Positions 1 to 64,000 of a DNA stretch of 64,000 nucleotides are shown piece after piece; within the stretch, counting starts at the first letter, position 1, and each line of letters opens with the position of its first letter. Under the pieces are notes generated by a model. It was given only the letters and a program-made list of their open reading frames with translations, ran no database searches and was not told the origin of the DNA. Source of the stretch: Solirubrobacterales bacterium (GTDB lineage: Bacteria > Actinomycetota > Thermoleophilia > Solirubrobacterales > 70-9); NCBI GenBank assembly GCA_025936755.1, contig JAICSS010000002.1, positions 62,001-126,000 on the forward strand, read 5' to 3'. The translations under genes were made by a program, and so were the position numbers.

Positions 1-249
1 GTCGACGACGACGGCCCCGGCATCCCGGCGGCCGAGCGCGAGCGCGTCTTCGATCGCTTCCATCGCACGGAGGCCGCGCGCGAGCGCGCCTCCGGCGGCA
101 GCGGCCTGGGGCTCGGCATCGCCCGCTCGATCCTCGCCTCCCACGGCGGCCGGGTCTGGATCGAGGACTCGCCGCTCGGCGGCGCCCGGGCCAGCTTCGA
201 GCTGCCCGCCTTCACGCCGAAGATAAGAGGCTTCTCAGCGAACGGTTAG
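1..249 (+). CDS. Sensor histidine kinase, C-terminal fragment
   Basis: The frame is open from the first base to a TAG at 247-249, leaving 82 residues of the catalytic ATP-binding domain of a two-component sensor kinase. The G1 box DDGPGIP (residues 3-9), the F box FDRF (17-20) and the G2 box GSGLGLG (33-39) are all present, followed by the usual final strand. In the family this domain binds ATP and phosphorylates the kinase's own histidine. The sensor part lies outside the window, so the signal is unknown. It ends 33 bases before the redox locus, so that locus may be its target or merely a neighbour. Confidence 0.9.
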   Translation, partial: VDDDGPGIPAAERERVFDRFHRTEAARERASGGSGLGLGIARSILASHGGRVWIEDSPLGGARASFELPAFTPKIRGFSANG

Positions 250-282
250 GGAGCGGTAAGCCGGCGGGCCCAGGATCCGCCC

Positions 283-906
283 ATGTCAGAGACCGAAGCA
301 GGCGTGCTCGGGCCCCGGGCTCGCCCCGCCGCCCGGGTCCGCGACGGCGTCGCCGCCAACGCCCGGCTGACCGCCGCCCTCGCCGCGGCCCTGCTGGTCC
401 TGCTGGCGGCGGAGGGGGTGACGATCCCCTTCATCGGCCGGCTGATCGGCCCCCACATCTTCATCGGCGTCCTGCTGATCCCGCCGGTCGCGCTGAAGAT
501 GGCGAGCACCGGCTACCGGTTCGCCCGCTATTACACCGACGACGGCCCCTACCTCGCCAAGGGGCCGCCGCCGCTCGTGCTGCGCGTCCTCGCCCCGGGC
601 GTCGTCCTCACCACGCTGGCGCTGTTCGGCACCGGCATTGCGCTGCTGATCGCCGGGCCGCCGAGCGGGACCCTGATCTTCGCCCACAAGTCGAGCTTCG
701 TCGCCTGGGTCGCGCTGATGACGCTGCACGTCCTCGGGCACCTGCTCGAGGTGCCGCGGCTGGCGACGGCCGACTGGCGGCGCGATCTCCCCCGCGAGGC
801 GCGCCTGGCCGGCGCCGGCGCCAGGGCGCTGGCCCTGACGGCGGCGATCGGCGCCGGCCTCGCCCTGGCCCTCCTCACCTTCTCGATGGCACGACCGTGG
901 TTCTAA
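283..906 (+). CDS. b-type cytochrome-like integral membrane protein
   Basis: A 207-residue protein with about five hydrophobic segments (roughly 28-46, 55-74, 102-124, 134-155 and 180-202). Histidines sit inside or at the edge of segments (H58, H135, H149, H153), the pattern of haem-b binding cytochrome b561/DUF4405-type proteins. It is the first gene of a locus with an ApbE flavin transferase and a ferric-reductase-like protein, so passing electrons across the membrane to an outside acceptor is the likely role. The haem and the partner are inferred. No strong ribosome-binding site precedes the ATG. Confidence 0.65.
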   Translation: MSETEAGVLGPRARPAARVRDGVAANARLTAALAAALLVLLAAEGVTIPFIGRLIGPHIFIGVLLIPPVALKMASTGYRFARYYTDDGPYLAKGPPPLVLRVLAPGVVLTTLALFGTGIALLIAGPPSGTLIFAHKSSFVAWVALMTLHVLGHLLEVPRLATADWRRDLPREARLAGAGARALALTAAIGAGLALALLTFSMARPWF

Positions 907-963
907 GAGAACTCTCAGCCTCCGCTTAGGGGCGGTTTGGAGCTCGGAGGGAAAGTCAGGCAG

Positions 964-1434
964 ATGGACTCATTCGAAAAGCAAGCGCTGAAGCAGGAGG
1001 CGCGTCGCCGCCTGCGGGCCCAGCGCCAGCGGGCGGGGCAGCTGCGCGGCCGGGTCGTCGCGATCTCGCTGATCGGCTTCGTGCTCCTCTGGGGAGTGAT
1101 CTTCGCGCAGATGGCGACGGGCCACGATCCCGTCCTCGGCGACAAGTCCTCTGCGGTCGCGGCGTCGTCGGCGACCAGGAAGCACCGCGCCCAGGCATCG
1201 GCGCCTCCCGTCGAAGCGGCCGAGACCGACGCCGAGGGAGGCGACCACCCGGGGGAGGCCGCGAGCGAAGCGATCGAAAGCACCGACCCCGAAGAACTCG
1301 AAGCCCAACAGGCGGCCGAACGCGAAGCGTTCGAAGCCGCGGAAGCTCGCGAACTGGAAGCGGCGGAACTGGAAGCGGCGGAAATCGAAGCGATCGAAAC
1401 GGAACCCGAACCGGTGACGACGAGCCAGTCGTGA
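964..1434 (+). CDS. Small membrane-anchored protein with acidic Ala/Glu-rich tail
   Basis: A 156-residue protein. A basic N-terminus (about 1-28) precedes one membrane segment (about 29-49), which suggests an anchor with the C-terminus outside. The outer part is low complexity; its last 50 residues are mostly Ala and Glu, from a partly repeated GAAGCGGCGGAA-type DNA tract. I chose ATG 964; a TTG at 937 is in frame but starts in the leader. GGAGG lies at 946-950, rather far upstream. The stop overlaps the GTG of the ApbE gene. No family is recognised; its place suggests an accessory subunit of the redox system. Confidence 0.6.
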   Translation: MDSFEKQALKQEARRRLRAQRQRAGQLRGRVVAISLIGFVLLWGVIFAQMATGHDPVLGDKSSAVAASSATRKHRAQASAPPVEAAETDAEGGDHPGEAASEAIESTDPEELEAQQAAEREAFEAAEARELEAAELEAAEIEAIETEPEPVTTSQS

Positions 1435-2375
1435 GCCTCGAAGCCCACCTCGAGTTCGCCTGCTTCGGCGGCAGGGTCTCCCTTCACGTGCGCGGCGCCG
1501 ACGAGAAAGAGGGCCTCGGGCTCGCCGAGCGAGGGCGCGAACTGCTGCTCGACGCGCACGAGCGGCTCTCGCGCTTCGAGCCGAGCAGCGAGCTCTCGCG
1601 CCTGAACCGCGACCCGCGCACCGAGGTGCCGGCCTCCCCGCTCCTGCGCCGGCTGGTCGCGGCGGTCCTCGCCGCCGGATCGCGCAGCGGCGGCCTCGTC
1701 GACGCCACCCTGCTCGACGCGATCGAGCGCGCCGGCTACCGGTCTTCACTGGAGAGCACGGAGGCACGGCCGCTGACGCGGGCGGAGCTCGGCGCGCAGG
1801 ACCAGGCGCCGGCCCGGCCAAGCGTCACCGCCGAGTGGTGCTCGGTGAGGGTGGATGCAGCGGCGGGGACCGTGATCCGCCCGCCCGGGGTGCGGATCGA
1901 CGGGGGCGGCATCGCCAAGGGCCTGCTGGCCGACCTTGTCGGCGAGGAGCTCGCGGCTACGGAAGCCTTCGCCGTCGAGTGCTGCGGCGACATCAGGCTC
2001 GGTGGATCGAGCGCGCTGAGGCGTCGGATCAGGGTCGACGACCCGTTCGGCACCGAGCCGCTGCACGAGTTCGAGGTCAGCGCGGGGGCGGTCGCCACCA
2101 GCGGCATCACGCGTCGCGCGTGGGGCGGGAGCGGGGTCAGCCTCGCCCACCAGATCCTCGACCCCGCCAGCGGGCGGCCCGCCTTCACCGGGATCGTGCA
2201 GGCGACCGCGCTCGCCCCAACCGCCCTGGAGGCCGAGATCCTCGCCAAGTCGGCGCTGCTGTCCGGGCCCGAGGGCGCCAGGGACTGGCTGCCCTTCGGC
2301 GGCGTCCTGGTCCCGGTCGAGGGCGAGCCAGAGGTGATCGCCGCTGCGGAACCTGTCGCCGAGGCGATGGCGTGA
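1431..2375 (+). CDS. apbE: FAD:protein FMN transferase (ApbE family)
   Basis: A 314-residue ApbE-like enzyme. The family cleaves FAD and attaches FMN covalently to a Ser/Thr of partner redox proteins outside the cytoplasm. The signature stretch RIDGGGIAKG (about 155-164), the following CGDIRLGG (185-192) and a late HQILDP match the family core. No signal peptide is evident, which is unusual for an exported ApbE. It starts at a GTG overlapping the previous stop (GTGA) and overlaps the next gene the same way, so the genes are translationally coupled. No FMN-binding-domain substrate is encoded beside it. Confidence 0.85.
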   Translation: MSLEAHLEFACFGGRVSLHVRGADEKEGLGLAERGRELLLDAHERLSRFEPSSELSRLNRDPRTEVPASPLLRRLVAAVLAAGSRSGGLVDATLLDAIERAGYRSSLESTEARPLTRAELGAQDQAPARPSVTAEWCSVRVDAAAGTVIRPPGVRIDGGGIAKGLLADLVGEELAATEAFAVECCGDIRLGGSSALRRRIRVDDPFGTEPLHEFEVSAGAVATSGITRRAWGGSGVSLAHQILDPASGRPAFTGIVQATALAPTALEAEILAKSALLSGPEGARDWLPFGGVLVPVEGEPEVIAAAEPVAEAMA

Positions 2376-2956
2376 ACGTCGCCCCCCACCTCTTCTGGAT
2401 CACCAGCCGAGCCGCCGGCGGCGCCGCCTTGCTCCTCGCCAGCGCCAGCGTCGCGGTCGGCCTGATGATGAGCTCCAGGCGCGCGAGCGCGAACAAGCGC
2501 GACCTCCGCGCGGTCCACGAGGCGATGTCCCTCACCACCTTGGCGATGGTCGCCCTGCACGGCCTCTCCCTCCTCGGCGACTCCTACCTGAACCCCGGCG
2601 TGGCCGGGATCGCGATCCCCTTCGTCGGCTTCTACCGGCCGCTTTGGACCGGGCTCGGCATCGTCGCCGGCTACGGGCTCGCCGCCCTGGGCCTGACCTA
2701 CTACCTGCGCGACCGCATCGGAGCGGCACGCTGGCGGCGGCTGCACCGCCTCACCGCGGTCTTCTGGCTGGCGGCGATCGCCCACACGATCGGCGCCGGC
2801 AGCGACGCCGCGCAGTGGTGGTTCCTCGGCGTCAGCGGCGCCCTCGTCCTGCCAGCCGCCGCCCTGCTCCTCCTCCGCTGGCTCGGCCGCTGGTGGGATG
2901 CGCGCGGCAGCTCGGAGACGGCGCATATCCCGGCGCCGAGAGCCACCTCGGGCTGA
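2372..2956 (+). CDS. Ferric reductase-like transmembrane protein
   Basis: A 194-residue membrane protein with about five segments and two spaced histidine pairs, H49/H63 and H125/H138. This is the arrangement that holds two haems b in the ferric-reductase/NOX/MsrQ family. It has no attached FAD/NADPH domain, so electrons must come from another protein. The GTG start overlaps the ApbE stop (GTGA). With the upstream cytochrome and ApbE it makes a plausible transmembrane flavin/haem electron chain. The fold is well supported; the substrate is unknown. Confidence 0.75.
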   Translation: MNVAPHLFWITSRAAGGAALLLASASVAVGLMMSSRRASANKRDLRAVHEAMSLTTLAMVALHGLSLLGDSYLNPGVAGIAIPFVGFYRPLWTGLGIVAGYGLAALGLTYYLRDRIGAARWRRLHRLTAVFWLAAIAHTIGAGSDAAQWWFLGVSGALVLPAAALLLLRWLGRWWDARGSSETAHIPAPRATSG

Positions 2957-2966
2957 GGGCCGGGGC

Positions 2967-3761
2967 CTAGGCTGAGAGGTCGCGGCGCTCGAACAGCCAG
3001 GCGCCGAGCGCAGCGCAGACGATCGCCGCTGCGGTGACCCCAAGGAAGGCGACTGGCTCGATCCCATTCTCGATCGCGTTGCCGTAGTACTTGAAGACCG
3101 AGGCGTAGCGCAGCCAGTCGAAGCCCGGATCGAGCTTGCCGATCAGGTCCGCCACGTACATCCCCACCAGCACCCCGGCGACGGCCCCGGTGACGACGCT
3201 GGTTCGCAGCGACCAGGCGCAGGCGACGATCCCGAGGCCGGCGAAGAGGAGCGCCAGGGGCCAGACGCCGGCGAAGCCGGCGGCGGCCGGGCCGGCGGCG
3301 AGGCCGGCGCCGGCGAGGACGCTCCCGAGCATGGTCAGGAGATAGGAGATCGCGAGGACCACCGCCAGCTCGATCGCCGTCGCCAGGAAGCCCGCGGCGC
3401 AAAGGCGCCGCCGCGAGACCGGGGCCGAGAGCAGGACGTCGAGGCGCCCCGATTCCGCGGCTCCGGCGAGGCCCGAGCCGACCGCGCGCACGGCAAGGTA
3501 GCCGAGCGCCAGCGGCACGATCAGGCTCAACATCTCCGCGTGCAGGTACTGCTCGACGTTGGAGAGCCGACCGATCCCGAAGGCTTCCTTCAACCCGGCT
3601 GGGTATTTGCCGACGACCTTCGAGATCGAGTCTTCGACGGAGGGGAAGATCGCGACGATGAACGCGGACATCAGCCCCAGCGGCAGCCCCCACGCCAGCA
3701 GCGAGCGGCGACGGTCGCGGAGGTGGCTCGATACGAGAGCGGCGACCTGGCCGGCCATCAC
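2967..3761 (-). CDS. ABC-2 type transporter permease
   Basis: A 264-residue integral membrane protein with six predicted segments, starting with a short basic cytoplasmic stretch before the first helix. The topology matches ABC-2 exporter permeases. Its ATG overlaps the stop of the upstream ATPase gene (ATPase 4654 to 3758), so the two are coupled and form one exporter. Such pairs often export antibiotics, lipids or polymers; nothing here defines the substrate. It converges on the ferric-reductase-like gene with only 10 bases between stops. Confidence 0.8.
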   Translation of the reverse strand: MMAGQVAALVSSHLRDRRRSLLAWGLPLGLMSAFIVAIFPSVEDSISKVVGKYPAGLKEAFGIGRLSNVEQYLHAEMLSLIVPLALGYLAVRAVGSGLAGAAESGRLDVLLSAPVSRRRLCAAGFLATAIELAVVLAISYLLTMLGSVLAGAGLAAGPAAAGFAGVWPLALLFAGLGIVACAWSLRTSVVTGAVAGVLVGMYVADLIGKLDPGFDWLRYASVFKYYGNAIENGIEPVAFLGVTAAAIVCAALGAWLFERRDLSA

Positions 3762-4654
3762 TCCCCCTCCTCGCGGTAATAGCCGAGGAAGACCTCCTCC
3801 AGGGAGGGGTGGACGGCTTCGATGTCGGTGACGTGGTGGGCGGCGAGCGCCTTAAGCACCCGGTCGAAGTCGCCCGCGACCTCGAAGCTGGCGTGCCCGT
3901 CGGCGAGCGCGAGCTCGGTAACGCCGGGCAGCTTCCGCAGATCCTCGAGCGAGCTGGGCCCAGACAGCCGAACGCTGACCTTGCGCCGGGCCTTGCCGAG
4001 CAGGTCGACCATCCGCTCGACCGCGATCAGCCGTCCCTCCCGCACCATGCCGACCCGGTCGCAGATCCTCTGAACCTCGTCGAGGTCGTGGGAGGAGACG
4101 AAGACGGTGCGGCCCCGCTCGCGCTCCTCGTCGACCAGCGTCAGGAACTCCTCCTGCATCAGCGGGTCGAGGCCGCTGGTCGGCTCGTCGAAGATCAACA
4201 GGTCCGGTTCGTGGAAGGTGGCGAGGATCAGCCCGATCTTCTGGCGGTTGCCGCGTGAGAGCTGCCCCAACGGTCGCTCGAGGTCGGCGTCGAAGCGCTC
4301 CGCCAGCGCCTCGGCACGACCGAGCCCGTCGACCCCGCGCAGCCGCGCGAGCAGCCTCAAAGCCTCGCGTCCGCTCGCCTGCCGCCCGAAGCCGAAGTCG
4401 CCCGGGAGGTTTCCGAGACGGGCCCGGATCGCGACGCTGTCGCGGCGGCTGTCGCGGCCGAAGAGACGGGCGCTGCCGCCGGTCGGATGGTGGAGGTCGA
4501 GCAGGGCGCGGATCGTCGTCGTCTTGCCGGCGCCGTTGGGGCCGAGGAAGCCGAAGACCTCACCTGGAGCGACGGCGAAGGTGACGTCCTCGATGCCGCG
4601 GCGGCGGCCGTAGAACTTCGTCAGCCCCTCGGCCTCGATCGCCGCAACGCTCAT
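3758..4654 (-). CDS. ABC transporter ATP-binding protein (ABC-2 exporter)
   Basis: A 298-residue nucleotide-binding subunit. The Walker A motif GPNGAGKTT lies at 38-46; an LSRGNRQK signature and the Walker B stretch FDEPTSGLDP follow in order. After the core comes a C-terminal extension of about 80 residues, as in DrrA/CcmA-like exporters. An in-frame open stretch runs 168 bases further upstream but into the leader of the divergent Nramp gene, so the ATG at 4654, directly before the conserved start, is preferred. It powers the permease encoded next to it. Confidence 0.9.
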   Translation of the reverse strand: MSVAAIEAEGLTKFYGRRRGIEDVTFAVAPGEVFGFLGPNGAGKTTTIRALLDLHHPTGGSARLFGRDSRRDSVAIRARLGNLPGDFGFGRQASGREALRLLARLRGVDGLGRAEALAERFDADLERPLGQLSRGNRQKIGLILATFHEPDLLIFDEPTSGLDPLMQEEFLTLVDEERERGRTVFVSSHDLDEVQRICDRVGMVREGRLIAVERMVDLLGKARRKVSVRLSGPSSLEDLRKLPGVTELALADGHASFEVAGDFDRVLKALAAHHVTDIEAVHPSLEEVFLGYYREEGE

Positions 4655-4701
4655 GGCGGCCGCCTGCGTTGGAGCGTTCGCGCGGATCGCACGGAGGCAG
4701 T

Positions 4702-6024
4702 ATGAATCAGCGGATGGCGAGCCCGCCGACGCGACGCCACGCCCACCGCACGCCTGGGCGCCACACCCACTGGCGGCTCGCCAGGAATCGCCGGCGGCTG
4801 CTGCGCGGCGGCGCCCTGGCAACCCTGCTCGCGGTCGTCGGCCCTGGCCTTCTCGCCGGCCTCTCCGACGACGACCCGGCCGGGATAACGACCTACTCGA
4901 TCCTCGGCGCCGAATACGGCTACCGGCTGATCTGGGTCCTGGTCGTCTCGACCGCGGCCCTGATCGTCTTCCACGAGCTCGGCGTTCGGCTCGGGATCGT
5001 CACCGGTAAAGGGCTGCTGACCCTGGTCCGCGAGCGCTACGGGCCGAGGGCCGCGGCTCTGGTCCTCGGAGCGCTGGTGATCGCCAACACCGGCACCCTC
5101 TGCGCCGAGTTCGCGGGGGTCGCCGCCGCGATGGACCTGCTCGGGGGGATGAGCCGCTATCTCAGCGTGCCGCTTGCCGCCGCCGGCGTCTCGGCCCTGG
5201 TCCTGCGGGAGAACTTCCGCCACGTCGAGCACTTCCTGCTGGCGCTCAGCTCGGTCTTCGTCGCCTACGTGATCTCCGGCTTCCTCGCCCACCCCGACTG
5301 GGGCGCTGCCGCTCGAGGCGCCGCTGTCCCCAGCATCCCGCTTAACCGCGACGCCCTGCTGGTCGCGGTGGCGACGGTCGGGACGACCCTGGCGCCGTGG
5401 GGCCTGGCCTTCATCCAGTCCTACGCGGTCGACAAGGGCCTCACCGCCAAGGACCTTCGCTTCGAGCGCGTCGACGTCATCGTCGGCGCGGTGCTGACCG
5501 GGGTGATCGGCCTCTTCGTGATCGTCGCCTGCGCCGCGACCCTGCACACGCACGGGATCGAGGTGAACGACGCACGCGACGCGGCCAACGCGCTGGAGCC
5601 GCTGGCGGGCAGCGCCGCCGCGACCCTCTTCGGCCTCGGCTTCCTCGGCGCCGCCCTCCTGGCGGCGGCGATCGTCCCGCTCTCCACCGCCTACTCGATC
5701 TCCGAGACCCTCGGCCGCAAGGCGGACCTCGACGACAGCTTCGCCGAGGCTCGCTCCTTCTACCTCAGCTTCGCCGCCGTGGTCGCCGTCGCCGCCGCGA
5801 TCGTCCTCATCCCCGGCGCGCCGCTGATCGAGATCCTCTTCCTCACCCAGGCCCTGAACGCGGTCCTGCTGCTGGTGCTGCTGCCGTTCATGCGCTCCCT
5901 CGGCCGCGACCGCGAGCTGATGGGCGAGCACGCCCTCAGCCGGGCGGGGCGGGCGGCCACCGGCCTCGCCCTCGGCGTCATCGCCGTCGCGGTGGTGGCG
6001 CTCGGCGTGCTGGCGCTGGGGTGA
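4702..6024 (+). CDS. Nramp-family divalent metal transporter, divergent clade
   Basis: A 440-residue polytopic protein of about 11 segments. The first helix carries DPAG (58-61) where classical Mn/Fe Nramps have DPGN, and helix 6 has APW where they have the metal-binding MPH. It therefore belongs to a divergent branch and its ion should not be assumed to be Mn2+. ATG 4702 has GGAGG at 4693-4697. Its stop overlaps the GTG of phosphoketolase. A metal need of the downstream enzymes (Mg2+ for TPP) would fit this coupling but is only inference. Confidence 0.8.
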   Translation: MNQRMASPPTRRHAHRTPGRHTHWRLARNRRRLLRGGALATLLAVVGPGLLAGLSDDDPAGITTYSILGAEYGYRLIWVLVVSTAALIVFHELGVRLGIVTGKGLLTLVRERYGPRAAALVLGALVIANTGTLCAEFAGVAAAMDLLGGMSRYLSVPLAAAGVSALVLRENFRHVEHFLLALSSVFVAYVISGFLAHPDWGAAARGAAVPSIPLNRDALLVAVATVGTTLAPWGLAFIQSYAVDKGLTAKDLRFERVDVIVGAVLTGVIGLFVIVACAATLHTHGIEVNDARDAANALEPLAGSAAATLFGLGFLGAALLAAAIVPLSTAYSISETLGRKADLDDSFAEARSFYLSFAAVVAVAAAIVLIPGAPLIEILFLTQALNAVLLLVLLPFMRSLGRDRELMGEHALSRAGRAATGLALGVIAVAVVALGVLALG

Positions 6025-8393
6025 AGCTAACCTCGACCTCGGTGGCCGAGCCGAGCGAAGCCGAGCTGGATGGCCTGATCGCCTACTGGGAGGCGGCGAA
6101 CTACCTCACCGTCGCTCAGATCTACCTGCAGGGCAACCCGCTGCTGCGCGAACCGCTGCGACCCGAGCACGTCAAGCCGCGGCTGCTCGGCCACTGGGGC
6201 ACCTCCCCCGGCCTCAACCTCGTCTATGCGCAGCTCAACCGGCTGATCCGCGAGACCGGCGACGAGGTCCTCTACGTCGCCGGCCCCGGTCACGGCGGCC
6301 CGGCCGTGGTCGCCAACGTCTACCTCGAGGGCACCTACTCCGAGATCTACCCGCAGGTCTCCCAGGACGAGACAGGGCTGCTGCGGCTGGTGCGGCAGTT
6401 CTCGACTCCCGGCGGCATCCCCAGCCATGTCAGCGTGCCCACCCCCGGCTCGATCCACGAGGGCGGCGAGCTCGGCTACGCGCTGGCCCACGCCTTCGGC
6501 GCCGCCTTCGACAACCCCGACCTGCTGGTCGCCTGCGTGATCGGGGACGGCGAGGCGGAGACGGCGCCGCTGGAGGGATCGTGGAAGGGCGTGCGGTTCC
6601 TGAACCCGGCGCGGGACGGGGCGGTGCTGCCGATCCTGCACCTGAACGAGAACAAGATCTCCGGGCCGACGGTGCTGGGGCGGGTGCCCGAGGAGGAGGT
6701 CCTGCAGCTGCTGGCCGGACACGGCTACGCGGCGCGGATCGTCGCCGGCTCGGACCCACGCCGCGTCCATCGCGAGTTCGCCGCCGTCCTCGCCGAGTCC
6801 CGCGCCCGGATCGCCGCGATCAAAGACGAGGCGCGTTCGGGCCGCGGCTCCGGCCGTCCGCGCTGGCCGGCGATCGTGCTGCGCACCCCGAAGGGCTGGA
6901 CCGGCCCGGCGGAGGTCGACGGAGTCGCGGTCGAGGGCACCTTCCGCGCCCACCAGGTGCCGCTCAAAGGCGTCCGCGAGAACCCGGAGCACCTGGCGAT
7001 GCTGGAGCGCTGGATGCGCAGCTACCGGCCCGAGGAGCGCTTCGACGGGCAGGGACGCCTGGCCCCCGAGCTGGCGGCGCTGGCGCCCGAGGGCGAGCTA
7101 CGCATGGGCGCGACCCCTCAGGCCAACGGCGGTCGCCGCCTGGTGCCGCTGGAGATCCCCGACCCAGCCGCCTACGCGATCGAGGTCCGGGAGCCGGGCG
7201 CCGAGCACGCCGAATCGACCAAACGCCTCGGCCTTCTGCTGCGCGACCTCTACGCCGCCAACCCCGACAACTTCCGCCTCTTCTGTCCCGACGAGACCGA
7301 CTCCAACCGGCTCGGCGCCGTCTTCGAGGTTTCCGACCGCTGCCTGATGGACGCCCGCCCCGAGGACACCGGCGTCTCCCCCGAGGGCCGGGTGATGGAG
7401 GTCCTGTCCGAGCACAACTGCCAGGGCTGGCTCGAGGGCTACCTGCTGAACGGCCGCCACGGGCTCTTCGCCACCTACGAGGCCTTCGCGATGGTCTCCG
7501 CCTCGATGGCGATCCAGCACACGAAGTGGCTGGAGGAAATGCGGCGGCTGGACTGGCGCGCCCCGGTCGCCTCGCTCAACGTCCTCCTCACCTCGACCTG
7601 CTGGCGCAACGACCACAACGGCTTCAGCCACCAGGGGCCGGGGCTGATCGACACGATGATCAGCCTCCGCGGCGAGGTCGTCCGCATCTACTTCCCGCCC
7701 GACGCCAACTGCCTGCTCGCCGTCGCCGACCACGCCTTTCGCAGCCGCGACTACGTCAACCTGATCGTCGAGGACAAGCAGCCCCAGCTGCAGTACCTGA
7801 CCTATGAGCAGGCGCGCGCCCACGCCGCCGCCGGCGCTTCCCGCTGGGAGTGGGCGAGCAGCGACGACGGTGAGGACGCCGACGTCGTCCTCGGCTGCGC
7901 CGGGGACATCCCGACCCAGGAGACGCTCGCCGCCGCCTGGCTGCTGCGCCGCCACACGCCGGAGCTGAAGGTGCGGGTCGTGAACGTGATCGACCTGATG
8001 ACCCTGTTCCCGCGCGAAACGCACCCGCACGGCTTGCCGGAGGAGCGCTTCGTCGAGCTCTTCGGCGAAGACGACGACGTGGTGATGGCCTTCCACGGCT
8101 ACGCCCGCGCCCTGCACCAGCTCCTCCACGGCCGCCCCCACCCCGGCCGCTTCCACGTCCGCGGCTTCAGCGAGCAAGGGACGACGACCACCCCCTTCGA
8201 CATGGTCGTGATCAACCGGATGAGCCGCTACCACCTGGCGCTGGAGGCGCTGCGCCGGGCGCGCCGGGCGCCGGCCGGGGCGTCGGAGCTGGAAGCCCGC
8301 TGCGAGGAGATGCTCGACCGCCACCGCTCCTACGTGCGCGAGCACCTCGAGGACATGCCCGAGGTCCGCGACTGGACCTGGGGCGCAGGCTGA
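6021..8393 (+). CDS. xfp: Phosphoketolase (xylulose-5-P / fructose-6-P)
   Basis: A 790-residue thiamine-diphosphate enzyme, normal length for the family. It cleaves xylulose-5-phosphate (and often fructose-6-phosphate) with phosphate to acetyl-phosphate plus an aldose phosphate. Family stretches include GPGHGGPA with the following YLEGTYSE, and GDGEAETAPLEGSW, which forms part of the TPP/Mg site. The GTG start overlaps the Nramp stop (GTGA). Acetate kinase follows by two bases, so the acetyl-phosphate is converted on to acetate and ATP. Which sugar it prefers cannot be read here. Confidence 0.93.
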   Translation: MKLTSTSVAEPSEAELDGLIAYWEAANYLTVAQIYLQGNPLLREPLRPEHVKPRLLGHWGTSPGLNLVYAQLNRLIRETGDEVLYVAGPGHGGPAVVANVYLEGTYSEIYPQVSQDETGLLRLVRQFSTPGGIPSHVSVPTPGSIHEGGELGYALAHAFGAAFDNPDLLVACVIGDGEAETAPLEGSWKGVRFLNPARDGAVLPILHLNENKISGPTVLGRVPEEEVLQLLAGHGYAARIVAGSDPRRVHREFAAVLAESRARIAAIKDEARSGRGSGRPRWPAIVLRTPKGWTGPAEVDGVAVEGTFRAHQVPLKGVRENPEHLAMLERWMRSYRPEERFDGQGRLAPELAALAPEGELRMGATPQANGGRRLVPLEIPDPAAYAIEVREPGAEHAESTKRLGLLLRDLYAANPDNFRLFCPDETDSNRLGAVFEVSDRCLMDARPEDTGVSPEGRVMEVLSEHNCQGWLEGYLLNGRHGLFATYEAFAMVSASMAIQHTKWLEEMRRLDWRAPVASLNVLLTSTCWRNDHNGFSHQGPGLIDTMISLRGEVVRIYFPPDANCLLAVADHAFRSRDYVNLIVEDKQPQLQYLTYEQARAHAAAGASRWEWASSDDGEDADVVLGCAGDIPTQETLAAAWLLRRHTPELKVRVVNVIDLMTLFPRETHPHGLPEERFVELFGEDDDVVMAFHGYARALHQLLHGRPHPGRFHVRGFSEQGTTTTPFDMVVINRMSRYHLALEALRRARRAPAGASELEARCEEMLDRHRSYVREHLEDMPEVRDWTWGAG

Positions 8394-8395
8394 CC

Positions 8396-9511
8396 GTGGG
8401 GCCCAGCCGGATCCTCACCGTCAACGCCGGCTCCTCGAGCCTGAAGCTGCGGGTGCTGGACGCCGAGAACAGGGTCCTCGCCACGCGCGGCAGCGACGCA
8501 CCAGAAGACGAGGCGGAGCTGCGCGGGGAGCTGGCGGCGATCCTGGAGGAAGGCCCGCCGGTCGACGCAGCCGGCCACCGGGTCGTCCACGGCGGGCCGG
8601 AGCTCACCGGACCGACCATCGTCAACCCGGCGGTCGAGGACGACCTCGAGGGGCTCGCCGACCTCGCCCCCCTGCACAACCCGCCTGCGGTCGCGGCGAT
8701 GCGGGCGCTCGCTGCGTTGCGGCCCGACCTGCCGACGGTCGCCTGCTTCGACACCGCCTTTCACGCCACGCTGCCGGCGGCGGCCTCGACCTACGCGGTC
8801 CCGCCAGCCTGGTCGGGGCGCTGGCCGCTGCGCCGCTACGGCTTCCACGGCCTCTCCCACTCCTACGCCAGCCGCCGCGCCGCCGGGCTGCTCGACCGGC
8901 CGCTGGAGGGATTGCGAATCGTCACCGCCCATCTCGGTGCGGGCGCCTCGCTCTGCGCCGTCGCGGGCGGGCGCTCGGTCGACACGACGATGGGGTTCAC
9001 CCCGCTCGACGGCCTGGTGATGGCGACCCGCTCAGGCTCGGTCGACCCCGGGTTGCTGCTCTGGGTCCAGCGCCACGGCGGCATCGATGCGAAGGAGATG
9101 GAGCAGGCGCTCGACCGCGAATCCGGCCTGCTCGCCCTCTCGGGCCGCTCCGGCGACATGCGCGAGATCGTCGCCGGCGTCGAGGAGGATGACGAGCGCT
9201 GCCGCCTCGCCTTCGACACCTACGTCCACCGCCTCTCTGCCGGCATCGCCGCGATGGCGGCGGCGATGGGCGGCATCGACGCCCTCGTCTTCACCGGAGG
9301 CGTCGGCGAGAACTCGGCGCGGGTGCGATCCGCGGCCGCGACCGCCGTGGCCTTCCTCGACGTCAAGCTCGACCCGCAGCTCAACGACGAGGGCACACGA
9401 GACGGGCTGCTCTCCCCTGTCGGGGCCGCGGTCCCGGTCGTCCTGGTCCAGGCCCGCGAGGACATCGAGATCGCAGACCAGGTCCGCGCCGCCCTCTCCC
9501 CTGCCGGCTGA
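8396..9511 (+). CDS. ackA: Acetate kinase
   Basis: A 371-residue cytoplasmic kinase of the ASKHA fold that interconverts acetyl-phosphate + ADP and acetate + ATP. The N-terminal NAGSSSLK, the FHGLSHSY stretch with its catalytic region, HLGAGAS, the TRSGSVDP segment and the late FTGGVGENS phosphate-binding loop are all visible. It is somewhat shorter than the usual 395-400 residues. The GTG start lies two bases after the phosphoketolase stop. No phosphotransacetylase gene is nearby, which supports acetyl-phosphate supply by phosphoketolase. Confidence 0.93.
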   Translation: MGPSRILTVNAGSSSLKLRVLDAENRVLATRGSDAPEDEAELRGELAAILEEGPPVDAAGHRVVHGGPELTGPTIVNPAVEDDLEGLADLAPLHNPPAVAAMRALAALRPDLPTVACFDTAFHATLPAAASTYAVPPAWSGRWPLRRYGFHGLSHSYASRRAAGLLDRPLEGLRIVTAHLGAGASLCAVAGGRSVDTTMGFTPLDGLVMATRSGSVDPGLLLWVQRHGGIDAKEMEQALDRESGLLALSGRSGDMREIVAGVEEDDERCRLAFDTYVHRLSAGIAAMAAAMGGIDALVFTGGVGENSARVRSAAATAVAFLDVKLDPQLNDEGTRDGLLSPVGAAVPVVLVQAREDIEIADQVRAALSPAG

Positions 9512-9537
9512 TGCCCTGGGCTACGTGGGGCACGGCT

Positions 9538-10815
9538 TCAGGCGCGGGCTCCATGCGGTTTTTCGAGCCGATGACGGCCTAGCGAGGACGGCCTGACGAA
9601 ACTGCTGCCGCCCGGACCGGCCCGCACCGCCATGTGCAGCGCGCTCCCTCGCAGCCACCGCTTCCAGGAGAGGAACCACATCGTCCAGCCGTTGTCCCAG
9701 GTGCCGGCGCGGGGGCTGCCGGTGATCGTCACCGGATCGCCCGGCACCGCCATTTCGTAGAAGGTCTCGGCGTCTTCGGGAGACATGTTGATGCAACCGT
9801 GGCTGACGTTGGTGAAACCCTGCTCGCCGACCGACCAGTAAGCGTCGTGCAGGTAGTCGCCGCTCCAGGTGAAGCGCACCGACCAGGGCACCTCGATGTC
9901 GTAGCCGGGCCCGACCATGTCGACCGGGTTCGCCTTTTCGATCGTCAGGTAGGTGCCGTTCGGCGTTTCGTCGCCGGGTTTGCCGCTGCTGATCGGCCAG
10001 TCCGCGAACAGCTTCCCTTCCCGGCGCACCTTCATGTGGTGGTCGGCGGTGTCGGCCACCACCCTCAGCGACGATCCGATTTCGAAGCGCTGGGTCAGCG
10101 TGTGGCGCCCGTACACCCCGGGGGCCGCCTCGACTCCGTTCAGGTGCGCGGCGAAGCTCACCTGCGTGTGGGGCGGCCAGTAGCGGCGGGGGCGGAAGTA
10201 GAGGCAATCGGCGGCGAGGTTGCAGCGGCCGTCCCAGCGCCAGGCGCCCACCACCGGCTTCGAGGTCCTGATCTCGAGCGCCCGCTCCACGGCGACGCGG
10301 TCGGAGACCGGCCGGCTGAAGTAGAGGATGATCGGCATCCCGACGCCGTAGGTCTCCTTGTAGCCCTCGACGATCTGGGTGCTGAACGTCTTGGCGGGAG
10401 TGAACGTCCGGAACCGGCTCCTGCGCGTCACCGGTCCGCCGGAGCTCCCTTCGGCGGTTGCGGTGACGGTGTAGCGCTGCGAGACCCCGAGCGCCCAGGT
10501 GCTGTGCCAGACCGTCCCCGCCGCGTTCAGCTTGCCGCTGACGCGCTCGCCTCCGTCGCGGGCGACCACGCGGCCGATCCTCCCGCCCGCGGCCCTGACC
10601 GTGATCCCTCGGTCCGGCCTGGTGTCGGTCTTGCCGCCGGCCGGCGTGATCGACAGCCGTACGCCGCTCTCGCCGGCTTCGCCGCCGCCGCTCGTCTTGG
10701 CGCCGGTGCTCTTCGCGCCGCCGCCGCAGCCGGCGAGGAGCAGAGCCAGCGTCGCGCAGACCGCCAATCCTCCAAGGCCGTGGAGACGAAGCGGCAGTGA
10801 GCGAAACATGACCAT
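9538..10815 (-). CDS. L,D-transpeptidase lipoprotein (YkuD, LdtMt2-like)
   Basis: A 425-residue exported cell-wall enzyme. A signal peptide ends in the lipobox LLAGC (Cys30), so it should be lipid-anchored. Two immunoglobulin-like regions precede a YkuD catalytic domain containing SHGCINM with the nucleophile Cys near residue 341. The family makes 3-3 cross-links in peptidoglycan. A longer reading frame exists upstream, but the start at 10815 is preferred: the signal peptide follows directly and a GAGG lies nine bases before it. It is convergent with ackA. Confidence 0.9.
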   Translation of the reverse strand: MVMFRSLPLRLHGLGGLAVCATLALLLAGCGGGAKSTGAKTSGGGEAGESGVRLSITPAGGKTDTRPDRGITVRAAGGRIGRVVARDGGERVSGKLNAAGTVWHSTWALGVSQRYTVTATAEGSSGGPVTRRSRFRTFTPAKTFSTQIVEGYKETYGVGMPIILYFSRPVSDRVAVERALEIRTSKPVVGAWRWDGRCNLAADCLYFRPRRYWPPHTQVSFAAHLNGVEAAPGVYGRHTLTQRFEIGSSLRVVADTADHHMKVRREGKLFADWPISSGKPGDETPNGTYLTIEKANPVDMVGPGYDIEVPWSVRFTWSGDYLHDAYWSVGEQGFTNVSHGCINMSPEDAETFYEMAVPGDPVTITGSPRAGTWDNGWTMWFLSWKRWLRGSALHMAVRAGPGGSSFVRPSSLGRHRLEKPHGARA

Positions 10816-10954
10816 TCGCAGCAACCTCAGATAGGGGCAGGCGGGATTCCGACGGCGACCACCTGTACCACAACGATAGGCGCACGTTCCGTTTTGCTCG
10901 ACGCGCCGGGGGTATCCGCGGGGCAGGCATTCAGGCGAGACAGGAAGCAGAGAA

Positions 10955-12088
10955 ATGGTCTCAGCAGACACCGGAACGGTCACCGGCCATGAGAGCTCCG
11001 CGGAGGCTCGGGTCGAGGACGTCGCCGCAACGGCCTACGAGGTCCCAACCGATCGGCCGGAGTCGGACGGGACCCTGGAGTGGGACTCGACGACCATGGT
11101 CGTCGTCGAGGTCGCCGCGGGGGAGCAGCGCGGGATCGGCTACACCTACGGCCACCGGGCGATCGCCGAGGTGGTGAGCGCGACGCTCGCCCCCCTCGTC
11201 TCCGGGATGGACGCGCTGGCGCCGCCCCGGGTCTGGGCGGAAATGCAGCGGCAGGTCCGAAACTTCGGTCGCCAGGGGCTCTGCGCGATGGCGATCTCGG
11301 CCGTCGACATAGCCCTCTGGGACCTGCGGGCGAAGCTGCTGGGGCTTTCGCTCGCCGACTCGCTCGGCCGCTTCCACGAGGCGATCCCCGCCTACGGCAG
11401 CGGCGGCTTCACCTCCTACACGAACGCGGAGCTGGCCGAGCAGCTCCGCGACTGGGTGGAGCGCGGTTGCCGGCGGGTGAAGATCAAGGTCGGCCGCGAG
11501 CCCGGGCTCGACCCCGGGCGGCTCGCCGCAGCGCGCGAGGCGATCGGCGCCGAGGTCGAGCTGATGGTCGACGCCAACGGCGCCTTCGACCGACGCGCCG
11601 CTGCCCGCCAGGCCGAGGCATATGGGGAGTTCGGCGTCTCCTACTTCGAGGAGCCGGTTTCCTCCGACGACCTCGAGGGCCTGCGCTGGCTGCGCGACGC
11701 CGTCCCGGCGGGAATGCAGATCGCCGCCGGCGAGTACGCCTGGGACCTGTCAGAGCTCGAACACCTCGCCGGCTGCGTCGACGTCCTTCAGGCCGACGTC
11801 ACCCGCTGCGCCGGCATCACCAACGTCCTGCGTGCCGACGGCATCTGCCGTGCCCGCAACCTGCCCTTCTCGGCCCATTGCGCCCCGCAGGTCTCAGCCC
11901 ACCTCTGCTGCGCTCTGGAGCGGGCGATCCACGTCGAGTACTTCCACGACCACGAACGCGTCGAGTCGATGCTCTTCGCGGGCGCCCTCCCCCTCGAAGA
12001 CGGGGCTCTCCGCCCCGACCCCGACCGGCCCGGCCTCGGGATCGAGCTGCGCCGCGAGGAGGCCGAGCGCTTCCGGGTCGGCGGTTAG
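10955..12088 (+). CDS. Enolase-superfamily enzyme (mandelate racemase / muconate lactonizing type)
   Basis: A 377-residue protein with the full active-site set: KxK (K176, K178), metal ligands D206, E232 and E260, and a D281-H308 pair. This places it in the mandelate racemase subgroup, which abstracts a proton alpha to a carboxylate and mostly acts as sugar-acid dehydratase, racemase or dipeptide epimerase. Substrate cannot be told from sequence, but the sugar-oxidising genes downstream favour a sugar acid. AGGAAG lies just before the ATG. The first 20 residues look unstructured. Confidence 0.85.
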   Translation: MVSADTGTVTGHESSAEARVEDVAATAYEVPTDRPESDGTLEWDSTTMVVVEVAAGEQRGIGYTYGHRAIAEVVSATLAPLVSGMDALAPPRVWAEMQRQVRNFGRQGLCAMAISAVDIALWDLRAKLLGLSLADSLGRFHEAIPAYGSGGFTSYTNAELAEQLRDWVERGCRRVKIKVGREPGLDPGRLAAAREAIGAEVELMVDANGAFDRRAAARQAEAYGEFGVSYFEEPVSSDDLEGLRWLRDAVPAGMQIAAGEYAWDLSELEHLAGCVDVLQADVTRCAGITNVLRADGICRARNLPFSAHCAPQVSAHLCCALERAIHVEYFHDHERVESMLFAGALPLEDGALRPDPDRPGLGIELRREEAERFRVGG

Positions 12089-12139
12089 CGGCCGCTCGCA
12101 TCGGGGTAGGCGGACAACGCCAGCGAAAAAGGAGTGACG

Positions 12140-13930
12140 ATGAGTGAGACCGTCGCCGACTTCCTGCTGGCCCGCCTTGCTGGGGAGTGGGGGGTCAAGC
12201 GGGTCTTCGGCTATCCAGGAGATGGCATCAACGGGATCATCGGGGCCTTCGAGCGCGAGGGGCCGCGGCCGGACTTCATCCAGGCCCGGCACGAGGAGAT
12301 GGCCGCCTTCATGGCCTGCGCCCACGCCAAGTTCACCGGCGAGGCCGGCGTCTGCCTCGCCACCTCCGGGCCGGGAGCGATCCACCTGCTCAACGGCCTC
12401 TACGACGCCAAGCTCGACCACCAGCCCGTGGTCGCGATCGTCGGCCAGCAGGCCCGCGCCGGGCTGGGGGGCAACTACCAGCAGGAGGTCGACCTGCAGT
12501 CGCTGTTCAAGGACGTCGCCCACGAGTACGTCCACACCGCGGCCGAGGCGACCCAGGTCCGCCACCTGATCGACCGGGCGATGCGCATCGCGCTGGCCGA
12601 GCGCACGGTGACCTGCGTGATCCTGCCCAACGACCTGCAGATGGAAGAAGCGGTGCCGACTCCGCCCCATGCTCACGGCACCGTGCACTCGGCGCCGGGC
12701 TACGAGCGCCCCGAGATCATCCCCTCCGATGCGCAGCTCTCCCGCGCCGCGGAGGTGCTGAACGCCGGCGAGCGGGTGGCGATGCTGATCGGCGCCGGCG
12801 CACTGGGCGCCGCCGACGAGGTGATCGAAGTCGCCGACATGCTCGGCGCCGGGGTGGCGAAGGCGCTGCTCGGCAAGGCGGCGCTGCCCGACGACCTGCC
12901 CTACGTGACCGGCTCGATCGGCCTGCTCGGCACCAAGGCCAGCTGGGACCTGATGCAGGAATGCGACACGCTGCTGATGGTCGGCTCCAGCTTTCCCTAC
13001 TCCGAGTTCCTGCCCGAAGAGGGCGAAGCGCGCGGGGTGCAGATCGACATCGACGGCCGCATGCTCGGCATCCGCTACCCGGTCGAGGTCGGCCTGGTCG
13101 GCGACTCCGCTTCGACGCTGCAGGCGCTGCGGGGCAAGCTCTTCCGCAAGGACGACCGCTCCTGGCGCGAGCAGGTCGAAGCGAACGTGCGCGACTGGTG
13201 GGAGCTGATCGAAAAGCGGGCGCTGGAGCCGGCCGAACCGATCAACCCGCAGCTTGTCTTCTACGAGCTCTCCAAGCGCCTCCCCGACGATGTCATCCTC
13301 AGCTCCGACTCGGGCTCGGCGGCAAACTGGTACGCGCGGGACCTGAAACTGCGGCGGGGGATGATGGCCTCGCTCTCGGGCACCCTGGCGACGATGGGGG
13401 CGGGCGTCCCCTATGCGATCGGCGCCAAGTTCGCCCATCCGGAGCGCCCGGTGATCGCCATGGTCGGCGACGGCGCGATGCAGATGAACGGCCTCGCCGA
13501 GCTGATCACGATCGCCAAATACCGCGAGCGCTGGGCAGACCAGCGGCTGATCGTCCTCGTCCTCAACAACCGCGACCTCAACCAGGTGACCTGGGAGCAG
13601 CGGGCGATGTCGGGCGACCCGAAATTCGAAGGCTCCCAGGACCTGCCTGACGTTCCGTACGCGGGCTGGGCGGAGATGCTCGGCCTCAACGGAATCCGCA
13701 CCGAAGACCCCGCCGAGGTGGGCGAGTGCTGGGAGCGGGCGCTCGCCGCGGACCGGCCGACGGTGCTGGAGGTCGTCACCGACCCCGAAGTGCCGCCGCT
13801 GCCGCCCCACATCACCCTCGAACAGGCGAAATCGTTCGCCTCGGCGGTGTTGAAGGGCGACCCGGGGTCGCGGAAGATCATCGGCCAGTCGCTGCGGCAG
13901 AAACTTCCGGGCGTGGTCTCCGGGCGGTGA
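12140..13930 (+). CDS. Thiamine-diphosphate enzyme, pyruvate oxidase-like
   Basis: A 596-residue member of the acetolactate synthase/pyruvate oxidase family: N-terminal Pyr domain with the catalytic Glu in RHEEMAAF, a middle FAD/NAD-like domain, and a PP domain with GDGAMQMNG. The sequence resembles PoxB-type oxidases that turn pyruvate to acetate (or acetyl-phosphate) and CO2 more than biosynthetic ALS, and no small regulatory subunit is adjacent. ATG 12140 is chosen over the in-frame GTG 12134 because GGAG at 12131-12134 is correctly spaced for the ATG. Confidence 0.8.
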   Translation: MSETVADFLLARLAGEWGVKRVFGYPGDGINGIIGAFEREGPRPDFIQARHEEMAAFMACAHAKFTGEAGVCLATSGPGAIHLLNGLYDAKLDHQPVVAIVGQQARAGLGGNYQQEVDLQSLFKDVAHEYVHTAAEATQVRHLIDRAMRIALAERTVTCVILPNDLQMEEAVPTPPHAHGTVHSAPGYERPEIIPSDAQLSRAAEVLNAGERVAMLIGAGALGAADEVIEVADMLGAGVAKALLGKAALPDDLPYVTGSIGLLGTKASWDLMQECDTLLMVGSSFPYSEFLPEEGEARGVQIDIDGRMLGIRYPVEVGLVGDSASTLQALRGKLFRKDDRSWREQVEANVRDWWELIEKRALEPAEPINPQLVFYELSKRLPDDVILSSDSGSAANWYARDLKLRRGMMASLSGTLATMGAGVPYAIGAKFAHPERPVIAMVGDGAMQMNGLAELITIAKYRERWADQRLIVLVLNNRDLNQVTWEQRAMSGDPKFEGSQDLPDVPYAGWAEMLGLNGIRTEDPAEVGECWERALAADRPTVLEVVTDPEVPPLPPHITLEQAKSFASAVLKGDPGSRKIIGQSLRQKLPGVVSGR

Positions 13931-13941
13931 GCGGAGCGGCG

Positions 13942-14379
13942 ATGCGACGGCGATGGCGTCGGATGCGGTACCTGCGAGACCTACGCCGGGGGCGTATGCA
14001 GCGCACGCTGGCGGCGGCGACCGCGTTCAGCGCCCTGCCGCTCGGAGCGGAGATCTACTTCGAGCACTTCCGCGGCTCCTTCGGCGACAAGTGGATGTGG
14101 ACGCCGGTCGCCCTCTCCCCCGCCCTCACCGCCGCGGCCGCGGCGGCGGTCCGCTCCGAGCGGGCCGCCCGCACCGCCCTGCCGATCGTCTCGGCGCTCT
14201 ACTGCCTCGACGGCCTGATCGGCGTCTACACCCACGTGCAGGGGGTGCGCAAGCGGCCCGGCGGTTTCTCCGAGCCGCTCTACAACATCGTCATGGGACC
14301 GCCGCTGCTGGCGCCGGGCTCGCTGGCGCTGGTCGGCGGCATGGGCCTGGTCGCGGCGGCGGCGAAGCGGGAGCGCTGA
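13942..14379 (+). CDS. Small membrane protein of unknown function
   Basis: A 145-residue protein with an Arg-rich N-terminus and about four hydrophobic segments. I do not recognise the family. It sits between the pyruvate-oxidase-like gene and the gluconate-dehydrogenase-like gene, all on one strand and nearly touching, so it could anchor an oxidoreductase. ATG 13942 has GGAG five bases upstream; a GTG at 13927 overlapping the previous stop is an alternative start. No haem-binding CxxCH motif is present, so it is not the usual cytochrome subunit of a sugar dehydrogenase. Confidence 0.6.
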   Translation: MRRRWRRMRYLRDLRRGRMQRTLAAATAFSALPLGAEIYFEHFRGSFGDKWMWTPVALSPALTAAAAAAVRSERAARTALPIVSALYCLDGLIGVYTHVQGVRKRPGGFSEPLYNIVMGPPLLAPGSLALVGGMGLVAAAAKRER

Positions 14380-14381
14380 AC

Positions 14382-15098
14382 GTGAGCCGCGACCCCGGCC
14401 ACCTCCCCGCCTTCGGGGGAACCGAGCCCGGCGGGCCGCCGGCGGGGCTGCCGCGCCAGCGCCGCGGCACCACCCCGCAGATGCGCGGCCGCTACCCCGA
14501 CTACGACGTCCTCGCGGAGACCTCGCACTGGGACGAGGCGACGCGGCGGGTGGTTCTCGACCGGGTCGAGCGGGTGCCGCCGATCCGCTTCTTCGACGAA
14601 GCCGAGGCGGCGACCCTCGGCGCCTTCTGCGACGTGGTGCTGGCGCAGGACGCCGAGCCGCGGATCCCCGTCCTGGCGATGGTCGACGAGAAGCTCGCCG
14701 AGCGGCGAGGCGAGGGCTACCGCCACGCCGACATGCCCTCCGACCGGGAAACCTGGCGGGAGGTCGCGCGCATGCTCGACGCCGCCGCGGCCGCAGAGGG
14801 CGCGGAGAGCTTCGCCACCGCCGGGCGCGAGGCGCAGCTGCGGATCGTCCAGCGCTTCTCCGAAGGCGAGCTGGCCTGGGAGGGCTGCCCGGTCGACAAG
14901 GCCTGGGGCGTGGCGATGCGCGACCTCCTCGGCGCCTTCTACTCCCACCCCTGGGCCTGGAACGAGATCGGCTTCGGCGGCCCCGCCTACCCCCGCGGCT
15001 ATGCCCGCCTCGGCGCGGGCCAGCGCGAGCACTGGGAGAGCCCGCCGCAGTTCGAGCGCGATCCCGTCCGCGATGTCGACGAGCGGGGACTGGAGTGA
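14382..15098 (+). CDS. Gluconate 2-dehydrogenase subunit 3-like protein
   Basis: A 238-residue protein resembling the gamma subunit of FAD-dependent gluconate/glucose dehydrogenases, seen in the FFDEAEAATLGAFCDVVLAQ region and the SHPWAWNEIGFGGPAYPRGY region (the two stretches are separate). In characterised complexes this subunit has a twin-arginine signal that carries the catalytic GMC subunit out of the cell. Here the N-terminus has no RR motif or hydrophobic stretch, so the complex is probably cytoplasmic. The GMC gene follows with a GTGA overlap, which makes a complex with it likely. Confidence 0.75.
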   Translation: MSRDPGHLPAFGGTEPGGPPAGLPRQRRGTTPQMRGRYPDYDVLAETSHWDEATRRVVLDRVERVPPIRFFDEAEAATLGAFCDVVLAQDAEPRIPVLAMVDEKLAERRGEGYRHADMPSDRETWREVARMLDAAAAAEGAESFATAGREAQLRIVQRFSEGELAWEGCPVDKAWGVAMRDLLGAFYSHPWAWNEIGFGGPAYPRGYARLGAGQREHWESPPQFERDPVRDVDERGLE

Positions 15099-16780
15099 AG
15101 CCACGACTGACGAGGGGGCTGAAGGGTTCGGTGATGCCGGCGGGCAATGACTCGGCCCGGCTGGTCGATCCGCGGCATCCTTCAGCTCCGCGCCCGGAGG
15201 CGATGCGCCGCTACCCCGAGGCCGAGTCCGTCGACATGCTCATCGTCGGCTGCGGCGCCGGCGGTACCACGCTGGCCCAGCGGCTCGCCCGCCGCGGCTG
15301 GCGGGTGGTCGTGCTGGAGGCGGGCCCGTTCTGGGACCCCGACCGCGACTGGGTCTCCGACGAGGCCGGTTCGCGCAACCTCTACTGGACCGAGCCGCGG
15401 GTGATCGGCGGCAGCGACCCGGTCGAGCTCGGCAAGAACAACTCCGGCCGCGGCGTCGGCGGCTCGATGGTCCACTTCGCCGGCTTCGCCCCCCGCTTCC
15501 ATCCCTCCGACTTCGAGGTCAAGAGCCGGGACGGCGTCGCCGCCGACTGGCCGATCTCCTACGAGGAGCTGCGGCCTCATTACGAGGCCCTCGAGCAGGA
15601 GCTGCCGGTGGCCGGCGAGCACTGGCCCTGGGGCGACCCGCATGGCTATCCCCACTCCCCCCACCCGGTCGGCGGCGGCGCGCTGCGGATGATCGAGGGA
15701 GCCGAACGCTGCGGAATCGAGATGCGGGTCGGCCCGGTGGCGATCGCCAACGGCTCCTTCGGCAACCGGCCGCACTGCATCTACCGCGGCCTCTGCCTGC
15801 AGGGCTGCAAGGTCGGCGCCAAGGGCTCGCCGCTGGTAACCCATCTGCCCGACGCCCTCGCCCACGGGGTCGAGGTCCGCGCCGAATGCATGGCGACCCG
15901 GGTCGAGATCGACGAGGCCGGCCGCGCCACCGGCGTCACCTACTTCCACGAGGGCGAGGAGCACTTCCAGGCCGCCGAGGCGGTCGCGGTCGCCGGCTAC
16001 TCGATCGAGACGCCGCGGCTGCTGCTGCACTCGACCAGCGCCCGCTTCCCGAACGGCCTCGCCAACGGCAGCGACCTGGTCGGCCGCGGCGTCATGGTCC
16101 AGGGCGCGCCCCAGGTCGGCGGCCGCTTCCCCGAAGAGCTGCGGATGTACAAGGCGCCGCCGCCGGAGATCGCCTCCGAGCAGTTCTACGAGACCGACGC
16201 CTCGCGCGGCTTCGCCCGCGGCTTCTCGATCCAGACCGTCGGGCCGCTGCCGATCGGCTGGGCCGAGCACGTCCTCGCCGACGGCCACTGGGGCCAATCG
16301 CTGCGCGAGTACATGCGCGACTACAACCACTGGTATGTGATCGGCGCCCTCAGCGAGCTGCTGCCCCTGCCCGGGAACCGGGTGACGCTGGCCGACGAGA
16401 CCGATGCCAACGGGATGCCGGTCGCCCGCATGGACTACAGCCAGTGCGACAACGACCGCGCCAACATCGCCTTCGGCAAGGAGCGGATGCGGGAAATCGT
16501 CCGCGCCGCCGGCGCCCAGGACGTGCTGGAGATCGACCGCTACGCCCACCTGGTCGGCGGCTGCCCGATGTCGGGCTCCCCGGAGAGCGGCGTCGTCGAC
16601 TCCGACCAGCGCGTCTGGGAAGTGCCGAACCTCTTCGTCGCCGACGGCAGCGTGATGCCGACCCAGGGCTCGGCCAACCCGGCGCTGACGATCATGGCGC
16701 TCTCCGCCCGCCTGGCCGAGCGCCTCGCCGCCAAGCGCGCCGGCCAGGGCAGCGAGCGACGGGAGGCGGTGAGCGCATGA
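15095..16780 (+). CDS. GMC-family FAD-dependent sugar dehydrogenase, catalytic subunit
   Basis: A 561-residue GMC oxidoreductase. The FAD site is near GCGAGGTT (52-59); the C-terminal half has the catalytic HLVGGCPMSG and SANPAL stretches. Cys228, Cys234 and Cys238 form C-x5-C-x3-C, the spacing that binds a 3Fe-4S cluster in Burkholderia-type FAD glucose dehydrogenase (recalled). The start GTG overlaps the stop of the subunit-3-like gene. It has no export signal. The predicted role is sugar or sugar-acid oxidation with electrons leaving through the cluster; substrate and acceptor are unknown. Confidence 0.85.
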   Translation: MKPRLTRGLKGSVMPAGNDSARLVDPRHPSAPRPEAMRRYPEAESVDMLIVGCGAGGTTLAQRLARRGWRVVVLEAGPFWDPDRDWVSDEAGSRNLYWTEPRVIGGSDPVELGKNNSGRGVGGSMVHFAGFAPRFHPSDFEVKSRDGVAADWPISYEELRPHYEALEQELPVAGEHWPWGDPHGYPHSPHPVGGGALRMIEGAERCGIEMRVGPVAIANGSFGNRPHCIYRGLCLQGCKVGAKGSPLVTHLPDALAHGVEVRAECMATRVEIDEAGRATGVTYFHEGEEHFQAAEAVAVAGYSIETPRLLLHSTSARFPNGLANGSDLVGRGVMVQGAPQVGGRFPEELRMYKAPPPEIASEQFYETDASRGFARGFSIQTVGPLPIGWAEHVLADGHWGQSLREYMRDYNHWYVIGALSELLPLPGNRVTLADETDANGMPVARMDYSQCDNDRANIAFGKERMREIVRAAGAQDVLEIDRYAHLVGGCPMSGSPESGVVDSDQRVWEVPNLFVADGSVMPTQGSANPALTIMALSARLAERLAAKRAGQGSERREAVSA

Positions 16781-17709
16781 CCAAAGTCGTCGTCGTCACC
16801 GGGGCCTCGGCGGGGGTTGGCCGCGCCACGGCCAAGGCCTTCGGCGCCAGGGGCGACCGCGTCGCCCTGCTCGCCCGCGGCGAGGAGGGGCTCGCGGCGG
16901 CTGCGGAGGAGGTGCGCGCGGCGGGCGGCGAGGCGCTGCCGGTCCCCACCGACGTCGCCGACCCCGAGGCGGTCGAGGCCGCCGCCGAGCGCGCCGAGCG
17001 CGAGCTCGGCCCGATCGACGTCTGGGTCAACGACGCGATGGCGACGGTCTTCGCTCCCTTCGCCGAGATCGAGCCCGAGGAGTTCCGCCGCTCGACCGAA
17101 GTCACCTACTTCGGCTGCGTCTGGGGGACGAAGGCGGCGCTGCGGCGAATGGTGCCGCGCGACCGCGGCGTCGTCGTCCAGGTCGGCTCGGCGCTCGCCT
17201 TCCGCGGCATCCCCCTGCAGGCGCCCTATTGCGGCGCCAAGCACGCGATCGAGGGCTTCAGCGAATCGGTCCGGACCGAGCTGATGCACGACCGCAGCAC
17301 GGTGCGGGTCAGCATGGTCCACCTGCCGGCGCTGAACACGCCGCAGTTCGAGATCGGCCGCACCAAGCTGCCGCGCCATCCCCAGCCGGTGCCGCCGATC
17401 TACCAGCCCGAGGTCGCCGCCGAGGCGATCGTCTGGATCTCCGAGCACCGCCACCGCCAGCTCTACGTCGGCGCCCCGACCCTGAAGACGGTGATCGGCA
17501 ACCGGCTCGCCCCCTGGCTCGGCGACCTCTACCTCGCCCGCACCGGCTACAAAGCGCAGCAGACCGAAGAACCCGTCGCCCCCGACCGGCCCGACAACCT
17601 CTTCGCGCCGGTTCCCGGCGACCACGGCACCCGCGGCCGCTTCGGCAAGGGCGCCCGCACGCGCAGCATCATCACCGAGCTTTCCTGCCGGCTGTGGTCC
17701 TGGCGCTGA
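16777..17709 (+). CDS. Short-chain dehydrogenase/reductase (SDR) with C-terminal extension
   Basis: A 310-residue SDR with a Rossmann fold: TGxxxGxG nucleotide site at 8-14, catalytic Ser138, Tyr151 and Lys155. The usual NNAG is NDAM (about 85-88). About 80 residues beyond the classical 230-residue core include a basic tail. The ATG overlaps the GMC stop (ATGA), so it belongs to the same transcription unit and probably reduces or oxidises a related carbohydrate intermediate using NAD(P). The substrate is not evident. Confidence 0.85.
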   Translation: MTKVVVVTGASAGVGRATAKAFGARGDRVALLARGEEGLAAAAEEVRAAGGEALPVPTDVADPEAVEAAAERAERELGPIDVWVNDAMATVFAPFAEIEPEEFRRSTEVTYFGCVWGTKAALRRMVPRDRGVVVQVGSALAFRGIPLQAPYCGAKHAIEGFSESVRTELMHDRSTVRVSMVHLPALNTPQFEIGRTKLPRHPQPVPPIYQPEVAAEAIVWISEHRHRQLYVGAPTLKTVIGNRLAPWLGDLYLARTGYKAQQTEEPVAPDRPDNLFAPVPGDHGTRGRFGKGARTRSIITELSCRLWSWR

Positions 17710-17716
17710 GGGCGCG

Positions 17717-19510
17717 ATGAGCGAAGACCAGCCCCCGATAGAGAGCTACGGCCTGATCGGCGACCAGCGCAGCGCCGCGCTCGTCTCCGCCGCCGGCTCG
17801 ATCGACTGGTGCTGCCTGCCGCGGTTCGACTCCGGCGCCGCCTTCGCCCGCCTCCTCGACCCCGACGGCGGCCACTGTTCGATCGCGGCCGAGCGCGCAC
17901 CGGAGCGGCGCTACCTGGAGCAGACGCTGGTGCTGGAGACGCGACTCGCGGACGAGGGCGGCGAAGCCCGCCTGCTCGACTGCTTCGTCACCCCCGAGGA
18001 GGCCGAGCAGTCCCGGCTGGTACGGATCGTCGAGGGGGTGCGGGGGTCGCTGAAGCTGAAGGTCGAGGTGGTGCCGCGCTTCGACTACGGCGCGGTGGCG
18101 CCCTGGCTGCGGGAGGCGGGAGGCGAGAGCACTTTCGCGGCGATCGGCGGCGACGACGGCCTGCTGATCCGCGCCGACTTCGGGCTCGAGGTGGTGGACC
18201 ATCACCGGCTCGAGGCCGAGCTCGAGGTCGGCGAGGGCGAGCGGCGGCGGCTCATCCTCGGCTACTCGCACCCGGTCGACCTCGAACCGCTCGACCGCTT
18301 CGAGGCACTCGACCCCGACCGGATCGACGCGGCGCTGGAGCGGACCGTCGAGTGGTGGCGCGAGTGGTTCGCGGGCCTCGACGCCGGGGCCCGGCGGCGC
18401 AAAGGCACCGGGCGCTCGGCAGCGGTGCTGAAAGCGCTCACCTACGAGCCGACCGGGGCGATCGTCGCCGCCCCCACCACCTCGCTCCCCGAGGCCCGCG
18501 ACCTCAGCGGCGAGCGCAACTGGGACTACCGCTTCAGCTGGATCCGGGATTCGGTCCTCGCCGTGCGCTCCCTGGCCGAGCTCCGCCCCGACGCCGACGC
18601 CGACGCCTTCCGCCGCTTCGTCGAGCGCAGCGCCGCCGGCCACGCCGACGACCTGCAGATCCTCTTCGGGGTCGGGGGTGAGCGGCGCCTCGGCGAAGAA
18701 GAGCTGGAGCACCTGAGCGGCTACCGCGGCGCCGCGCCGGTGCGGGCCGGGAACGACGCAGCCGGCCAATTCCAGCTCGACGCCTACGGCCAGATCCTCG
18801 AGCAGAGCTGGAGCTGGCACTGCCGCGGCAACTCCCCCGACGACGACTACTGGCGCTTCCTCGCCGGGCTCGTCGATGCGGCATGCGAGCGCTGGCCGGA
18901 ACCTGACCGGGGAATCTGGGAGTGGCGCGGCGAGCCGCGCCACTTCGTCCACTCCAAGGCGCTGGCCTGGTCGGCGATCGACCGCGGCATCCGCATCGCC
19001 ACCGACGCCGGACGCGAAGTGCCGAAGCGCTGGCCGGAGGCGCGTAAGGAGCTGCGCGAGGCAATCGAGTCGCGCGGCTTCGACAGCCGGCGCGGGACCT
19101 TCGTTCAGGCATTCGGCTGTCAGGACCTCGACGCTGCGCTCCTGCGCCTGCCCGCCGCCGGTTTCTGCGATTGGGACGACGAGCGGATGGTGGGGACGGC
19201 CGCCGCGATCCGCGAGGGACTCGATTTCGAGGGGCTGTTGCGCCGCTATGACGCCGACGACGGGATGGCGCCGGAGGGTGCCTTCCTCGCCTGCTCGTTC
19301 TGGCTCGCCACCTGCCTCGCCCATCAGGGCAGCCGGAGCGAGGCGAAAGGCGTGTTCGAGCGGGCGGCGGCGACCGCGAACGACCTCGGCCTTTTCGCCG
19401 AGGAGTACGACCCCGCCGCTGGACGGATGCTCGGCAACTTCCCCCAGGCCCTCACCCACCTCGCCCACATCGAGGCCGCGCTGGCGCTTGGCCCCGATTG
19501 CCCGGGGTAG
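17717..19510 (+). CDS. Glycoside hydrolase family 15 protein (glucoamylase/trehalase-like)
   Basis: A 597-residue protein. The N-terminal beta domain starts with the typical IESYGLIGDQRSAALV; the (alpha/alpha)6 catalytic domain contains NWDYRFSWIRDS and the late EGAFLACSFW. The family hydrolyses alpha-1,4 or alpha,alpha-1,1 glucosides; actinobacterial members of this architecture include trehalases. No signal peptide is present, so it acts in the cytoplasm. It begins seven bases after the SDR stop and probably releases glucose for the neighbouring oxidoreductases. Confidence 0.88.
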   Translation: MSEDQPPIESYGLIGDQRSAALVSAAGSIDWCCLPRFDSGAAFARLLDPDGGHCSIAAERAPERRYLEQTLVLETRLADEGGEARLLDCFVTPEEAEQSRLVRIVEGVRGSLKLKVEVVPRFDYGAVAPWLREAGGESTFAAIGGDDGLLIRADFGLEVVDHHRLEAELEVGEGERRRLILGYSHPVDLEPLDRFEALDPDRIDAALERTVEWWREWFAGLDAGARRRKGTGRSAAVLKALTYEPTGAIVAAPTTSLPEARDLSGERNWDYRFSWIRDSVLAVRSLAELRPDADADAFRRFVERSAAGHADDLQILFGVGGERRLGEEELEHLSGYRGAAPVRAGNDAAGQFQLDAYGQILEQSWSWHCRGNSPDDDYWRFLAGLVDAACERWPEPDRGIWEWRGEPRHFVHSKALAWSAIDRGIRIATDAGREVPKRWPEARKELREAIESRGFDSRRGTFVQAFGCQDLDAALLRLPAAGFCDWDDERMVGTAAAIREGLDFEGLLRRYDADDGMAPEGAFLACSFWLATCLAHQGSRSEAKGVFERAAATANDLGLFAEEYDPAAGRMLGNFPQALTHLAHIEAALALGPDCPG

Positions 19511-19519
19511 CTGAGAGCC

Positions 19520-20140
19520 GTGGTTGCGAGCACGCGTCAGGAATTCGGCAGCCTCTTCTCCCTCTACCTGGCGATCGGCGTCGCCGTCGCCCTGGTCGTC
19601 TTTGCCACCCTCGCCTTCGCGCTGGTCCGCTACCGCGCCCGCCCGGGCCGGGTCCCCTCGACCCGCTCGGAGGCGAACAAGCTCGAGGCCGGCGCCGCCC
19701 TCCTGATCGCGGCGATCGTCGCCTTCCTCCTCACCCGCACCTTCTCCACCGAGGCCAGGGAGGACGGCTCCGCCGCCCAGCGGGTTCGGATCGACGTCAC
19801 CGCCTTCCAGTGGGGCTGGCGATTCACCTACCCCGGCCAGGGCGTCAGCGTCGTCGGCAACAGCAACCGCCCGCCGACCTTCGCCGTGCCCGTGGACCGG
19901 CCGGTCCACTTCGCGCTCACCTCGAGCGACGTCATCCACGCCTTCTGGGTCCCCGAAGAGCGCTTCAAGCGCGACGCGATTCCCGACAAGACGAACGAGT
20001 TCGACCTCGAATTCGAAAATCCCGGTCGCGAGGAGGGGCTTTGCTCCGAATTCTGCGGCCTGCGCCACAGCGGCATGCACTTCTGGGTCCAGGTCCTCCC
20101 CGGCGAAAGCTACGAGCGATGGCTAGCGGCGCAGCGGTAG
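19520..20140 (+). CDS. ctaC: Cytochrome c oxidase subunit II
   Basis: A 206-residue protein with two N-terminal membrane helices (about 13-36 and 55-74) and a cupredoxin domain carrying the binuclear CuA site: H140, C175, E177, C179, H183, M186. It accepts electrons from cytochrome c and passes them to subunit I. There is no fused cytochrome c domain, in keeping with the dihaem QcrC encoded downstream as electron donor. The GTG start lacks a strong ribosome-binding site. Its 3' end overlaps the subunit I gene by 22 bases. Confidence 0.92.
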   Translation: MVASTRQEFGSLFSLYLAIGVAVALVVFATLAFALVRYRARPGRVPSTRSEANKLEAGAALLIAAIVAFLLTRTFSTEAREDGSAAQRVRIDVTAFQWGWRFTYPGQGVSVVGNSNRPPTFAVPVDRPVHFALTSSDVIHAFWVPEERFKRDAIPDKTNEFDLEFENPGREEGLCSEFCGLRHSGMHFWVQVLPGESYERWLAAQR

Positions 20141-21723
20141 CCCTGCCGGCCGAGCGCGCGGTCGGCTGGCTGGCGAGCACCGACCACAAGCGCACCGCGG
20201 CCAAGGTCGCGGCCGCCTCGCTCCTCTTCTTCGGCCTGAGCGGGATCCTGGCGTTGGCGATGCGAAGCGAGCTGGCCCAGCCGGGGCTGCAGTTCGTCTC
20301 CGACCACACCTACGACGAGCTCTTCACGATGCACGGCTCGGGGATGATCTACCTCTTCCTCGTCCCGGCGGCGCTGGGGCTGGGGCTCTACTTCGTGCCG
20401 CTGCAGGTCGGCGCCGCGGAGGTCTGGTCGCCGCGCCTGGCGCTCTTCGGCTTCTGGGTCTACCTCTGCGGCGGCCTGGCGATGTATTCGGGCTTTCTCA
20501 CCAACACCGGCGCCGGCAGCGACACCTGGACGGCGACGGTCCCGCTCTCCAGCAGCACCGCCACGCCGGGGGTGGGGATGGACCTCTGGGTGATCGGCGT
20601 CGCCCTCGCCACTCTCGGCTCGCTGCTGATCGCGCTGACCGTACTGCTGACGATCGTCCGCCTGCGGGCGCCGGGGATGACGATGCTGCGGCTGCCGGTC
20701 TTCAGCTGGGCGATGCTGGCGACGACCTTCATGGTCCTCGCCTCCTTCCCGGTCCTGATCGTGGCGATGGGCCTGCTGCTGGCCGAACGCCACCTCGGCG
20801 GCGTCTTCACCGGCTCCACCGGCTCGATCGCCTACCAGCACCTCTTCTGGTTCTACGGGCACCCGGTCGTCTACGTGATGTTCTTCCCCTTCGTCGGCGC
20901 AGTCGGCGAAGTCGTCGCCACCTTCTCGCGCAAACGCTTCTTCGGCTACCGGGCGCTGGTCGCGTCGCTGCTCGTCTTCACGGCGCTCTCGATGGCGGTC
21001 TGGGGGCACCACATGTTCGTCACCGGCGCGGTCCAGAACCAGTACTTCTCGCTCACCTCGCATCTGCTCGCGGTGCCGGCGGGGATCGAGTACTTCGACC
21101 TGATCGCGACGATGGTCGGCGGCGCGATCCTGCTGCGGACGCCGATGCTGTTCGCGCTCGGCTTCATCTGCCAGTTCTTGATCGGCGGCTTGACCGGGAT
21201 CATCGTCGCCTCGCCGCCGCTCGATTACCACGTCAACGGCAGCTTCTTCATCGTCGCCCACTTCCACTACACGCTGTTCGCCGGCAGCTTCTTCGGCCTC
21301 CTCGCCGGGGTCCACTACTGGTTCCCGAAGGTGAGCGGGGCGATGCTGCGCGAAGGGCTCGGCAAGCTCAGCTTCTGGCTGCTCGCGATCGGGGCGAACG
21401 TGACCTTCTTCCCGATGTTCTTCCTCGGCTTCGACGGGATGCCGCGCCGCGTGCCGGATTACGCGCCGCGCCTCGGCGACCTCAACCTCCTCTCCTCGAT
21501 CGGCGCCGGGGTGATCGCCCTCGGCGTCCTCGTCTTCCTCGCCAACGTCTGGATCTCGCTGCGCCGCCGGGTCCCGGCTGGGGACGACCCCTGGGGGGCG
21601 CAGACGCTGGAGTGGGCGACCAGCTCTCCCCCGCCCCGCCACAACTTCGACTCGCTGCCGCCGATCGGCTCCCACGCGCCGCTGCTCGACCGCCGCGAAG
21701 CCGAGGAGGCGGCGCCGGCATGA
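20119..21723 (+). CDS. ctaD: Cytochrome c oxidase subunit I with atypical proton-path residues
   Basis: A 534-residue, 12-helix haem-copper oxidase. All cofactor ligands are kept: haem a H72 and H383, haem a3 H381, CuB H248, H297 and H298, and the cross-linking Tyr252. The canonical proton-path residues are not: Glu of HPEVY is V250, the D-channel Asp of GAPDMAFPR is replaced in GAAEVWSPR, and the K-channel Lys of PTGxK is E324. It also lacks the YSHP variant (FYGHP). Oxygen reduction is expected; proton pumping by the usual routes is doubtful. The ATG lies inside the end of ctaC. Confidence 0.92.
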   Translation: MASGAAVALPAERAVGWLASTDHKRTAAKVAAASLLFFGLSGILALAMRSELAQPGLQFVSDHTYDELFTMHGSGMIYLFLVPAALGLGLYFVPLQVGAAEVWSPRLALFGFWVYLCGGLAMYSGFLTNTGAGSDTWTATVPLSSSTATPGVGMDLWVIGVALATLGSLLIALTVLLTIVRLRAPGMTMLRLPVFSWAMLATTFMVLASFPVLIVAMGLLLAERHLGGVFTGSTGSIAYQHLFWFYGHPVVYVMFFPFVGAVGEVVATFSRKRFFGYRALVASLLVFTALSMAVWGHHMFVTGAVQNQYFSLTSHLLAVPAGIEYFDLIATMVGGAILLRTPMLFALGFICQFLIGGLTGIIVASPPLDYHVNGSFFIVAHFHYTLFAGSFFGLLAGVHYWFPKVSGAMLREGLGKLSFWLLAIGANVTFFPMFFLGFDGMPRRVPDYAPRLGDLNLLSSIGAGVIALGVLVFLANVWISLRRRVPAGDDPWGAQTLEWATSSPPPRHNFDSLPPIGSHAPLLDRREAEEAAPA

Positions 21724-22055
21724 GGAGCGACAGCGCGCCGCTGCTCGCCTGGGGCTGCCTGCAGCTCCTGCTCGGCGCCGGGCTGGCGGCCTTCTCCGAA
21801 GGCGCGCCGGCGCTGCTCTTCCTTGCCTCGGCGGCGCCGGTCCTCATCCTCGCCGCCTGGACCCGGGCCCGGCCGCCGAGCGAGGAGCCGCGCCTCCTTC
21901 CCGGCCTCAGCGTCCCGGTGGTGGTGCTCGCGGTCGGCGCCGCGACCGCAGCGGTCGGCCTGACCGCTGGGCTCTGGCTCTCCCTCGTCGGCGGCGAGAT
22001 CGCCCTCTTCGGCGCGGTCTGGCTGGGACGCGAGCTGCGGGAGGAGCACCGGTGA
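21720..22055 (+). CDS. Small integral membrane protein of the oxidase operon
   Basis: A 111-residue protein that is almost entirely hydrophobic, with about four membrane segments. Its ATG overlaps the ctaD stop (ATGA) and its stop overlaps the CtaG-like gene (GTGA). Position and size fit a small oxidase subunit (subunit IV/CtaF-like), but no diagnostic motif is seen. A subunit III gene is missing from this operon; this protein is too short to be one. Confidence 0.6.
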   Translation: MRSDSAPLLAWGCLQLLLGAGLAAFSEGAPALLFLASAAPVLILAAWTRARPPSEEPRLLPGLSVPVVVLAVGAATAAVGLTAGLWLSLVGGEIALFGAVWLGRELREEHR

Positions 22056-22681
22056 AGGCGGTGAGGAGCGCAAGCTTCGCCGCCGGGCTCTGCGCACTCG
22101 CCGTCGGCCTCGCGATCGACGACGTCTCCCTCCCCGCCCACATGGCCGGCCACGGCATCGTCGTCGCGATCGCGGCGCCCCTGCTCGTTCTCGGCCGGCC
22201 TCTGAGCGCGCTGCTGCGGGCGCTGCCGCGGCCGACTGCGCGCGACCTCGTCGCCCTGCTGCACTCGCGCCCGCTGCGGGTAGCGCTCTGGCCGCCGCCG
22301 GCCCTCCTCGCCTTCGTCGCCACGCAGCTCGCCTTCCACCTCACCCCGCTCTACGGCGAGGCGCTGCGCGCCGGTCCCCTCCACGGGGTCGAGCACCTGC
22401 TCTTCCTCGCGACCGCGCTGTGGCTCTGGACCGTCTGCCTCGCGGTCGAGCCGCTGCCGGTCCGTTGGCCGCCGCTGGCGCGGGCCGGGCTGCTGATGGC
22501 GGCGATGATGCTCTCCGACGTCGGCTCGGTGAAGCTGATGGTCGACGGCGAGGCTGCGGCGGGGGCGGCGATGACCGTCGCGATGATGCCGCTCGGCCTC
22601 GGCGCCGCGACGCTCGTCTGGACCTCGCTCCTGCGCGAAGAGCGCCGCGCGGCCCGGCAGGAGGCAGTCCATGCGGCCTAG
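22052..22681 (+). CDS. ctaG: CtaG-like cytochrome c oxidase assembly protein
   Basis: A 209-residue membrane protein of about five to six segments. The stretch HMAGHGIVVAIAAPLLVLG (about 29-47) corresponds to the conserved histidine-bearing HMxxH...PPLLVLG helix of caa3-type CtaG, which is needed for copper insertion into the oxidase. A second region HGVEHLLFL carries further histidines. It is a little short for the family. The GTG start overlaps the preceding stop; its end overlaps the start of the dihaem cytochrome gene by 11 bases. Confidence 0.75.
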   Translation: MKAVRSASFAAGLCALAVGLAIDDVSLPAHMAGHGIVVAIAAPLLVLGRPLSALLRALPRPTARDLVALLHSRPLRVALWPPPALLAFVATQLAFHLTPLYGEALRAGPLHGVEHLLFLATALWLWTVCLAVEPLPVRWPPLARAGLLMAAMMLSDVGSVKLMVDGEAAAGAAMTVAMMPLGLGAATLVWTSLLREERRAARQEAVHAA

Positions 22682-23480
22682 GCGCATCCTCATCGGCACC
22701 CTCGCCGCCGTGCTCGGCGCCTTCGCGATCGCGGTCTTCGCGCAGCCCCCGCAGGCACGTCCGCAAGGAGGATCGTCCGCCGGCACCGTGGCGGTGCCGA
22801 CGGGGCTGCGCGAAGCAGGGCGGGCGCTCTTCGCGGAAGGCTGCTCGAGCTGCCACGGCTTCGAGGGCGAAGGCGTGCCGGGGCAGGCGCCGTCGCTGCG
22901 GGGAGCCGGGGAAGCGGCGGCGGACTTCTATCTGCGCACCGGGCGGATGCCGCTCGACCAGGTCGGCGAGGAGCCGCTGCGCGCCACCCCCCGCTACAGC
23001 GACAGCCAGATCCGCGCCCTCGACGCCTACGTAGCCTCGCTCGGACCCGGCCCGGCGATCCCGGTGGTGGAACCGGGGCGGGGCTCGGTCAGCGACGGCA
23101 TGCAGATGTTCAACGAATCGTGCGCGGGCTGCCACGGGACCGGCGGCAAGGGCGGCGTCGCGATCGGCGCCTACGCCCCGCCACTCGGCGAAGCGACCCC
23201 GACCGAGGTCGGCGAGGCGATCCGGGTAGGCCCCTACGTGATGCCGAGCTTCTCCGAAGCCCAGCTCGACCAGCGCGACCTCGACTCGATCGCCCGCTAC
23301 GTCCAGCTGACCCAGAACCCCGACGACGCCGGCGGCTTCGGGATCGGCCACATCGGCCCGGTGCCGGAGGGCCTCGTCGCCTGGTTCGCGGCGATCGCGG
23401 CCCTGCTCCTGGTCGCCCGCCTGATCGGCCAGCGCAACGAGGGCGACGAACCCGGCGGCGAGGAAGGAGGCAAGGCATGA
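22671..23480 (+). CDS. qcrC: Dihaem cytochrome c, QcrC-type subunit of the bc complex
   Basis: A 269-residue protein: N-terminal signal or anchor (about 6-24), two cytochrome c domains with CxxCH at 58-62 and 151-155, and a C-terminal membrane helix (about 241-257). This is the architecture of actinobacterial QcrC, which lets the bc complex hand electrons straight to the oxidase in a supercomplex, with no free cytochrome c. The first gene of qcrCAB, it is fused in position to the oxidase genes. It overlaps ctaG by 11 bases and the Rieske gene by four. Confidence 0.9.
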   Translation: MRPRRILIGTLAAVLGAFAIAVFAQPPQARPQGGSSAGTVAVPTGLREAGRALFAEGCSSCHGFEGEGVPGQAPSLRGAGEAAADFYLRTGRMPLDQVGEEPLRATPRYSDSQIRALDAYVASLGPGPAIPVVEPGRGSVSDGMQMFNESCAGCHGTGGKGGVAIGAYAPPLGEATPTEVGEAIRVGPYVMPSFSEAQLDQRDLDSIARYVQLTQNPDDAGGFGIGHIGPVPEGLVAWFAAIAALLLVARLIGQRNEGDEPGGEEGGKA

Positions 23481-24478
23481 AGTGGTTCCTGGCAGCCCTG
23501 CGCTGGGCCTGGCGCCTCGCGGTGGCGGCGGTCGTCCTCGTCCTCGGCCGCCGCGGCGAGGGCAAGCTCGAGCGCGAGCTGCCGGCGAGCCCCCGAGCCG
23601 AGGGCGCGGTCGCGGCGCTGCTCTTCGGCGCCGGCCTGGCGGGGGTCGCCTTCGTCCTCGTCTACGCCTTCGACGGCGCCGACACCCAGCTCCTCGGCGC
23701 CGCGATCGCCCTCGCCCTGGGCCTGATCGGGGCCGCCCTGATCCTCGCCGCCGGCCGCGTCCTCCCCCAGGAACAGCTGGAGGAGGAGCGGCCCAGCTTC
23801 GCCGTTCCCACCGCCGAGGAGGAGCACCATCACGACGAAGCGGCCGAGGAGACCGTCCGCGCCCTCCACAAAGGCCGCGAAGGCGTCACCCGCCGCCGCC
23901 TGCTCGGCGCCGCCGGAGCTACCGCCGGGCTCGGGCTCGGCGCCGCGGCGCTGACGCCGCTCGCCTCGCTCGGACCGCGCGTCGGCAAGCTGCTCGAAGA
24001 GTCGCCCTGGCGCGACGGCACCGCCCTGGTCGAGGAGAACGACCTGCCGGTCCGCGCCGGGGACCTCGAGGTCGGCTCCTTCCTCACCGCCTTCGCCGAA
24101 GGCGCCGACAAACGCGAACTCGCCGCCGCGGTGGTCGTCGTCCGGGTCGAAGAGAGCGAACTGGAACTGCCGCCCGAGCGCCGCGACTGGGCGCCGGAAG
24201 GCCTGCTGGCCTTCTCGAAGATCTGCACCCACGCCCAGTGCGCGGTCAGCCTCTTCCGCTACCCCCTCTTCGCCGAACGCTCGCCGGGGCCGGCGCTCGT
24301 CTGCCCCTGCCACTACTCGACCTTCGACGTCCTCAGCGGCGGCAACCGCGTCTTCGGCCCGGCGGTGCGGCCGCTGCCGCAGCTGCCGCTGCGGATCGAA
24401 GCCGGGCGCCTGGTCGCGGCCGGCGATTTCTCCGGCCCGGTCGGACCCTCCTGGGGCGGGGTGAGAGAAGGGTCGTGA
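23477..24478 (+). CDS. qcrA: Rieske iron-sulfur protein of the bc complex
   Basis: A 333-residue protein with two hydrophobic helices near the N-terminus (about 43-65 and 70-92) and a third, preceded by the twin-arginine-like TRRRLLGA (139-146), before the Rieske domain. This three-helix form is typical of actinobacterial QcrA. The 2Fe-2S ligands are C250/H252 and C276/H279, with C255 and C278 as the disulfide pair. A histidine stretch lies at 117-119. The ATG overlaps the qcrC stop (ATGA). Confidence 0.92.
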   Translation: MKWFLAALRWAWRLAVAAVVLVLGRRGEGKLERELPASPRAEGAVAALLFGAGLAGVAFVLVYAFDGADTQLLGAAIALALGLIGAALILAAGRVLPQEQLEEERPSFAVPTAEEEHHHDEAAEETVRALHKGREGVTRRRLLGAAGATAGLGLGAAALTPLASLGPRVGKLLEESPWRDGTALVEENDLPVRAGDLEVGSFLTAFAEGADKRELAAAVVVVRVEESELELPPERRDWAPEGLLAFSKICTHAQCAVSLFRYPLFAERSPGPALVCPCHYSTFDVLSGGNRVFGPAVRPLPQLPLRIEAGRLVAAGDFSGPVGPSWGGVREGS

Positions 24479-25881
24479 TCCGCCGCGCCGTCAGGTTCCT
24501 CGACCAGCGCGCCGGCGCCGGCTCGGCGCTGGGCAAGGCGCTGCGCTACGTCTTCCCCGACCACTGGACCTTCCTCTTCGGCGAGATCGCCCTCTACTCG
24601 TTCGTGATCCTGGTCGCGACCGGGATCTACCTGACGCTCTTCTTCGAGCCCTCGAGCTCGACGATCGTCTACCACGGCTCCTACGCGCCGCTGCAGGGAC
24701 AGGAGATGTCGAAAGCGTATGCCTCCGCACTGACCCTCTCCTTCGAAGTGCCCGCCGGCCTGCTGATCCGCCAGGTCCACCACTGGACGGCGCTGGTCTT
24801 CCTGGCGGCGATCGTCCTGCACCTGATGCGGATCTTCTTCACCGGCGCCTACCGCAAGCCGCGCGACCTCAACTACTACGTCGGCCTGACGATGCTGACG
24901 CTGGCGGTGATCGAGGGCTACGCCGGCTACTCGCTGCTCGACGACCTGCTCTCGGGGATGGGGCTGGCGATCGGCAACGCCGTCGCCCTCTCGATCCCGG
25001 TCGTCGGCGGCCAGCTGGGGACGCTGATCTGGGGCGGGCGCTTCCCCGGCACCGACGCCTTCTTCTCGCGCCTCTACATCGCCCACGTCTTCATCTTCCC
25101 GGTGCTGATCGGCTCGCTGATGGCGCTGCACCTGGCGATGGTCGCGATCCCCAGGCACACCCAGTTCCGCGGCCGGCGCCGCCGCGAGTCCAACGTGATC
25201 GGAACGCCGCTGTGGCCGGGCTACGCGCTGCGCTCGCTCGGCCTCTTCTTCAGCGTCGCCGCGGTCCTCTTCGCCCTCGGCGGCCTCGTCCAGATCAACC
25301 CGATCTGGCAGTGGGGGCCGTACGAGCCCTACCTGGGGACCAACGGCGCCCAGCCCGACTGGTACCTGGGCTGGCTGATCGGGGCGCTGCGGCTGATGCC
25401 CCACTTCGACGTCGTCATCGGCGGCTACACGCTCGTCCCGAACCCGTTCTGGGGCGGCGTCCTCTTCCCCGGCCTCGTCTTCGGCTTCCTCTACGCCTGG
25501 CCGGCGATCGAGCGCCGCCTCGACCGCGACTACGCTCCCCACAACCTGCTCGACCGCCCGCGCGACAACCCGCGCCGAACCGCGATCGGCGCCGCCCTCT
25601 TCGCCTGGGTGGCGACGATCTTCTTCGCCGGCGCCGCCGACCGCGCCTTCGTCCAGCTCGGGGTCCCCTACGAAGGCCAGCTCTGGGGTTACCGGGCGGC
25701 CTCGGTCCTGGTCCCGACCGCCGCCTACCTCCTCACCCGCCGCGTCTGCGAGCACCTGCGCGAGGACGGCGGGCACCCCGGCCGCGGCTCGGGCGCGCGG
25801 GTCCTCGCCCGCAGCCGCAGCGGCGGCTTCGAGGAGCTGCGGCCACAGGGCCAAAGCGCCGCCGATGGCGAACAGGGGTAG
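24475..25881 (+). CDS. qcrB: Cytochrome b subunit of the bc complex
   Basis: A 468-residue membrane protein uniting the b6-like four-helix half and the subunit-IV-like half. Haem ligands are seen as H102 or H103 with H116, and H204 with H219. The quinol-oxidation (Qo) motif is PDWY (in QPDWYLGW) in place of PEWY, as is common in actinobacteria. It oxidises menaquinol, passing electrons to the Rieske centre and the dihaem cytochrome. The GTG start overlaps the Rieske stop (GTGA). It is the last gene of the respiratory run. Confidence 0.93.
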   Translation: MIRRAVRFLDQRAGAGSALGKALRYVFPDHWTFLFGEIALYSFVILVATGIYLTLFFEPSSSTIVYHGSYAPLQGQEMSKAYASALTLSFEVPAGLLIRQVHHWTALVFLAAIVLHLMRIFFTGAYRKPRDLNYYVGLTMLTLAVIEGYAGYSLLDDLLSGMGLAIGNAVALSIPVVGGQLGTLIWGGRFPGTDAFFSRLYIAHVFIFPVLIGSLMALHLAMVAIPRHTQFRGRRRRESNVIGTPLWPGYALRSLGLFFSVAAVLFALGGLVQINPIWQWGPYEPYLGTNGAQPDWYLGWLIGALRLMPHFDVVIGGYTLVPNPFWGGVLFPGLVFGFLYAWPAIERRLDRDYAPHNLLDRPRDNPRRTAIGAALFAWVATIFFAGAADRAFVQLGVPYEGQLWGYRAASVLVPTAAYLLTRRVCEHLREDGGHPGRGSGARVLARSRSGGFEELRPQGQSAADGEQG

Positions 25882-25982
25882 CTAAAAACTCCGGCCCTCC
25901 GGCGACCGGGGGCTGCTGAAGGGACGGACCGAGCAGGTCAGATCTCTTACACAGCCATCCTCGCCTGACCGCCACGGGTCTT

Positions 25983-25988
25983 TACGCT
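25983..25988 (+). promoter_or_regulatory. -10 box for a leaderless transcript
   Basis: TACGCT fits the actinobacterial TANNNT -10 pattern and ends six bases before the GTG at 25995, so transcription would begin at or next to the start codon. No ribosome-binding site is visible. Confidence 0.45.
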
Positions 25989-25994
25989 GACACG

Positions 25995-26774
25995 GTGACC
26001 ACGGTTGCGGTGCTGCAGATCGACCCGGACCTTGCCGACGGGATCACCGAGCCACGACTGCCGGCGGCGGTGCGCGCCTGCCGGGCGAGGGCGATCGACG
26101 TCGCGAGCGGCCGCTGGGAGGCCGAGAGCCTCGCCGGGGAGCAATCGGGCTTCGGGCTCCTGGTCGTCTCGGGAATCCTCTGTCGCCGCGTGGTGCAGGG
26201 CGAGTGCAACGGGGCGGAGGTCGTCGGGCCGGGCGATCTGCTGCGACCCTGGGAAGGCATCGGCGGCTGGGCGAGCATCCCGACCGAATCGAGCTGGCGG
26301 GTGATCGAACCCGGTCGCCTGGCCATCCTCGACGGGGGTTTCGTGCGGCGCGCCAACCCCTACCCCGAGGTGGGGATCGGCCTCGTTCGACGCGCCCTGC
26401 AGCGCTCGCGCTACCTCGCCGTCCTGATCGCGATCATCAGCCAGCGACGGATCGAGACGAGGCTGACGATGCTCTTCTGGCATCTCGCAGATCGCTTCGG
26501 CCACGTCAGCGGCGAATGGGTGGAGATCCCGGTGCCGCTCACCCACTCCACGCTCGCCGAGCTCGTCGCCGCCCGCCGGCCCTCGGTGACGACGGCGCTC
26601 TCGCACCTCTACGAGCGCGACATCGTCCAGCGCGCCGAGAGGGGCTGGCGCCTGCGGGGAGAGGTTCCACCAGAGCTGCTCGAGGTTCAGGGCGTCGGCG
26701 CGTCCGAGGAGGCAGGGCGGAGCGCCGGCGCCCCGGCCTCGAGCAGCCTGGAGACCGCCTCGCCCCGATCCTGA
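25995..26774 (+). CDS. Crp/Fnr-type transcriptional regulator
   Basis: A 259-residue regulator. The N-terminal half reads as a degenerate cyclic-nucleotide-binding-like barrel; the C-terminal part (about 150-225) has the Crp winged helix, including LTHSTLAELVAARRPSVTTA, whose second helix should contact DNA. No Cys cluster for oxygen sensing is evident, so the signal is unknown. It follows the respiratory operon and could control it. The last 88 bases overlap, tail to tail, the STAS gene on the other strand. Confidence 0.8.
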   Translation: MTTVAVLQIDPDLADGITEPRLPAAVRACRARAIDVASGRWEAESLAGEQSGFGLLVVSGILCRRVVQGECNGAEVVGPGDLLRPWEGIGGWASIPTESSWRVIEPGRLAILDGGFVRRANPYPEVGIGLVRRALQRSRYLAVLIAIISQRRIETRLTMLFWHLADRFGHVSGEWVEIPVPLTHSTLAELVAARRPSVTTALSHLYERDIVQRAERGWRLRGEVPPELLEVQGVGASEEAGRSAGAPASSSLETASPRS

Positions 26775-27118
26775 GCGATCGCCAGCGCGCCGCAGAGCTC
26801 GGTCACCTCGATCAGCCTGCGCACCTGCCCCGTGGCGCCGAACCCGCCCAGCCGCAGCCCTTGACCGGCGAGCGAGGAGCGGACGAGGAGGATGGCCGCA
26901 AGCGCGGCCGAGTCGAGGAACTCGCAGGCGCGGAGGTCGAGCAAGACGTGACGCTCTCTGGCAGCAGCGAGACGCAGCTCCTCACCGAAGGCCGCTGCAC
27001 CGGAGCCATCCACCTCCCCGACGAGCCGCAGCTCCACAAGGCCTGGAGCCCCCTCGGGGAGGGAGCTTTCGAAACGGCCGATCGGCCGGGTCGGTGCGAG
27101 GTGTCCCGCGGCCACCAT
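26687..27118 (-). CDS. STAS-domain anti-sigma factor antagonist-like protein
   Basis: A 143-residue protein whose middle is a STAS domain: HVLLDLRACEFLDSAALAAI (about 57-76) matches the beta-strand and helix with the phosphorylatable Ser (S70) found in SpoIIAA/RsbV-like proteins. Such proteins bind anti-sigma kinases and so release a sigma factor. The partner is not encoded here. ATG 27118 is the sensible start, since the frame further upstream is antisense to the secreted-protein gene. Its 3' end overlaps the Crp-like gene by 88 bases. Confidence 0.7.
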   Translation of the reverse strand: MVAAGHLAPTRPIGRFESSLPEGAPGLVELRLVGEVDGSGAAAFGEELRLAAARERHVLLDLRACEFLDSAALAAILLVRSSLAGQGLRLGGFGATGQVRRLIEVTELCGALAIAQDRGEAVSRLLEAGAPALRPASSDAPTP

Positions 27119-27274
27119 TCTGTTGTAGCGCCGGGCAGGACGAATTTCCGGATCGCTGTCAGCGCGGTGACAGGGGGCTGCGACTTCCGGGTCGGCCGCC
27201 GTGTTGGCGGGGAGGTGGGAGACATCCAGGGAGGGATGCAAACCGGCCGCCGCGCGGCCCGACGGAAGGACCAG

Positions 27275-28429
27275 ATGACGAACGCAAGACAGCCGAGACC
27301 GGGGCGAAGGCCCGCACTCGCGACGGCGCTCGCCGTGGCGGCGCTGGCGGCGCTTGCCCCGAGCGCCCTCGCAGCCTCCGCGCCCCGCGACCCGATCGCG
27401 AGCGGGACCACCGACCTGCACATGAAGAAGGGCTTCCTGCGCAAGCTCGCCAACGACGCGATCACCGTGCAGGGACTCGGCGCCGGCACCGTCGCCGCCA
27501 GCAAGATCAGGCTCCCGGTACGGAGCGGCGCGCTCGACCCGACCGACGTGCAGGGCTTCCTCGAAGAGCGCGGCGGGTTCAAGCTGGCGCGCGGCGCCCG
27601 CGGCGTGCCGATCACCAAGGTCACCGTCAACACGGTCAGCCTCGGCGTCTACGCGACGATCGCCAAGGCGCACATGCAGCTCGGCAGCCTGCTGCTGCCC
27701 ACCTCCGCCCGCGAAGGCTTCGGCGCCAACCTCAAGGTCGTCAAGCTCTCGCTGACCGCAAAGGCGGCGCGGCGGATCAGCAACCGGCTCGGCCTCCGGG
27801 GCACCCACCGGCTCAACTCCGGCCGGACGCTCAGCAACCTCTACTCCACCGCCCAGCCGGAAACGGTGACGGTGTTGCCCCAGGGGTCTGCGACTCTCGT
27901 CGGCGACACCGCCACGCTCCATAAATTCGCGGAAAAGGGCGTAAAAGTCCCGGACGGGTTCACCGCGGTCGCTCCCGCCGCCCATCCGGACGCCCTCTCC
28001 TTCCAGTTCCCGGTCAAAGGCGGGAACCTGGCGCCGGACGCGAGCAAGGGCAGCATCGAAACCAGCGGCGGGGTACAGATCCTGAAAGAAGCCGAACCGT
28101 TCTCGCCGACGGTGCGGTTGAACAACGTCATCGTCGACTTCAGCGCGAAGACGGCGACGGTGGAACTGGAAATCCTCCCCCACCCGCCGTTCCCCGGAGC
28201 GGTCGGGCGCTCCTCGATCGTCGACCTGACCCTGCCGCCGGGCTCGGTGGTGGCCGATCCCACGGCGAGGACGATCGCGGTCAAAGGCGCCGAAGCCCGG
28301 CTGCAGACGGTGGCGGCCTCGACCCTGAACGACGTGTTCGACCAGCCGGCCCCCGAACCGCCGCCCTCGAGCAACTTCGTGGTCGGCGATCCGCTCGGCA
28401 CCTTCTCGATGACGGTGCAGGCCCGGTAG
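27275..28429 (+). CDS. Secreted protein of unknown function
   Basis: A 384-residue protein with a signal peptide (basic stretch, then a hydrophobic run ending ALAASA, cut near residue 33). The rest is beta-rich and contains two related-looking halves, suggesting a repeated extracellular fold somewhat like HtaA-type modules; that comparison is weak. GGAAGGA precedes the ATG. Codon use in the second half includes AAA and ATA-type codons rare in the neighbours. It lies divergent from the STAS gene and upstream of another secreted protein. Confidence 0.7.
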   Translation: MTNARQPRPGRRPALATALAVAALAALAPSALAASAPRDPIASGTTDLHMKKGFLRKLANDAITVQGLGAGTVAASKIRLPVRSGALDPTDVQGFLEERGGFKLARGARGVPITKVTVNTVSLGVYATIAKAHMQLGSLLLPTSAREGFGANLKVVKLSLTAKAARRISNRLGLRGTHRLNSGRTLSNLYSTAQPETVTVLPQGSATLVGDTATLHKFAEKGVKVPDGFTAVAPAAHPDALSFQFPVKGGNLAPDASKGSIETSGGVQILKEAEPFSPTVRLNNVIVDFSAKTATVELEILPHPPFPGAVGRSSIVDLTLPPGSVVADPTARTIAVKGAEARLQTVAASTLNDVFDQPAPEPPPSSNFVVGDPLGTFSMTVQAR

Positions 28430-28439
28430 ACGGGAGCAG

Positions 28440-28492
28440 GGGCCCGTTCTGTGAAGACGGGCCCGATATCTCCCGTAAGAGCTCTGACGGGA
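28440..28492 (+). repeat. Two tandem hairpins after the secreted-protein gene
   Basis: The first hairpin pairs GGGCCCGT (28440-28447) with ACGGGCCC (28457-28464); the second pairs TCCCGT (28471-28476) with ACGGGA (28487-28492). Both use ACGGG-type arms, so alternative pairings are possible. No T-run follows, so a classic intrinsic terminator is not shown; it may stop or attenuate transcription between the two secreted-protein genes. Confidence 0.5.
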
Positions 28493-28566
28493 ACCGTTAG
28501 CGGCACGTCTCCCTGGGCACCTGAGCATCAGGGACCAGAAGAGAAAGCCAGGGAAGGGAGATCACG

Positions 28567-29346
28567 ATGAAGCGCCGATCGCTGCGGCTGATTCCGGTAC
28601 TCGCCCTCACCATTGCCGTGATCGTCGCCGGCAACGCCCTCGCCGAAAAGGCGACTGTGGTCCGAGCCGGCAACCTGGTGCTGAGGATCAACGGCGGCGT
28701 CACGCCGAAGAAGCTGCCCAGGCACCGGCTCGCACCGATCGCGTTGCGCGCCTCCGGCAGCCTGGCCACCGGCGACGGGAGCCATCCGCCGGCGACGAAG
28801 ACGGTCACCATCGACTTCGACAAGCACGGCACGATCAACGCCCGCGGCCTCCCTGTCTGCCGGGCGGGCAGGCTGCAGTCACGCGACACCAAGGCGGCGG
28901 TCGCCGCCTGCCGCCCGGCGCTGGTCGGCCGTGGCACGACCAGCGTCGAGGTCGCCCTTCCCGAATCGCGGCCGTTCACCGCAAAGGGGCCGCTTGCCCT
29001 CTTCAACGGCGGCGTCAGGCACGGGGTCACGACGATGTTCATCCACGCCTACGTCTCGGTGCCGACGCCGACGGCGATCGTCACCGTGGTCAAGATCAAG
29101 AAGATCCACAAGGGGCCATACGGCACCCGCGCCGTCGCCCGGATACCCAAGATCGCCGGGGGCAGCGGTTCGCTGACCCACTTCGCCTTCTCCATCCACC
29201 GCACCTTCGAGCGCGGCGGCAGGAAGCAGAGCTACCTGCTCGCGCGCTGCGCCAACGGCAGGTTCCGGGCGCACGCGACGATTCAGACCAGCGACGGCAC
29301 CCGGATCTCCGGCTCGATCCTGCGCCGCTGTGTCGCAGTCGGCTGA
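28567..29346 (+). CDS. Secreted protein of unknown function
   Basis: A 259-residue protein with a clear signal peptide (MKRRSLRL followed by a hydrophobic core ending NALA, cut near residue 26). The mature part is basic and beta-rich, with four cysteines that could form disulfides. I do not recognise a family. GGGAAGGGAG lies just upstream of the ATG. It follows the other secreted protein in the same direction and is convergent with the TlpA-like gene, nine bases apart. Confidence 0.65.
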   Translation: MKRRSLRLIPVLALTIAVIVAGNALAEKATVVRAGNLVLRINGGVTPKKLPRHRLAPIALRASGSLATGDGSHPPATKTVTIDFDKHGTINARGLPVCRAGRLQSRDTKAAVAACRPALVGRGTTSVEVALPESRPFTAKGPLALFNGGVRHGVTTMFIHAYVSVPTPTAIVTVVKIKKIHKGPYGTRAVARIPKIAGGSGSLTHFAFSIHRTFERGGRKQSYLLARCANGRFRAHATIQTSDGTRISGSILRRCVAVG

Positions 29347-29354
29347 ACGATGAG

Positions 29355-29849
29355 TCAGCCCGCTGCTCGCAATGCCCGGCGGAAGCCGGCGACCGACTGG
29401 GGGCCAAGCAGGGTCGCTGCGATCCTCCCCTCAGAATCGAGGACGATCGTCGCCGGCAAGCCGATGAAGCCGTAGGGCGCGCCATAGACGCCGTTGGGAT
29501 CGTCGAGCACCGGGAACCTCCAGCCGAACTGCCGCAGGAAGGAGCGGGCGCTCGCTTCCCGGTCGGTGTAGTCGACGCCGACGAGAGCAGCCCGCCCGTG
29601 CAGGGTGCGGTCGAGCCGCTCCAATTCCGGGGCCTCTTCGCGGCAGGGCTCGCACCAGCTGGCCCAGAAGTTGATCAGCGCCGGCTCGCCTCTCAGGCCG
29701 GCGAGCGTGACCCTCGGGCCCTGCAGGACCTTGGCCGGGAGCGGGTAGGCCGGCTGCCCCGTCGTGCCGTTGCCGCCCGCGGTGGCGATCTCGACGGCGA
29801 TCAGCGCGACGACCCCGAGCCCCAAGGCGAAGTAGAGCCGGCGGCGCAC
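29355..29849 (-). CDS. TlpA-like membrane-anchored thioredoxin
   Basis: A 164-residue thioredoxin-fold protein with an N-terminal membrane anchor (about 4-24) and the active site WCEPC in NFWASWCEPCREEAPEL. A TlpA/ResA-type protein reduces cysteines outside the membrane, for instance the CuA site of oxidase subunit II or apocytochrome c. The Sco gene sits six bases upstream on the same strand, which favours the CuA role. The start is GTG. Confidence 0.88.
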   Translation of the reverse strand: MRRRLYFALGLGVVALIAVEIATAGGNGTTGQPAYPLPAKVLQGPRVTLAGLRGEPALINFWASWCEPCREEAPELERLDRTLHGRAALVGVDYTDREASARSFLRQFGWRFPVLDDPNGVYGAPYGFIGLPATIVLDSEGRIAATLLGPQSVAGFRRALRAAG

Positions 29850-29855
29850 GCGAGC

Positions 29856-30464
29856 CTACTCTTCTGCGAGCAGCGGGACGTCGTGCACCAGCTCGGCCGG
29901 CTTGAAGTCAGACGGATAGAGCGTGGTGACCCTGCCGCTGCCGTCGATCCCGTAGATCAGGGCGGAGTGCTCGACCAGGTCGCGCCCGGCCTTCGCCGGC
30001 TTGGCGACGATGTTCCAGTCCTTCCAGACGCGACCGAGTTCGGTCCTGCTGCCGATCAGGTACTTCATCTTGCCCTTCATGCCGTGGTCGTCGACGAACG
30101 CCGTCACCGTCCTGCGGTTGTCGCCGCGGGGGTCGGTCGAAACCGCGATCACCTGCACGTCCTTTGCCTTCGGGCCGAGCTCGGCGAGGGCGGTTTTGAT
30201 GTGGCTGACGATCAGCGGGCAGGTGTCTGGGCAATGGGTGTAGATGAAGGTGAGGAGGACCGCCTTGCCCCGGTAGCCCTCGAGGTCGACGGGTTCAGAG
30301 AGGTAGTTGCGCAGCCGCAGCGGCGGCGCCGCCTTGCGGGAGGAGGCTTCGGCGCCTGCGAACCCAGCCTGAGCGGCGCCCGCCCCGGTCGCCGGGGAAT
30401 CACCACCGCAGCCGGCGAACACGAGCCCGCCCAGGGCGATTGCAGCGACTATCGCTCGTAGCAT
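29856..30464 (-). CDS. SCO1/SenC-type copper chaperone lipoprotein
   Basis: A 202-residue lipoprotein (lipobox FAGC, Cys19). The Sco motif CPDTC in IYTHCPDTCP provides two copper ligands and the later EHSALIYGID provides the third, His. Sco proteins deliver copper to the CuA centre of oxidase subunit II, encoded 10 kb to the left. It is cotranscribed with the TlpA-like gene. A -10 box lies nine bases before its ATG. The island begins about 180 bases upstream of it. Confidence 0.9.
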   Translation of the reverse strand: MLRAIVAAIALGGLVFAGCGGDSPATGAGAAQAGFAGAEASSRKAAPPLRLRNYLSEPVDLEGYRGKAVLLTFIYTHCPDTCPLIVSHIKTALAELGPKAKDVQVIAVSTDPRGDNRRTVTAFVDDHGMKGKMKYLIGSRTELGRVWKDWNIVAKPAKAGRDLVEHSALIYGIDGSGRVTTLYPSDFKPAELVHDVPLLAEE

Positions 30465-30473
30465 CGGCGCCAG

Positions 30474-30479
30474 AAGATA
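30474..30479 (-). promoter_or_regulatory. -10 box for the Sco/TlpA unit
   Basis: On the minus strand TATCTT ends nine bases before the ATG at 30464. It fits TANNNT and implies a leader of no more than about three bases. Confidence 0.4.
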
Positions 30480-30646
30480 GGCGAGACCCTTAAAGGCTGA
30501 TGAAGGCCGCGCTCTTGATCGTCGTATCTCTGACTACCCGGCAGGGGAGGGGCGGGGCGGACCTGTAGATCAGCACCGGCGAAGAAGTCGACGGTGCTTC
30601 GCGCAGTCGCAGCTCGAAACTCGCTTGATAAGCGGGCTTTCGTCCT

Positions 30647-30689
<43 letters not shown>

Positions 30690-30786
30690 ATTGATCCGCT
30701 GGATCGGCTGGACTACGTGGAGCTAGGTTTCAAGCCGATTTCCCGAGATCGAGCTACGTGGGGATCGGCTGGAATCTGTGGGGCAT

Positions 30787-30807
30787 GTTGCCCCATTCGT
30801 TGCCCCA
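30787..30807. repeat. Paired GTTGCCCCA motifs, left end of island
   Basis: GTTGCCCCA occurs at 30787-30795 and 30799-30807, one 12-base step apart. The same pair with the same spacing and orientation lies inside the right end. The arrangement resembles arm-type binding sites of tyrosine integrases; that role is inference. Confidence 0.6.
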
Positions 30808-30855
30808 GCGGCGCTTCGGATGAAAGGGCAGATCTAGCCAAGAAATGCCCGAGAG

Positions 30856-31545
30856 CTACGGATGCTCGGCGAAAAGCCGGGGCATCCGCTCTTCGAGGTC
30901 AATGACCTTCACGTGCGCCCCATGCTTGGCCGTGAAATCCGCGATCGCCATGTCCAAGGAGCCGAACTTGTCCTCAAACAATCTCTGGGTCCGTGAGGAG
31001 CGATCCAGGCCCCAGCTCGCCTTCGACCTGCTCGTCTGAAGGAAGCGGATAGGTTGCTCGCCGAGAACGTACAACTCCGCTGCCTTGTCGGACTCCTCCG
31101 CAGCCAGGTGGACGAGGTCCTTGAACGTCTGCCGCTTGCGCATGGCGTCGCTCCCTTTCCACCGGGCCAGCTTGAACTCCGCGACCCGGCGGTCCGTCTC
31201 TAGGTCGAATGGCCGCGCCCTGTCGTTGCCTGCCGCGAGAGACGGGCGAGCTATCACCTCGCCCGGTTGAAGCAATGCCGGGAGGGAGAGTGCGATCGCC
31301 GTCGCGTGAATCACGTCACTCACCCGACCGATTCGCGCCCTGACCGTTATCGCGTCCTGGAGCAGGCCGGGGGAAATACCGGCGTCCTCGAGCAGACCGC
31401 CGACTTCCGCCTGCGTCGTTCCCTCCAACGCCTCCTCCAGACTGGCGATGGTGTCCGTCAACGGGGCTCGATCAAGAAAGGTCCCCAACGATCTCAGCGC
31501 GGATGGAAAGTCGTCACCGCTCTGCACGCGACGAGGATATGGCAA
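30856..31545 (-). CDS. Island protein with PD-(D/E)XK-like motif
   Basis: A 229-residue protein not matched to a named family by eye. A segment around 112-130 reads FDLETD followed by VAEFKLARW: an acidic residue, then E123-x-K125, the order of a PD-(D/E)XK nuclease core, followed by a basic helix (RKRQTFKDL). The first half is helical. It follows the OLD-like gene by 71 bases on the same strand, so the two may act together. The start is a TTG without a ribosome-binding site; GTG 31527 is an alternative. Nuclease activity is a hypothesis. Confidence 0.55.
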   Translation of the reverse strand: MPYPRRVQSGDDFPSALRSLGTFLDRAPLTDTIASLEEALEGTTQAEVGGLLEDAGISPGLLQDAITVRARIGRVSDVIHATAIALSLPALLQPGEVIARPSLAAGNDRARPFDLETDRRVAEFKLARWKGSDAMRKRQTFKDLVHLAAEESDKAAELYVLGEQPIRFLQTSRSKASWGLDRSSRTQRLFEDKFGSLDMAIADFTAKHGAHVKVIDLEERMPRLFAEHP

Positions 31546-31616
31546 CGAGGGAAGGGAACGGACATCAGAACGGGGGCGCGCCTGGGACGCGCTGGGGCCG
31601 AACCGAGCGCCGGCGG

Positions 31617-33476
31617 CTACGCAGCTAAACCCCGCACAGCGTCAAGGACATCGAGAAGAAAGTCAGGTGGCTGCCCAGCCTGGGCCGCCGCCTGACGGTA
31701 GACGCGCGGGTTCTTGTGAGCTCTGACGCCGAGTTCCTCTCCAATGCGGCTGCAGGCCTCTCCGAAAGCAGGCCACAGAGACTCTAGGTCGCTCTCAAGG
31801 GTGTCTGCGAAGTTGGCGCAACAGTTACGCAGGCCCCGCTCGGGCCAATCGGTGGCTTGCTCACCGCAGAGTTCGAGGATCTGGCGATTGCGCTTTGCTT
31901 GGCCGCCGTCCTGGCCCTCGATATCTCCGTCGAAAAGTGCGACGAACGGAATGTCAAGCTGGCGAAGTATCGCGATGGCAATGACGACGTTGGCCTTTGG
32001 CCCACATGGGGAGACTGCTACCCCGTCGCCGTCGAGTCCGCCCTGGGTGTCGGCAATGCCTTCGAATACAGCAGCGTCGGTCTCTCCCTCGCAAAGAAGG
32101 ACCGCCCGAGCAAAGATCGCCTCGCGAAGGCTGTCGGCAAGGGCCCTTTCAACGTTCTCGGTTACGTCCTTGCCGTAATCGACTGCCTCGATCGTCTCCG
32201 CGATGGACGCCGGATTCGCGGCGACACAGGAGCTGCTGCCGTCAGTCAGCCGCCGGCAGAGACGCAAGTCGGCGAACAGGGCGGGGCGGCTGAAGTAGGG
32301 GGAATGCGTGCTGTATGCGACCTGGATCGCCCGCGGGCCCTCGGTTCCCGCCAGGCGCTCCAAGGTCGCGGCGAGGGCCCTTGCCTGCAGCGGGTGCTGG
32401 TAAAGCTCCGGCTCCTCCACTGCAAGCATCAAAGTTCGGGGACTGCCGGCATGGCCTTCGTCGGTCTCCCCGCTTTCACGTTCTGCGATCTCATGCAGCA
32501 GGCCGATGACAAGCGCTCGCTGAAGCCCGTGACCTTGCAACTCAGGATCGATGGGGTGCCCGCCTCGATCGCTGACCTGGGCGCGAACAGAAATGTCTGG
32601 GGGGCGGGGCGGAGAGATCTGGTCCTGGAGCTTGATGGCAGCCCCTGGAAAGTAGTCCCCGACCCGCTTGGTGAGACCGGAGCTGATCGAGATCAGCTCC
32701 GACCCGCGTGCCTGGCCGACGACTTTCTCTATTGCGTCTTGGGCATCGGCCTGGAGCTTCTCGATCCGCTCGATCGAGGACTCGTCAAGGCCCTCAAGGA
32801 CTGCCAGAAGGCGGGCGAGGGTGCCCCTGCGGCGGTCGTCGCTCAGGGCGTCAGAAGCACTCGCCGTGGCCGAGACGAAGACGTAGTCGAAGCGACTTTC
32901 GAGAGTAGGAGTGCCGGTAAAGCCCCGTAGGTGGCGGGCCTCGGCAGCCATCAACTCGCACTTCTCCGGGTGCTCGCGCTCCCAGACCTCCATATTGGTC
33001 TTGATCTCGTCGGCACTCCGCGCTGGATCGGGAAGTCCAAGCTCCTCCCCGTGGTCGCGGTGCAGCGCGACATAGGCGTTGCGCAGGTCCCGTGCGCCCG
33101 AAATCGCGCGAACTGGCATGAAGTCCGGAAAAACCATGGCATTCCCGGAAAGCTTCTCGCCGTTGGCTTCGCTCCAACTCCGCGTCAAGATCGTTGTCGA
33201 GCCCTGGACATAGGCCCCCAAAGCCTCTCGGTCGCCATCGTTTAGGTCGCCGAACGTCACCGCGACCACGACCTCCCCGACGGGCTCGGGATCGTCAGCG
33301 CCGCGGTGGCGATCGCGTTCCTCGAGATCGCCGCCGTGGAAGAACCAATCAAGGGCATTCAGGACCGTGGACTTCCCGGCGCCGCCAGCACCGACAAGCG
33401 CGGTGAGGTGGTCGAAATCGACCTCCAAGGTTGCGAGGCACCGGAAACCCGCTATTTGGACCTGCGAAATCCTCAC
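31617..33476 (-). CDS. OLD-family ATP-dependent endonuclease
   Basis: A 619-residue protein: ABC-type ATPase with Walker A GAGGAGKST (29-37), a Walker B LMLAVEEPELYQHP, and a C-terminal TOPRIM domain with LLCEGETDAAVFEG and FDGD as acidic metal sites. This is the overcoming-lysogenisation-defect (OLD) fold shared with GajA of Gabija, retron Eco and PARIS-type defence nucleases. No UvrD-like GajB helicase is adjacent, so it is not Gabija. The GTG start has GGGGAG seven bases upstream. It is divergent from the Vsr gene. Confidence 0.85.
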   Translation of the reverse strand: MRISQVQIAGFRCLATLEVDFDHLTALVGAGGAGKSTVLNALDWFFHGGDLEERDRHRGADDPEPVGEVVVAVTFGDLNDGDREALGAYVQGSTTILTRSWSEANGEKLSGNAMVFPDFMPVRAISGARDLRNAYVALHRDHGEELGLPDPARSADEIKTNMEVWEREHPEKCELMAAEARHLRGFTGTPTLESRFDYVFVSATASASDALSDDRRRGTLARLLAVLEGLDESSIERIEKLQADAQDAIEKVVGQARGSELISISSGLTKRVGDYFPGAAIKLQDQISPPRPPDISVRAQVSDRGGHPIDPELQGHGLQRALVIGLLHEIAERESGETDEGHAGSPRTLMLAVEEPELYQHPLQARALAATLERLAGTEGPRAIQVAYSTHSPYFSRPALFADLRLCRRLTDGSSSCVAANPASIAETIEAVDYGKDVTENVERALADSLREAIFARAVLLCEGETDAAVFEGIADTQGGLDGDGVAVSPCGPKANVVIAIAILRQLDIPFVALFDGDIEGQDGGQAKRNRQILELCGEQATDWPERGLRNCCANFADTLESDLESLWPAFGEACSRIGEELGVRAHKNPRVYRQAAAQAGQPPDFLLDVLDAVRGLAA

Positions 33477-33579
33477 GAGCGCACTCCCCGCAACGCCGCT
33501 GCAACAATGGGCTACCTGTCCGCAACGTAGCCGCTGGCGCGGTCGGTTAGGTCCAGGAATTCAGCAGACCGCGACTCAA

Positions 33580-34017
33580 ATGGTCGACCACCTTTCCAAA
33601 GAGGGCCGGAGCCGAGTGATGTCTCGGATTCGGTCAACGGATACCGGGCCCGAGCTCGCCCTGCGGAAGGCTCTCTATGCCGCGGGGGTAAGGGGTTGGC
33701 GCTGCAACGTTCGAACTCTTCCCGGCAAGCCGGACCTAGCGTTCACGCGCGCCCGGGTTGCGGTCTTCTGCGACGGGGCTTTCTGGCACGGTCATCCAGA
33801 ACACTTCACCCCTGGAAAATCAGGACCCTACTGGGACAGCAAGATCGCCCGCACCCAGGATAGAGACCGGCACGCGAACAGCGCGCTCGCGGATATGGGT
33901 TGGCTGGTTCTTCGCTTTTGGGACTTCGAGATCGCACGGAACCTAGAGCAGTGCGTATCGCGAACTGCCGAGCTAGTGAGGTCGAGGCGAGCCGAAACTG
34001 GTACCCATGCCGGGTAG
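33580..34017 (+). CDS. vsr: Very short patch repair (Vsr) endonuclease
   Basis: A 145-residue Vsr-family nuclease. The core VFCDGAFWHGHP with the catalytic Asp, the preceding PGKPDLAF stretch, and the later GWLVLRFWDFEI are present. Vsr nicks beside T:G mismatches that arise when 5-methylcytosine deaminates, and its genes usually travel with cytosine-C5 methyltransferases. Here it points at, and ends six bases from, the double methyltransferase gene. ATG 33580 begins just before the conserved region; no strong ribosome-binding site is seen. Confidence 0.9.
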   Translation: MVDHLSKEGRSRVMSRIRSTDTGPELALRKALYAAGVRGWRCNVRTLPGKPDLAFTRARVAVFCDGAFWHGHPEHFTPGKSGPYWDSKIARTQDRDRHANSALADMGWLVLRFWDFEIARNLEQCVSRTAELVRSRRAETGTHAG

Positions 34018-34023
34018 GAGACA

Positions 34024-36327
34024 TCACACCCGCACCGCAGACTCCCGATCGTCTCGAATATCAAGCAGCGAATACTGGGCCAGTTTGGGAACTGACTCTG
34101 GGGTCCACTTGTTCCGATGCGCTCGAATCAGGTTGTTGGCGATCAACTCTGCGAGGAGCGGCGGGAAAGCGTTTCCGACTTGGAGACACTGGGCTTCACG
34201 GGAACCCCTGAACTCGATGGAATCGGGAAAGGTCTGAAGGCGCGCAGCCTCGCGCACCGTCAAACTGCGCGGCAGCCAGGGGTGGACGGGGAAAGCGTTG
34301 TGTCCAGGCACCAGAGTGATGCTTGGCTTCTTTCGGTCCAGCCGCTTGAAGACGTGGCTGAAGTGCTTGATTTCCTTCGTGCGATATCCCTTTTTCAGCT
34401 CTTTCGGAAGAGCCTCGATATCGAGGCGCCCGCCCTCCGGAATCAATTGGTACCGGGCAACCTGAAGCGCCTTGTGCCGCATCGGCACGTGGCACGTGTG
34501 CAGGTCGTAGGCGGACTCATCGGCCAGGTCACTAATCGCCTCGCCTACAGTGCGATGCGGCTTCTGCCAGTCGGTCGGGTTCTCGAAAAACTTCCTCTTT
34601 GGCCACGGAATGACCAGACCCGACCTATTCGCCATCAGAATGAACCGGCGCCGATGCTGGGGGACCCCGAAGTCGGCCGCATCGATTACACCGGCCTCCA
34701 CTGAGCCATATCCGAGACCATCCAAGCGGGACATAGCCTCGCGTACAAACTTCCCGTCTTCCAGCGTCGCGAACCCTGCAACGTTCTCCATAACCACCCA
34801 CTCGGGCTCAAGCCGCGCAACCATGTCCAAATACGACATAACAAGCCGATTCCGCGGATCTCCAGTCCCAGCGGCTTTCCTGTTCTTGGCGAGCCTGCGC
34901 TTGCCGAAGATCGAAAACCCCTGGCAAGGGGGGCCGCCCACAACCGCAAAGGGCGAACCGCCCGAAGCCTCGATCACCTCGGCCTGGGCCGATGGCAAGG
35001 ACAGATCACCGAGGACAAACGGAATCTGAGGATGGTTCGCAGCATGAGTCGCGGCAACGTCTTTGTTGAAGTCCGCTGCGACGATAGGACGGAACCCCGC
35101 TCGCTCGAAGCCGAGCAAGAACCCCCCGGCACCCGAGAAGAGGTCAACGACCGTCGGAGCGTCAGGGTCAGGGGCCGGGCGCAACCGTCGCTCTGGGTTC
35201 ACCTTCACGCGCGGGGACGGCGCGCTTCGCCTAGCGCTGGTGAACCTCGCCGCCTCGCCGCGCAGCGGAAGAATGTGGTCCCAAACTGACCGGGCGAGGA
35301 CCTGGGCGAGAAGCGGGGGAACTGCATTTCCGACCTGGATGCACTGTCGGCGCCTGTCTCCCTCAAACACATAGTCGTCGGGAAACGTCTGGAGTCTCGC
35401 AGCCTCGCGGGGAGTGAGGCTGCGATCGAGGACGGGATGCACTGGCAGAGCGTTGTTCCCTGGAACAATCGTCAATGACGGCCGCTCTCGGTGTAGGCGC
35501 TTGTAGGTGCTTCCGAAGTTCTTACGCCGGATCTCAGGCGGGAGCTGGTCGGGCGGCGGGAGCATCCCGCCCTCTGGAATCAGTTGGTAGCGGGCAATGA
35601 CCTTCTCGGTGTGAGCAAGAGCGGTGTGGTTGGGAACTTCGGCCTCGGTGCGATCCATGAGGTCATTGATCGCCTGCCCCACGGTGAGGTGGCCTTTTCT
35701 CCTCCCCTCCCCATGCGTTGGCTCAGGAAAGGAGTATTCGATGCGCGGATCGGCGAACGCGACGAATACGGCCCGCTGTCTCAGTTGCGGCACTCCATAG
35801 TCAGCCGCATTAAGGACCTGGAAAGAAACCGTGTATCCAATTGCCTCAAGGCGCTCGATGACATGGTCTCGATACCGGCCTTTGTACTCCGTGACGATCG
35901 CTTTCACATTCTCGATCACGACGGCTTGAGGCTGAATTTCATCCACCAGCCGAATGAACGCATCGACTAGCTCGTTGCGAGGATCAGAGGAATGCCGATC
36001 GCCGAGCGTTGAGAACCCCTGGCAGGGGGGTCCCCCAATAATTATGTCCGGCCGTCGACCCTTCGTCGCAGACATCAACGCATCGGCGGTAAGGGAGCGT
36101 ACGTCCTCCTGAACGAAGGGAACACCGGGCCAGTTCCGTTCATGCGTCTTCGCTGCGGCAGAGTCAACGTCGCTCGCAGCGAGCAGCCGGAATCCGGCCT
36201 GCAGAAACCCCAGGTCGAGCCCGCCGCCGCCAACGAACAGCCCTAGAGCCGTGGGGACCCCTTTTACCGTCCGAGCCCGCTTCGCTCGTTCCTTTGGTGT
36301 CTCGTGTCGGTAGTCGCGATACGCCAT
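34024..36327 (-). CDS. Tandem cytosine-C5 DNA methyltransferase, two complete domains in one protein
   Basis: A 767-residue protein made of two full m5C methyltransferases. Domain 1 (about 26-352) has motif I LFVGGGGLDLGF, motif IV GGPPCQGFS with Cys102, ENV motif VI, and QVGNAVPP motif X. Domain 2 (about 391-735) has DLFSGAGGF, GGPPCQGFS with Cys468, ENVAGF and QVGNAFPP. The two recognition regions are also alike (both contain RYQLIPEGG), so the protein arose by duplication and fusion. Both catalytic sites look intact. The gene starts six bases after the end of the presumed restriction gene, forming an R-M operon. Confidence 0.92.
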   Translation of the reverse strand: MAYRDYRHETPKERAKRARTVKGVPTALGLFVGGGGLDLGFLQAGFRLLAASDVDSAAAKTHERNWPGVPFVQEDVRSLTADALMSATKGRRPDIIIGGPPCQGFSTLGDRHSSDPRNELVDAFIRLVDEIQPQAVVIENVKAIVTEYKGRYRDHVIERLEAIGYTVSFQVLNAADYGVPQLRQRAVFVAFADPRIEYSFPEPTHGEGRRKGHLTVGQAINDLMDRTEAEVPNHTALAHTEKVIARYQLIPEGGMLPPPDQLPPEIRRKNFGSTYKRLHRERPSLTIVPGNNALPVHPVLDRSLTPREAARLQTFPDDYVFEGDRRRQCIQVGNAVPPLLAQVLARSVWDHILPLRGEAARFTSARRSAPSPRVKVNPERRLRPAPDPDAPTVVDLFSGAGGFLLGFERAGFRPIVAADFNKDVAATHAANHPQIPFVLGDLSLPSAQAEVIEASGGSPFAVVGGPPCQGFSIFGKRRLAKNRKAAGTGDPRNRLVMSYLDMVARLEPEWVVMENVAGFATLEDGKFVREAMSRLDGLGYGSVEAGVIDAADFGVPQHRRRFILMANRSGLVIPWPKRKFFENPTDWQKPHRTVGEAISDLADESAYDLHTCHVPMRHKALQVARYQLIPEGGRLDIEALPKELKKGYRTKEIKHFSHVFKRLDRKKPSITLVPGHNAFPVHPWLPRSLTVREAARLQTFPDSIEFRGSREAQCLQVGNAFPPLLAELIANNLIRAHRNKWTPESVPKLAQYSLLDIRDDRESAVRV

Positions 36328-36333
36328 GGGCGC

Positions 36334-38148
36334 CTACAGCTCCACATTGAGAGCTTCGATAACCCGCTCCCATTCGATTGGCACGCCGACACCCAGCCGG
36401 TGGCGCTTGGACGACACAAATCCATAGGTACGAAGGAGGGTGAGCTCAACCTGAAATGGAGTCCTCTGTCTTGGCCGGTTGCGACCTGAGACCTTCCGCA
36501 TCACCTTGAGCTCCTCCGCCATATCGGTCTCAACGTCCGAGAGGTACTCGAAATACGACTCCTCGTTGAACGTCGGCGTCCCGCTGGCAGACTCACGGGT
36601 GTAGGCCAAGGGATTCGCCGCGAACCGGCGCTCCGACAAGCGGTGGAGGTAGTGAAGGAACGACTCATACCGGCCCGTCTGCAGAAGCGTCGCGCCTACG
36701 TACTCCTTCGCAGCAGCCGAATTCGGACCCCCGAATCGCTCGCACAAGCTGGTGTATCGATATCCAAGGTCGGTCGGCCTCCCATCGTCGTCCAGCCATC
36801 CAAGGTGCATAAGGGAGCTATCGAGATCCTCTCTGTAGCTGTGAGCGCGATCCCTAATGCCTTGTTTCGCTTGACGCCCAGCCTGAGGCGGTATCCCGGA
36901 GGCAAACATCTCCCACGCCTCGTCCTCGCTTACGGCGCCGGCATTAAGCAGTGCGACAAGCGTCTCCTTCAAGCCGTTAGTCCGTCCCTCGAAAATCTGA
37001 CTCATCGCGCGCTCGTCGTCGCGAGCGATCCGCGTATAAGCGTCCGGCGTCTTGTACGTGCCCTCCTCATTAACCCACGGGGTAAGTACCTCCGGAGTGA
37101 CGATCCACTCAAACCAGAACGCGCGCCAGACCTGAGAGAGAAAGCGATCATCGGCAGTGTTCGCGAGATAGTTTTCTGCCGTCTTGTCGGGCGCCAGTCG
37201 CGTGATTGCTGCAGTCAACTCCGCCGGGATCGGCGGCAAGGGCGTTATCTGGCCTGACGAGAGCCGCTTGGCCACCTGAAGCAAGCGGAAGAAGGCGTCC
37301 CTCGTCGTGGAGCCCTCGCGCATGTGAACCCACTGCGTTCGCGGGCTGGTCGAGGTCCTTTTCAGGCGCTGGCCCGCAGCGCTGTCGACCACCCGCAGCG
37401 TCCGCCTACATGCGATCCGGCCTGAAAACGGTGCGGCAAGGGTCGTATCCGGCTCTTCGTAGGTGAAGACCCCGATGGCCTTCGACTGGCTAACGTCGTC
37501 AAGAACCCGAGTAACGTATTCGCCCGCGTCCGAGAGAGTTGGGAACGCCTCGGGTATGACGATCGCCACGCCGTTGTAGCCCTTGTCAATGTAGGCGTGG
37601 GCTTGGCCGATTGCCGTAAGCAAGCCATGCACCCCCTCGTTGGGGCGCTTGTACTCAAGCGCGATATCACGCTGGCTGCTTCCCGCGCCCTCCAGAAGCA
37701 CGACCACGCCGTCGGCCCTCGGCCAGGGCGAGGAAGATGCCTCGTTCGAGGCGCTTGCGCTCAAAGCCCCAGGTGCGCTGCTGACCTCGTAGCAAAGGGA
37801 CGCATCGGCGGCAAACATCCGCGCAAGCTCCGACCCAGCAAAGTCGGCCTCTGCGTTGTGGCTGTACGTCACTTCGAAAAGCGGACGCCGAAGTTTTCGA
37901 ACAGCTCGGCCGGACCTCCCGCGGCCCACGAAACGCAAAAGTCTCGATGCGGAAAAACCCCAGCAGCAACTGGGACTACTGGCGCGCGAAGTAGCCTCAC
38001 GGCGGCAGTGTGCATCACGGGTCGGACGGCATCCCTCGGACAGCCACCTCCCTGAGCCAAAGCTCAAAAGGGGAAGGTCGGCGCATAGGCGCCAATCACG
38101 CCGGCGCGGACCTGCTTTAGAGGCAGACGTATCCTGAAAGACGCTCAT
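36334..38148 (-). CDS. Probable restriction endonuclease (PD-(D/E)XK) partner of the double methyltransferase
   Basis: Up to 604 residues. D146 and E165-x-K167 (in DIALEYKRPNEG) form a PD-(D/E)XK core, followed by a QAHAY motif (182-186) as in RecB-like nucleases. The remaining 400 residues are unlike any family I know. ATG 38148 has a well-spaced GAGAGG, but the first 85 or so residues are Cys/Arg/Ser-rich and unlike the rest. A later start (GTG 37929 or 37872) or a frameshift near 37.9 kb is possible. Gene order with the methyltransferase supports restriction; specificity is unknown. Confidence 0.7.
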   Translation of the reverse strand: MSVFQDTSASKAGPRRRDWRLCADLPLLSFGSGRWLSEGCRPTRDAHCRREATSRASSPSCCWGFSASRLLRFVGRGRSGRAVRKLRRPLFEVTYSHNAEADFAGSELARMFAADASLCYEVSSAPGALSASASNEASSSPWPRADGVVVLLEGAGSSQRDIALEYKRPNEGVHGLLTAIGQAHAYIDKGYNGVAIVIPEAFPTLSDAGEYVTRVLDDVSQSKAIGVFTYEEPDTTLAAPFSGRIACRRTLRVVDSAAGQRLKRTSTSPRTQWVHMREGSTTRDAFFRLLQVAKRLSSGQITPLPPIPAELTAAITRLAPDKTAENYLANTADDRFLSQVWRAFWFEWIVTPEVLTPWVNEEGTYKTPDAYTRIARDDERAMSQIFEGRTNGLKETLVALLNAGAVSEDEAWEMFASGIPPQAGRQAKQGIRDRAHSYREDLDSSLMHLGWLDDDGRPTDLGYRYTSLCERFGGPNSAAAKEYVGATLLQTGRYESFLHYLHRLSERRFAANPLAYTRESASGTPTFNEESYFEYLSDVETDMAEELKVMRKVSGRNRPRQRTPFQVELTLLRTYGFVSSKRHRLGVGVPIEWERVIEALNVEL

Positions 38149-38347
38149 GAGGTCACCTCTCGTGAGCCGGGGGCGGGCCGTGACAGCGGTGCCGCCCCAT
38201 TTGACGTGTGCAGACAGAATGTATCAAGGTCCGTGGCGGAAAGTGCCGTCACTCAGGCGGGCAAAGCGAGCCTCTCGAGCTTCGTGTTGCCCCAAGCGTT
38301 GCCCCACGGCCGATTTTACACCCTGTTGTCTGTAAGACAATAAAACT
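38149..38347. other. Non-coding right end of island
   Basis: Between the restriction gene start and the tRNA terminator I see no gene. It holds the promoter region of the R-M operon and the second pair of GTTGCCCCA motifs. No controller (C-protein) gene or C-box was recognised. Confidence 0.5.
38286..38306. repeat. Paired GTTGCCCCA motifs, right end of island
   Basis: Copies at 38286-38294 and 38298-38306 repeat the left-end arrangement exactly: same strand, same 12-base step, different three-base spacer. They lie about 73 bases inside the right att copy. Confidence 0.6.
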
Positions 38348-38373
38348 AAAAGGCCCGCATATGCGGGCCTTTT
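38348..38373 (-). terminator. Intrinsic terminator of tRNA-fMet
   Basis: A perfect palindrome: AAAA, then GGCCCGCAT facing ATGCGGGCC, then TTTT. On either strand it gives a nine-base-pair stem with a T-run. It begins seven bases beyond the 3' end of the tRNA gene and lies on the island side of the att site, so the island has supplied the terminator. Confidence 0.85.
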
Positions 38374-38378
38374 ACGAA

Positions 38379-38453
<75 letters not shown>

Positions 38454-38551
38454 GCGGACTGTCGATGGTAGCAATGTGGCGGGGGTTGAGGGGCTCTTCG
38501 GCAGGGGTGGGGGCGGGTTTGCGCAGAGGGCTTCGGGGCGTCGCCGGGCTC

Positions 38552-38557
38552 TAGAGT
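38552..38557 (+). promoter_or_regulatory. -10 box for leaderless ppx transcript
   Basis: TAGAGT ends six bases before the GTG at 38564 and matches TANNNT. No ribosome-binding site lies between. Confidence 0.45.
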
Positions 38558-38563
38558 GGCCGG

Positions 38564-39496
38564 GTGGCCAAGCGGGGCAAGCGGGTTGCGGTGATCGACG
38601 TGGGGACGAACTCGACGCGGTTGCTGGTGGCCGACGTGGACGGGGGCGTGGCGCCGCTGGAGCGGCGGAGCACGGTGACGCGGCTGGGGAGGGGCGTCGA
38701 CCTGTCCGGGCGCCTGGCGAGCGAGGCGATCGAGGACGTCTGCGCGGCGATCGGCGGCTATGTCGGGATCCTGCAGGAGCTGGAGGCCGAGACGGTCGAG
38801 GTGATCGCGACCAGCGCGGTGCGGGACGCCGACAACGGCAGCGCCTTCGTCGCCGAGCTGCGGGAGCGGTTCGCGCTCTCGGCCCGGGTGCTCGACGGCG
38901 AGGAGGAGGCGCGGCTCACCTATCTGGGCGCGACTTCGGAGGCGCTGCCGAGCGAGCCGACCCTGGTGGTCGACATCGGCGGCGGCTCGACCGAGCTGAT
39001 CGTCGGCAGCGGCAGCGAGATCTCCTTCCACGACTCCCTGCAGGCCGGCGTCGTCCGCCACACCGAGCGCCACGTCAACAGCGACCCCCCCACCGCCGGC
39101 GAGCTGGAAGCGCTCGCCACCGACGTCCGCGGCCAGATCGCCGACTCGATCGGCGCCGGGGTCGAGGCCCGCCAGGGGATCGCGGTCGCCGGCACCCCGA
39201 CCTCCCTCGCCGCGGTGGTGATGGAGCTCGAGCCCTACGACCCGACACGGGTCCATGGCCACGTCCTCGACCTGCCCTCGATCCAGGTGATCCTCTCGCG
39301 GCTCGCCTCCCTCCCCCTCGCCGAGCGGGTCGAGGTCGCCGGCCTCCACCCCGACCGGGCGCCGACGATCGTCGCCGGCGTCGTCATCCTGGTCGAGACG
39401 ATGCGCGCCTTCGACCTCGAGCAGATCGCCGTCTCCGAGCACGACATCCTCTACGGCACCGCCCTCGCCGCCGCTCAAAACCCCTCTACGTACTAA
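38564..39496 (+). CDS. ppx: Exopolyphosphatase / (p)ppGpp phosphohydrolase family protein
   Basis: A 310-residue Ppx/GppA-family phosphatase with the ASKHA fold: phosphate loop VIDVGTNSTRLLV near the N-terminus and the second loop VVDIGGGSTELIVG. The length fits the short actinobacterial Ppx form without the C-terminal HD domain. It hydrolyses terminal phosphate from polyphosphate or the pentaphosphate alarmone; the preferred substrate cannot be read. It stands alone as the first gene right of the island. Confidence 0.9.
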   Translation: MAKRGKRVAVIDVGTNSTRLLVADVDGGVAPLERRSTVTRLGRGVDLSGRLASEAIEDVCAAIGGYVGILQELEAETVEVIATSAVRDADNGSAFVAELRERFALSARVLDGEEEARLTYLGATSEALPSEPTLVVDIGGGSTELIVGSGSEISFHDSLQAGVVRHTERHVNSDPPTAGELEALATDVRGQIADSIGAGVEARQGIAVAGTPTSLAAVVMELEPYDPTRVHGHVLDLPSIQVILSRLASLPLAERVEVAGLHPDRAPTIVAGVVILVETMRAFDLEQIAVSEHDILYGTALAAAQNPSTY

Positions 39497-39589
39497 TTGG
39501 ACACTGTGTCTTGTCCAGAACGTACAGAGTGGTCAGTGAAGATTAGGAAGTACGAGAAGTAGGCGTCTCCTCTCCTCTATACTCGGTAG

Positions 39590-39823
39590 TTCGTCCAGGC
39601 CGCTGGTAGAAGTCAAGTACGAGCGGGTACATACTGGGCGGACCGGGGAAGAGGTGGGGCTGTGCTCCACCTTGCACTCCGGATACAGGGCTTAGGCGAT
39701 TGCCGCATCATGGCGCCTCCCGCCGTCTGGGCCCACCGAATAAAAGGTCCCTGAAGACGTACCCCTGCCCGTCCTGAGGGGCCACCGGAATCGGCCGTCA
39801 GAGATGACGGCCGATTCTATTTT
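39590..39823 (+). ncRNA. Candidate structured non-coding RNA
   Basis: A possible transcript of about 230 bases from a TATACT box to the terminator. Nested pairing is visible: 39600-39606 with 39782-39788, and 39636-39648 with 39762-39774 (13 positions, two mismatches), enclosing a hairpin at 39653-39671. A long rod with an internal bulge is the shape of 6S-like RNAs, but no family signature was recognised. It is not tmRNA, RNase P RNA or SRP RNA by sequence. The 5' end is a guess. Confidence 0.4.
39788..39823 (+). terminator. Intrinsic terminator before the TPP enzyme gene
   Basis: A 13-base-pair perfect stem (39788-39800 with 39805-39817), a GAGA tetraloop and TATTTT. The T-run is on the plus strand, so it ends the candidate RNA or ppx transcription, not the minus-strand gene whose stop lies eight bases further. 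Confidence 0.85.
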
Positions 39824-39830
39824 CGGCTCC

Positions 39831-41447
39831 CTAAGCCAGATTCGACTTGCGGGGGTAGGCGACCTCGGGATCCGTGAGGACGTTGACCAGGGTCGGCCGG
39901 CCGGAGGCGAAGGCGCGCTCCAGGGCCGGCTTCAGCTCCCCCGGCTCGCGGACCAGGATCCCGTCGCAGCCGAGCGCTTCGACCAGCTCGTCGTAGCGCG
40001 TCTCCGGCCGCAGCTCGGCCGCCACCGAGTAGCCGTAGAGGAACTTCATCGGGTGGTGCTCGAGGCCCCAGATGCCGTTGTTGCCCATCACCCCGACGAC
40101 GCCCAAACCGTGACGCGACATCGTGTCGAACTCCATGCCGGCGAAGCCGAAGGCGCCATCGCCCAGAAGCAGGCAGACCTGGCGGTCGGGATGGGCGACC
40201 TTGGCCCCGATCGCCTGCCCCGGCCCGGCGCCCAGGCACCCGAACGGCCCCGGGTCCATCCAGCAGCCCGGCTCGAAGGTTTCGATGTAGCGGCCGGCGT
40301 AGGAGACGAAGTCGCCGCCGTCGCCGACGACGATCGCGTCGCGGTCGAGCACTTCGTTCAGCTCGCGGTAGACCCGCACCGGGTGCAGCGGCGAGCGCCC
40401 GTCGTCGAGCTCGGCCCGCTCCGCCGCCCGCTTCTCCTCCTCGACCGCGCGCAGCTGCTCGAGCCAGGCAGCGGTCCGCGGCGCCTCGGCGCCCGCGCCT
40501 TCGCGCAGCGCCGTCAGGGTCGCGCGCATGTCGCCGACGAGGTCGACGTCCGGCGCGCGGTTCCTCGGCAGCTGGTTCGGCACGACGTCGAGGCGGACGA
40601 TCTTCGTCTCCTCGCCGAAGCTGCCGCCGAAGCCGAGGCGGAAGTCCATCGGCACGCCGACGACGAGGGCGACGTCGGCGCCCTGCAGGCCCGCCCCCCG
40701 CGCCCGGCTGAAGGCGAGCTCGTGGTCGGCGGGCAGGCAGCCGCGTCCGAGCCCGTTGAGGAAGACCGGGATCCCGAGCGCCTCGGCCAGCGCCCGCAGC
40801 TCCTCCTCGGCGCGGCCCCAGTAGAGGCCGGTGCCGGCCATGATCGCCGGCCGCTCCGCCGCCGACAGCAGGGCGGCGGCCTCTTCGACCCCGGCGGCCG
40901 GTTCGGCCTGTTCGATCTGCAGAGGCAGCGGGATGTCGGCCTCGGCCTCGGTGAAGACGACGTCGAGCGGATAGTCGACGAAGGTGGGGCCGCTCGGGAT
41001 CGCCGCCGCCAGGTCGAGCGCCGCTGCCGTGATCGGGCCGATCTGCGCCGGGTCCTTGACCGTCTCGGCCGACTTGACCAGCGGCGAGACGAACGGCAGG
41101 TGGTCGATCTCCTGCAGCGAGCCCGAGCCCCAGCGCATCTCCGGGGCCCGCCCGCCGAGCACGCAGATCGGCGAGCAGTTCGCCTGGGCGCCGGCGATCG
41201 CGCTGATCCCGTTCGTCACCCCCGGGCCGGCGGTCAGCGCCGCCACCCCGACCCCGCGGGTCGCCTTCGCGATCCCCTCGGCGGCGAACACCGCCGTTTG
41301 CTCGTGGCGGACGTCGACGAGGGAGATCCCCTCCTCCCTGCAGCCGTCGTAGATCGAGAACAGGTGCCCGCCCGAGAGCGTGAAGAGGTTCTCCACCCCC
41401 CGCGACTTCAGGGCCTTCGCGACCAGCCTGCCTCCGTGCTCCGCCAT
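39831..41447 (-). CDS. Thiamine-diphosphate enzyme, acetolactate synthase-like
   Basis: A 538-residue TPP enzyme: N-terminal domain with the catalytic Glu in RHEQTAVF, middle domain, and PP domain with LLGDGAFGF and the metal-site MGNNGIWG. It resembles actinobacterial IlvG/IlvX-type acetolactate-synthase-like proteins, which also resemble oxalyl- and 2-hydroxyacyl-CoA lyases. No regulatory subunit is adjacent and no FAD-specific feature is clear, so the substrate is open. It is a different subgroup from the pyruvate-oxidase-like gene at 12140. Confidence 0.8.
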
Positions 41448-41453
41448 CCCGGC

Positions 41454-41459
41454 AGCCTA
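41454..41459 (-). promoter_or_regulatory. -10 box for leaderless TPP enzyme transcript
   Basis: On the minus strand TAGGCT ends six bases before the ATG at 41447. Confidence 0.45.
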
Positions 41460-41494
41460 TTTGCTGGCCGGCCGTCTGGGGTTACCATCGCCTG

Positions 41495-41580
41495 GCCCGG
41501 GTGGCGAAACTGGCAAAAGCAGCGGCCTTAAAAGCCGCCGCCCCCTCGGGGGCTTGCGGGTTCGAGTCCCGCCCCGGGCA
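41495..41580 (+). tRNA. tRNA-Leu (UAA)
   Basis: An 86-base class II tRNA. The acceptor stem GCCCGGG pairs with CCCGGGC; the anticodon loop is CTTAAAA with anticodon UAA; a long variable arm CCCCCTCGGGGG and the T loop TTCGAGT follow. Discriminator A; CCA is not encoded. Confidence 0.95.
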
Positions 41581-41723
41581 TTCCCCGAGCCGATCGCCGC
41601 CTTCCCTGCAATTTGCGGGTTTCCCGGCTCCCTAAACGGGCAATAAAACCTTTGCAAGGGCGCAACTTCGGCCCTGTTACCGTGTCCTTAGTCTCTGGAA
41701 CCGTCCTTCCACCGGGAGAGCTC

Positions 41724-43238
41724 TTGGAGGCATCAGCCCTAACTCACGCCAGTCGCCGCGGGCTCCTCGCCCGCCGCTCGCCGCTGCTCAAGCTGCAGGG
41801 CGACGAGAAGCTGATCGCGATGGCGCGAGCCGGCAACCCGGGCGCCTTCGAGACGATGGTCGACCGCTACCAGGGCCGCCTGCTCGGCTTCTGCCGCCAG
41901 ATGCTGGGCTCGACCGAGGACGCCGAAGACGTCCTCCAGGAGGTCTTCGTCAACGCCTACCGGGCGATGCTCGCCGACGAGCGTGAGATCAACCTCCGCC
42001 CCTGGCTCTACCGGATCGCCCGCAACCGCTGCCTCAACTACCTGCGCAAGCCGAAGGCCGACGCGCAGGAATCGATGGACATGGTCCCCGAGGTCGACGC
42101 CGCCTCGACCGCCGAGCGCGTCCACAACCGCGAGGAGTTCCGGCAGATCCTCAGCGACGTCAACAAGCTTCCCGAGACCCAGCGCTCCGCCCTGCTGCTG
42201 CGCGAGATGGACGCCCTCAGCTACGAGGAAATCGCCGCCGCGATGGACACCACCGTGCCCTCGGTGAAGTCGCTGCTGGTGCGGGCGCGGATCTCGCTGA
42301 CCGAGGCGAGCCAGGCGCGCCTGCTGACCTGCGGCGAGGTCCGGGTCGAGCTCTCCGAAGCGGCCGAGGGCCTGCGCAAGGCTTCGGCTCCGGTTCGCCG
42401 TCACGTCCGCGAGTGCGAGGAATGCGCCGACTTCCGCTCCCAGCTTCGCTCCAACGAGAAGGCGCTGGCGGCGCTTTTCCCGGTCGGGCCGCTGATCGCC
42501 TTCAAGGGCTTCCTCCTCTCCAAGCTCGGCCTCGGCGGAGCCGGGGGCGCGGGCGCGACCGGTGCCGGGACCGCCACCGCGGGCGCCGGAGCCGTCGGCG
42601 GCGCCGCTGCCGCGTTCGGCGGCGGCTCGGCTGTCAGTGGCCTGGGCGCGCTCGGCGGCGCGCTCGGGACCAAGGCCGTCGCCGGTGTCGTCACCGCCGC
42701 CGTCCTCACCGCCGGCGCGGTCGAGGTGAAGCAGACCACCGGCACCCCGGTCGAACCGAACAGCGACAGCGCTCCCGCCCTGGTTCAGGAAACCGGCACC
42801 GCCACCCTCTCCGCTTCCGAAGCCGCGCCCGCGATCGCCGCCCACACCAGGGCGCCCGCCGTCGAGCCGGTCGCCGAAGCGCCGCCGGTCCCGGCGCCCG
42901 CCCCGGTCGCCGAAGAAACCGCCGCGCCCCCGCCTCCGCCCGCCGCGGAGGAAGACGAAGAAGCCGCCGGCGAGTCCGCCGCCGGCGAGGAAGTCACGAT
43001 CGGCGACGGGGACGCGGCGATCACCGGCGCCCAGCCTTCCGAAGAAGTCGCCGGCGCCCACGGCGGCAGCGGCACCGTCGTCGTCACCACCAGCCCGCCG
43101 CCGAGCGAACCGCCTCCGCCGCCCCCGCCGGCCGAACCGGACAGCTCGCCGCCCAGTGAGCCGCCTCCACCGGTGGTCGAAGCAACGGTCCCGGTCCCGG
43201 CGCCGGCGCCCGAACCGGCCCCGGTCGCCGAACCGTAG
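41724..43238 (+). CDS. ECF sigma factor fused to zinc finger, membrane helix and Pro-rich outer tail
   Basis: A 504-residue protein. Sigma region 2 lies at about 40-105 and region 4 at about 145-195. Then comes an anti-sigma-like HxxxCxxC zinc motif (H227, C231, C234), a Gly/Ala-rich linker, one membrane helix (about 317-334), and 170 residues of Ala/Pro/Glu-rich tail that would lie outside. So sigma and its own tether are one chain; release probably needs proteolysis, as in ECF52/53-like types. TTG 41724 is chosen since GGGAG precedes it by five bases. Confidence 0.82.
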   Translation: MEASALTHASRRGLLARRSPLLKLQGDEKLIAMARAGNPGAFETMVDRYQGRLLGFCRQMLGSTEDAEDVLQEVFVNAYRAMLADEREINLRPWLYRIARNRCLNYLRKPKADAQESMDMVPEVDAASTAERVHNREEFRQILSDVNKLPETQRSALLLREMDALSYEEIAAAMDTTVPSVKSLLVRARISLTEASQARLLTCGEVRVELSEAAEGLRKASAPVRRHVRECEECADFRSQLRSNEKALAALFPVGPLIAFKGFLLSKLGLGGAGGAGATGAGTATAGAGAVGGAAAAFGGGSAVSGLGALGGALGTKAVAGVVTAAVLTAGAVEVKQTTGTPVEPNSDSAPALVQETGTATLSASEAAPAIAAHTRAPAVEPVAEAPPVPAPAPVAEETAAPPPPPAAEEDEEAAGESAAGEEVTIGDGDAAITGAQPSEEVAGAHGGSGTVVVTTSPPPSEPPPPPPPAEPDSSPPSEPPPPVVEATVPVPAPAPEPAPVAEP

Positions 43239-43244
43239 AAGCCC

Positions 43245-44174
43245 TCAGCCGAGGCCGATGACTTTGAGCCGGCGCATCAGGCAGGTGCCGGCGAACTGGC
43301 GCGTCTCCTCCAGCGAGTAGCCGAAGAGCTCGAAGTCCTCGCCGGCGTTCTCGGCCCACGGCGGCTGCAGAACCCCGTCGGCCAGCGGCAGCGCCTGCTC
43401 CAGCGTCCGCTGGATCGCCTGCTTGTAGCGGTCGTCCTCGCGCGCCTTCTCGCGCAGGAAGACCGAGCCGAAGGCGACGTGGCGGTGCTCGTCGCGGGCG
43501 ACGTTGGAGAAGCCCTCGACGAAGCCCGGCAGCGTTCCTTCGCGTTCGTTGAAGTCCATGATGAAGTGCTGCCCGGTCAGGGCCAGCATCCCCTCGATCA
43601 CCATGTGGTAGAGCGTCACCGCCTCGACCAGGGCCTCGGCGTCCTCCGGCTCGGCCGAGAGACGGTCGGTGCGCTCCTTCAGCATCCCGTCGAAGAGGGC
43701 GCCGAACTTCTCGTTCAGGTGCGCGGAGGTCTCCGCCAGCATCTCGCTCAACCGGTCGGACTCGAGCACCCCCACCTCGCGGTAGAAGCGCTCGAAGAAG
43801 CGGACGTGGCGGGCCTCGTCGGCGATCTGCGTGCAGAGGAAGATCTTCTGGTCCTCGGTCGGCGCCGCCCGCATGATCGGCCCCAGCTCCTCGGCCACCT
43901 TCTGCTCGCCGATGAAGAACGACGAGAGCCCGTACATGCGCTGGAAGCGCTCCTCGGGGCTGATCCGCTGGTGCCAGTCCTCGCGGTCGCGGCTGAAGTC
44001 GAGCTCCTGCGTCTGCCACTGCTGCCGCTCCCAGAGGTCGTAGAGCTCGGCGTAGGTGAGGAGCTTCACCTCCGAGGTGCGATCGGCGGCCTCGTTCAGC
44101 GCCGGGTCCGCCGTCGCCCGGAAGTCGGAGCGCTCGGTCCGCGACTGGGTCCCGGTTGCCGGTTTCGCCTCCAT
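43245..44174 (-). CDS. R2-like ligand-binding oxidase (R2lox)
   Basis: A 309-residue ferritin-fold protein. Metal ligands E90, E120/H123, E194 and E229/H232 are in place. V93 and Y189 occupy the spacing (first Glu +3, fourth ligand Glu -5) of the Val-Tyr pair that forms an ether cross-link in R2lox proteins. It is therefore a Mn/Fe oxidase that binds a long-chain ligand, not a ribonucleotide reductase subunit; no nrdA-like gene is near. The natural substrate is unknown for the whole family. Confidence 0.85.
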   Translation of the reverse strand: MEAKPATGTQSRTERSDFRATADPALNEAADRTSEVKLLTYAELYDLWERQQWQTQELDFSRDREDWHQRISPEERFQRMYGLSSFFIGEQKVAEELGPIMRAAPTEDQKIFLCTQIADEARHVRFFERFYREVGVLESDRLSEMLAETSAHLNEKFGALFDGMLKERTDRLSAEPEDAEALVEAVTLYHMVIEGMLALTGQHFIMDFNEREGTLPGFVEGFSNVARDEHRHVAFGSVFLREKAREDDRYKQAIQRTLEQALPLADGVLQPPWAENAGEDFELFGYSLEETRQFAGTCLMRRLKVIGLG

Positions 44175-44180
44175 CGGCCG

Positions 44181-44186
44181 AGCCTA
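44181..44186 (-). promoter_or_regulatory. -10 box for leaderless R2lox transcript
   Basis: TAGGCT on the minus strand, six bases (CGGCCG) before the ATG at 44174. Confidence 0.45.
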
Positions 44187-44212
44187 GCAGCGGCCTGGCT
44201 GCCTGGCCAGTT

Positions 44213-44926
44213 TCAGGCGCTGTGGGTCTGTCCCGGCTCCAGGGCCACGACCTGGGACGAGGTCCGGGACTCGACCTCGGACTTGAAGGCCTCGACGTCG
44301 ATCTCGATCGCGGGAAAGGTGTTGTAGTGGATCGGGATCACGGTGCCGGCGCCGACGAGCTCGCAGGCGACGACGCCGTCGTGGCGGTCCATCGTGTAGT
44401 GGCCGCCGATCGGCAGCAGGGCGACGTCCACCGGGTTGCGTTCGGCGATCAGCTTCATGTCGCTGAACAGGCAGGTGTCGCCGGCGTGGTAGACGGTCAC
44501 CCCGCCGATGTTGATCAGCAGGCCGGTGGCGGTCCCGATCGCGGTCCCGTGCTCGGCGCTGAACAGCGCCTCTTCGTGGCCGGGCAGGGTGCTGGTGTGC
44601 CAGGCGGGGACGAGCTTGACCCAGCCCCAGTCGAACTCGACCGTGCCGCCGAGGTTGGGGTCGCTGAGGGCCTCGACCCCACGGGCTTTCAGCCATTCCG
44701 CCAGCTCGACGATCGCGACGCAGTGGGCGCCGGTCCGCTTGGCGACCGGGACGGCGTCGGCCATGTGGTCGGCGTGGCCGTGGGTGATCGCGATGTGGGT
44801 CGGCTCGACCTCCTCGGCGGTGGCCACCGCGACGGGGTTGTTGGGCTTCAGGAACGGGTCGACGAGGACCGTCGTCTCCCCCTCGCTCAACTCGAAGCAG
44901 GAATGCCCGTGGTACTTGATCTCCAT
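44213..44926 (-). CDS. Metal-dependent hydrolase, UPF0173 / metallo-beta-lactamase fold
   Basis: A 237-residue protein. HGHADH (in THGHADHMAD) is the HxHxDH zinc motif; further ligands come from a His in GGHYTMD and a late IPIHYNTFP. The fold and length match UPF0173 (YtkL-like) hydrolases, whose substrate is not known. It starts where the preceding 110-residue gene stops (TGATG-type overlap), so the two are coupled. Confidence 0.88.
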   Translation of the reverse strand: MEIKYHGHSCFELSEGETTVLVDPFLKPNNPVAVATAEEVEPTHIAITHGHADHMADAVPVAKRTGAHCVAIVELAEWLKARGVEALSDPNLGGTVEFDWGWVKLVPAWHTSTLPGHEEALFSAEHGTAIGTATGLLINIGGVTVYHAGDTCLFSDMKLIAERNPVDVALLPIGGHYTMDRHDGVVACELVGAGTVIPIHYNTFPAIEIDVEAFKSEVESRTSSQVVALEPGQTHSA

Positions 44927-45258
44927 CAGCTCTCGCCTCCCGGTCTACTGGGGTTGTCCAACTCTTCCTTCAGTGCCCAGCCGACGGCGACCCCAACCAT
45001 CATCCCCATCCTCGCCTCCTCGGCCAGGAGGGCGCGGACGGCGGCGACCCGCTCCTCGGGGTCGGGCATCGTCGCGGCCTTGAGGGTCTCGTTTTCGTGC
45101 GGCTCGCCGAACCAGCCGCCCTCGGCCAGGGCCGCCGCCAGCACCTTCTGCAGCTGCGGCGCCGCCCTGGCGACGATCCGCTCGGCCGCGGAGAACCGCT
45201 CCGGGTCGAGCAGCCGCTCGATCGCGGCCTCCAGCTCCCTCTCGTCGGGATCGGGCAC
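44926..45258 (-). CDS. Small conserved-looking protein of unknown function
   Basis: A 110-residue, mainly helical protein with a charged N-terminal half and a short hydrophobic stretch near residues 82-95 (MGMMVGVAVGWAL). No family is recognised. It is translationally coupled to the UPF0173 gene and begins with a GTG directly after a -10 box. Confidence 0.65.
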   Translation of the reverse strand: MPDPDERELEAAIERLLDPERFSAAERIVARAAPQLQKVLAAALAEGGWFGEPHENETLKAATMPDPEERVAAVRALLAEEARMGMMVGVAVGWALKEELDNPSRPGGES

Positions 45259-45264
45259 GAACGG

Positions 45265-45270
45265 AGCCTA
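45265..45270 (-). promoter_or_regulatory. -10 box for leaderless transcript
   Basis: TAGGCT on the minus strand, six bases before the GTG at 45258. Confidence 0.45.
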
Positions 45271-45307
45271 GCCTGGAGCCGCTGGCCCTGCCAATCGCCT
45301 CCAGGTG

Positions 45308-46072
45308 CTATTCGCCGTGCTGGAAGGCGGTGGCCGCGAAGCCCGCCAGCGCCCCGATGATGCCTCCCGCCAGCCCGGCGACCCAGTCGGCGGTGGGGGC
45401 GAACAGCGGCAGGAGGATGATCGCGACCGCGCCGACGGCGACGCCGACGACGTCGAGGTCCTCGCCGATCTCCTCGCGCACCTCGGCGCGGCGGATCACG
45501 AACCAGGCGGCGAGGGCGCCCAGCGCCATCCCGTTGCCGCCGGAGATGAAGGTGACCGGGTCGGGGCTGGCGGCCGCGTCGGCGGCGATCATCCCCAGCG
45601 TCCCGCAGGCGATCAGCAGGATCGCCGTCCGCGCCGTCCCCAGCCGCCGCTCGACGCCGGTGCCGAAGATCGCCAGCGCCAGCCCGACGACGAAGAGGAA
45701 GCCGGTGTCGACGTAGGCGAAGGGGGCGGTGAGGTAGCGCCACCAGTCTTCCTGGAAGGGGATGACGAGGCCGCCGAAGTTGCCGATCGGGTCCCCGGTC
45801 GCCTTCTGCAGCACCAGCAGCACCGCCGAGACGAGGATCGCCGCGATCGTCGCGTAGGGGCGCTCGGCGGCGGCCTCGAAGCTCGCCCCGCCCAGGCGCG
45901 GCCGGCGGCGCCGGCGCTTGCGCGGCTCCCGCGCCTCCAGCCCGTCGCCGCGGCGCTCCAGCTTCGGCGCCCGCTTGCGCAGCCGGGCCCCGCAATAGGG
46001 GCACTCGGTTACGTAGGGACTGACCTCGCTGCCGCAGTTCTTGCAGATGACGCTGAGCTCAGTCTCGCTCAT
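45308..46072 (-). CDS. Rhomboid-like membrane protein with zinc ribbon, catalytic residues missing
   Basis: A 254-residue protein. An N-terminal zinc ribbon (C10, C13, C24, C27) and a very basic linker precede a six-helix rhomboid domain. The catalytic GxSG is GGNG (N180 for Ser) and the expected His of the last helix is Gly (near 233), so it cannot be a normal serine protease. Inactive rhomboids elsewhere bind and escort membrane clients. It lies alone between the 110-residue gene and the divergent aldolase gene. Confidence 0.75.
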   Translation of the reverse strand: MSETELSVICKNCGSEVSPYVTECPYCGARLRKRAPKLERRGDGLEAREPRKRRRRRPRLGGASFEAAAERPYATIAAILVSAVLLVLQKATGDPIGNFGGLVIPFQEDWWRYLTAPFAYVDTGFLFVVGLALAIFGTGVERRLGTARTAILLIACGTLGMIAADAAASPDPVTFISGGNGMALGALAAWFVIRRAEVREEIGEDLDVVGVAVGAVAIILLPLFAPTADWVAGLAGGIIGALAGFAATAFQHGE

Positions 46073-46078
46073 CCTCCG

Positions 46079-46084
46079 AGGATA
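46079..46084 (-). promoter_or_regulatory. -10 box for leaderless rhomboid transcript
   Basis: TATCCT on the minus strand, six bases (CGGAGG) before the ATG at 46072. GGAGG touches the ATG, too close to serve as a ribosome-binding site. Confidence 0.45.
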
Positions 46085-46155
46085 CCCGCCGCCGTCGAGT
46101 TCCCAGTTGGAATGCGCGATACTGCCCAGGCAACCGACTTCTTGGAGGAATCGAC

Positions 46156-47076
46156 GTGGAGCTGAAGAGTCTGACCGAGCAGAAATCGCTGCTGGAGGTC
46201 CTGCCGCCCGGTAAACGGGCGCGCCTGCACCGCCTTCTGTTCGAGTTCGGCCCCGGCAACGGCACCCTGATGCTGCTGCCGATCGACCAGGGCATCGAGC
46301 ACGGCCCGCGTGACTTCTTCCCCAACCCCGCCTCGAAGGACCCCGACTACCAGTTCCGCCTCGCCGCCGAGGGGGGCTACTCGGCCCTCGCCTGCCAGAT
46401 CGGGATGGCCGAGAAGTACTACCCCGACTACGCCGGCCGGGTGCCGCTCATCCTCAAGGTCAACGGCAAGACCGACCTCCCCTCCTCCTCCAAGGCCTTC
46501 TCGAGCTGCAACGCCAGCGTCGAGGACGGCGTCCGCCTCGGCGCCGACGCGATCGGCTACACGCTCTACGTCGGCTCCCCGCGCCAGGACGAGGACCTCG
46601 CCCAGCTGCGCCGCGTGCGCGAGGAATGCGACCGCTTCGGGATGCCGCTCGTCGTCTGGTCCTACCCGCGCGGCGAAGCGGTCGAGGCCAAGGGCGGCCA
46701 GAACAGCTTCTACGCGATCGACTACGCGGCCCGGATGGCGATGGAGATGGGCGCCGACGTGGTCAAGCTCAACATGCCGAAGATCGACTCCTCCAAGGAC
46801 AAGGACGCCCCCGCGCCTTACAACGAGATGGAAGTCGACCAGACCGAGGCGATCCGCCAGTGCGTCGAGTCGGCGGGCCGGGCGCTCGTCGTCCTCTCCG
46901 GCGGCTCCAAGACCGACGACGAGACGGTCCTGCAGAACACCCGCGACGTGATGGGCGCCGGCGGCTCCGGCGTCATCTTCGGCCGCAACGTCTGGCAGCG
47001 CGAGTGGAACGAGGCGCTGGCGATCATCGAGCAGATCAAGGAGACGCTTCTCTCCAACGTGCGCAGAACTCCGTAA
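46156..47076 (+). CDS. Class I fructose-bisphosphate aldolase (DhnA/FbaB type)
   Basis: A 306-residue TIM-barrel aldolase of the archaeal-type class I family. It has the PIDQGIEHGP start, the Schiff-base region near ADVVKLNMPK and the C-terminal phosphate-binding LSGGSK and GVIFGRN stretches. It splits fructose-1,6-bisphosphate without a metal. GGAGG precedes the GTG. A terminator lies 29 bases after the stop. Confidence 0.9.
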   Translation: MELKSLTEQKSLLEVLPPGKRARLHRLLFEFGPGNGTLMLLPIDQGIEHGPRDFFPNPASKDPDYQFRLAAEGGYSALACQIGMAEKYYPDYAGRVPLILKVNGKTDLPSSSKAFSSCNASVEDGVRLGADAIGYTLYVGSPRQDEDLAQLRRVREECDRFGMPLVVWSYPRGEAVEAKGGQNSFYAIDYAARMAMEMGADVVKLNMPKIDSSKDKDAPAPYNEMEVDQTEAIRQCVESAGRALVVLSGGSKTDDETVLQNTRDVMGAGGSGVIFGRNVWQREWNEALAIIEQIKETLLSNVRRTP

Positions 47077-47104
47077 GCGCCGTCCCTCGCAGGGGGAGAG
47101 CCTG

Positions 47105-47139
47105 GGCCCGCCCGCGCTTAGGTGCAGGTGGGCCTTTTT
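47105..47139 (+). terminator. Intrinsic terminator of the aldolase gene
   Basis: GGCCCGCC (47105-47112) pairs with GGTGGGCC (47127-47134, one G:U pair), followed by TTTTT. Confidence 0.8.
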
Positions 47140-47640
47140 CGTGGGCAGAAGAGCAATTGGGGCAGCTGCGTGCTCTTGCTGCTGGCCGCGCTGGTGCTGC
47201 TGCGGCCGTGGGAGGAGCTGGGGCGGGACGAGGAACCGGTGAGCGCCTGGGCCTACGTGACGCGGGCGGTCGACGGAGACACGATCGAAGTGCGCCTGGA
47301 CGGCGCCGCCGAGGACGTCCGCTACATCGGCGTCGACACCCCCGAGACGGTGAAGCCGGACACGCCGGTCCAGTGCTTCGGGCCGCAGGCCTCGAGCTTC
47401 AACCACCGCCTGATCGAGGGCAAGCGGGTGCGCCTGGTCTTCGGGGTCGAGCGCCGCGACGTCTACGGCCGCCTGCTCGCCTACGTCTACCTCGACGGCC
47501 GCTTCGTCAACGCCGAGCTGGTCCGGCGAGGGCTGGCGCGGACGCTGACGATCCCTCCCAACGATCGCTTCGCGGGGCGGCTGAAGCGGCTCGAGATGGC
47601 CGCCGCGCGAGCCGGCCGCGGCCTCTGGGGCGCCTGCTGA
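47122..47640 (+). CDS. Membrane-anchored staphylococcal-nuclease-like thermonuclease
   Basis: Up to 172 residues. A hydrophobic anchor or signal (CVLLLLAALVLL) precedes an SNase OB-fold domain with VDGDTIEVRL, GVDTPETV and RDVYGRLLAYVYL, holding the usual Arg, Asp and Glu catalytic set. It is a secreted or anchored calcium-dependent nuclease. The longest start, GTG 47122, lies inside the aldolase terminator; GTG 47170, just before the hydrophobic segment, is more likely. Confidence 0.82.
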   Translation: MQVGLFRGQKSNWGSCVLLLLAALVLLRPWEELGRDEEPVSAWAYVTRAVDGDTIEVRLDGAAEDVRYIGVDTPETVKPDTPVQCFGPQASSFNHRLIEGKRVRLVFGVERRDVYGRLLAYVYLDGRFVNAELVRRGLARTLTIPPNDRFAGRLKRLEMAAARAGRGLWGAC

Positions 47641-47710
47641 AGTGTGAGCGGACTGTGAGGCGTGCAAGATCTTTTGCTACGGTGCCGCCTGGCCCCCGGG
47701 CCCCTTCCTT

Positions 47711-47947
47711 ATGAGAATGCGACAGAGCATCTCCCAGTTCGAGACGGCGTTCGAGCAGGAGACCTACCTCGAGCGCCGCCGGCGCGAGCAGCTTCGCCGC
47801 CGGGCGGCGAACCGCTCGCGGGCGCGGAAAATCAACCGCGTCGAGCAGGAGGGGAAGGTCCGCTTCAGCGTCCTCGCCGTCTGCCTCACCGTCACCGTCG
47901 TCGTCGTCGTCGTGATGTTCGAGGCGCTCGCCTTCCTGATGGCCTAG
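47711..47947 (+). CDS. Small single-pass membrane protein
   Basis: A 78-residue protein. The first 50 residues are highly charged (RRRREQLRRR and similar) and probably helical and cytoplasmic; the last 26 are one membrane helix. It looks like a tail-anchored or DivIC-sized accessory protein, but no family is recognised. The preceding GC-rich stretch shows no clear ribosome-binding site. Confidence 0.55.
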   Translation: MRMRQSISQFETAFEQETYLERRRREQLRRRAANRSRARKINRVEQEGKVRFSVLAVCLTVTVVVVVVMFEALAFLMA

Positions 47948-47985
47948 CCCCACCCGTCTCCCCGCCTCCGAATGCCCTCCTCCAA

Positions 47986-47991
47986 TAGACT
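47986..47991 (+). promoter_or_regulatory. -10 box for leaderless transcript
   Basis: TAGACT ends nine bases before the ATG at 48001, allowing at most a two- or three-base leader. Confidence 0.45.
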
Positions 47992-48000
47992 CGCGCGCCG

Positions 48001-48594
48001 ATGGCTCGACGCTCGCTGAAGCCGCAGCTGAACCAGATCCGCGCCTGGGTGCAACAGGGGCGGACCGACGCCTGGATCGCCCACCAGCTGGAGATCAGCG
48101 CCGGCGAACTGCGCGAGTTCCGCAAGCAGTACGACCTTTCGGCCGACGACGAGAACGCCGGCGCCAGCGAAATCGACCTTCGCGACGAGATCGAAGCGGA
48201 GATCGAAGCCGCGACCGAGGCCGAGGAAGCGGAAAAGGCCGAGCAGGAGCCCGAGGACGAGGGTGAAGGCGAGAGCGACGAGGACGAGGAGCGCGAGGAG
48301 CGAGCCGAGGGCGGCAGCGGCGCCAGCCGTCGCCGCCGCCGCCGCCGCGGGCGCCGCGGCGGGCGCCGCCGCAAAGAGCTGGAGGCGACCTTCGACCACG
48401 GCGAGAACGACGGCTACGGCCTCTGGCTCGACGCCGCCGTCAAGGACAACCCCGTCTACGCCGAGCACTGGGCCGGCAAGCGCGACGTCACCGTCCGCAT
48501 CGACGCCGACCAGATCGTGATCCGCCGGGCCGGCGAGCCGCAGGAGTCGAACGGCTCCGAAAGTTCGTCCGAGCCCGACGACTCAGACGAGTAG
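48001..48594 (+). CDS. Helix-turn-helix-like protein with acidic and Arg-rich segments
   Basis: A 197-residue protein in three parts. Residues 1-45 resemble a small helix-turn-helix (WVQQGRTDAWIAHQLEIS). Next comes a strongly acidic stretch (about 50-105) and then an Arg-rich block (about 109-123). The C-terminal part (about 125-175) looks globular. The charge pattern suggests nucleic-acid or ribosome binding. No family is recognised. It converges on the next gene with no gap. Confidence 0.65.
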   Translation: MARRSLKPQLNQIRAWVQQGRTDAWIAHQLEISAGELREFRKQYDLSADDENAGASEIDLRDEIEAEIEAATEAEEAEKAEQEPEDEGEGESDEDEEREERAEGGSGASRRRRRRRGRRGGRRRKELEATFDHGENDGYGLWLDAAVKDNPVYAEHWAGKRDVTVRIDADQIVIRRAGEPQESNGSESSSEPDDSDE

Positions 48595-48918
48595 CTAGAC
48601 CGGCAGCTGGCGGCCGCCGGCGAAGTCAGTCGCTCCGCGCAGGTAGAGCCAGAAGGCGGCGTCCGTCAGGGACTGCGCTTCGCCCTCGATCGCCGGCGCG
48701 ACGTCGAACGCCACCTGCTGGGCCCAGTCGGTGCCCTGGCCGTAGAGGTCGGCGAGATCGGCGGCGGCGAAGGTCGGGCCGATCCGGCGCCGCAGCTCCT
48801 CCCGGATCGCATCGACCACGCGGTCGGCCAGGCGCCGCTCGCGCGGGCCCTCGATCTCGCGGTAGGCGCGAAAGCCGCTCTCCCATTCGAAGAAGGCGTT
48901 TTCGACCGGGTACGCCAT
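48595..48918 (-). CDS. Small protein of unknown function
   Basis: A 107-residue soluble, mostly helical protein. It has a conserved-looking FEWESGFRAYREIEGPRERR beginning and no membrane segment. No family is recognised. Its stop directly abuts that of the convergent gene. Expression looks leaderless. Confidence 0.6.
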   Translation of the reverse strand: MAYPVENAFFEWESGFRAYREIEGPRERRLADRVVDAIREELRRRIGPTFAAADLADLYGQGTDWAQQVAFDVAPAIEGEAQSLTDAAFWLYLRGATDFAGGRQLPV

Positions 48919-48924
48919 CGGCCG

Positions 48925-48930
48925 AGATTA
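48925..48930 (-). promoter_or_regulatory. -10 box for leaderless transcript
   Basis: TAATCT on the minus strand, six bases (CGGCCG) before the ATG at 48918. Confidence 0.45.
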
Positions 48931-48951
48931 CCCTGCGCCCCTCGCCGGCGG

Positions 48952-51183
48952 TCAGGCCGCCGGCGTCTGCGGCACTTCCCGCAGCGGCGAGTTGGCGGGG
49001 CCGCAGGCTTCCGGATCGAGGTCCCCACGGACCTCCCAGACGGTGACCGGACCGCTGCGCAGGATCGGCCGCACCGCCTTCTCCCCCCGTAGCCAGCGCG
49101 CCTCCGGCGAGGCGATCGGATCCCCCGGGTGGAGGAAGTCGAGGAAGGGAGCCGTCACCAGGTAGTCGAGGTCGGCCGCGTTGACGGCGGCGCGGAAGGC
49201 GGCGCAGGTGGGGAGCGCGTCGAAGGCCCCGTGCGGCCCGTCTTCGCCGAGGTAGCGGACGCGGTTGCTGAGGTCGGTCCCGTAGAAGCCATAGCCGGCG
49301 AAGCCGGCGGTGGTGCCGGCGAGGCCGATCCGGGCGTCCTCGACCCCGCGCGCCCAGCGGTAGGCGTCGTCGAGGTGCATGCCGGGGATTCGTTCCCCGG
49401 CGCTGCCCTCGTTGGCGAAGCGGTGCTCGAGGTAGTGGCGCTGGAGCGGGTAGCCGATCGCGACCAGGCAGACGAGGAGTGCGGCGGCGGCCAGAGGAGC
49501 GGCGCCTGGGCCGCGGTTGCGGTCGCGCAGGTGGAGCAGCAGCGCCGGCGCCAGGACGAGGAGGACGACGAGGACGAAGGCGAAGACGCGGCCTTTGTCG
49601 TGGAGGGCGTCGTCGGGCCGGTTGGTGACGAGGAAGACGAGCACCAGCGCCCCTGCGAGCCCCCACTGCCGCCGCGGCCCGTCGAGCCAGCGGTCGAGCG
49701 GCAGCAGGACGATCCCGGCGAGCAGGGCGGGGATCACGTAGCGGATGTTGATCCCGAAGCCGACCGGTTCGCCCTCGGCCCCGGCGGCGCCGAGCGGCGT
49801 GAAGAGGTAGGCGAGGGCGCCGAAGAGGGCGACGGCGCCGACCCAGCGGACGATTCCGTCGCGGCCGCGGAGAAGGGCGAGGAGCGCCGCCGCGAGGGCG
49901 CCGAAGACGACCAGCGGCCAGAGCGTCCCGAAGGCCTCGTGCAGGCCCGGCCCGAAGTACGCCCGCCAGACGCCGGTGTCGGTCGCGTAGTGGACGATGC
50001 TGAAGTCCGGCCGCCCTTCCTGCAGCCGCTCGGGATGCGGCAGGGAGATCGGCCCCAGCTTCTCCACCTCCGGGATCGGATTCCCCGCGACCACCAGGTT
50101 CCGCAGGTACCAGAACGCCCCGCCCGCCAGAGCCGCTCCGATCCACCACCCCGCCGAGGCCCACCGCCGCCCCTGCGGCGCCAGCGCCACCACGGCCACC
50201 GTCAGCGCCCCCGCCATCGCCAGCCCCGTAACCCGCGTCCCCGCCGCCAGCCCGGCCCCCAGCCCGGCAGCCGCCAGCGCCCACCGGTCCCACCCAGGGT
50301 GTGGTTGAGCTTTGGCGTGTATAGCGCGCCGAAGCTCAACCACACCCCGGGATGAGTGGGCCTCGACGAGGATCGCGATCGAGGCCAGCAGCAGCGCCGC
50401 GGCCATCAGGTCGTTCTTGGCGGCTCCCGGATCGCGCACCACCAGCGTGTGGCACTCGAGCAGGATCGCGGCGGCGATCACGGTCACCGCTCCGCGGCCG
50501 TAGGGGCGACCGACGCAATACGCGGCTAAAAACGCCACTCCCAGCCATCCAAAGTTCAAGAACAGACTCAGCGTGTCCCGCCCCGTCAGCAGGATCCCCA
50601 CCGCGTGCAGCAACTCCGAGTTCTGCGGATAGAACCAATTCGTGAAGACCGTCTCCACGTGATGCATCCCGACGACGCTGTGCGTCTGCACCATGTCGAC
50701 AGCGAACGGCAGGTGGTACCAGAGGCTGTCGAAGTTGAAGATGCCTCTGTCCCAGGCGTGTTGCGCGGTGACCCCCCAACTGAATACGGTCGCTGAGACC
50801 ACCAGCAGCATTACGAGCCAGAGCCAAGGCGCTCCTCCCGCGGGTGGCACGGTAGGGGGGACCATCCCTGAGGAAGCTTTAGCTACCGGAAGGGATGGGG
50901 GATCCCCTGCCGTGACAGGACCCGCGGGCCAGAACGCAACCGTCCCTGCAACCAAAAGCGACGCCCCGATCAGCGCCCCGGCATAGAACAACCCAAACGT
51001 CCCGAGGATCTCGGACAACCAGATGACCAGCGCCACCCCGACGATCGCCTCGACCAACCGCGCCGGCGCCCCCTGCCACCCCGGCAGCAACCGCCCCCGC
51101 AGCCGATATGCGCTGAACCCGACCGGCACGACCACAAGGGCCAGCTGGGCGACTCCCAGGAGGTAGCCGCCGAGGTCAACCAT
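48952..51183 (-). CDS. Large polytopic membrane protein, glycosyltransferase-39/DUF6541-like
   Basis: A 743-residue protein with about 14 membrane helices and a soluble C-terminal part. An extracellular loop after the fourth or fifth helix holds AWDRGIFNFDSLWYHLP, reminiscent of the acidic loop of polyprenyl-phosphate sugar transferases. Mannosyl- or glycosyl-transfer at the membrane is the best guess, without a decisive motif. GGGAG precedes the ATG. Two long inverted repeats lie inside the reading frame and seem to add residues in loops. Confidence 0.65.
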   Translation of the reverse strand: MVDLGGYLLGVAQLALVVVPVGFSAYRLRGRLLPGWQGAPARLVEAIVGVALVIWLSEILGTFGLFYAGALIGASLLVAGTVAFWPAGPVTAGDPPSLPVAKASSGMVPPTVPPAGGAPWLWLVMLLVVSATVFSWGVTAQHAWDRGIFNFDSLWYHLPFAVDMVQTHSVVGMHHVETVFTNWFYPQNSELLHAVGILLTGRDTLSLFLNFGWLGVAFLAAYCVGRPYGRGAVTVIAAAILLECHTLVVRDPGAAKNDLMAAALLLASIAILVEAHSSRGVVELRRAIHAKAQPHPGWDRWALAAAGLGAGLAAGTRVTGLAMAGALTVAVVALAPQGRRWASAGWWIGAALAGGAFWYLRNLVVAGNPIPEVEKLGPISLPHPERLQEGRPDFSIVHYATDTGVWRAYFGPGLHEAFGTLWPLVVFGALAAALLALLRGRDGIVRWVGAVALFGALAYLFTPLGAAGAEGEPVGFGINIRYVIPALLAGIVLLPLDRWLDGPRRQWGLAGALVLVFLVTNRPDDALHDKGRVFAFVLVVLLVLAPALLLHLRDRNRGPGAAPLAAAALLVCLVAIGYPLQRHYLEHRFANEGSAGERIPGMHLDDAYRWARGVEDARIGLAGTTAGFAGYGFYGTDLSNRVRYLGEDGPHGAFDALPTCAAFRAAVNAADLDYLVTAPFLDFLHPGDPIASPEARWLRGEKAVRPILRSGPVTVWEVRGDLDPEACGPANSPLREVPQTPAA
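50297..50347. repeat. 51-bp palindromic element inside a coding sequence
   Basis: A perfect 16-base inverted repeat, 50297-50312 with 50332-50347. The stem extends inward by a G:T and then four more pairs (GGCG/CGCC). It is translated in frame in a loop of the membrane protein. It looks like an inserted REP- or RPE-like element; no second copy is in the window. Confidence 0.75.
50862..50898. repeat. Second inverted repeat in the same coding sequence
   Basis: CCATCCCT (50862-50869) pairs with AGGGATGG (50891-50898) around a 21-base centre. It falls in a Pro/Ala-rich loop of the encoded protein and is less GC-rich than its surroundings. Confidence 0.5.
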
Positions 51184-51204
51184 GGATGGCTCCCGACCGG
51201 AGCG

Positions 51205-51579
51205 TCAGCCGCCGAGGTTGCCGTGGATGACCACCGGCGTCTCGCCTTCGGCGACCATGCCCTGGGCGCGCGCTTCGTGGTCGACGACGAGCGGGTCGTC
51301 GGCGGACTGGATCCGGTTGTGGAGGCGCCGGTTCTCCTTCAGCAGTTCGTGCAGCTCCGCTTTGGCGGCCGTCGTCCCGGTGTAGGTCTTGACGAACTCG
51401 ATCGAGGGGCCCAGGTAGGAGTAGAGGACCGCGACGAGGACGAGGGTGAGGGCGACGCGGCCGACGCGGTCCCACTTGATCCTGCTGCCCCCCCGGCGCG
51501 CCGCGGGGCGGGTTTTGCGGGCGGCGGGGCGGCGGCGGGTAGCCGAGCGGGAACGGCTCGCCTGCGCACGCGTTGCCAT
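51205..51579 (-). CDS. Septum formation initiator (FtsB/DivIC-like)
   Basis: A 124-residue protein with a basic, disordered N-terminus (about 1-38), one membrane helix (about 40-57) and an outer coiled coil (AKAELHELLKENRRLHNRI). This is the FtsB/DivIC pattern of the divisome. Its place next to enolase is the usual one for this family. It begins 48 bases after the enolase stop. Confidence 0.85.
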   Translation of the reverse strand: MATRAQASRSRSATRRRPAARKTRPAARRGGSRIKWDRVGRVALTLVLVAVLYSYLGPSIEFVKTYTGTTAAKAELHELLKENRRLHNRIQSADDPLVVDHEARAQGMVAEGETPVVIHGNLGG

Positions 51580-51627
51580 ACCCGGAGCTACGCGACCGGG
51601 CCCCGCTTTCCTGCATCGAGGGCCGAA

Positions 51628-52938
<1,311 letters not shown>

Positions 52939-52974
52939 TTCAGCGGCGGCGGCGGCTTGCCGCGCCATGGCTCC

Positions 52975-54315
52975 TTATTCGCCGGTTTCGGCGGGAGGCG
53001 CTTCGGCCGGGGCTTCGCCTTCGGGCGCCGCGCCCGGCGGCAGTTCGGTGGCCGCTTCTTCGCCCGACGATTCCGGCTGCGGCCGCTGCGGGAACGGTTC
53101 GCCTTTCGGTTTCGTCGGCGAGATCGAGCCGGGCAGGGCGGGCGAGGTCGGCGTCACCGGTGCGGGGCATTCTTTCGCCGGAGTTTTCGGGTCCTCTTCG
53201 TAGCAGGCCGGGGAGGCGTTGGCGGGACGGCCGTCGCCGACGTAGTTCCCGCATTTTTCGATCAGGAAGTCGTCGGCGCACTCGGTGCGGCTTCTCCACC
53301 TGGCTTCGTAGCCGGAGACGAATTCGGCGAGGTATTCCTGCTGGGCCTGCTGTCCCAGCGTCGATTCGATCTGCGCCTTCGATTCGGCCAGGGTCTGTTC
53401 TTTGCCCGGCGTCAGTTTCACGACTTCGACCAGGACCCAGTTTTTTTCGAATTTGACCGGGCCGGCGAGTTCGCCGGTAGGGCTGTCGAAGATCGCGGCT
53501 TTCAGCGGGCCTTTGAGGAATTCTTCGGTGATCCCTTCCTGCAGCCCGCCTTTGGCGGCGCTGGTCGGGTCGCTCGAGTACTTTTTCGCGACTTTTTTCC
53601 AGTTCGCCGGCGAGTTGTCTTTTTCGATCGCCGCCTTCGCCGCTTCCACTTCCTTCTTGTCTTCGTTGAGGACGAGACGGACGTCGCGGCTTTCTTTGGT
53701 CGTGAACTGCGTCGCCTTTTCGGCTTCGTAGTAGGCCTCGATCGCGCTGCTCGACGGTTTCGGAGCTTCCGCGGCCACCTTTGCCTGGAGTTCTTTGACG
53801 AAGATCTGCAATTCGACGAGTTCGTTCACTTCATCCGGCGTGAAGTTCGATTTCTTGAGGAATTCCTTGTACGCGCTCGGGGTGGGGAATTTCTGTTTTT
53901 TGATCGTCGCGAGTTCGTCTTCGACCTGTTTTTCGGTGACCGAGATGCCCATTTCTTCGGCCTGGCCGCGGATCCAGACCCCTTCGATCTGTTCGGTCAC
54001 GGCGGCGGTCTTGGCTTCTTCGTATTTTTTCGACCCCGGCTTCGGCGCTTTTTTGCCCTGGCCGGCCAGGGCGCGGTCGACCGCGTTCTTGACCCTGTCT
54101 TCGCTGATGTTCCCGAACTCGCTAGGAACGCCGGAGACGTGGACGGCGTCGCCGGAGGACACGCTCGGCCCGGTCAGCCCCTGGGCGATCGCGAAGCCCG
54201 CGAAGAGCAGGACGAAGACGGCGCCGAAGACGATCAGCGCGAGGCGCTGCCGCCCGGCGGCTTTGTCGTCCCGGTCTCGGCCTGGCCTGCCCCTCTGGCC
54301 CGCTTTCGCTCCCAT
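52975..54315 (-). CDS. SurA/PrsA-like peptidyl-prolyl isomerase, membrane-anchored
   Basis: A 446-residue protein: a basic N-terminus, one membrane helix (about 25-45), a SurA-N-like helical chaperone region (about 70-190), a parvulin/PpiC domain (about 205-310) with the usual GGLQEGI turn, and a Pro/Glu-rich tail with several Cys. It should help fold exported proteins. Codon use is odd: Lys AAA and Glu GAA are far more common than in neighbours, visible as T-runs on the plus strand. Confidence 0.82.
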   Translation of the reverse strand: MGAKAGQRGRPGRDRDDKAAGRQRLALIVFGAVFVLLFAGFAIAQGLTGPSVSSGDAVHVSGVPSEFGNISEDRVKNAVDRALAGQGKKAPKPGSKKYEEAKTAAVTEQIEGVWIRGQAEEMGISVTEKQVEDELATIKKQKFPTPSAYKEFLKKSNFTPDEVNELVELQIFVKELQAKVAAEAPKPSSSAIEAYYEAEKATQFTTKESRDVRLVLNEDKKEVEAAKAAIEKDNSPANWKKVAKKYSSDPTSAAKGGLQEGITEEFLKGPLKAAIFDSPTGELAGPVKFEKNWVLVEVVKLTPGKEQTLAESKAQIESTLGQQAQQEYLAEFVSGYEARWRSRTECADDFLIEKCGNYVGDGRPANASPACYEEDPKTPAKECPAPVTPTSPALPGSISPTKPKGEPFPQRPQPESSGEEAATELPPGAAPEGEAPAEAPPAETGE

Positions 54316-54324
54316 CGAGCGGGC

Positions 54325-54330
54325 AGCATA
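54325..54330 (-). promoter_or_regulatory. -10 box for the PpiC gene
   Basis: TATGCT on the minus strand, nine bases before the ATG at 54315. Confidence 0.4.
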
Positions 54331-54356
54331 GTCAAAACCGTTCGCTTAAGCAGCCT

Positions 54357-57300
54357 TTAGGCCGCCGCCGGCTCTGCCGCCCGCCGCGCCTCGCGCAAAC
54401 CCGAGGCCATCGCCAGCACCGCCGCCAGGCGCTCGTCCGGGTCGCCGGCTACCCGGACGGCGGCGGTCTGCTCGCGCCATTCGTAGAGCGCGCCCTCGAC
54501 CTGCTCGGCCAGGACCCCGGCCGCCTCGGAGTCGAGCTCGACCCCGGTGACGCTGAGGCGGCCGCCGCGGAACTCGACGCTGCGGGCGCCGGCGAGGCCG
54601 AGCTCGATCCGCGCCTGCTGCAGCTTCAGCAGGTTCTCGGCCTGCGGCGGCAGCGGCCCGAAGCGGTCGCCGAGCTCGTCGCGGATCGCCCGCAGCTGGC
54701 CCGGCTCGCGGGCGGCGACGATGCGGCGGTGGATGTCGATCTTCGCCGCCTCGAAGGGAACGAAGGTGGCCGGGAGGTAGGCGTCGACGGGGACGTCGAG
54801 GCGGACCGGCTCCGGCGCCTCCTCCCGCTCCTCGCCCTCCTCGGTGGCCATCGCCACCGCTTCGTCGATCATCTGGCAGTAGAGCTCGAAGCCGACCGCG
54901 GCGACGTGGCCGGACTGCTCGTCGCCGAGCAGGTTGCCGGCGCCGCGGATGTCGAGGTCCCGCATCGCGATCCTGAAGCCGGAGCCGAGCTCGGTGTGGT
55001 CGGCGAGGGTCGAGAGCCGCGCCGCCGCCTCCTCGGTCAGCGCCTCGGCCGAGGGGTAGAGCAGGTAGGCGAAGGCGCGCTCGCGAGAGCGCCCGACGCG
55101 GCCGCGGATCTGGTAGGCCTGCGAGAGCCCGAGCTGGTCGGCGCGCTCGACGATCAGGGTGTTCGCGGTCGGGATGTCGAGGCCGGACTCGATGATCGTC
55201 GTCGTCACCAGGCAGTCGGCCTCGCCGCGGAGGAAGGCCAGCATCGTCTCCTCGAGCCGGTGCTCGTCCATCTGCCCGTGCGCTTCGAGGAAGCGCGCGC
55301 CCGGGACCAGCGCCCGCAGCCGCTCGGTCGTTTCCGGCAGCGAGTCGATCCGGTTGTGGAGGACGAAGGCCTGGCCCTTGCGCTCGATCTCGCGATTGAT
55401 CGCCTTGCCGACCAGGTCCTCGTCGTAGGGGCCGACGTAGGTGCGGACCGGGCGCCGGCCCTCGGGCGGGGTCTCGATCACGGAGATGTCGCGGAGGCCG
55501 GCGAGGCTCATCTGCAGGGTGCGCGGGATCGGCGTCGCCGAGAGCGACAACACGTCGACCTTGAGTTTCAGCTGCCGCAGCAGCTCCTTCTGCTTGACCC
55601 CGAAGCGCTGCTCCTCGTCGACGACGACGAGGCCGAGCTCCTTGGCGCGGACGTCGCGCGAGAGCAGCCGGTGGGTGCCGATCAGGACGTCGACCTTGCC
55701 CGCCTCGAAGTCCTCGAGCACGGCTTTGACCTCCGCCTGCGGGCGCAGCCGGGAGACGCCCTCGACCCGGAACGGCAGGTCGGCGAGGCGCTCGCGGAAG
55801 GTCCCGAAGTGCTGCTGGGCGAGGATCGTCGTCGGCACCAGGACCATCACCTGCCTGCCGTCGGAGGCGGCCTTGACGGCGGCGCGCAACGCCACCTCGG
55901 TCTTGCCGAAGCCGACGTCGCCGCAGACCAGCCGGTCCATCGGCCGCTCCGACTCCATGTCGGCCTTGACCGCCTCGATCGCTTCCATCTGGTCGGCGGT
56001 CTCGCGGTAGGGGAAGGCGGTCTCCATCGCGACCTGCCATTCGGAGTCGGGCGGGAAGCCGTGCCCCTTGCGGGCGCGGCGCTCGGCGTAGAGGTTGAGC
56101 AGCTCGCCGGCGAGGGCGCCGGCGGCTTTGCGGGCCCGCGCCTTCATGTTCTGCCAGCGTTTGCCGCCCAGCGCCGAGAGCGTCGGTTCGCCGCCGGCGC
56201 CGACGTAGCGGCTCAACTTCGCCAGCTGGTCGGTGGGGACGTAGACCCGGTCTTCGCCTTTGTATTCGAGGTAGAGGTAGTCGCGGGTGACGCCGCCGAC
56301 CTCACGCGTCTCGAAGCCGGCGAAGCGGGCGACGCCGTGGTCCTCGTGGACGACGTAGTCGCCGACCCGCAGTTCGCCGAAGGCGAGGCGGCCGCGGCCG
56401 GCGCCGGGCGCCGGCTCCTCGCTGCGGCGACGGTGGACGAGGCGGCGGAAGGGGTAGACGGCGAGCTTCAGCTCGGGGCTGACGAAGCCCTCGCGCAGGC
56501 GCGCCTCGGCGAAGGAGAGGCCGGGGTCGGGCGAGACCCGGCCGCCTTCGAGCAGGCGGGCGTCGAGGCGGTCGAGCCCGTAGCGGGCGCGCTCGGCCTC
56601 GCCGCGGCTCTCGAAGGCGACGACGGTGCGGTAGCCGGAGCGGACCAGTTTCTCCAGCTCGCCCTCGGCCTCCTTGACGCTGCGGGCGGGGGACTCGGCG
56701 CGGGCGGCGCGGAAAGCGTCCTCCTCCTCGTCTTCCTCCTCGCCGAGCCCGGTCAGCGCCAGCGCCGCCCGCTCGGCCAGCGGCGCGGCGACGTCGACGT
56801 AGAGGTGCTGGGCGTCCTCGGCGTGCATCGCCGTGGTCACGTCCTCCCAGTGGTCGCGCAGCGCCGGCTCGATCTCGTCGGAGCCGACCAGGACCACCGC
56901 GGCGGCGGCGGGAACCGACTCCAGCGGCGCCCGGAAGTGCTCCAGCGGCAGCGCTTCGGCCAGGTTCGGGGACTCGCTCCCCTCCTCCTCGGCGGCCATC
57001 GCCGCCAGCTCGGCCAGCTCCCGGTGCTCGGCGTCGAGCTCGGCCGCCGGCGCCAGCTCGACCCGCTCGGCCTCGCCGAGCGAGCGTTGGGTGAAGGTCG
57101 AGAACCAGCGCATCGACTCGACCTCGTCGCCGAAGAGCTCGATCCGCACCGCCCGCTCCTCGGTCGCGGGGAAGACGTCGAGGATGCCGCCGCGGACCGC
57201 GAACTGGCCGCGCTCCTCGACCTGCTCGACCCGTTCGTAGCCGGCGCCGACGAGGTCGGAGGCGACGGCGCCCGGCTCGATCTCCTCCCCGATGGCGATC

Positions 57301-57743
57301 GCGAAGCCGGCCGGGCGCAGGGAGGCGTCCGGGACCGCCTCGGCCAGCGCCGTCGCCGAGGCGACGACCACCGCGTCGGCCTCGGAGCCGAGCGCGTCGA
57401 GCGCGTCGATCCGCAGCCCGACCAGGTGCGGCGGCGGCGTCACGTGCGAGGCGTATCCGGTCCCGCGCGAGGGGTAGAGACGGACCCGGCGCGGCGCCAG
57501 GTAGGCGCGCAGGTCGGCGGCGAGGTCGCGGGCGGAGCGGTCGTCGGGCGCGACCAGCAGCGCCGGCCGCTCGGCCAGCCCCCGGTCGTCCTCGAGCAGC
57601 GCCGCCAGCAGCAGCGGCCGCAGCATCGTCGAGGCGCGGACGCTCGCCCCCTCCCCTCCCTCGGCCGCCGCCCGCACGCGCGAGGCGAGCGCGTGCACGC
57701 GCTCGTTCTCGGCGGCGATGTCGATCAGCGGCCTAAGACTCAT
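54357..57743 (-). CDS. mfd: Transcription-repair coupling factor
   Basis: A 1128-residue Mfd. In order it has the UvrB-homology region, the RNA-polymerase-interaction domain (GDYVVHEDHGVARFAG), the superfamily 2 translocase with Walker A GDVGFGKTE and the DEEQ box in VVDEEQRFGV, and the C-terminal TRCF domain. It removes stalled polymerase at lesions and recruits UvrA. Length and order are normal. The region just upstream is filled by an inverted-repeat element. Confidence 0.96.
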   Translation of the reverse strand: MSLRPLIDIAAENERVHALASRVRAAAEGGEGASVRASTMLRPLLLAALLEDDRGLAERPALLVAPDDRSARDLAADLRAYLAPRRVRLYPSRGTGYASHVTPPPHLVGLRIDALDALGSEADAVVVASATALAEAVPDASLRPAGFAIAIGEEIEPGAVASDLVGAGYERVEQVEERGQFAVRGGILDVFPATEERAVRIELFGDEVESMRWFSTFTQRSLGEAERVELAPAAELDAEHRELAELAAMAAEEEGSESPNLAEALPLEHFRAPLESVPAAAAVVLVGSDEIEPALRDHWEDVTTAMHAEDAQHLYVDVAAPLAERAALALTGLGEEEDEEEDAFRAARAESPARSVKEAEGELEKLVRSGYRTVVAFESRGEAERARYGLDRLDARLLEGGRVSPDPGLSFAEARLREGFVSPELKLAVYPFRRLVHRRRSEEPAPGAGRGRLAFGELRVGDYVVHEDHGVARFAGFETREVGGVTRDYLYLEYKGEDRVYVPTDQLAKLSRYVGAGGEPTLSALGGKRWQNMKARARKAAGALAGELLNLYAERRARKGHGFPPDSEWQVAMETAFPYRETADQMEAIEAVKADMESERPMDRLVCGDVGFGKTEVALRAAVKAASDGRQVMVLVPTTILAQQHFGTFRERLADLPFRVEGVSRLRPQAEVKAVLEDFEAGKVDVLIGTHRLLSRDVRAKELGLVVVDEEQRFGVKQKELLRQLKLKVDVLSLSATPIPRTLQMSLAGLRDISVIETPPEGRRPVRTYVGPYDEDLVGKAINREIERKGQAFVLHNRIDSLPETTERLRALVPGARFLEAHGQMDEHRLEETMLAFLRGEADCLVTTTIIESGLDIPTANTLIVERADQLGLSQAYQIRGRVGRSRERAFAYLLYPSAEALTEEAAARLSTLADHTELGSGFRIAMRDLDIRGAGNLLGDEQSGHVAAVGFELYCQMIDEAVAMATEEGEEREEAPEPVRLDVPVDAYLPATFVPFEAAKIDIHRRIVAAREPGQLRAIRDELGDRFGPLPPQAENLLKLQQARIELGLAGARSVEFRGGRLSVTGVELDSEAAGVLAEQVEGALYEWREQTAAVRVAGDPDERLAAVLAMASGLREARRAAEPAAA

Positions 57744-57751
57744 CGGGCGGC

Positions 57752-57856
57752 CTCAGAGGTTGACATGCGGCGTCCTCGGTCGGCCGCCTGCGGTCACGCA
57801 CTAACCGTGCGCTCCCCTTGCCGGCCTCCCTGCGTCCTTGCCTGTCAACCTCTGAG
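57752..57856. repeat. 105-bp element with 14-bp terminal inverted repeats upstream of mfd
   Basis: CTCAGAGGTTGACA (57752-57765) and its exact complement (57843-57856) bound a 77-base centre that contains a GCAC/GTGC hairpin. It nearly fills the gap between the enoyl-CoA hydratase stop and the mfd start. The form suits a small non-autonomous element or a large RNA hairpin; no coding capacity. Confidence 0.65.
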
Positions 57857-57866
57857 CCCCGCCCGA

Positions 57867-58616
57867 TCATTCCCGAGAAGGAAGACCAGGGCCATGCTGC
57901 TGCCACTCGACCTGGCCGCGGCCCTCGGCGGCGGAGCGGCCGACGACGTCGTCCCACCCGTGCAGCATCCGCTTCAGCTGGGCGACGGCCTCCGGCGGGT
58001 GGGCCGCGACCTCGGCGGCGAGCTCCAGCGCCGCCTGCTCGGTGCCGGCGGCGGGGGCGACGCGGTTGACGAGCCCGAGCCGCAGCGCCTCGTCGGCGCC
58101 GACGGTTCGCGAGCTGAGGAGCAGGTACTTGGCGGCGGCGAGGCCGCAGAGGGTGACGAGCCGGGCCGGTCCGACGGGCACGCCCAGCGCGGCGCCCGGG
58201 AAGCGCATCCGCAGGTTGGCGCCGCCGATCCGCAGGTCGCAGGCGACCGCGATCTCCGCCCCGCCGCCGACGACGTCGCCGTGACAGGCGGCGATCGTCG
58301 GCTTCGGGAAGTCGACGACGGCGTCGTAGAGGTCGGCGAAGAGCTGCATCCGCCGGACCTTGCCCTCGTCGTCGAGCTGCTCCCTGACGTCGGCGCCGGC
58401 CGAAAGCCCGAGGTGATCGGCGGAGCTGATCACCAGCACCCGCACCGCCTCGTCGCCGCGCGCCACCGCCAGGTGCTCGAGCAGCTCGAGCAGCATCTGG
58501 GTGTCGATCGCGTTCCGCGCCTGCGGCCGCTCGAGGCGGACGACGGCGAGGCCCTGCTCGTCGACCGAGTAGCTCGTCACCTCCTGCCCGGGGACTCCCC
58601 CGTTCTCCGCGCTCAT
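57867..58616 (-). CDS. Enoyl-CoA hydratase/isomerase (crotonase) family protein
   Basis: A 249-residue crotonase-fold protein. RPQARNAIDTQM near the start and the oxyanion-hole stretch CHGDVVGGGAEIAVACDLRI are typical. The second catalytic Glu region (usually PExxLG) reads FPGAALGVPVGPARL, so one hydratase glutamate is missing and a plain hydratase is doubtful; isomerase or hydrolase activity is possible. Its start overlaps the pth stop (TCATGCC on the plus strand), so it is coupled to pth. Confidence 0.82.
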   Translation of the reverse strand: MSAENGGVPGQEVTSYSVDEQGLAVVRLERPQARNAIDTQMLLELLEHLAVARGDEAVRVLVISSADHLGLSAGADVREQLDDEGKVRRMQLFADLYDAVVDFPKPTIAACHGDVVGGGAEIAVACDLRIGGANLRMRFPGAALGVPVGPARLVTLCGLAAAKYLLLSSRTVGADEALRLGLVNRVAPAAGTEQAALELAAEVAAHPPEAVAQLKRMLHGWDDVVGRSAAEGRGQVEWQQHGPGLPSRE

Positions 58617-59203
58617 GCCTCGGAAGCTATCCGCTCGACCAGGCGCTCGGTCTCCTGCGCGGCGCCGGCGACCAGCGCCTCGACCTCGGCCCTGGGCTCG
58701 CTGAAGCGGCCGAGCACGTAGGCGGAGACGATCTCCGGATCGGTCGAGGCCGGCCGCCCCACCCCGACCCGCACCCGCCAGAACTCCGGGTCGCCGAAGC
58801 CGCGCTTGAGGCTCTTCAGCCCGTTGTGGCCGGCGAGGCCGCCGCCGAGCCGGGCCTTGATCTCCCCGAACGGCAGGTCGATCTCGTCGTGGACGACGAT
58901 CACCCGGTCCAGCGGCACCTTCAGCGAGCCGCGAGCAGGACCGGCCGAGGTGCCCGATTCGTTCATGTAGGTGCGCGGCTGCAGCAGCGCCACCCGCGGA
59001 CCGCCGGGCCCGGTCCGGCCTTCGGAGATCACCCCGTTGAACTTCTGCTTGGGCTTCGGCAGGTCCCAGCGCCCGGCGAGCTCGCTCGCCACCGCGAAAC
59101 CGACGTTGTGGCGGGTGCGCTCGTACTCCGGTCCCGGGTTGCCGAGACCGACGACGAGGATGCGATCGCCGCTTTCCCCGTCAGAGCGGCGGAACAGCGA
59201 CAG
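58613..59203 (-). CDS. pth: Peptidyl-tRNA hydrolase, apparent CTG start
   Basis: A 196-residue Pth, normal length if begun at CTG 59203. The core VGLGNPGPEY, RTRHNVGF with the catalytic His, and VVHDEIDLPFG are all present. The first ATG/GTG/TTG in frame is GTG 59092, which would delete the GLGNPG and His motifs. The frame upstream is closed by the rplY stop, two codons before the CTG. The predicted start reads MSLFRRSDG. It frees tRNA from peptidyl-tRNA. GAGGG lies about ten bases upstream. Confidence 0.9.
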   Translation of the reverse strand: MSLFRRSDGESGDRILVVGLGNPGPEYERTRHNVGFAVASELAGRWDLPKPKQKFNGVISEGRTGPGGPRVALLQPRTYMNESGTSAGPARGSLKVPLDRVIVVHDEIDLPFGEIKARLGGGLAGHNGLKSLKRGFGDPEFWRVRVGVGRPASTDPEIVSAYVLGRFSEPRAEVEALVAGAAQETERLVERIASEA

Positions 59204-59206
59204 CGG

Positions 59207-59890
<684 letters not shown>

Positions 59891-59900
59891 CGGACGGGAG

Positions 59901-59906
59901 AGAATA
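59901..59906 (-). promoter_or_regulatory. -10 box for rplY-pth
   Basis: TATTCT on the minus strand, ten bases before the ATG at 59890, giving a leader of only about three bases. Confidence 0.4.
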
Positions 59907-59950
59907 GAGAACTCCGTCCCGAACAGTGCCTGTGACACCCTTCGCCCTGG

Positions 59951-61369
59951 ATGTCCGACGACTCGAAAATCCCCAAGGGCCGGATCCGCCGCTCCGCCAA
60001 GCTGGGCTCGATAGTCGGCGTTCAGGGCGCCCGCTACGCCGGCACCAAAGCCGCCAACGTCGGCCGCTCCGAGGACGAGAGCAAAGAGCGGCTCGAGCAG
60101 CGCCACCTGGAGACGGCGATGAAGATGGTCGGCGCGCTGGGCCAGATGAAGGGCGCGGCGATGAAGCTCGGCCAGTTCGCCTCCTTCATCGACACCGAGT
60201 TCATCCCCGAGGAGTACCGCGACATCTACCAGGAGCAGCTGGCGAAGCTGCGCACCGACGCGCCGGCGATGCCCTGGGAGAAGGTCGAGAAGGTGCTGGA
60301 GGAGGAGTACGACGGCGAACCGGTCTCCGAGCTCTTCGCCGAGTTCGAGACCGAGGCCTTCGCCGCCGCCTCGATCGGCCAGGTCCACCGGGCCGAGCTG
60401 CTCGACGGCCGCGCGGTCGCGGTGAAGATCCAGTACCCGGGGATCGCCGAGGCGCTCGACGCCGACCTCCGCAACGCCGGCACCCTGGTGCGGCTGGCGC
60501 GGGCGCTGGCGCCGGGGCTCGACGCCAAGGCGATCGCCGAGGAGATCCGCGAGCGGGTGATGGAGGAGCTCGACTACGAGTACGAGGCCCAGAACCAGCG
60601 CACCTTCTCCCGCGCCTACCGCGGCCACCCCTTCATCTACGTGCCCGAAGTCGTGACCAGGCTCTCGCGCCGGCGCGTCCTCGTCACCGAGCTGGTCAGC
60701 GGCCGCGGCTTCGAGGAGATCAAGGAGCTGCCGCACGAGGAGCGCAGCCGCTTCGGCGAGATCGTCTTCCGCGGCAGCATCGGCTCGATGTTCAACGTCC
60801 AGCACTTCAACGCCGACCCCCACCCCGGCAACTACATCCTCATGGACGACGGCCGCGTCGCCTTCCTCGACTTCGGGATGACGAAGAAGCTGGATCGCGA
60901 GCAGATCCTGCTCGAGCAGCGCGCCTTCGACGCCGCCTCGCGCGACGACCCGGAGGCCTTCCGCCAAGCCCTTCACGACCTCGGCTTCGTCAAGAAGCCC
61001 TCGAAGCTGGACGCCGAGCGGCTGCTGGAGCACATGGGCGCGGTCGGCGGCTGGTACATCGAGGACCGCGAGATCGAGATCACCCCCCGGCGGGTGATGA
61101 AGATCATCGAATCCACCCACGACCCGCGCTCGGAGTTCTACGAGCTGATGCGCCGCGAGTCGATCCCGGCCGAGGAGCTGATGGGGCGGCGGATGGAAAT
61201 CGGCGTCGTCGCCGTGCTCGGCCAGCTGCGGGCGAAGCGCAACTGGCACCGGATCTTCCGCGAGTGGGTCTACGCCGACCCGCCCGCCACCGAGCTCGGC
61301 CGGGAGGAATGGGAGTACTTCGAGGAACGAGGGCTGAAGCGGGCGCCCGGCCTCGCCGAAACCCTCTGA
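59951..61369 (+). CDS. ABC1/UbiB-family atypical kinase
   Basis: A 472-residue protein-kinase-like protein. The KxGQ motif (KLGQFAS), the Ala-rich loop AAASIGQVH, the AVKIQYPGI lysine, ADPHPGNY and the LDFGM metal site are all in order. Family members support quinone synthesis or lipid homeostasis as ATPases more than as kinases. In a menaquinone-based organism the target is unclear. It is divergent from rplY. Confidence 0.9.
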   Translation: MSDDSKIPKGRIRRSAKLGSIVGVQGARYAGTKAANVGRSEDESKERLEQRHLETAMKMVGALGQMKGAAMKLGQFASFIDTEFIPEEYRDIYQEQLAKLRTDAPAMPWEKVEKVLEEEYDGEPVSELFAEFETEAFAAASIGQVHRAELLDGRAVAVKIQYPGIAEALDADLRNAGTLVRLARALAPGLDAKAIAEEIRERVMEELDYEYEAQNQRTFSRAYRGHPFIYVPEVVTRLSRRRVLVTELVSGRGFEEIKELPHEERSRFGEIVFRGSIGSMFNVQHFNADPHPGNYILMDDGRVAFLDFGMTKKLDREQILLEQRAFDAASRDDPEAFRQALHDLGFVKKPSKLDAERLLEHMGAVGGWYIEDREIEITPRRVMKIIESTHDPRSEFYELMRRESIPAEELMGRRMEIGVVAVLGQLRAKRNWHRIFREWVYADPPATELGREEWEYFEERGLKRAPGLAETL

Positions 61370-61410
61370 GCCGATCTGCGGGCGCCCGAGCTTCGGGGGC
61401 TATGGCCCGC

Positions 61411-62160
61411 TCAATCTCGGAGCTGGGCGAACAGCCGCGGGTCGTTCGAGCAGAGGCCGTCGACCCCGATGGCGACGAGCTTCTCCATCCGCGGCAGGTC
61501 GTCGACGGTCCAGGCGATCAGCTCGACTCCGGCGAGCCTGCAGATCCGGGCCAGCCGTGGCGTGACCAGCGGGTGGTAGACCCACATCGCCTCGACTCCG
61601 AACTGCGGCAATTTCTGGGCGGCGAGGCCGGGCAGGCGGTGGCGCATCGCCACCATCGCGCCCAGGACCGGGAGCCGCGCCCAGCGCTTCGAGTTCCAGT
61701 CCTTGGTCACTTTGGGATAGGTCCAGCCGCGCCGCAGCGCCGGCTGCAGCTCGAGGATCCGGCCCAGCGTGTGCAGCTCCATCGTCGAGATCATCGCCCG
61801 CTCGACCAGCCCCCGCTCCCCCAGCGCCGCGACGACCTCCTCCTCCCTGCCGGGCAGCTTGATGTCGAGGTCGATCTCGACCTCGTGCAGCGGCGGCTCG
61901 AGGAAGGCGTCGAGCGCCTCGGTCAGCTTCAGCGGCGTCCGCCGCTCGGCGTCCTCCCAGTCGTGGGCGATCACCAGCGGGTGCCGCTGCTCGGGCGGCA
62001 GGTGCGCGTCCGCCAGCCAGAGCACGTCCATCTCGATCGTGTCGACCCCGGCCTCGACCGCCGCCCGGAAGCTCTCGACCGTGTTCCCGGGCGCGATCGA
62101 GTCGGCCCCCTTGTGGCCGACCAGGCGCAGCTTGCGCGGCTCTGAATCCGGCTCGCTCAG
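61411..62160 (-). CDS. Glycerophosphodiester phosphodiesterase, apparent CTG start
   Basis: A 249-residue GDPD. The catalytic GHKGA (usually HRG), the NTVESFRAAVEAG helix, TIEMDV metal ligands and the AHDW His are present, as well as a late GVDGLCSNDP. No ATG, GTG or TTG precedes the GHKG motif within the frame; the first ATG (62031) comes after it. CTG 62160 overlaps the prs stop (CTGA), just like the coupled GTGA pairs elsewhere. It cleaves glycerophosphodiesters to glycerol-3-phosphate. Confidence 0.88.
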   Translation of the reverse strand: MSEPDSEPRKLRLVGHKGADSIAPGNTVESFRAAVEAGVDTIEMDVLWLADAHLPPEQRHPLVIAHDWEDAERRTPLKLTEALDAFLEPPLHEVEIDLDIKLPGREEEVVAALGERGLVERAMISTMELHTLGRILELQPALRRGWTYPKVTKDWNSKRWARLPVLGAMVAMRHRLPGLAAQKLPQFGVEAMWVYHPLVTPRLARICRLAGVELIAWTVDDLPRMEKLVAIGVDGLCSNDPRLFAQLRD

Positions 62161-63182
62161 AAGAGCTGGTTCTCGCCGGCGAAGATCTCGCTCACCGAGT
62201 CGTCGGTGAAGATGCGGCGGATCGAGTCGGCGAAGGTGCTGGCGGTGGAGAGGACGGTGATGTTGTCCGGGGCGTCGGGACGAAGCGGCAGGGTGTCGGT
62301 GACGACGATCCGCTCGATCGCCGAGTTTTCCAGCCGTTCGAAGGCCGGGCCGGAGAAGACGCCGTGGGTGGCGCAGGCGATCACCCGCGCCGCGCCCTCG
62401 TCGATCACCGTCTGGGCGGCGGCGCAGAGGGTGCCGGCGGTGTCGATCATGTCGTCGACGAGGACCGCGGTCTTGCCCTTGACGTCACCGACCACGTAGC
62501 CGATCTCCGCCACCTGCTGGGCCGGCCGCTCCTTCTCCATCACCGCCCAGTGGGTGCCGATGCGGCGGGCGAAGTTGCGCGCGGTCTTCACGCGGCCGGC
62601 ATCCGGGCTGACGATCACCAGCTCGTCCTTCATTTCCTGGTCGGCGAACCACTGGGTCAGCATCGGCATCGCCGTCATGTGGTCGACCGGGACGTGGAAG
62701 AAGCCCTGCACCTGGCCGGCGTGGAGGTCCATGGTGAGGACGCGGTCGACGCCGACCGCCTCCAGGCACTTGGCGACGATCCGGGCCGAGATCGGCTCCC
62801 GGGGGGCGGACTTCTTGTCCTGGCGGGCGTAGCCGTACCAGGGGAGGACGGCGATGATCCGGTGCGCGGAGGCGCCCTGGGCGGCGTCGATCATCGTCAG
62901 CAGCTCCATCAAGGCGTCGTTCGGGGTCATCCCTTCCTGCTCGTTGGCGCAGGTCGACTGCACGAGGAAGACGTCGGCGCCGCGGATCGATTCCTCGTAG
63001 CGGCAGTAGACCTCGCCGTTGGCGAAGGTGGTCAGCGTCGCCTGGCCGAGGTCGAGGTCGAGCTTGCCGGCGACCTTGGCGGCGAGGTCCATCGAACAGC
63101 GGCCGCCGAAGACCATCATCTTCTTCGTGTAGTCGTGGTCGATGCCAGTCGCCGCCTGCGGGCGCTCCTCGATCATGCTCAC
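62157..63182 (-). CDS. prs: Ribose-phosphate pyrophosphokinase
   Basis: A 341-residue PRPP synthetase. It has FANGEVYCRYEESIRG near the start, the flexible-loop DKKSAPREPISA, and the PRPP-binding VLVDDMIDTAGTL. It makes PRPP for nucleotides, His and Trp. About 20 residues precede the usual start. The GTG start overlaps the glmU stop (GTGA), the classical glmU-prs pair. Confidence 0.96.
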   Translation of the reverse strand: MSMIEERPQAATGIDHDYTKKMMVFGGRCSMDLAAKVAGKLDLDLGQATLTTFANGEVYCRYEESIRGADVFLVQSTCANEQEGMTPNDALMELLTMIDAAQGASAHRIIAVLPWYGYARQDKKSAPREPISARIVAKCLEAVGVDRVLTMDLHAGQVQGFFHVPVDHMTAMPMLTQWFADQEMKDELVIVSPDAGRVKTARNFARRIGTHWAVMEKERPAQQVAEIGYVVGDVKGKTAVLVDDMIDTAGTLCAAAQTVIDEGAARVIACATHGVFSGPAFERLENSAIERIVVTDTLPLRPDAPDNITVLSTASTFADSIRRIFTDDSVSEIFAGENQLF

Positions 63183-64000
63183 GGGGTCTTGTCCTCTCGC
63201 ATCTCGGCCGCTTTGCGAGCGGCGTATCCGTCGATGTTCCTCTGCGCGTTCTCACTGACGCCGAGAGCCCCCTCGGGAACGTCGTCCTTGATCACTGCGC
63301 CAGCGCCAGTGTAGGCGGCGTCGCCGACTTCTACCGGTGCGACGAGCATCGTGTCAACGCCGATGCGGACGTTGCGGCCGATGACGGTCCGGTTCTTGCG
63401 GAAACCGTCGTAGTTGGCGGTGATCGTGCCGGCGCCGAGGTTGCTGCCGGCGCCGACGTCGGCGTCGCCGACGTAGGCGAGGTGAGGGATCTTGGAGCCC
63501 TCCCCCAGCTGCGAGTTCTTGATCTCGACGAAGGTGCCGGCCTTGGCGCCGTCCTCGAGCAGGGCGCCGGGGCGCAGGTAGGCGAACGGGCCGACCGAGC
63601 AGCCCGCCCGCACGTCGCACTCGACCAGGTAGGAGTGCAGGACCTGGGAGCCGGCGCCGACCGCGGTGTCGACGAGGGTGCTGAGGGGGCCGACGACGGC
63701 GCCCTCGGCGATCGTCGTCTCACCGCGCAGGGTCGTCCCGGGCTCGATCCTCGCGTCGGCGGCGATCTCGACGCCGGCGTCGACCCAGGTCGAGGCGGGG
63801 TCGACGATCGTGGCGCCGGCGAGCATGTGGGCCTCGAGCAGGCGACGGCGGCCCTCGGCCTCGACGGCGGCGAGGTCGACGCGGTTGTTGACCCCCATCG
63901 TCACCGCGGGGTCGTCGGCCTTGTGGGCGAAGACGGAGTGCCCCGCCTCGCGCAGGGCCGGGAAGACGTCGGGGAGGTAGTACTCGCCCTGGGCGTTGTC
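63179..64000 (-). CDS. glmU: Bifunctional UDP-GlcNAc pyrophosphorylase / GlcN-1-P acetyltransferase, C-terminal part
   Basis: An open frame from the window edge: 273 residues of the C-terminal part. It enters in the end of the uridyltransferase domain (NAQGEYYLPD), then GVNNRVDL and the left-handed beta-helix of hexapeptide repeats, with YLRPGALL, FVEIKNSQLG and TITANYDG of the acetyltransferase site. It makes UDP-GlcNAc for peptidoglycan. The N-terminal half lies beyond 64000. Confidence 0.95.
   Translation of the reverse strand, partial: DNAQGEYYLPDVFPALREAGHSVFAHKADDPAVTMGVNNRVDLAAVEAEGRRRLLEAHMLAGATIVDPASTWVDAGVEIAADARIEPGTTLRGETTIAEGAVVGPLSTLVDTAVGAGSQVLHSYLVECDVRAGCSVGPFAYLRPGALLEDGAKAGTFVEIKNSQLGEGSKIPHLAYVGDADVGAGSNLGAGTITANYDGFRKNRTVIGRNVRIGVDTMLVAPVEVGDAAYTGAGAVIKDDVPEGALGVSENAQRNIDGYAARKAAEMREDKTP

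Follow-up and report, generated by a model that had tools for sequence, protein, structure and literature searches.

Why should one bacterial gene encode two complete cytosine-C5 (m5C) DNA methyltransferases in a single chain, and what would each of them do? The question is raised by a gene in the 64,000-nucleotide stretch of Solirubrobacterales DNA analysed here (the window), whose reading frame on the minus strand (34024..36327) runs from an ATG at 36327 to a stop codon ending at 34024 and encodes 767 amino acids. A first-pass annotation, which gave coordinates without a strand, had described the product as one polypeptide with two complete m5C methyltransferases, and this description holds: the Pfam profile PF00145 (DNA_methylase) matches the N half from profile position 5 to 321 of 324 (E 2.5e-65) and the C half from 2 to 323 of 324 (E 3.0e-57), the two matches sum to 414 bits, and the frame has no internal stop and is open through the linker. 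The N-terminal domain (35287..36243, aa 29–347) is M1-like and the C-terminal domain (34120..35160, about aa 390–736) M2-like by their Pfam matches and their grouping in the tree described below; over 348 aa the two halves are 43% identical. Each half has a complete PF00145 match and the PCQ, ENV, QxRxR and GNA motifs, which together define a member of the m5C family. The two motif IV cysteines, Cys102 (codon 36022..36024) and Cys468 (codon 34924..34926), had been named correctly in the first-pass annotation; both lie within an identical GGPPCQGFS motif, whose PPCQGF part is invariant across the aligned members. The multi-specific phage m5C methyltransferases, in which one catalytic core serves several target-recognition domains, were considered as a class for this protein and are ruled out by its two complete cores. 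An AlphaFold model of the fused protein (from an alignment of 3 sequences) reached a pLDDT of 54.8 with low confidence in the target-recognition regions and linker, so that the arrangement of the halves cannot be read from it.

Fused homologues 46–49% identical to the window protein, with both halves intact, are found on related plasmids, on contigs and in one genome. One and the same 737-aa fused enzyme is encoded by the Acinetobacter plasmids pAV1, pBspH11 and pTR11_3, where a gene for a 418-aa restriction protein (R) comes next; this enzyme shows 49% identity to the window protein across its entire length, with 50% between the N halves and 49% between the C halves. Further fused copies with an adjacent R gene are present on two IMG/VR contigs (L063 and L064) and in an actinobacterial genome (G230), the latter being the one further homologue found when 346 genomes of the phylum were searched with the fused enzyme (P0001); in G230 a Vsr reading frame comes after the methyltransferase and R genes. 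An IMG/VR scan with the N-half recognition region matched L063, L064 and L066 only, and L066 has M1 and M2 as separate genes that overlap by 14 nt and are followed by an R gene. The linkage of methyltransferase and R was seen in all related loci examined. Given the overlapping genes of L066, an apparent fusion might in principle come from a frame error, and the first-pass annotation had named a sequencing join of two genes as fatal to its proposal. Such a join of neighbouring genes, in sequencing or in assembly, is excluded for the family, as is chance, by the independent homologues that have the same joined frame (the Acinetobacter plasmids, one of them circular, L063, L064 and G230), and with the window frame running through the linker without a stop we regard it as having a negligible chance of being correct here.

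It might also be that only one half is catalytic and the other serves DNA binding, dimer-like stability or regulation, since some DNA methyltransferases do have inactive partners. This is improbable for the present enzyme, as all catalytic motifs are intact in both halves of the five (of five) aligned fused members and in the unfused pair, and the two halves are similarly conserved (50–54% identity between the window N half and other N halves, and 45–50% between the corresponding C halves).

The gene that lies next to the methyltransferase gene gives a strong indication of what the two active sites are for. It shares the strand of the methyltransferase gene, ends 6 nt before the start of that gene (36334..37872, minus strand) and encodes the cognate restriction endonuclease R, a protein of ~512 aa; its longest open frame starts at 38148, but by alignment with L066 R and PaqCI translation should begin at a GTG, at 37872. 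The position of R upstream of the methyltransferase gene may bear on the timing of their expression. PaqCI, from Paucibacter aquatile, belongs to the Type IIS enzymes; its recognition sequence is CACCTGC, and the cuts are made 4 and 8 bases downstream (PMC10201449). A phmmer comparison of R with PaqCI (PDB 8em1/8epx) gave an E value of 1.2e-210 with residues 2–511 aligned against 3–510, so the homology is full length, and the identity is about 60% (58–63% by Foldseek). The AlphaFold model of R is weak (55.7 overall), and it was a Foldseek search with this model that led to PaqCI; the sequence search confirms the homology independently of any structure model. R also matches the PADLOC REase_II model (299 bits), and has no match among the Pfam or NCBIfam profiles. 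A search of 396 genomes of the phylum with an R profile brought up no further member, and R as query (P0002) found no match in plasmids or in viral contigs.

Six aligned R proteins share, without exception, the P, D, E-x-K and Q residues that characterise PD-(D/E)xK nucleases. The window locus combines full-length PaqCI homology, the nuclease motif and a linked methyltransferase gene, as a PaqCI-type system should. From the ~60% identity to PaqCI, R is predicted to recognise CACCTGC and to cut 4/8 downstream, and at this identity its specificity may have shifted. L066 R is 36% identical to window R; these two long R proteins (~500 aa) have diverged strongly from the shorter R proteins, and those of the other fused members are only 18–20% identical to window R, so their site may differ, for example by having a shorter core. 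The Acinetobacter pair WP_012268408 (methyltransferase) and WP_012268407 (R) illustrates both sides of this relationship: as in the window, an orthologous fused methyltransferase adjoins a related R, but that R is short (418 aa) and only ~18% identical to the window protein. It is annotated as hypothetical, and we found no experiment on either Acinetobacter protein in the literature.

If R is active the host needs protection, since its 2.4 Mb genome has 819 CACCTGC sites. We found no depletion of this sequence in the host genome, and near relatives have it at similar densities; there is no need for a host to avoid CACCTGC if it is protected or was colonised recently, so the lack of depletion neither supports nor refutes the proposed site. 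The same observation is what could be said for a different reading, in which the restriction partner has lost its activity and the methyltransferase, now on its own, is a remnant or serves as an epigenetic marker, but it is equally expected of a fully protected host. The R frame of the window is open and full length and has the family-conserved P50, D53, E72, K74 and Q89 (alignment numbering), and we give such a solitary methyltransferase very little credence.

On the other side of the methyltransferase gene is a convergent gene for a Vsr-type mismatch endonuclease (33580..34017, plus strand; TIGR00632, 112.9 bits, above the cut-off), and the two genes end 6 nt apart. The established role of the Vsr family is repair of the T:G mismatches left by m5C deamination, and this Vsr is probably the T:G repair partner of the fused m5C enzyme.

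The CACCTGC strand of the predicted site has four cytosines and the GCAGGTG strand has one, and since the site has no symmetry a single m5C specificity cannot protect both strands. Do the two halves look like enzymes that divide such a task? The N-half target-recognition region (35425..35772, minus strand), between motifs VIII and IX, has the signature RRKNFG(N/S)TYKRL, and the C-half region (34270..34644, minus strand), which is ~9 residues longer, has the signature SHV(F/Y)KRL. Among the members the mean identity of these regions is 53.6% for N against N, 51.5% for C against C and 39.9% for N against C, compared with 28% to other m5C enzymes, while the N–C identity of the catalytic part (37.3%) is no higher than the 38–41% that it has to other m5C enzymes. 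By these alignments each half owns a conserved recognition region, and the two regions are more alike than their catalytic parts would predict. Their likeness had been noticed in the first-pass annotation, which pointed to RYQLIPEGG and a VPG-N-A-PVHP stretch in both halves; both are real, and the second is partly a family-wide stretch that precedes motif IX. Such likeness is compatible with two enzymes reading one site from opposite strands and is no proof of it. The recognition regions are nonetheless distinct, with different conserved signatures, as would be expected if the halves methylated two different sequences in the manner of the multi-specific phage enzymes, and not two strands of one. 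We consider this dual specificity, which the first-pass annotation had offered as its own alternative, unlikely, although less so than the other alternatives, since a single R, homologous to an enzyme of Type IIS whose site is asymmetric, adjoins the fused gene, since the recognition regions stand well above the 28% background, and since the unfused relative L066 likewise has two m5C genes and one R.

A maximum-likelihood tree, built from 57 m5C domains with six N/M1 and six C/M2 sequences among them, was used to examine the history of the two halves. All 12 of these halves form one clade (100/99), in agreement with the whole-enzyme duplication that the first-pass annotation had proposed. Within it the C/M2 sequences are monophyletic (100/98); the five fused N halves cluster with one another (100/97), as do the five fused C halves (99/88), and both L066 genes branch outside the fused-half groups; the placement of the L066 M1 gene on the N side is weak (78/20). 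A wider quick tree of 72 rows agrees. The simplest history supported by these trees is an old duplication, divergence as two separate genes and then one later fusion. Thus the fusion that had been proposed stands with a refinement, in that the enzymes joined would already have diverged, as the unfused L066 M1 and M2 indicate.

Fusion of an m5C pair has also occurred elsewhere. A viral contig, L065, encodes a 728-aa fused m5C pair (5944–8130) beside an AAA_5 protein and a RE_LlaJI protein (PF09563, E 5.9e-52). In the tree its halves cluster with tandem pairs of unfused M1 and M2 genes, such as L082, L102, L109 and L115, and relatives of its RE_LlaJI protein adjoin other tandem pairs, for example L078 and L099. 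Since the L065 halves lie in another clade than the window halves, this fusion is independent, and fusion of m5C pairs has therefore happened at least twice.

We conclude, with a probability of roughly 80%, that the locus is a PaqCI-type (Type IIS) restriction-modification (R-M) system in which two strand-specific m5C enzymes have been fused, one half for each strand of CACCTGC/GCAGGTG. Beneath this reading lie two complete domains with both active sites conserved, the homology of R, the unfused relative with its own R, and the tree; from them we infer enzyme activity, the exact site and the assignment of a strand to each half. In such a system strand-specific enzymes that had duplicated, diverged and later fused would act as one polypeptide, one half would methylate a cytosine in CACCTGC and the other the single C of GCAGGTG, R would cut DNA that lacks the methyl marks, and the convergent Vsr would probably mend T:G mismatches arising from deaminated m5C. 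The proposal that the enzyme serves both strands of one asymmetric site, made in the first-pass annotation without reference to R, is strongly supported by the adjacent PaqCI homologue. A more specific idea, which we hold to be doubtful, is that the covalent pair methylates both CACCTGC strands in one concerted binding event, so that no lasting half-marked intermediate would follow replication, and that the fusion has been kept because it leaves no interval for PaqCI-type cutting of the host DNA.

In all probability the R-M system belongs to a genomic island situated in a tRNA-Met gene. Two identical 43-bp stretches of the tRNA-Met 3' half stand as direct repeats at 30647–30689 and 38379–38421, and the 7.7 kb between the repeats has a G+C content of about 60–65%, against about 70%, and contains the R-M genes, vsr, an OLD-family nuclease gene and one uncharacterised gene. 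No integrase family was matched among the island genes scanned, and the tyrosine recombinase matches of the host genome are on other contigs. The same tRNA-Met adjoins a ppx/gppA-type gene in the six relatives examined. In a genome of the same genus (G010, locus L164) there are three copies of the repeat (1075–1117, 5378–5420 and 6451–6493) on the same side of tRNA-Met, which suggests a repeated insertion hotspot with tandem cassettes. The island also encodes an OLD/GajA-like ATPase-nuclease (31617–33476, minus strand), after which comes the uncharacterised gene (30856–31545, minus strand), whose 229-aa product has no family match and contains an EFK stretch; possibly these two genes form a two-gene defence system. 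The window has 22 CACCTGC sites, all of them outside the island (30690–38378); about 2.6 would be expected inside it, a difference that is not significant. The only other m5C methyltransferase match of the host genome (G000) is outside the window, on contig C18 (41914–42432), ~7 kb from a tyrosine recombinase (49209–50354), and this methyltransferase is perhaps on another mobile element.

How does the locus compare with known systems? PaqCI itself, to which window R is homologous over its full length, was expressed in E. coli with one methyltransferase gene, M.BspMI, as protection (PMC10201449). A review table lists M.BspMI as an m6A enzyme (PMC12114051); we set this entry aside, as the same table is wrong on M.SssI (given as CGCG, m4C). 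In the literature, with REBASE lying outside the search, we found no paper on a fused m5C–m5C pair or on the sequence of M.BspMI or M.AarI, either of which may share the fused architecture. The protection of asymmetric sites through replication was described as mostly obscure in a 2025 review (PMC12707154), and a natural covalent m5C pair with a predicted known site and an unfused relative makes the comparison of fused and split enzymes testable. The fused enzyme may also offer a single-gene protecting methylase for PaqCI, which is used in Golden Gate assembly.

In LlaJI of Lactococcus two separate m5C enzymes protect the asymmetric GACGC (PMC1459862). Its restriction uses McrB/McrC-like subunits, unlike the window system. 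In a LlaJI-type system an AAA+ R1 and an RE_LlaJI (PF09563) R2 adjoin the two m5C enzymes, and the genes neighbouring the window methyltransferase have no PF09563 match, such as L065 has, so the locus is not a LlaJI-type R-M system; the LlaJI-type viral locus L065, like the window, has its two m5C enzymes fused. The HgaI/MhoVI systems, which act at GACGC and of which MhoVI has two separate m5C enzymes (PMC12376442), resemble the window by description in combining two m5C enzymes with one Type IIS nuclease, and differ from it in their separate methyltransferase genes and different nuclease. The literature already contains a fused double methyltransferase that serves an asymmetric site, although for 6mA: MhoVII of Mycoplasma hominis modifies both strands of GATG/CATC (PMC12898733). 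The window locus is built in the same way, a single polypeptide containing both complete methyltransferase domains and being linked to one restriction endonuclease; the division of one strand per half has been demonstrated for MhoVII. MhoVII joins 6mA enzymes from two classes, YhdJ and D12, whereas both window halves are m5C enzymes and, of all enzymes sampled, are most closely related to each other; the window enzyme is thus outside the MhoVII family proper, and would follow the same working principle in another family.
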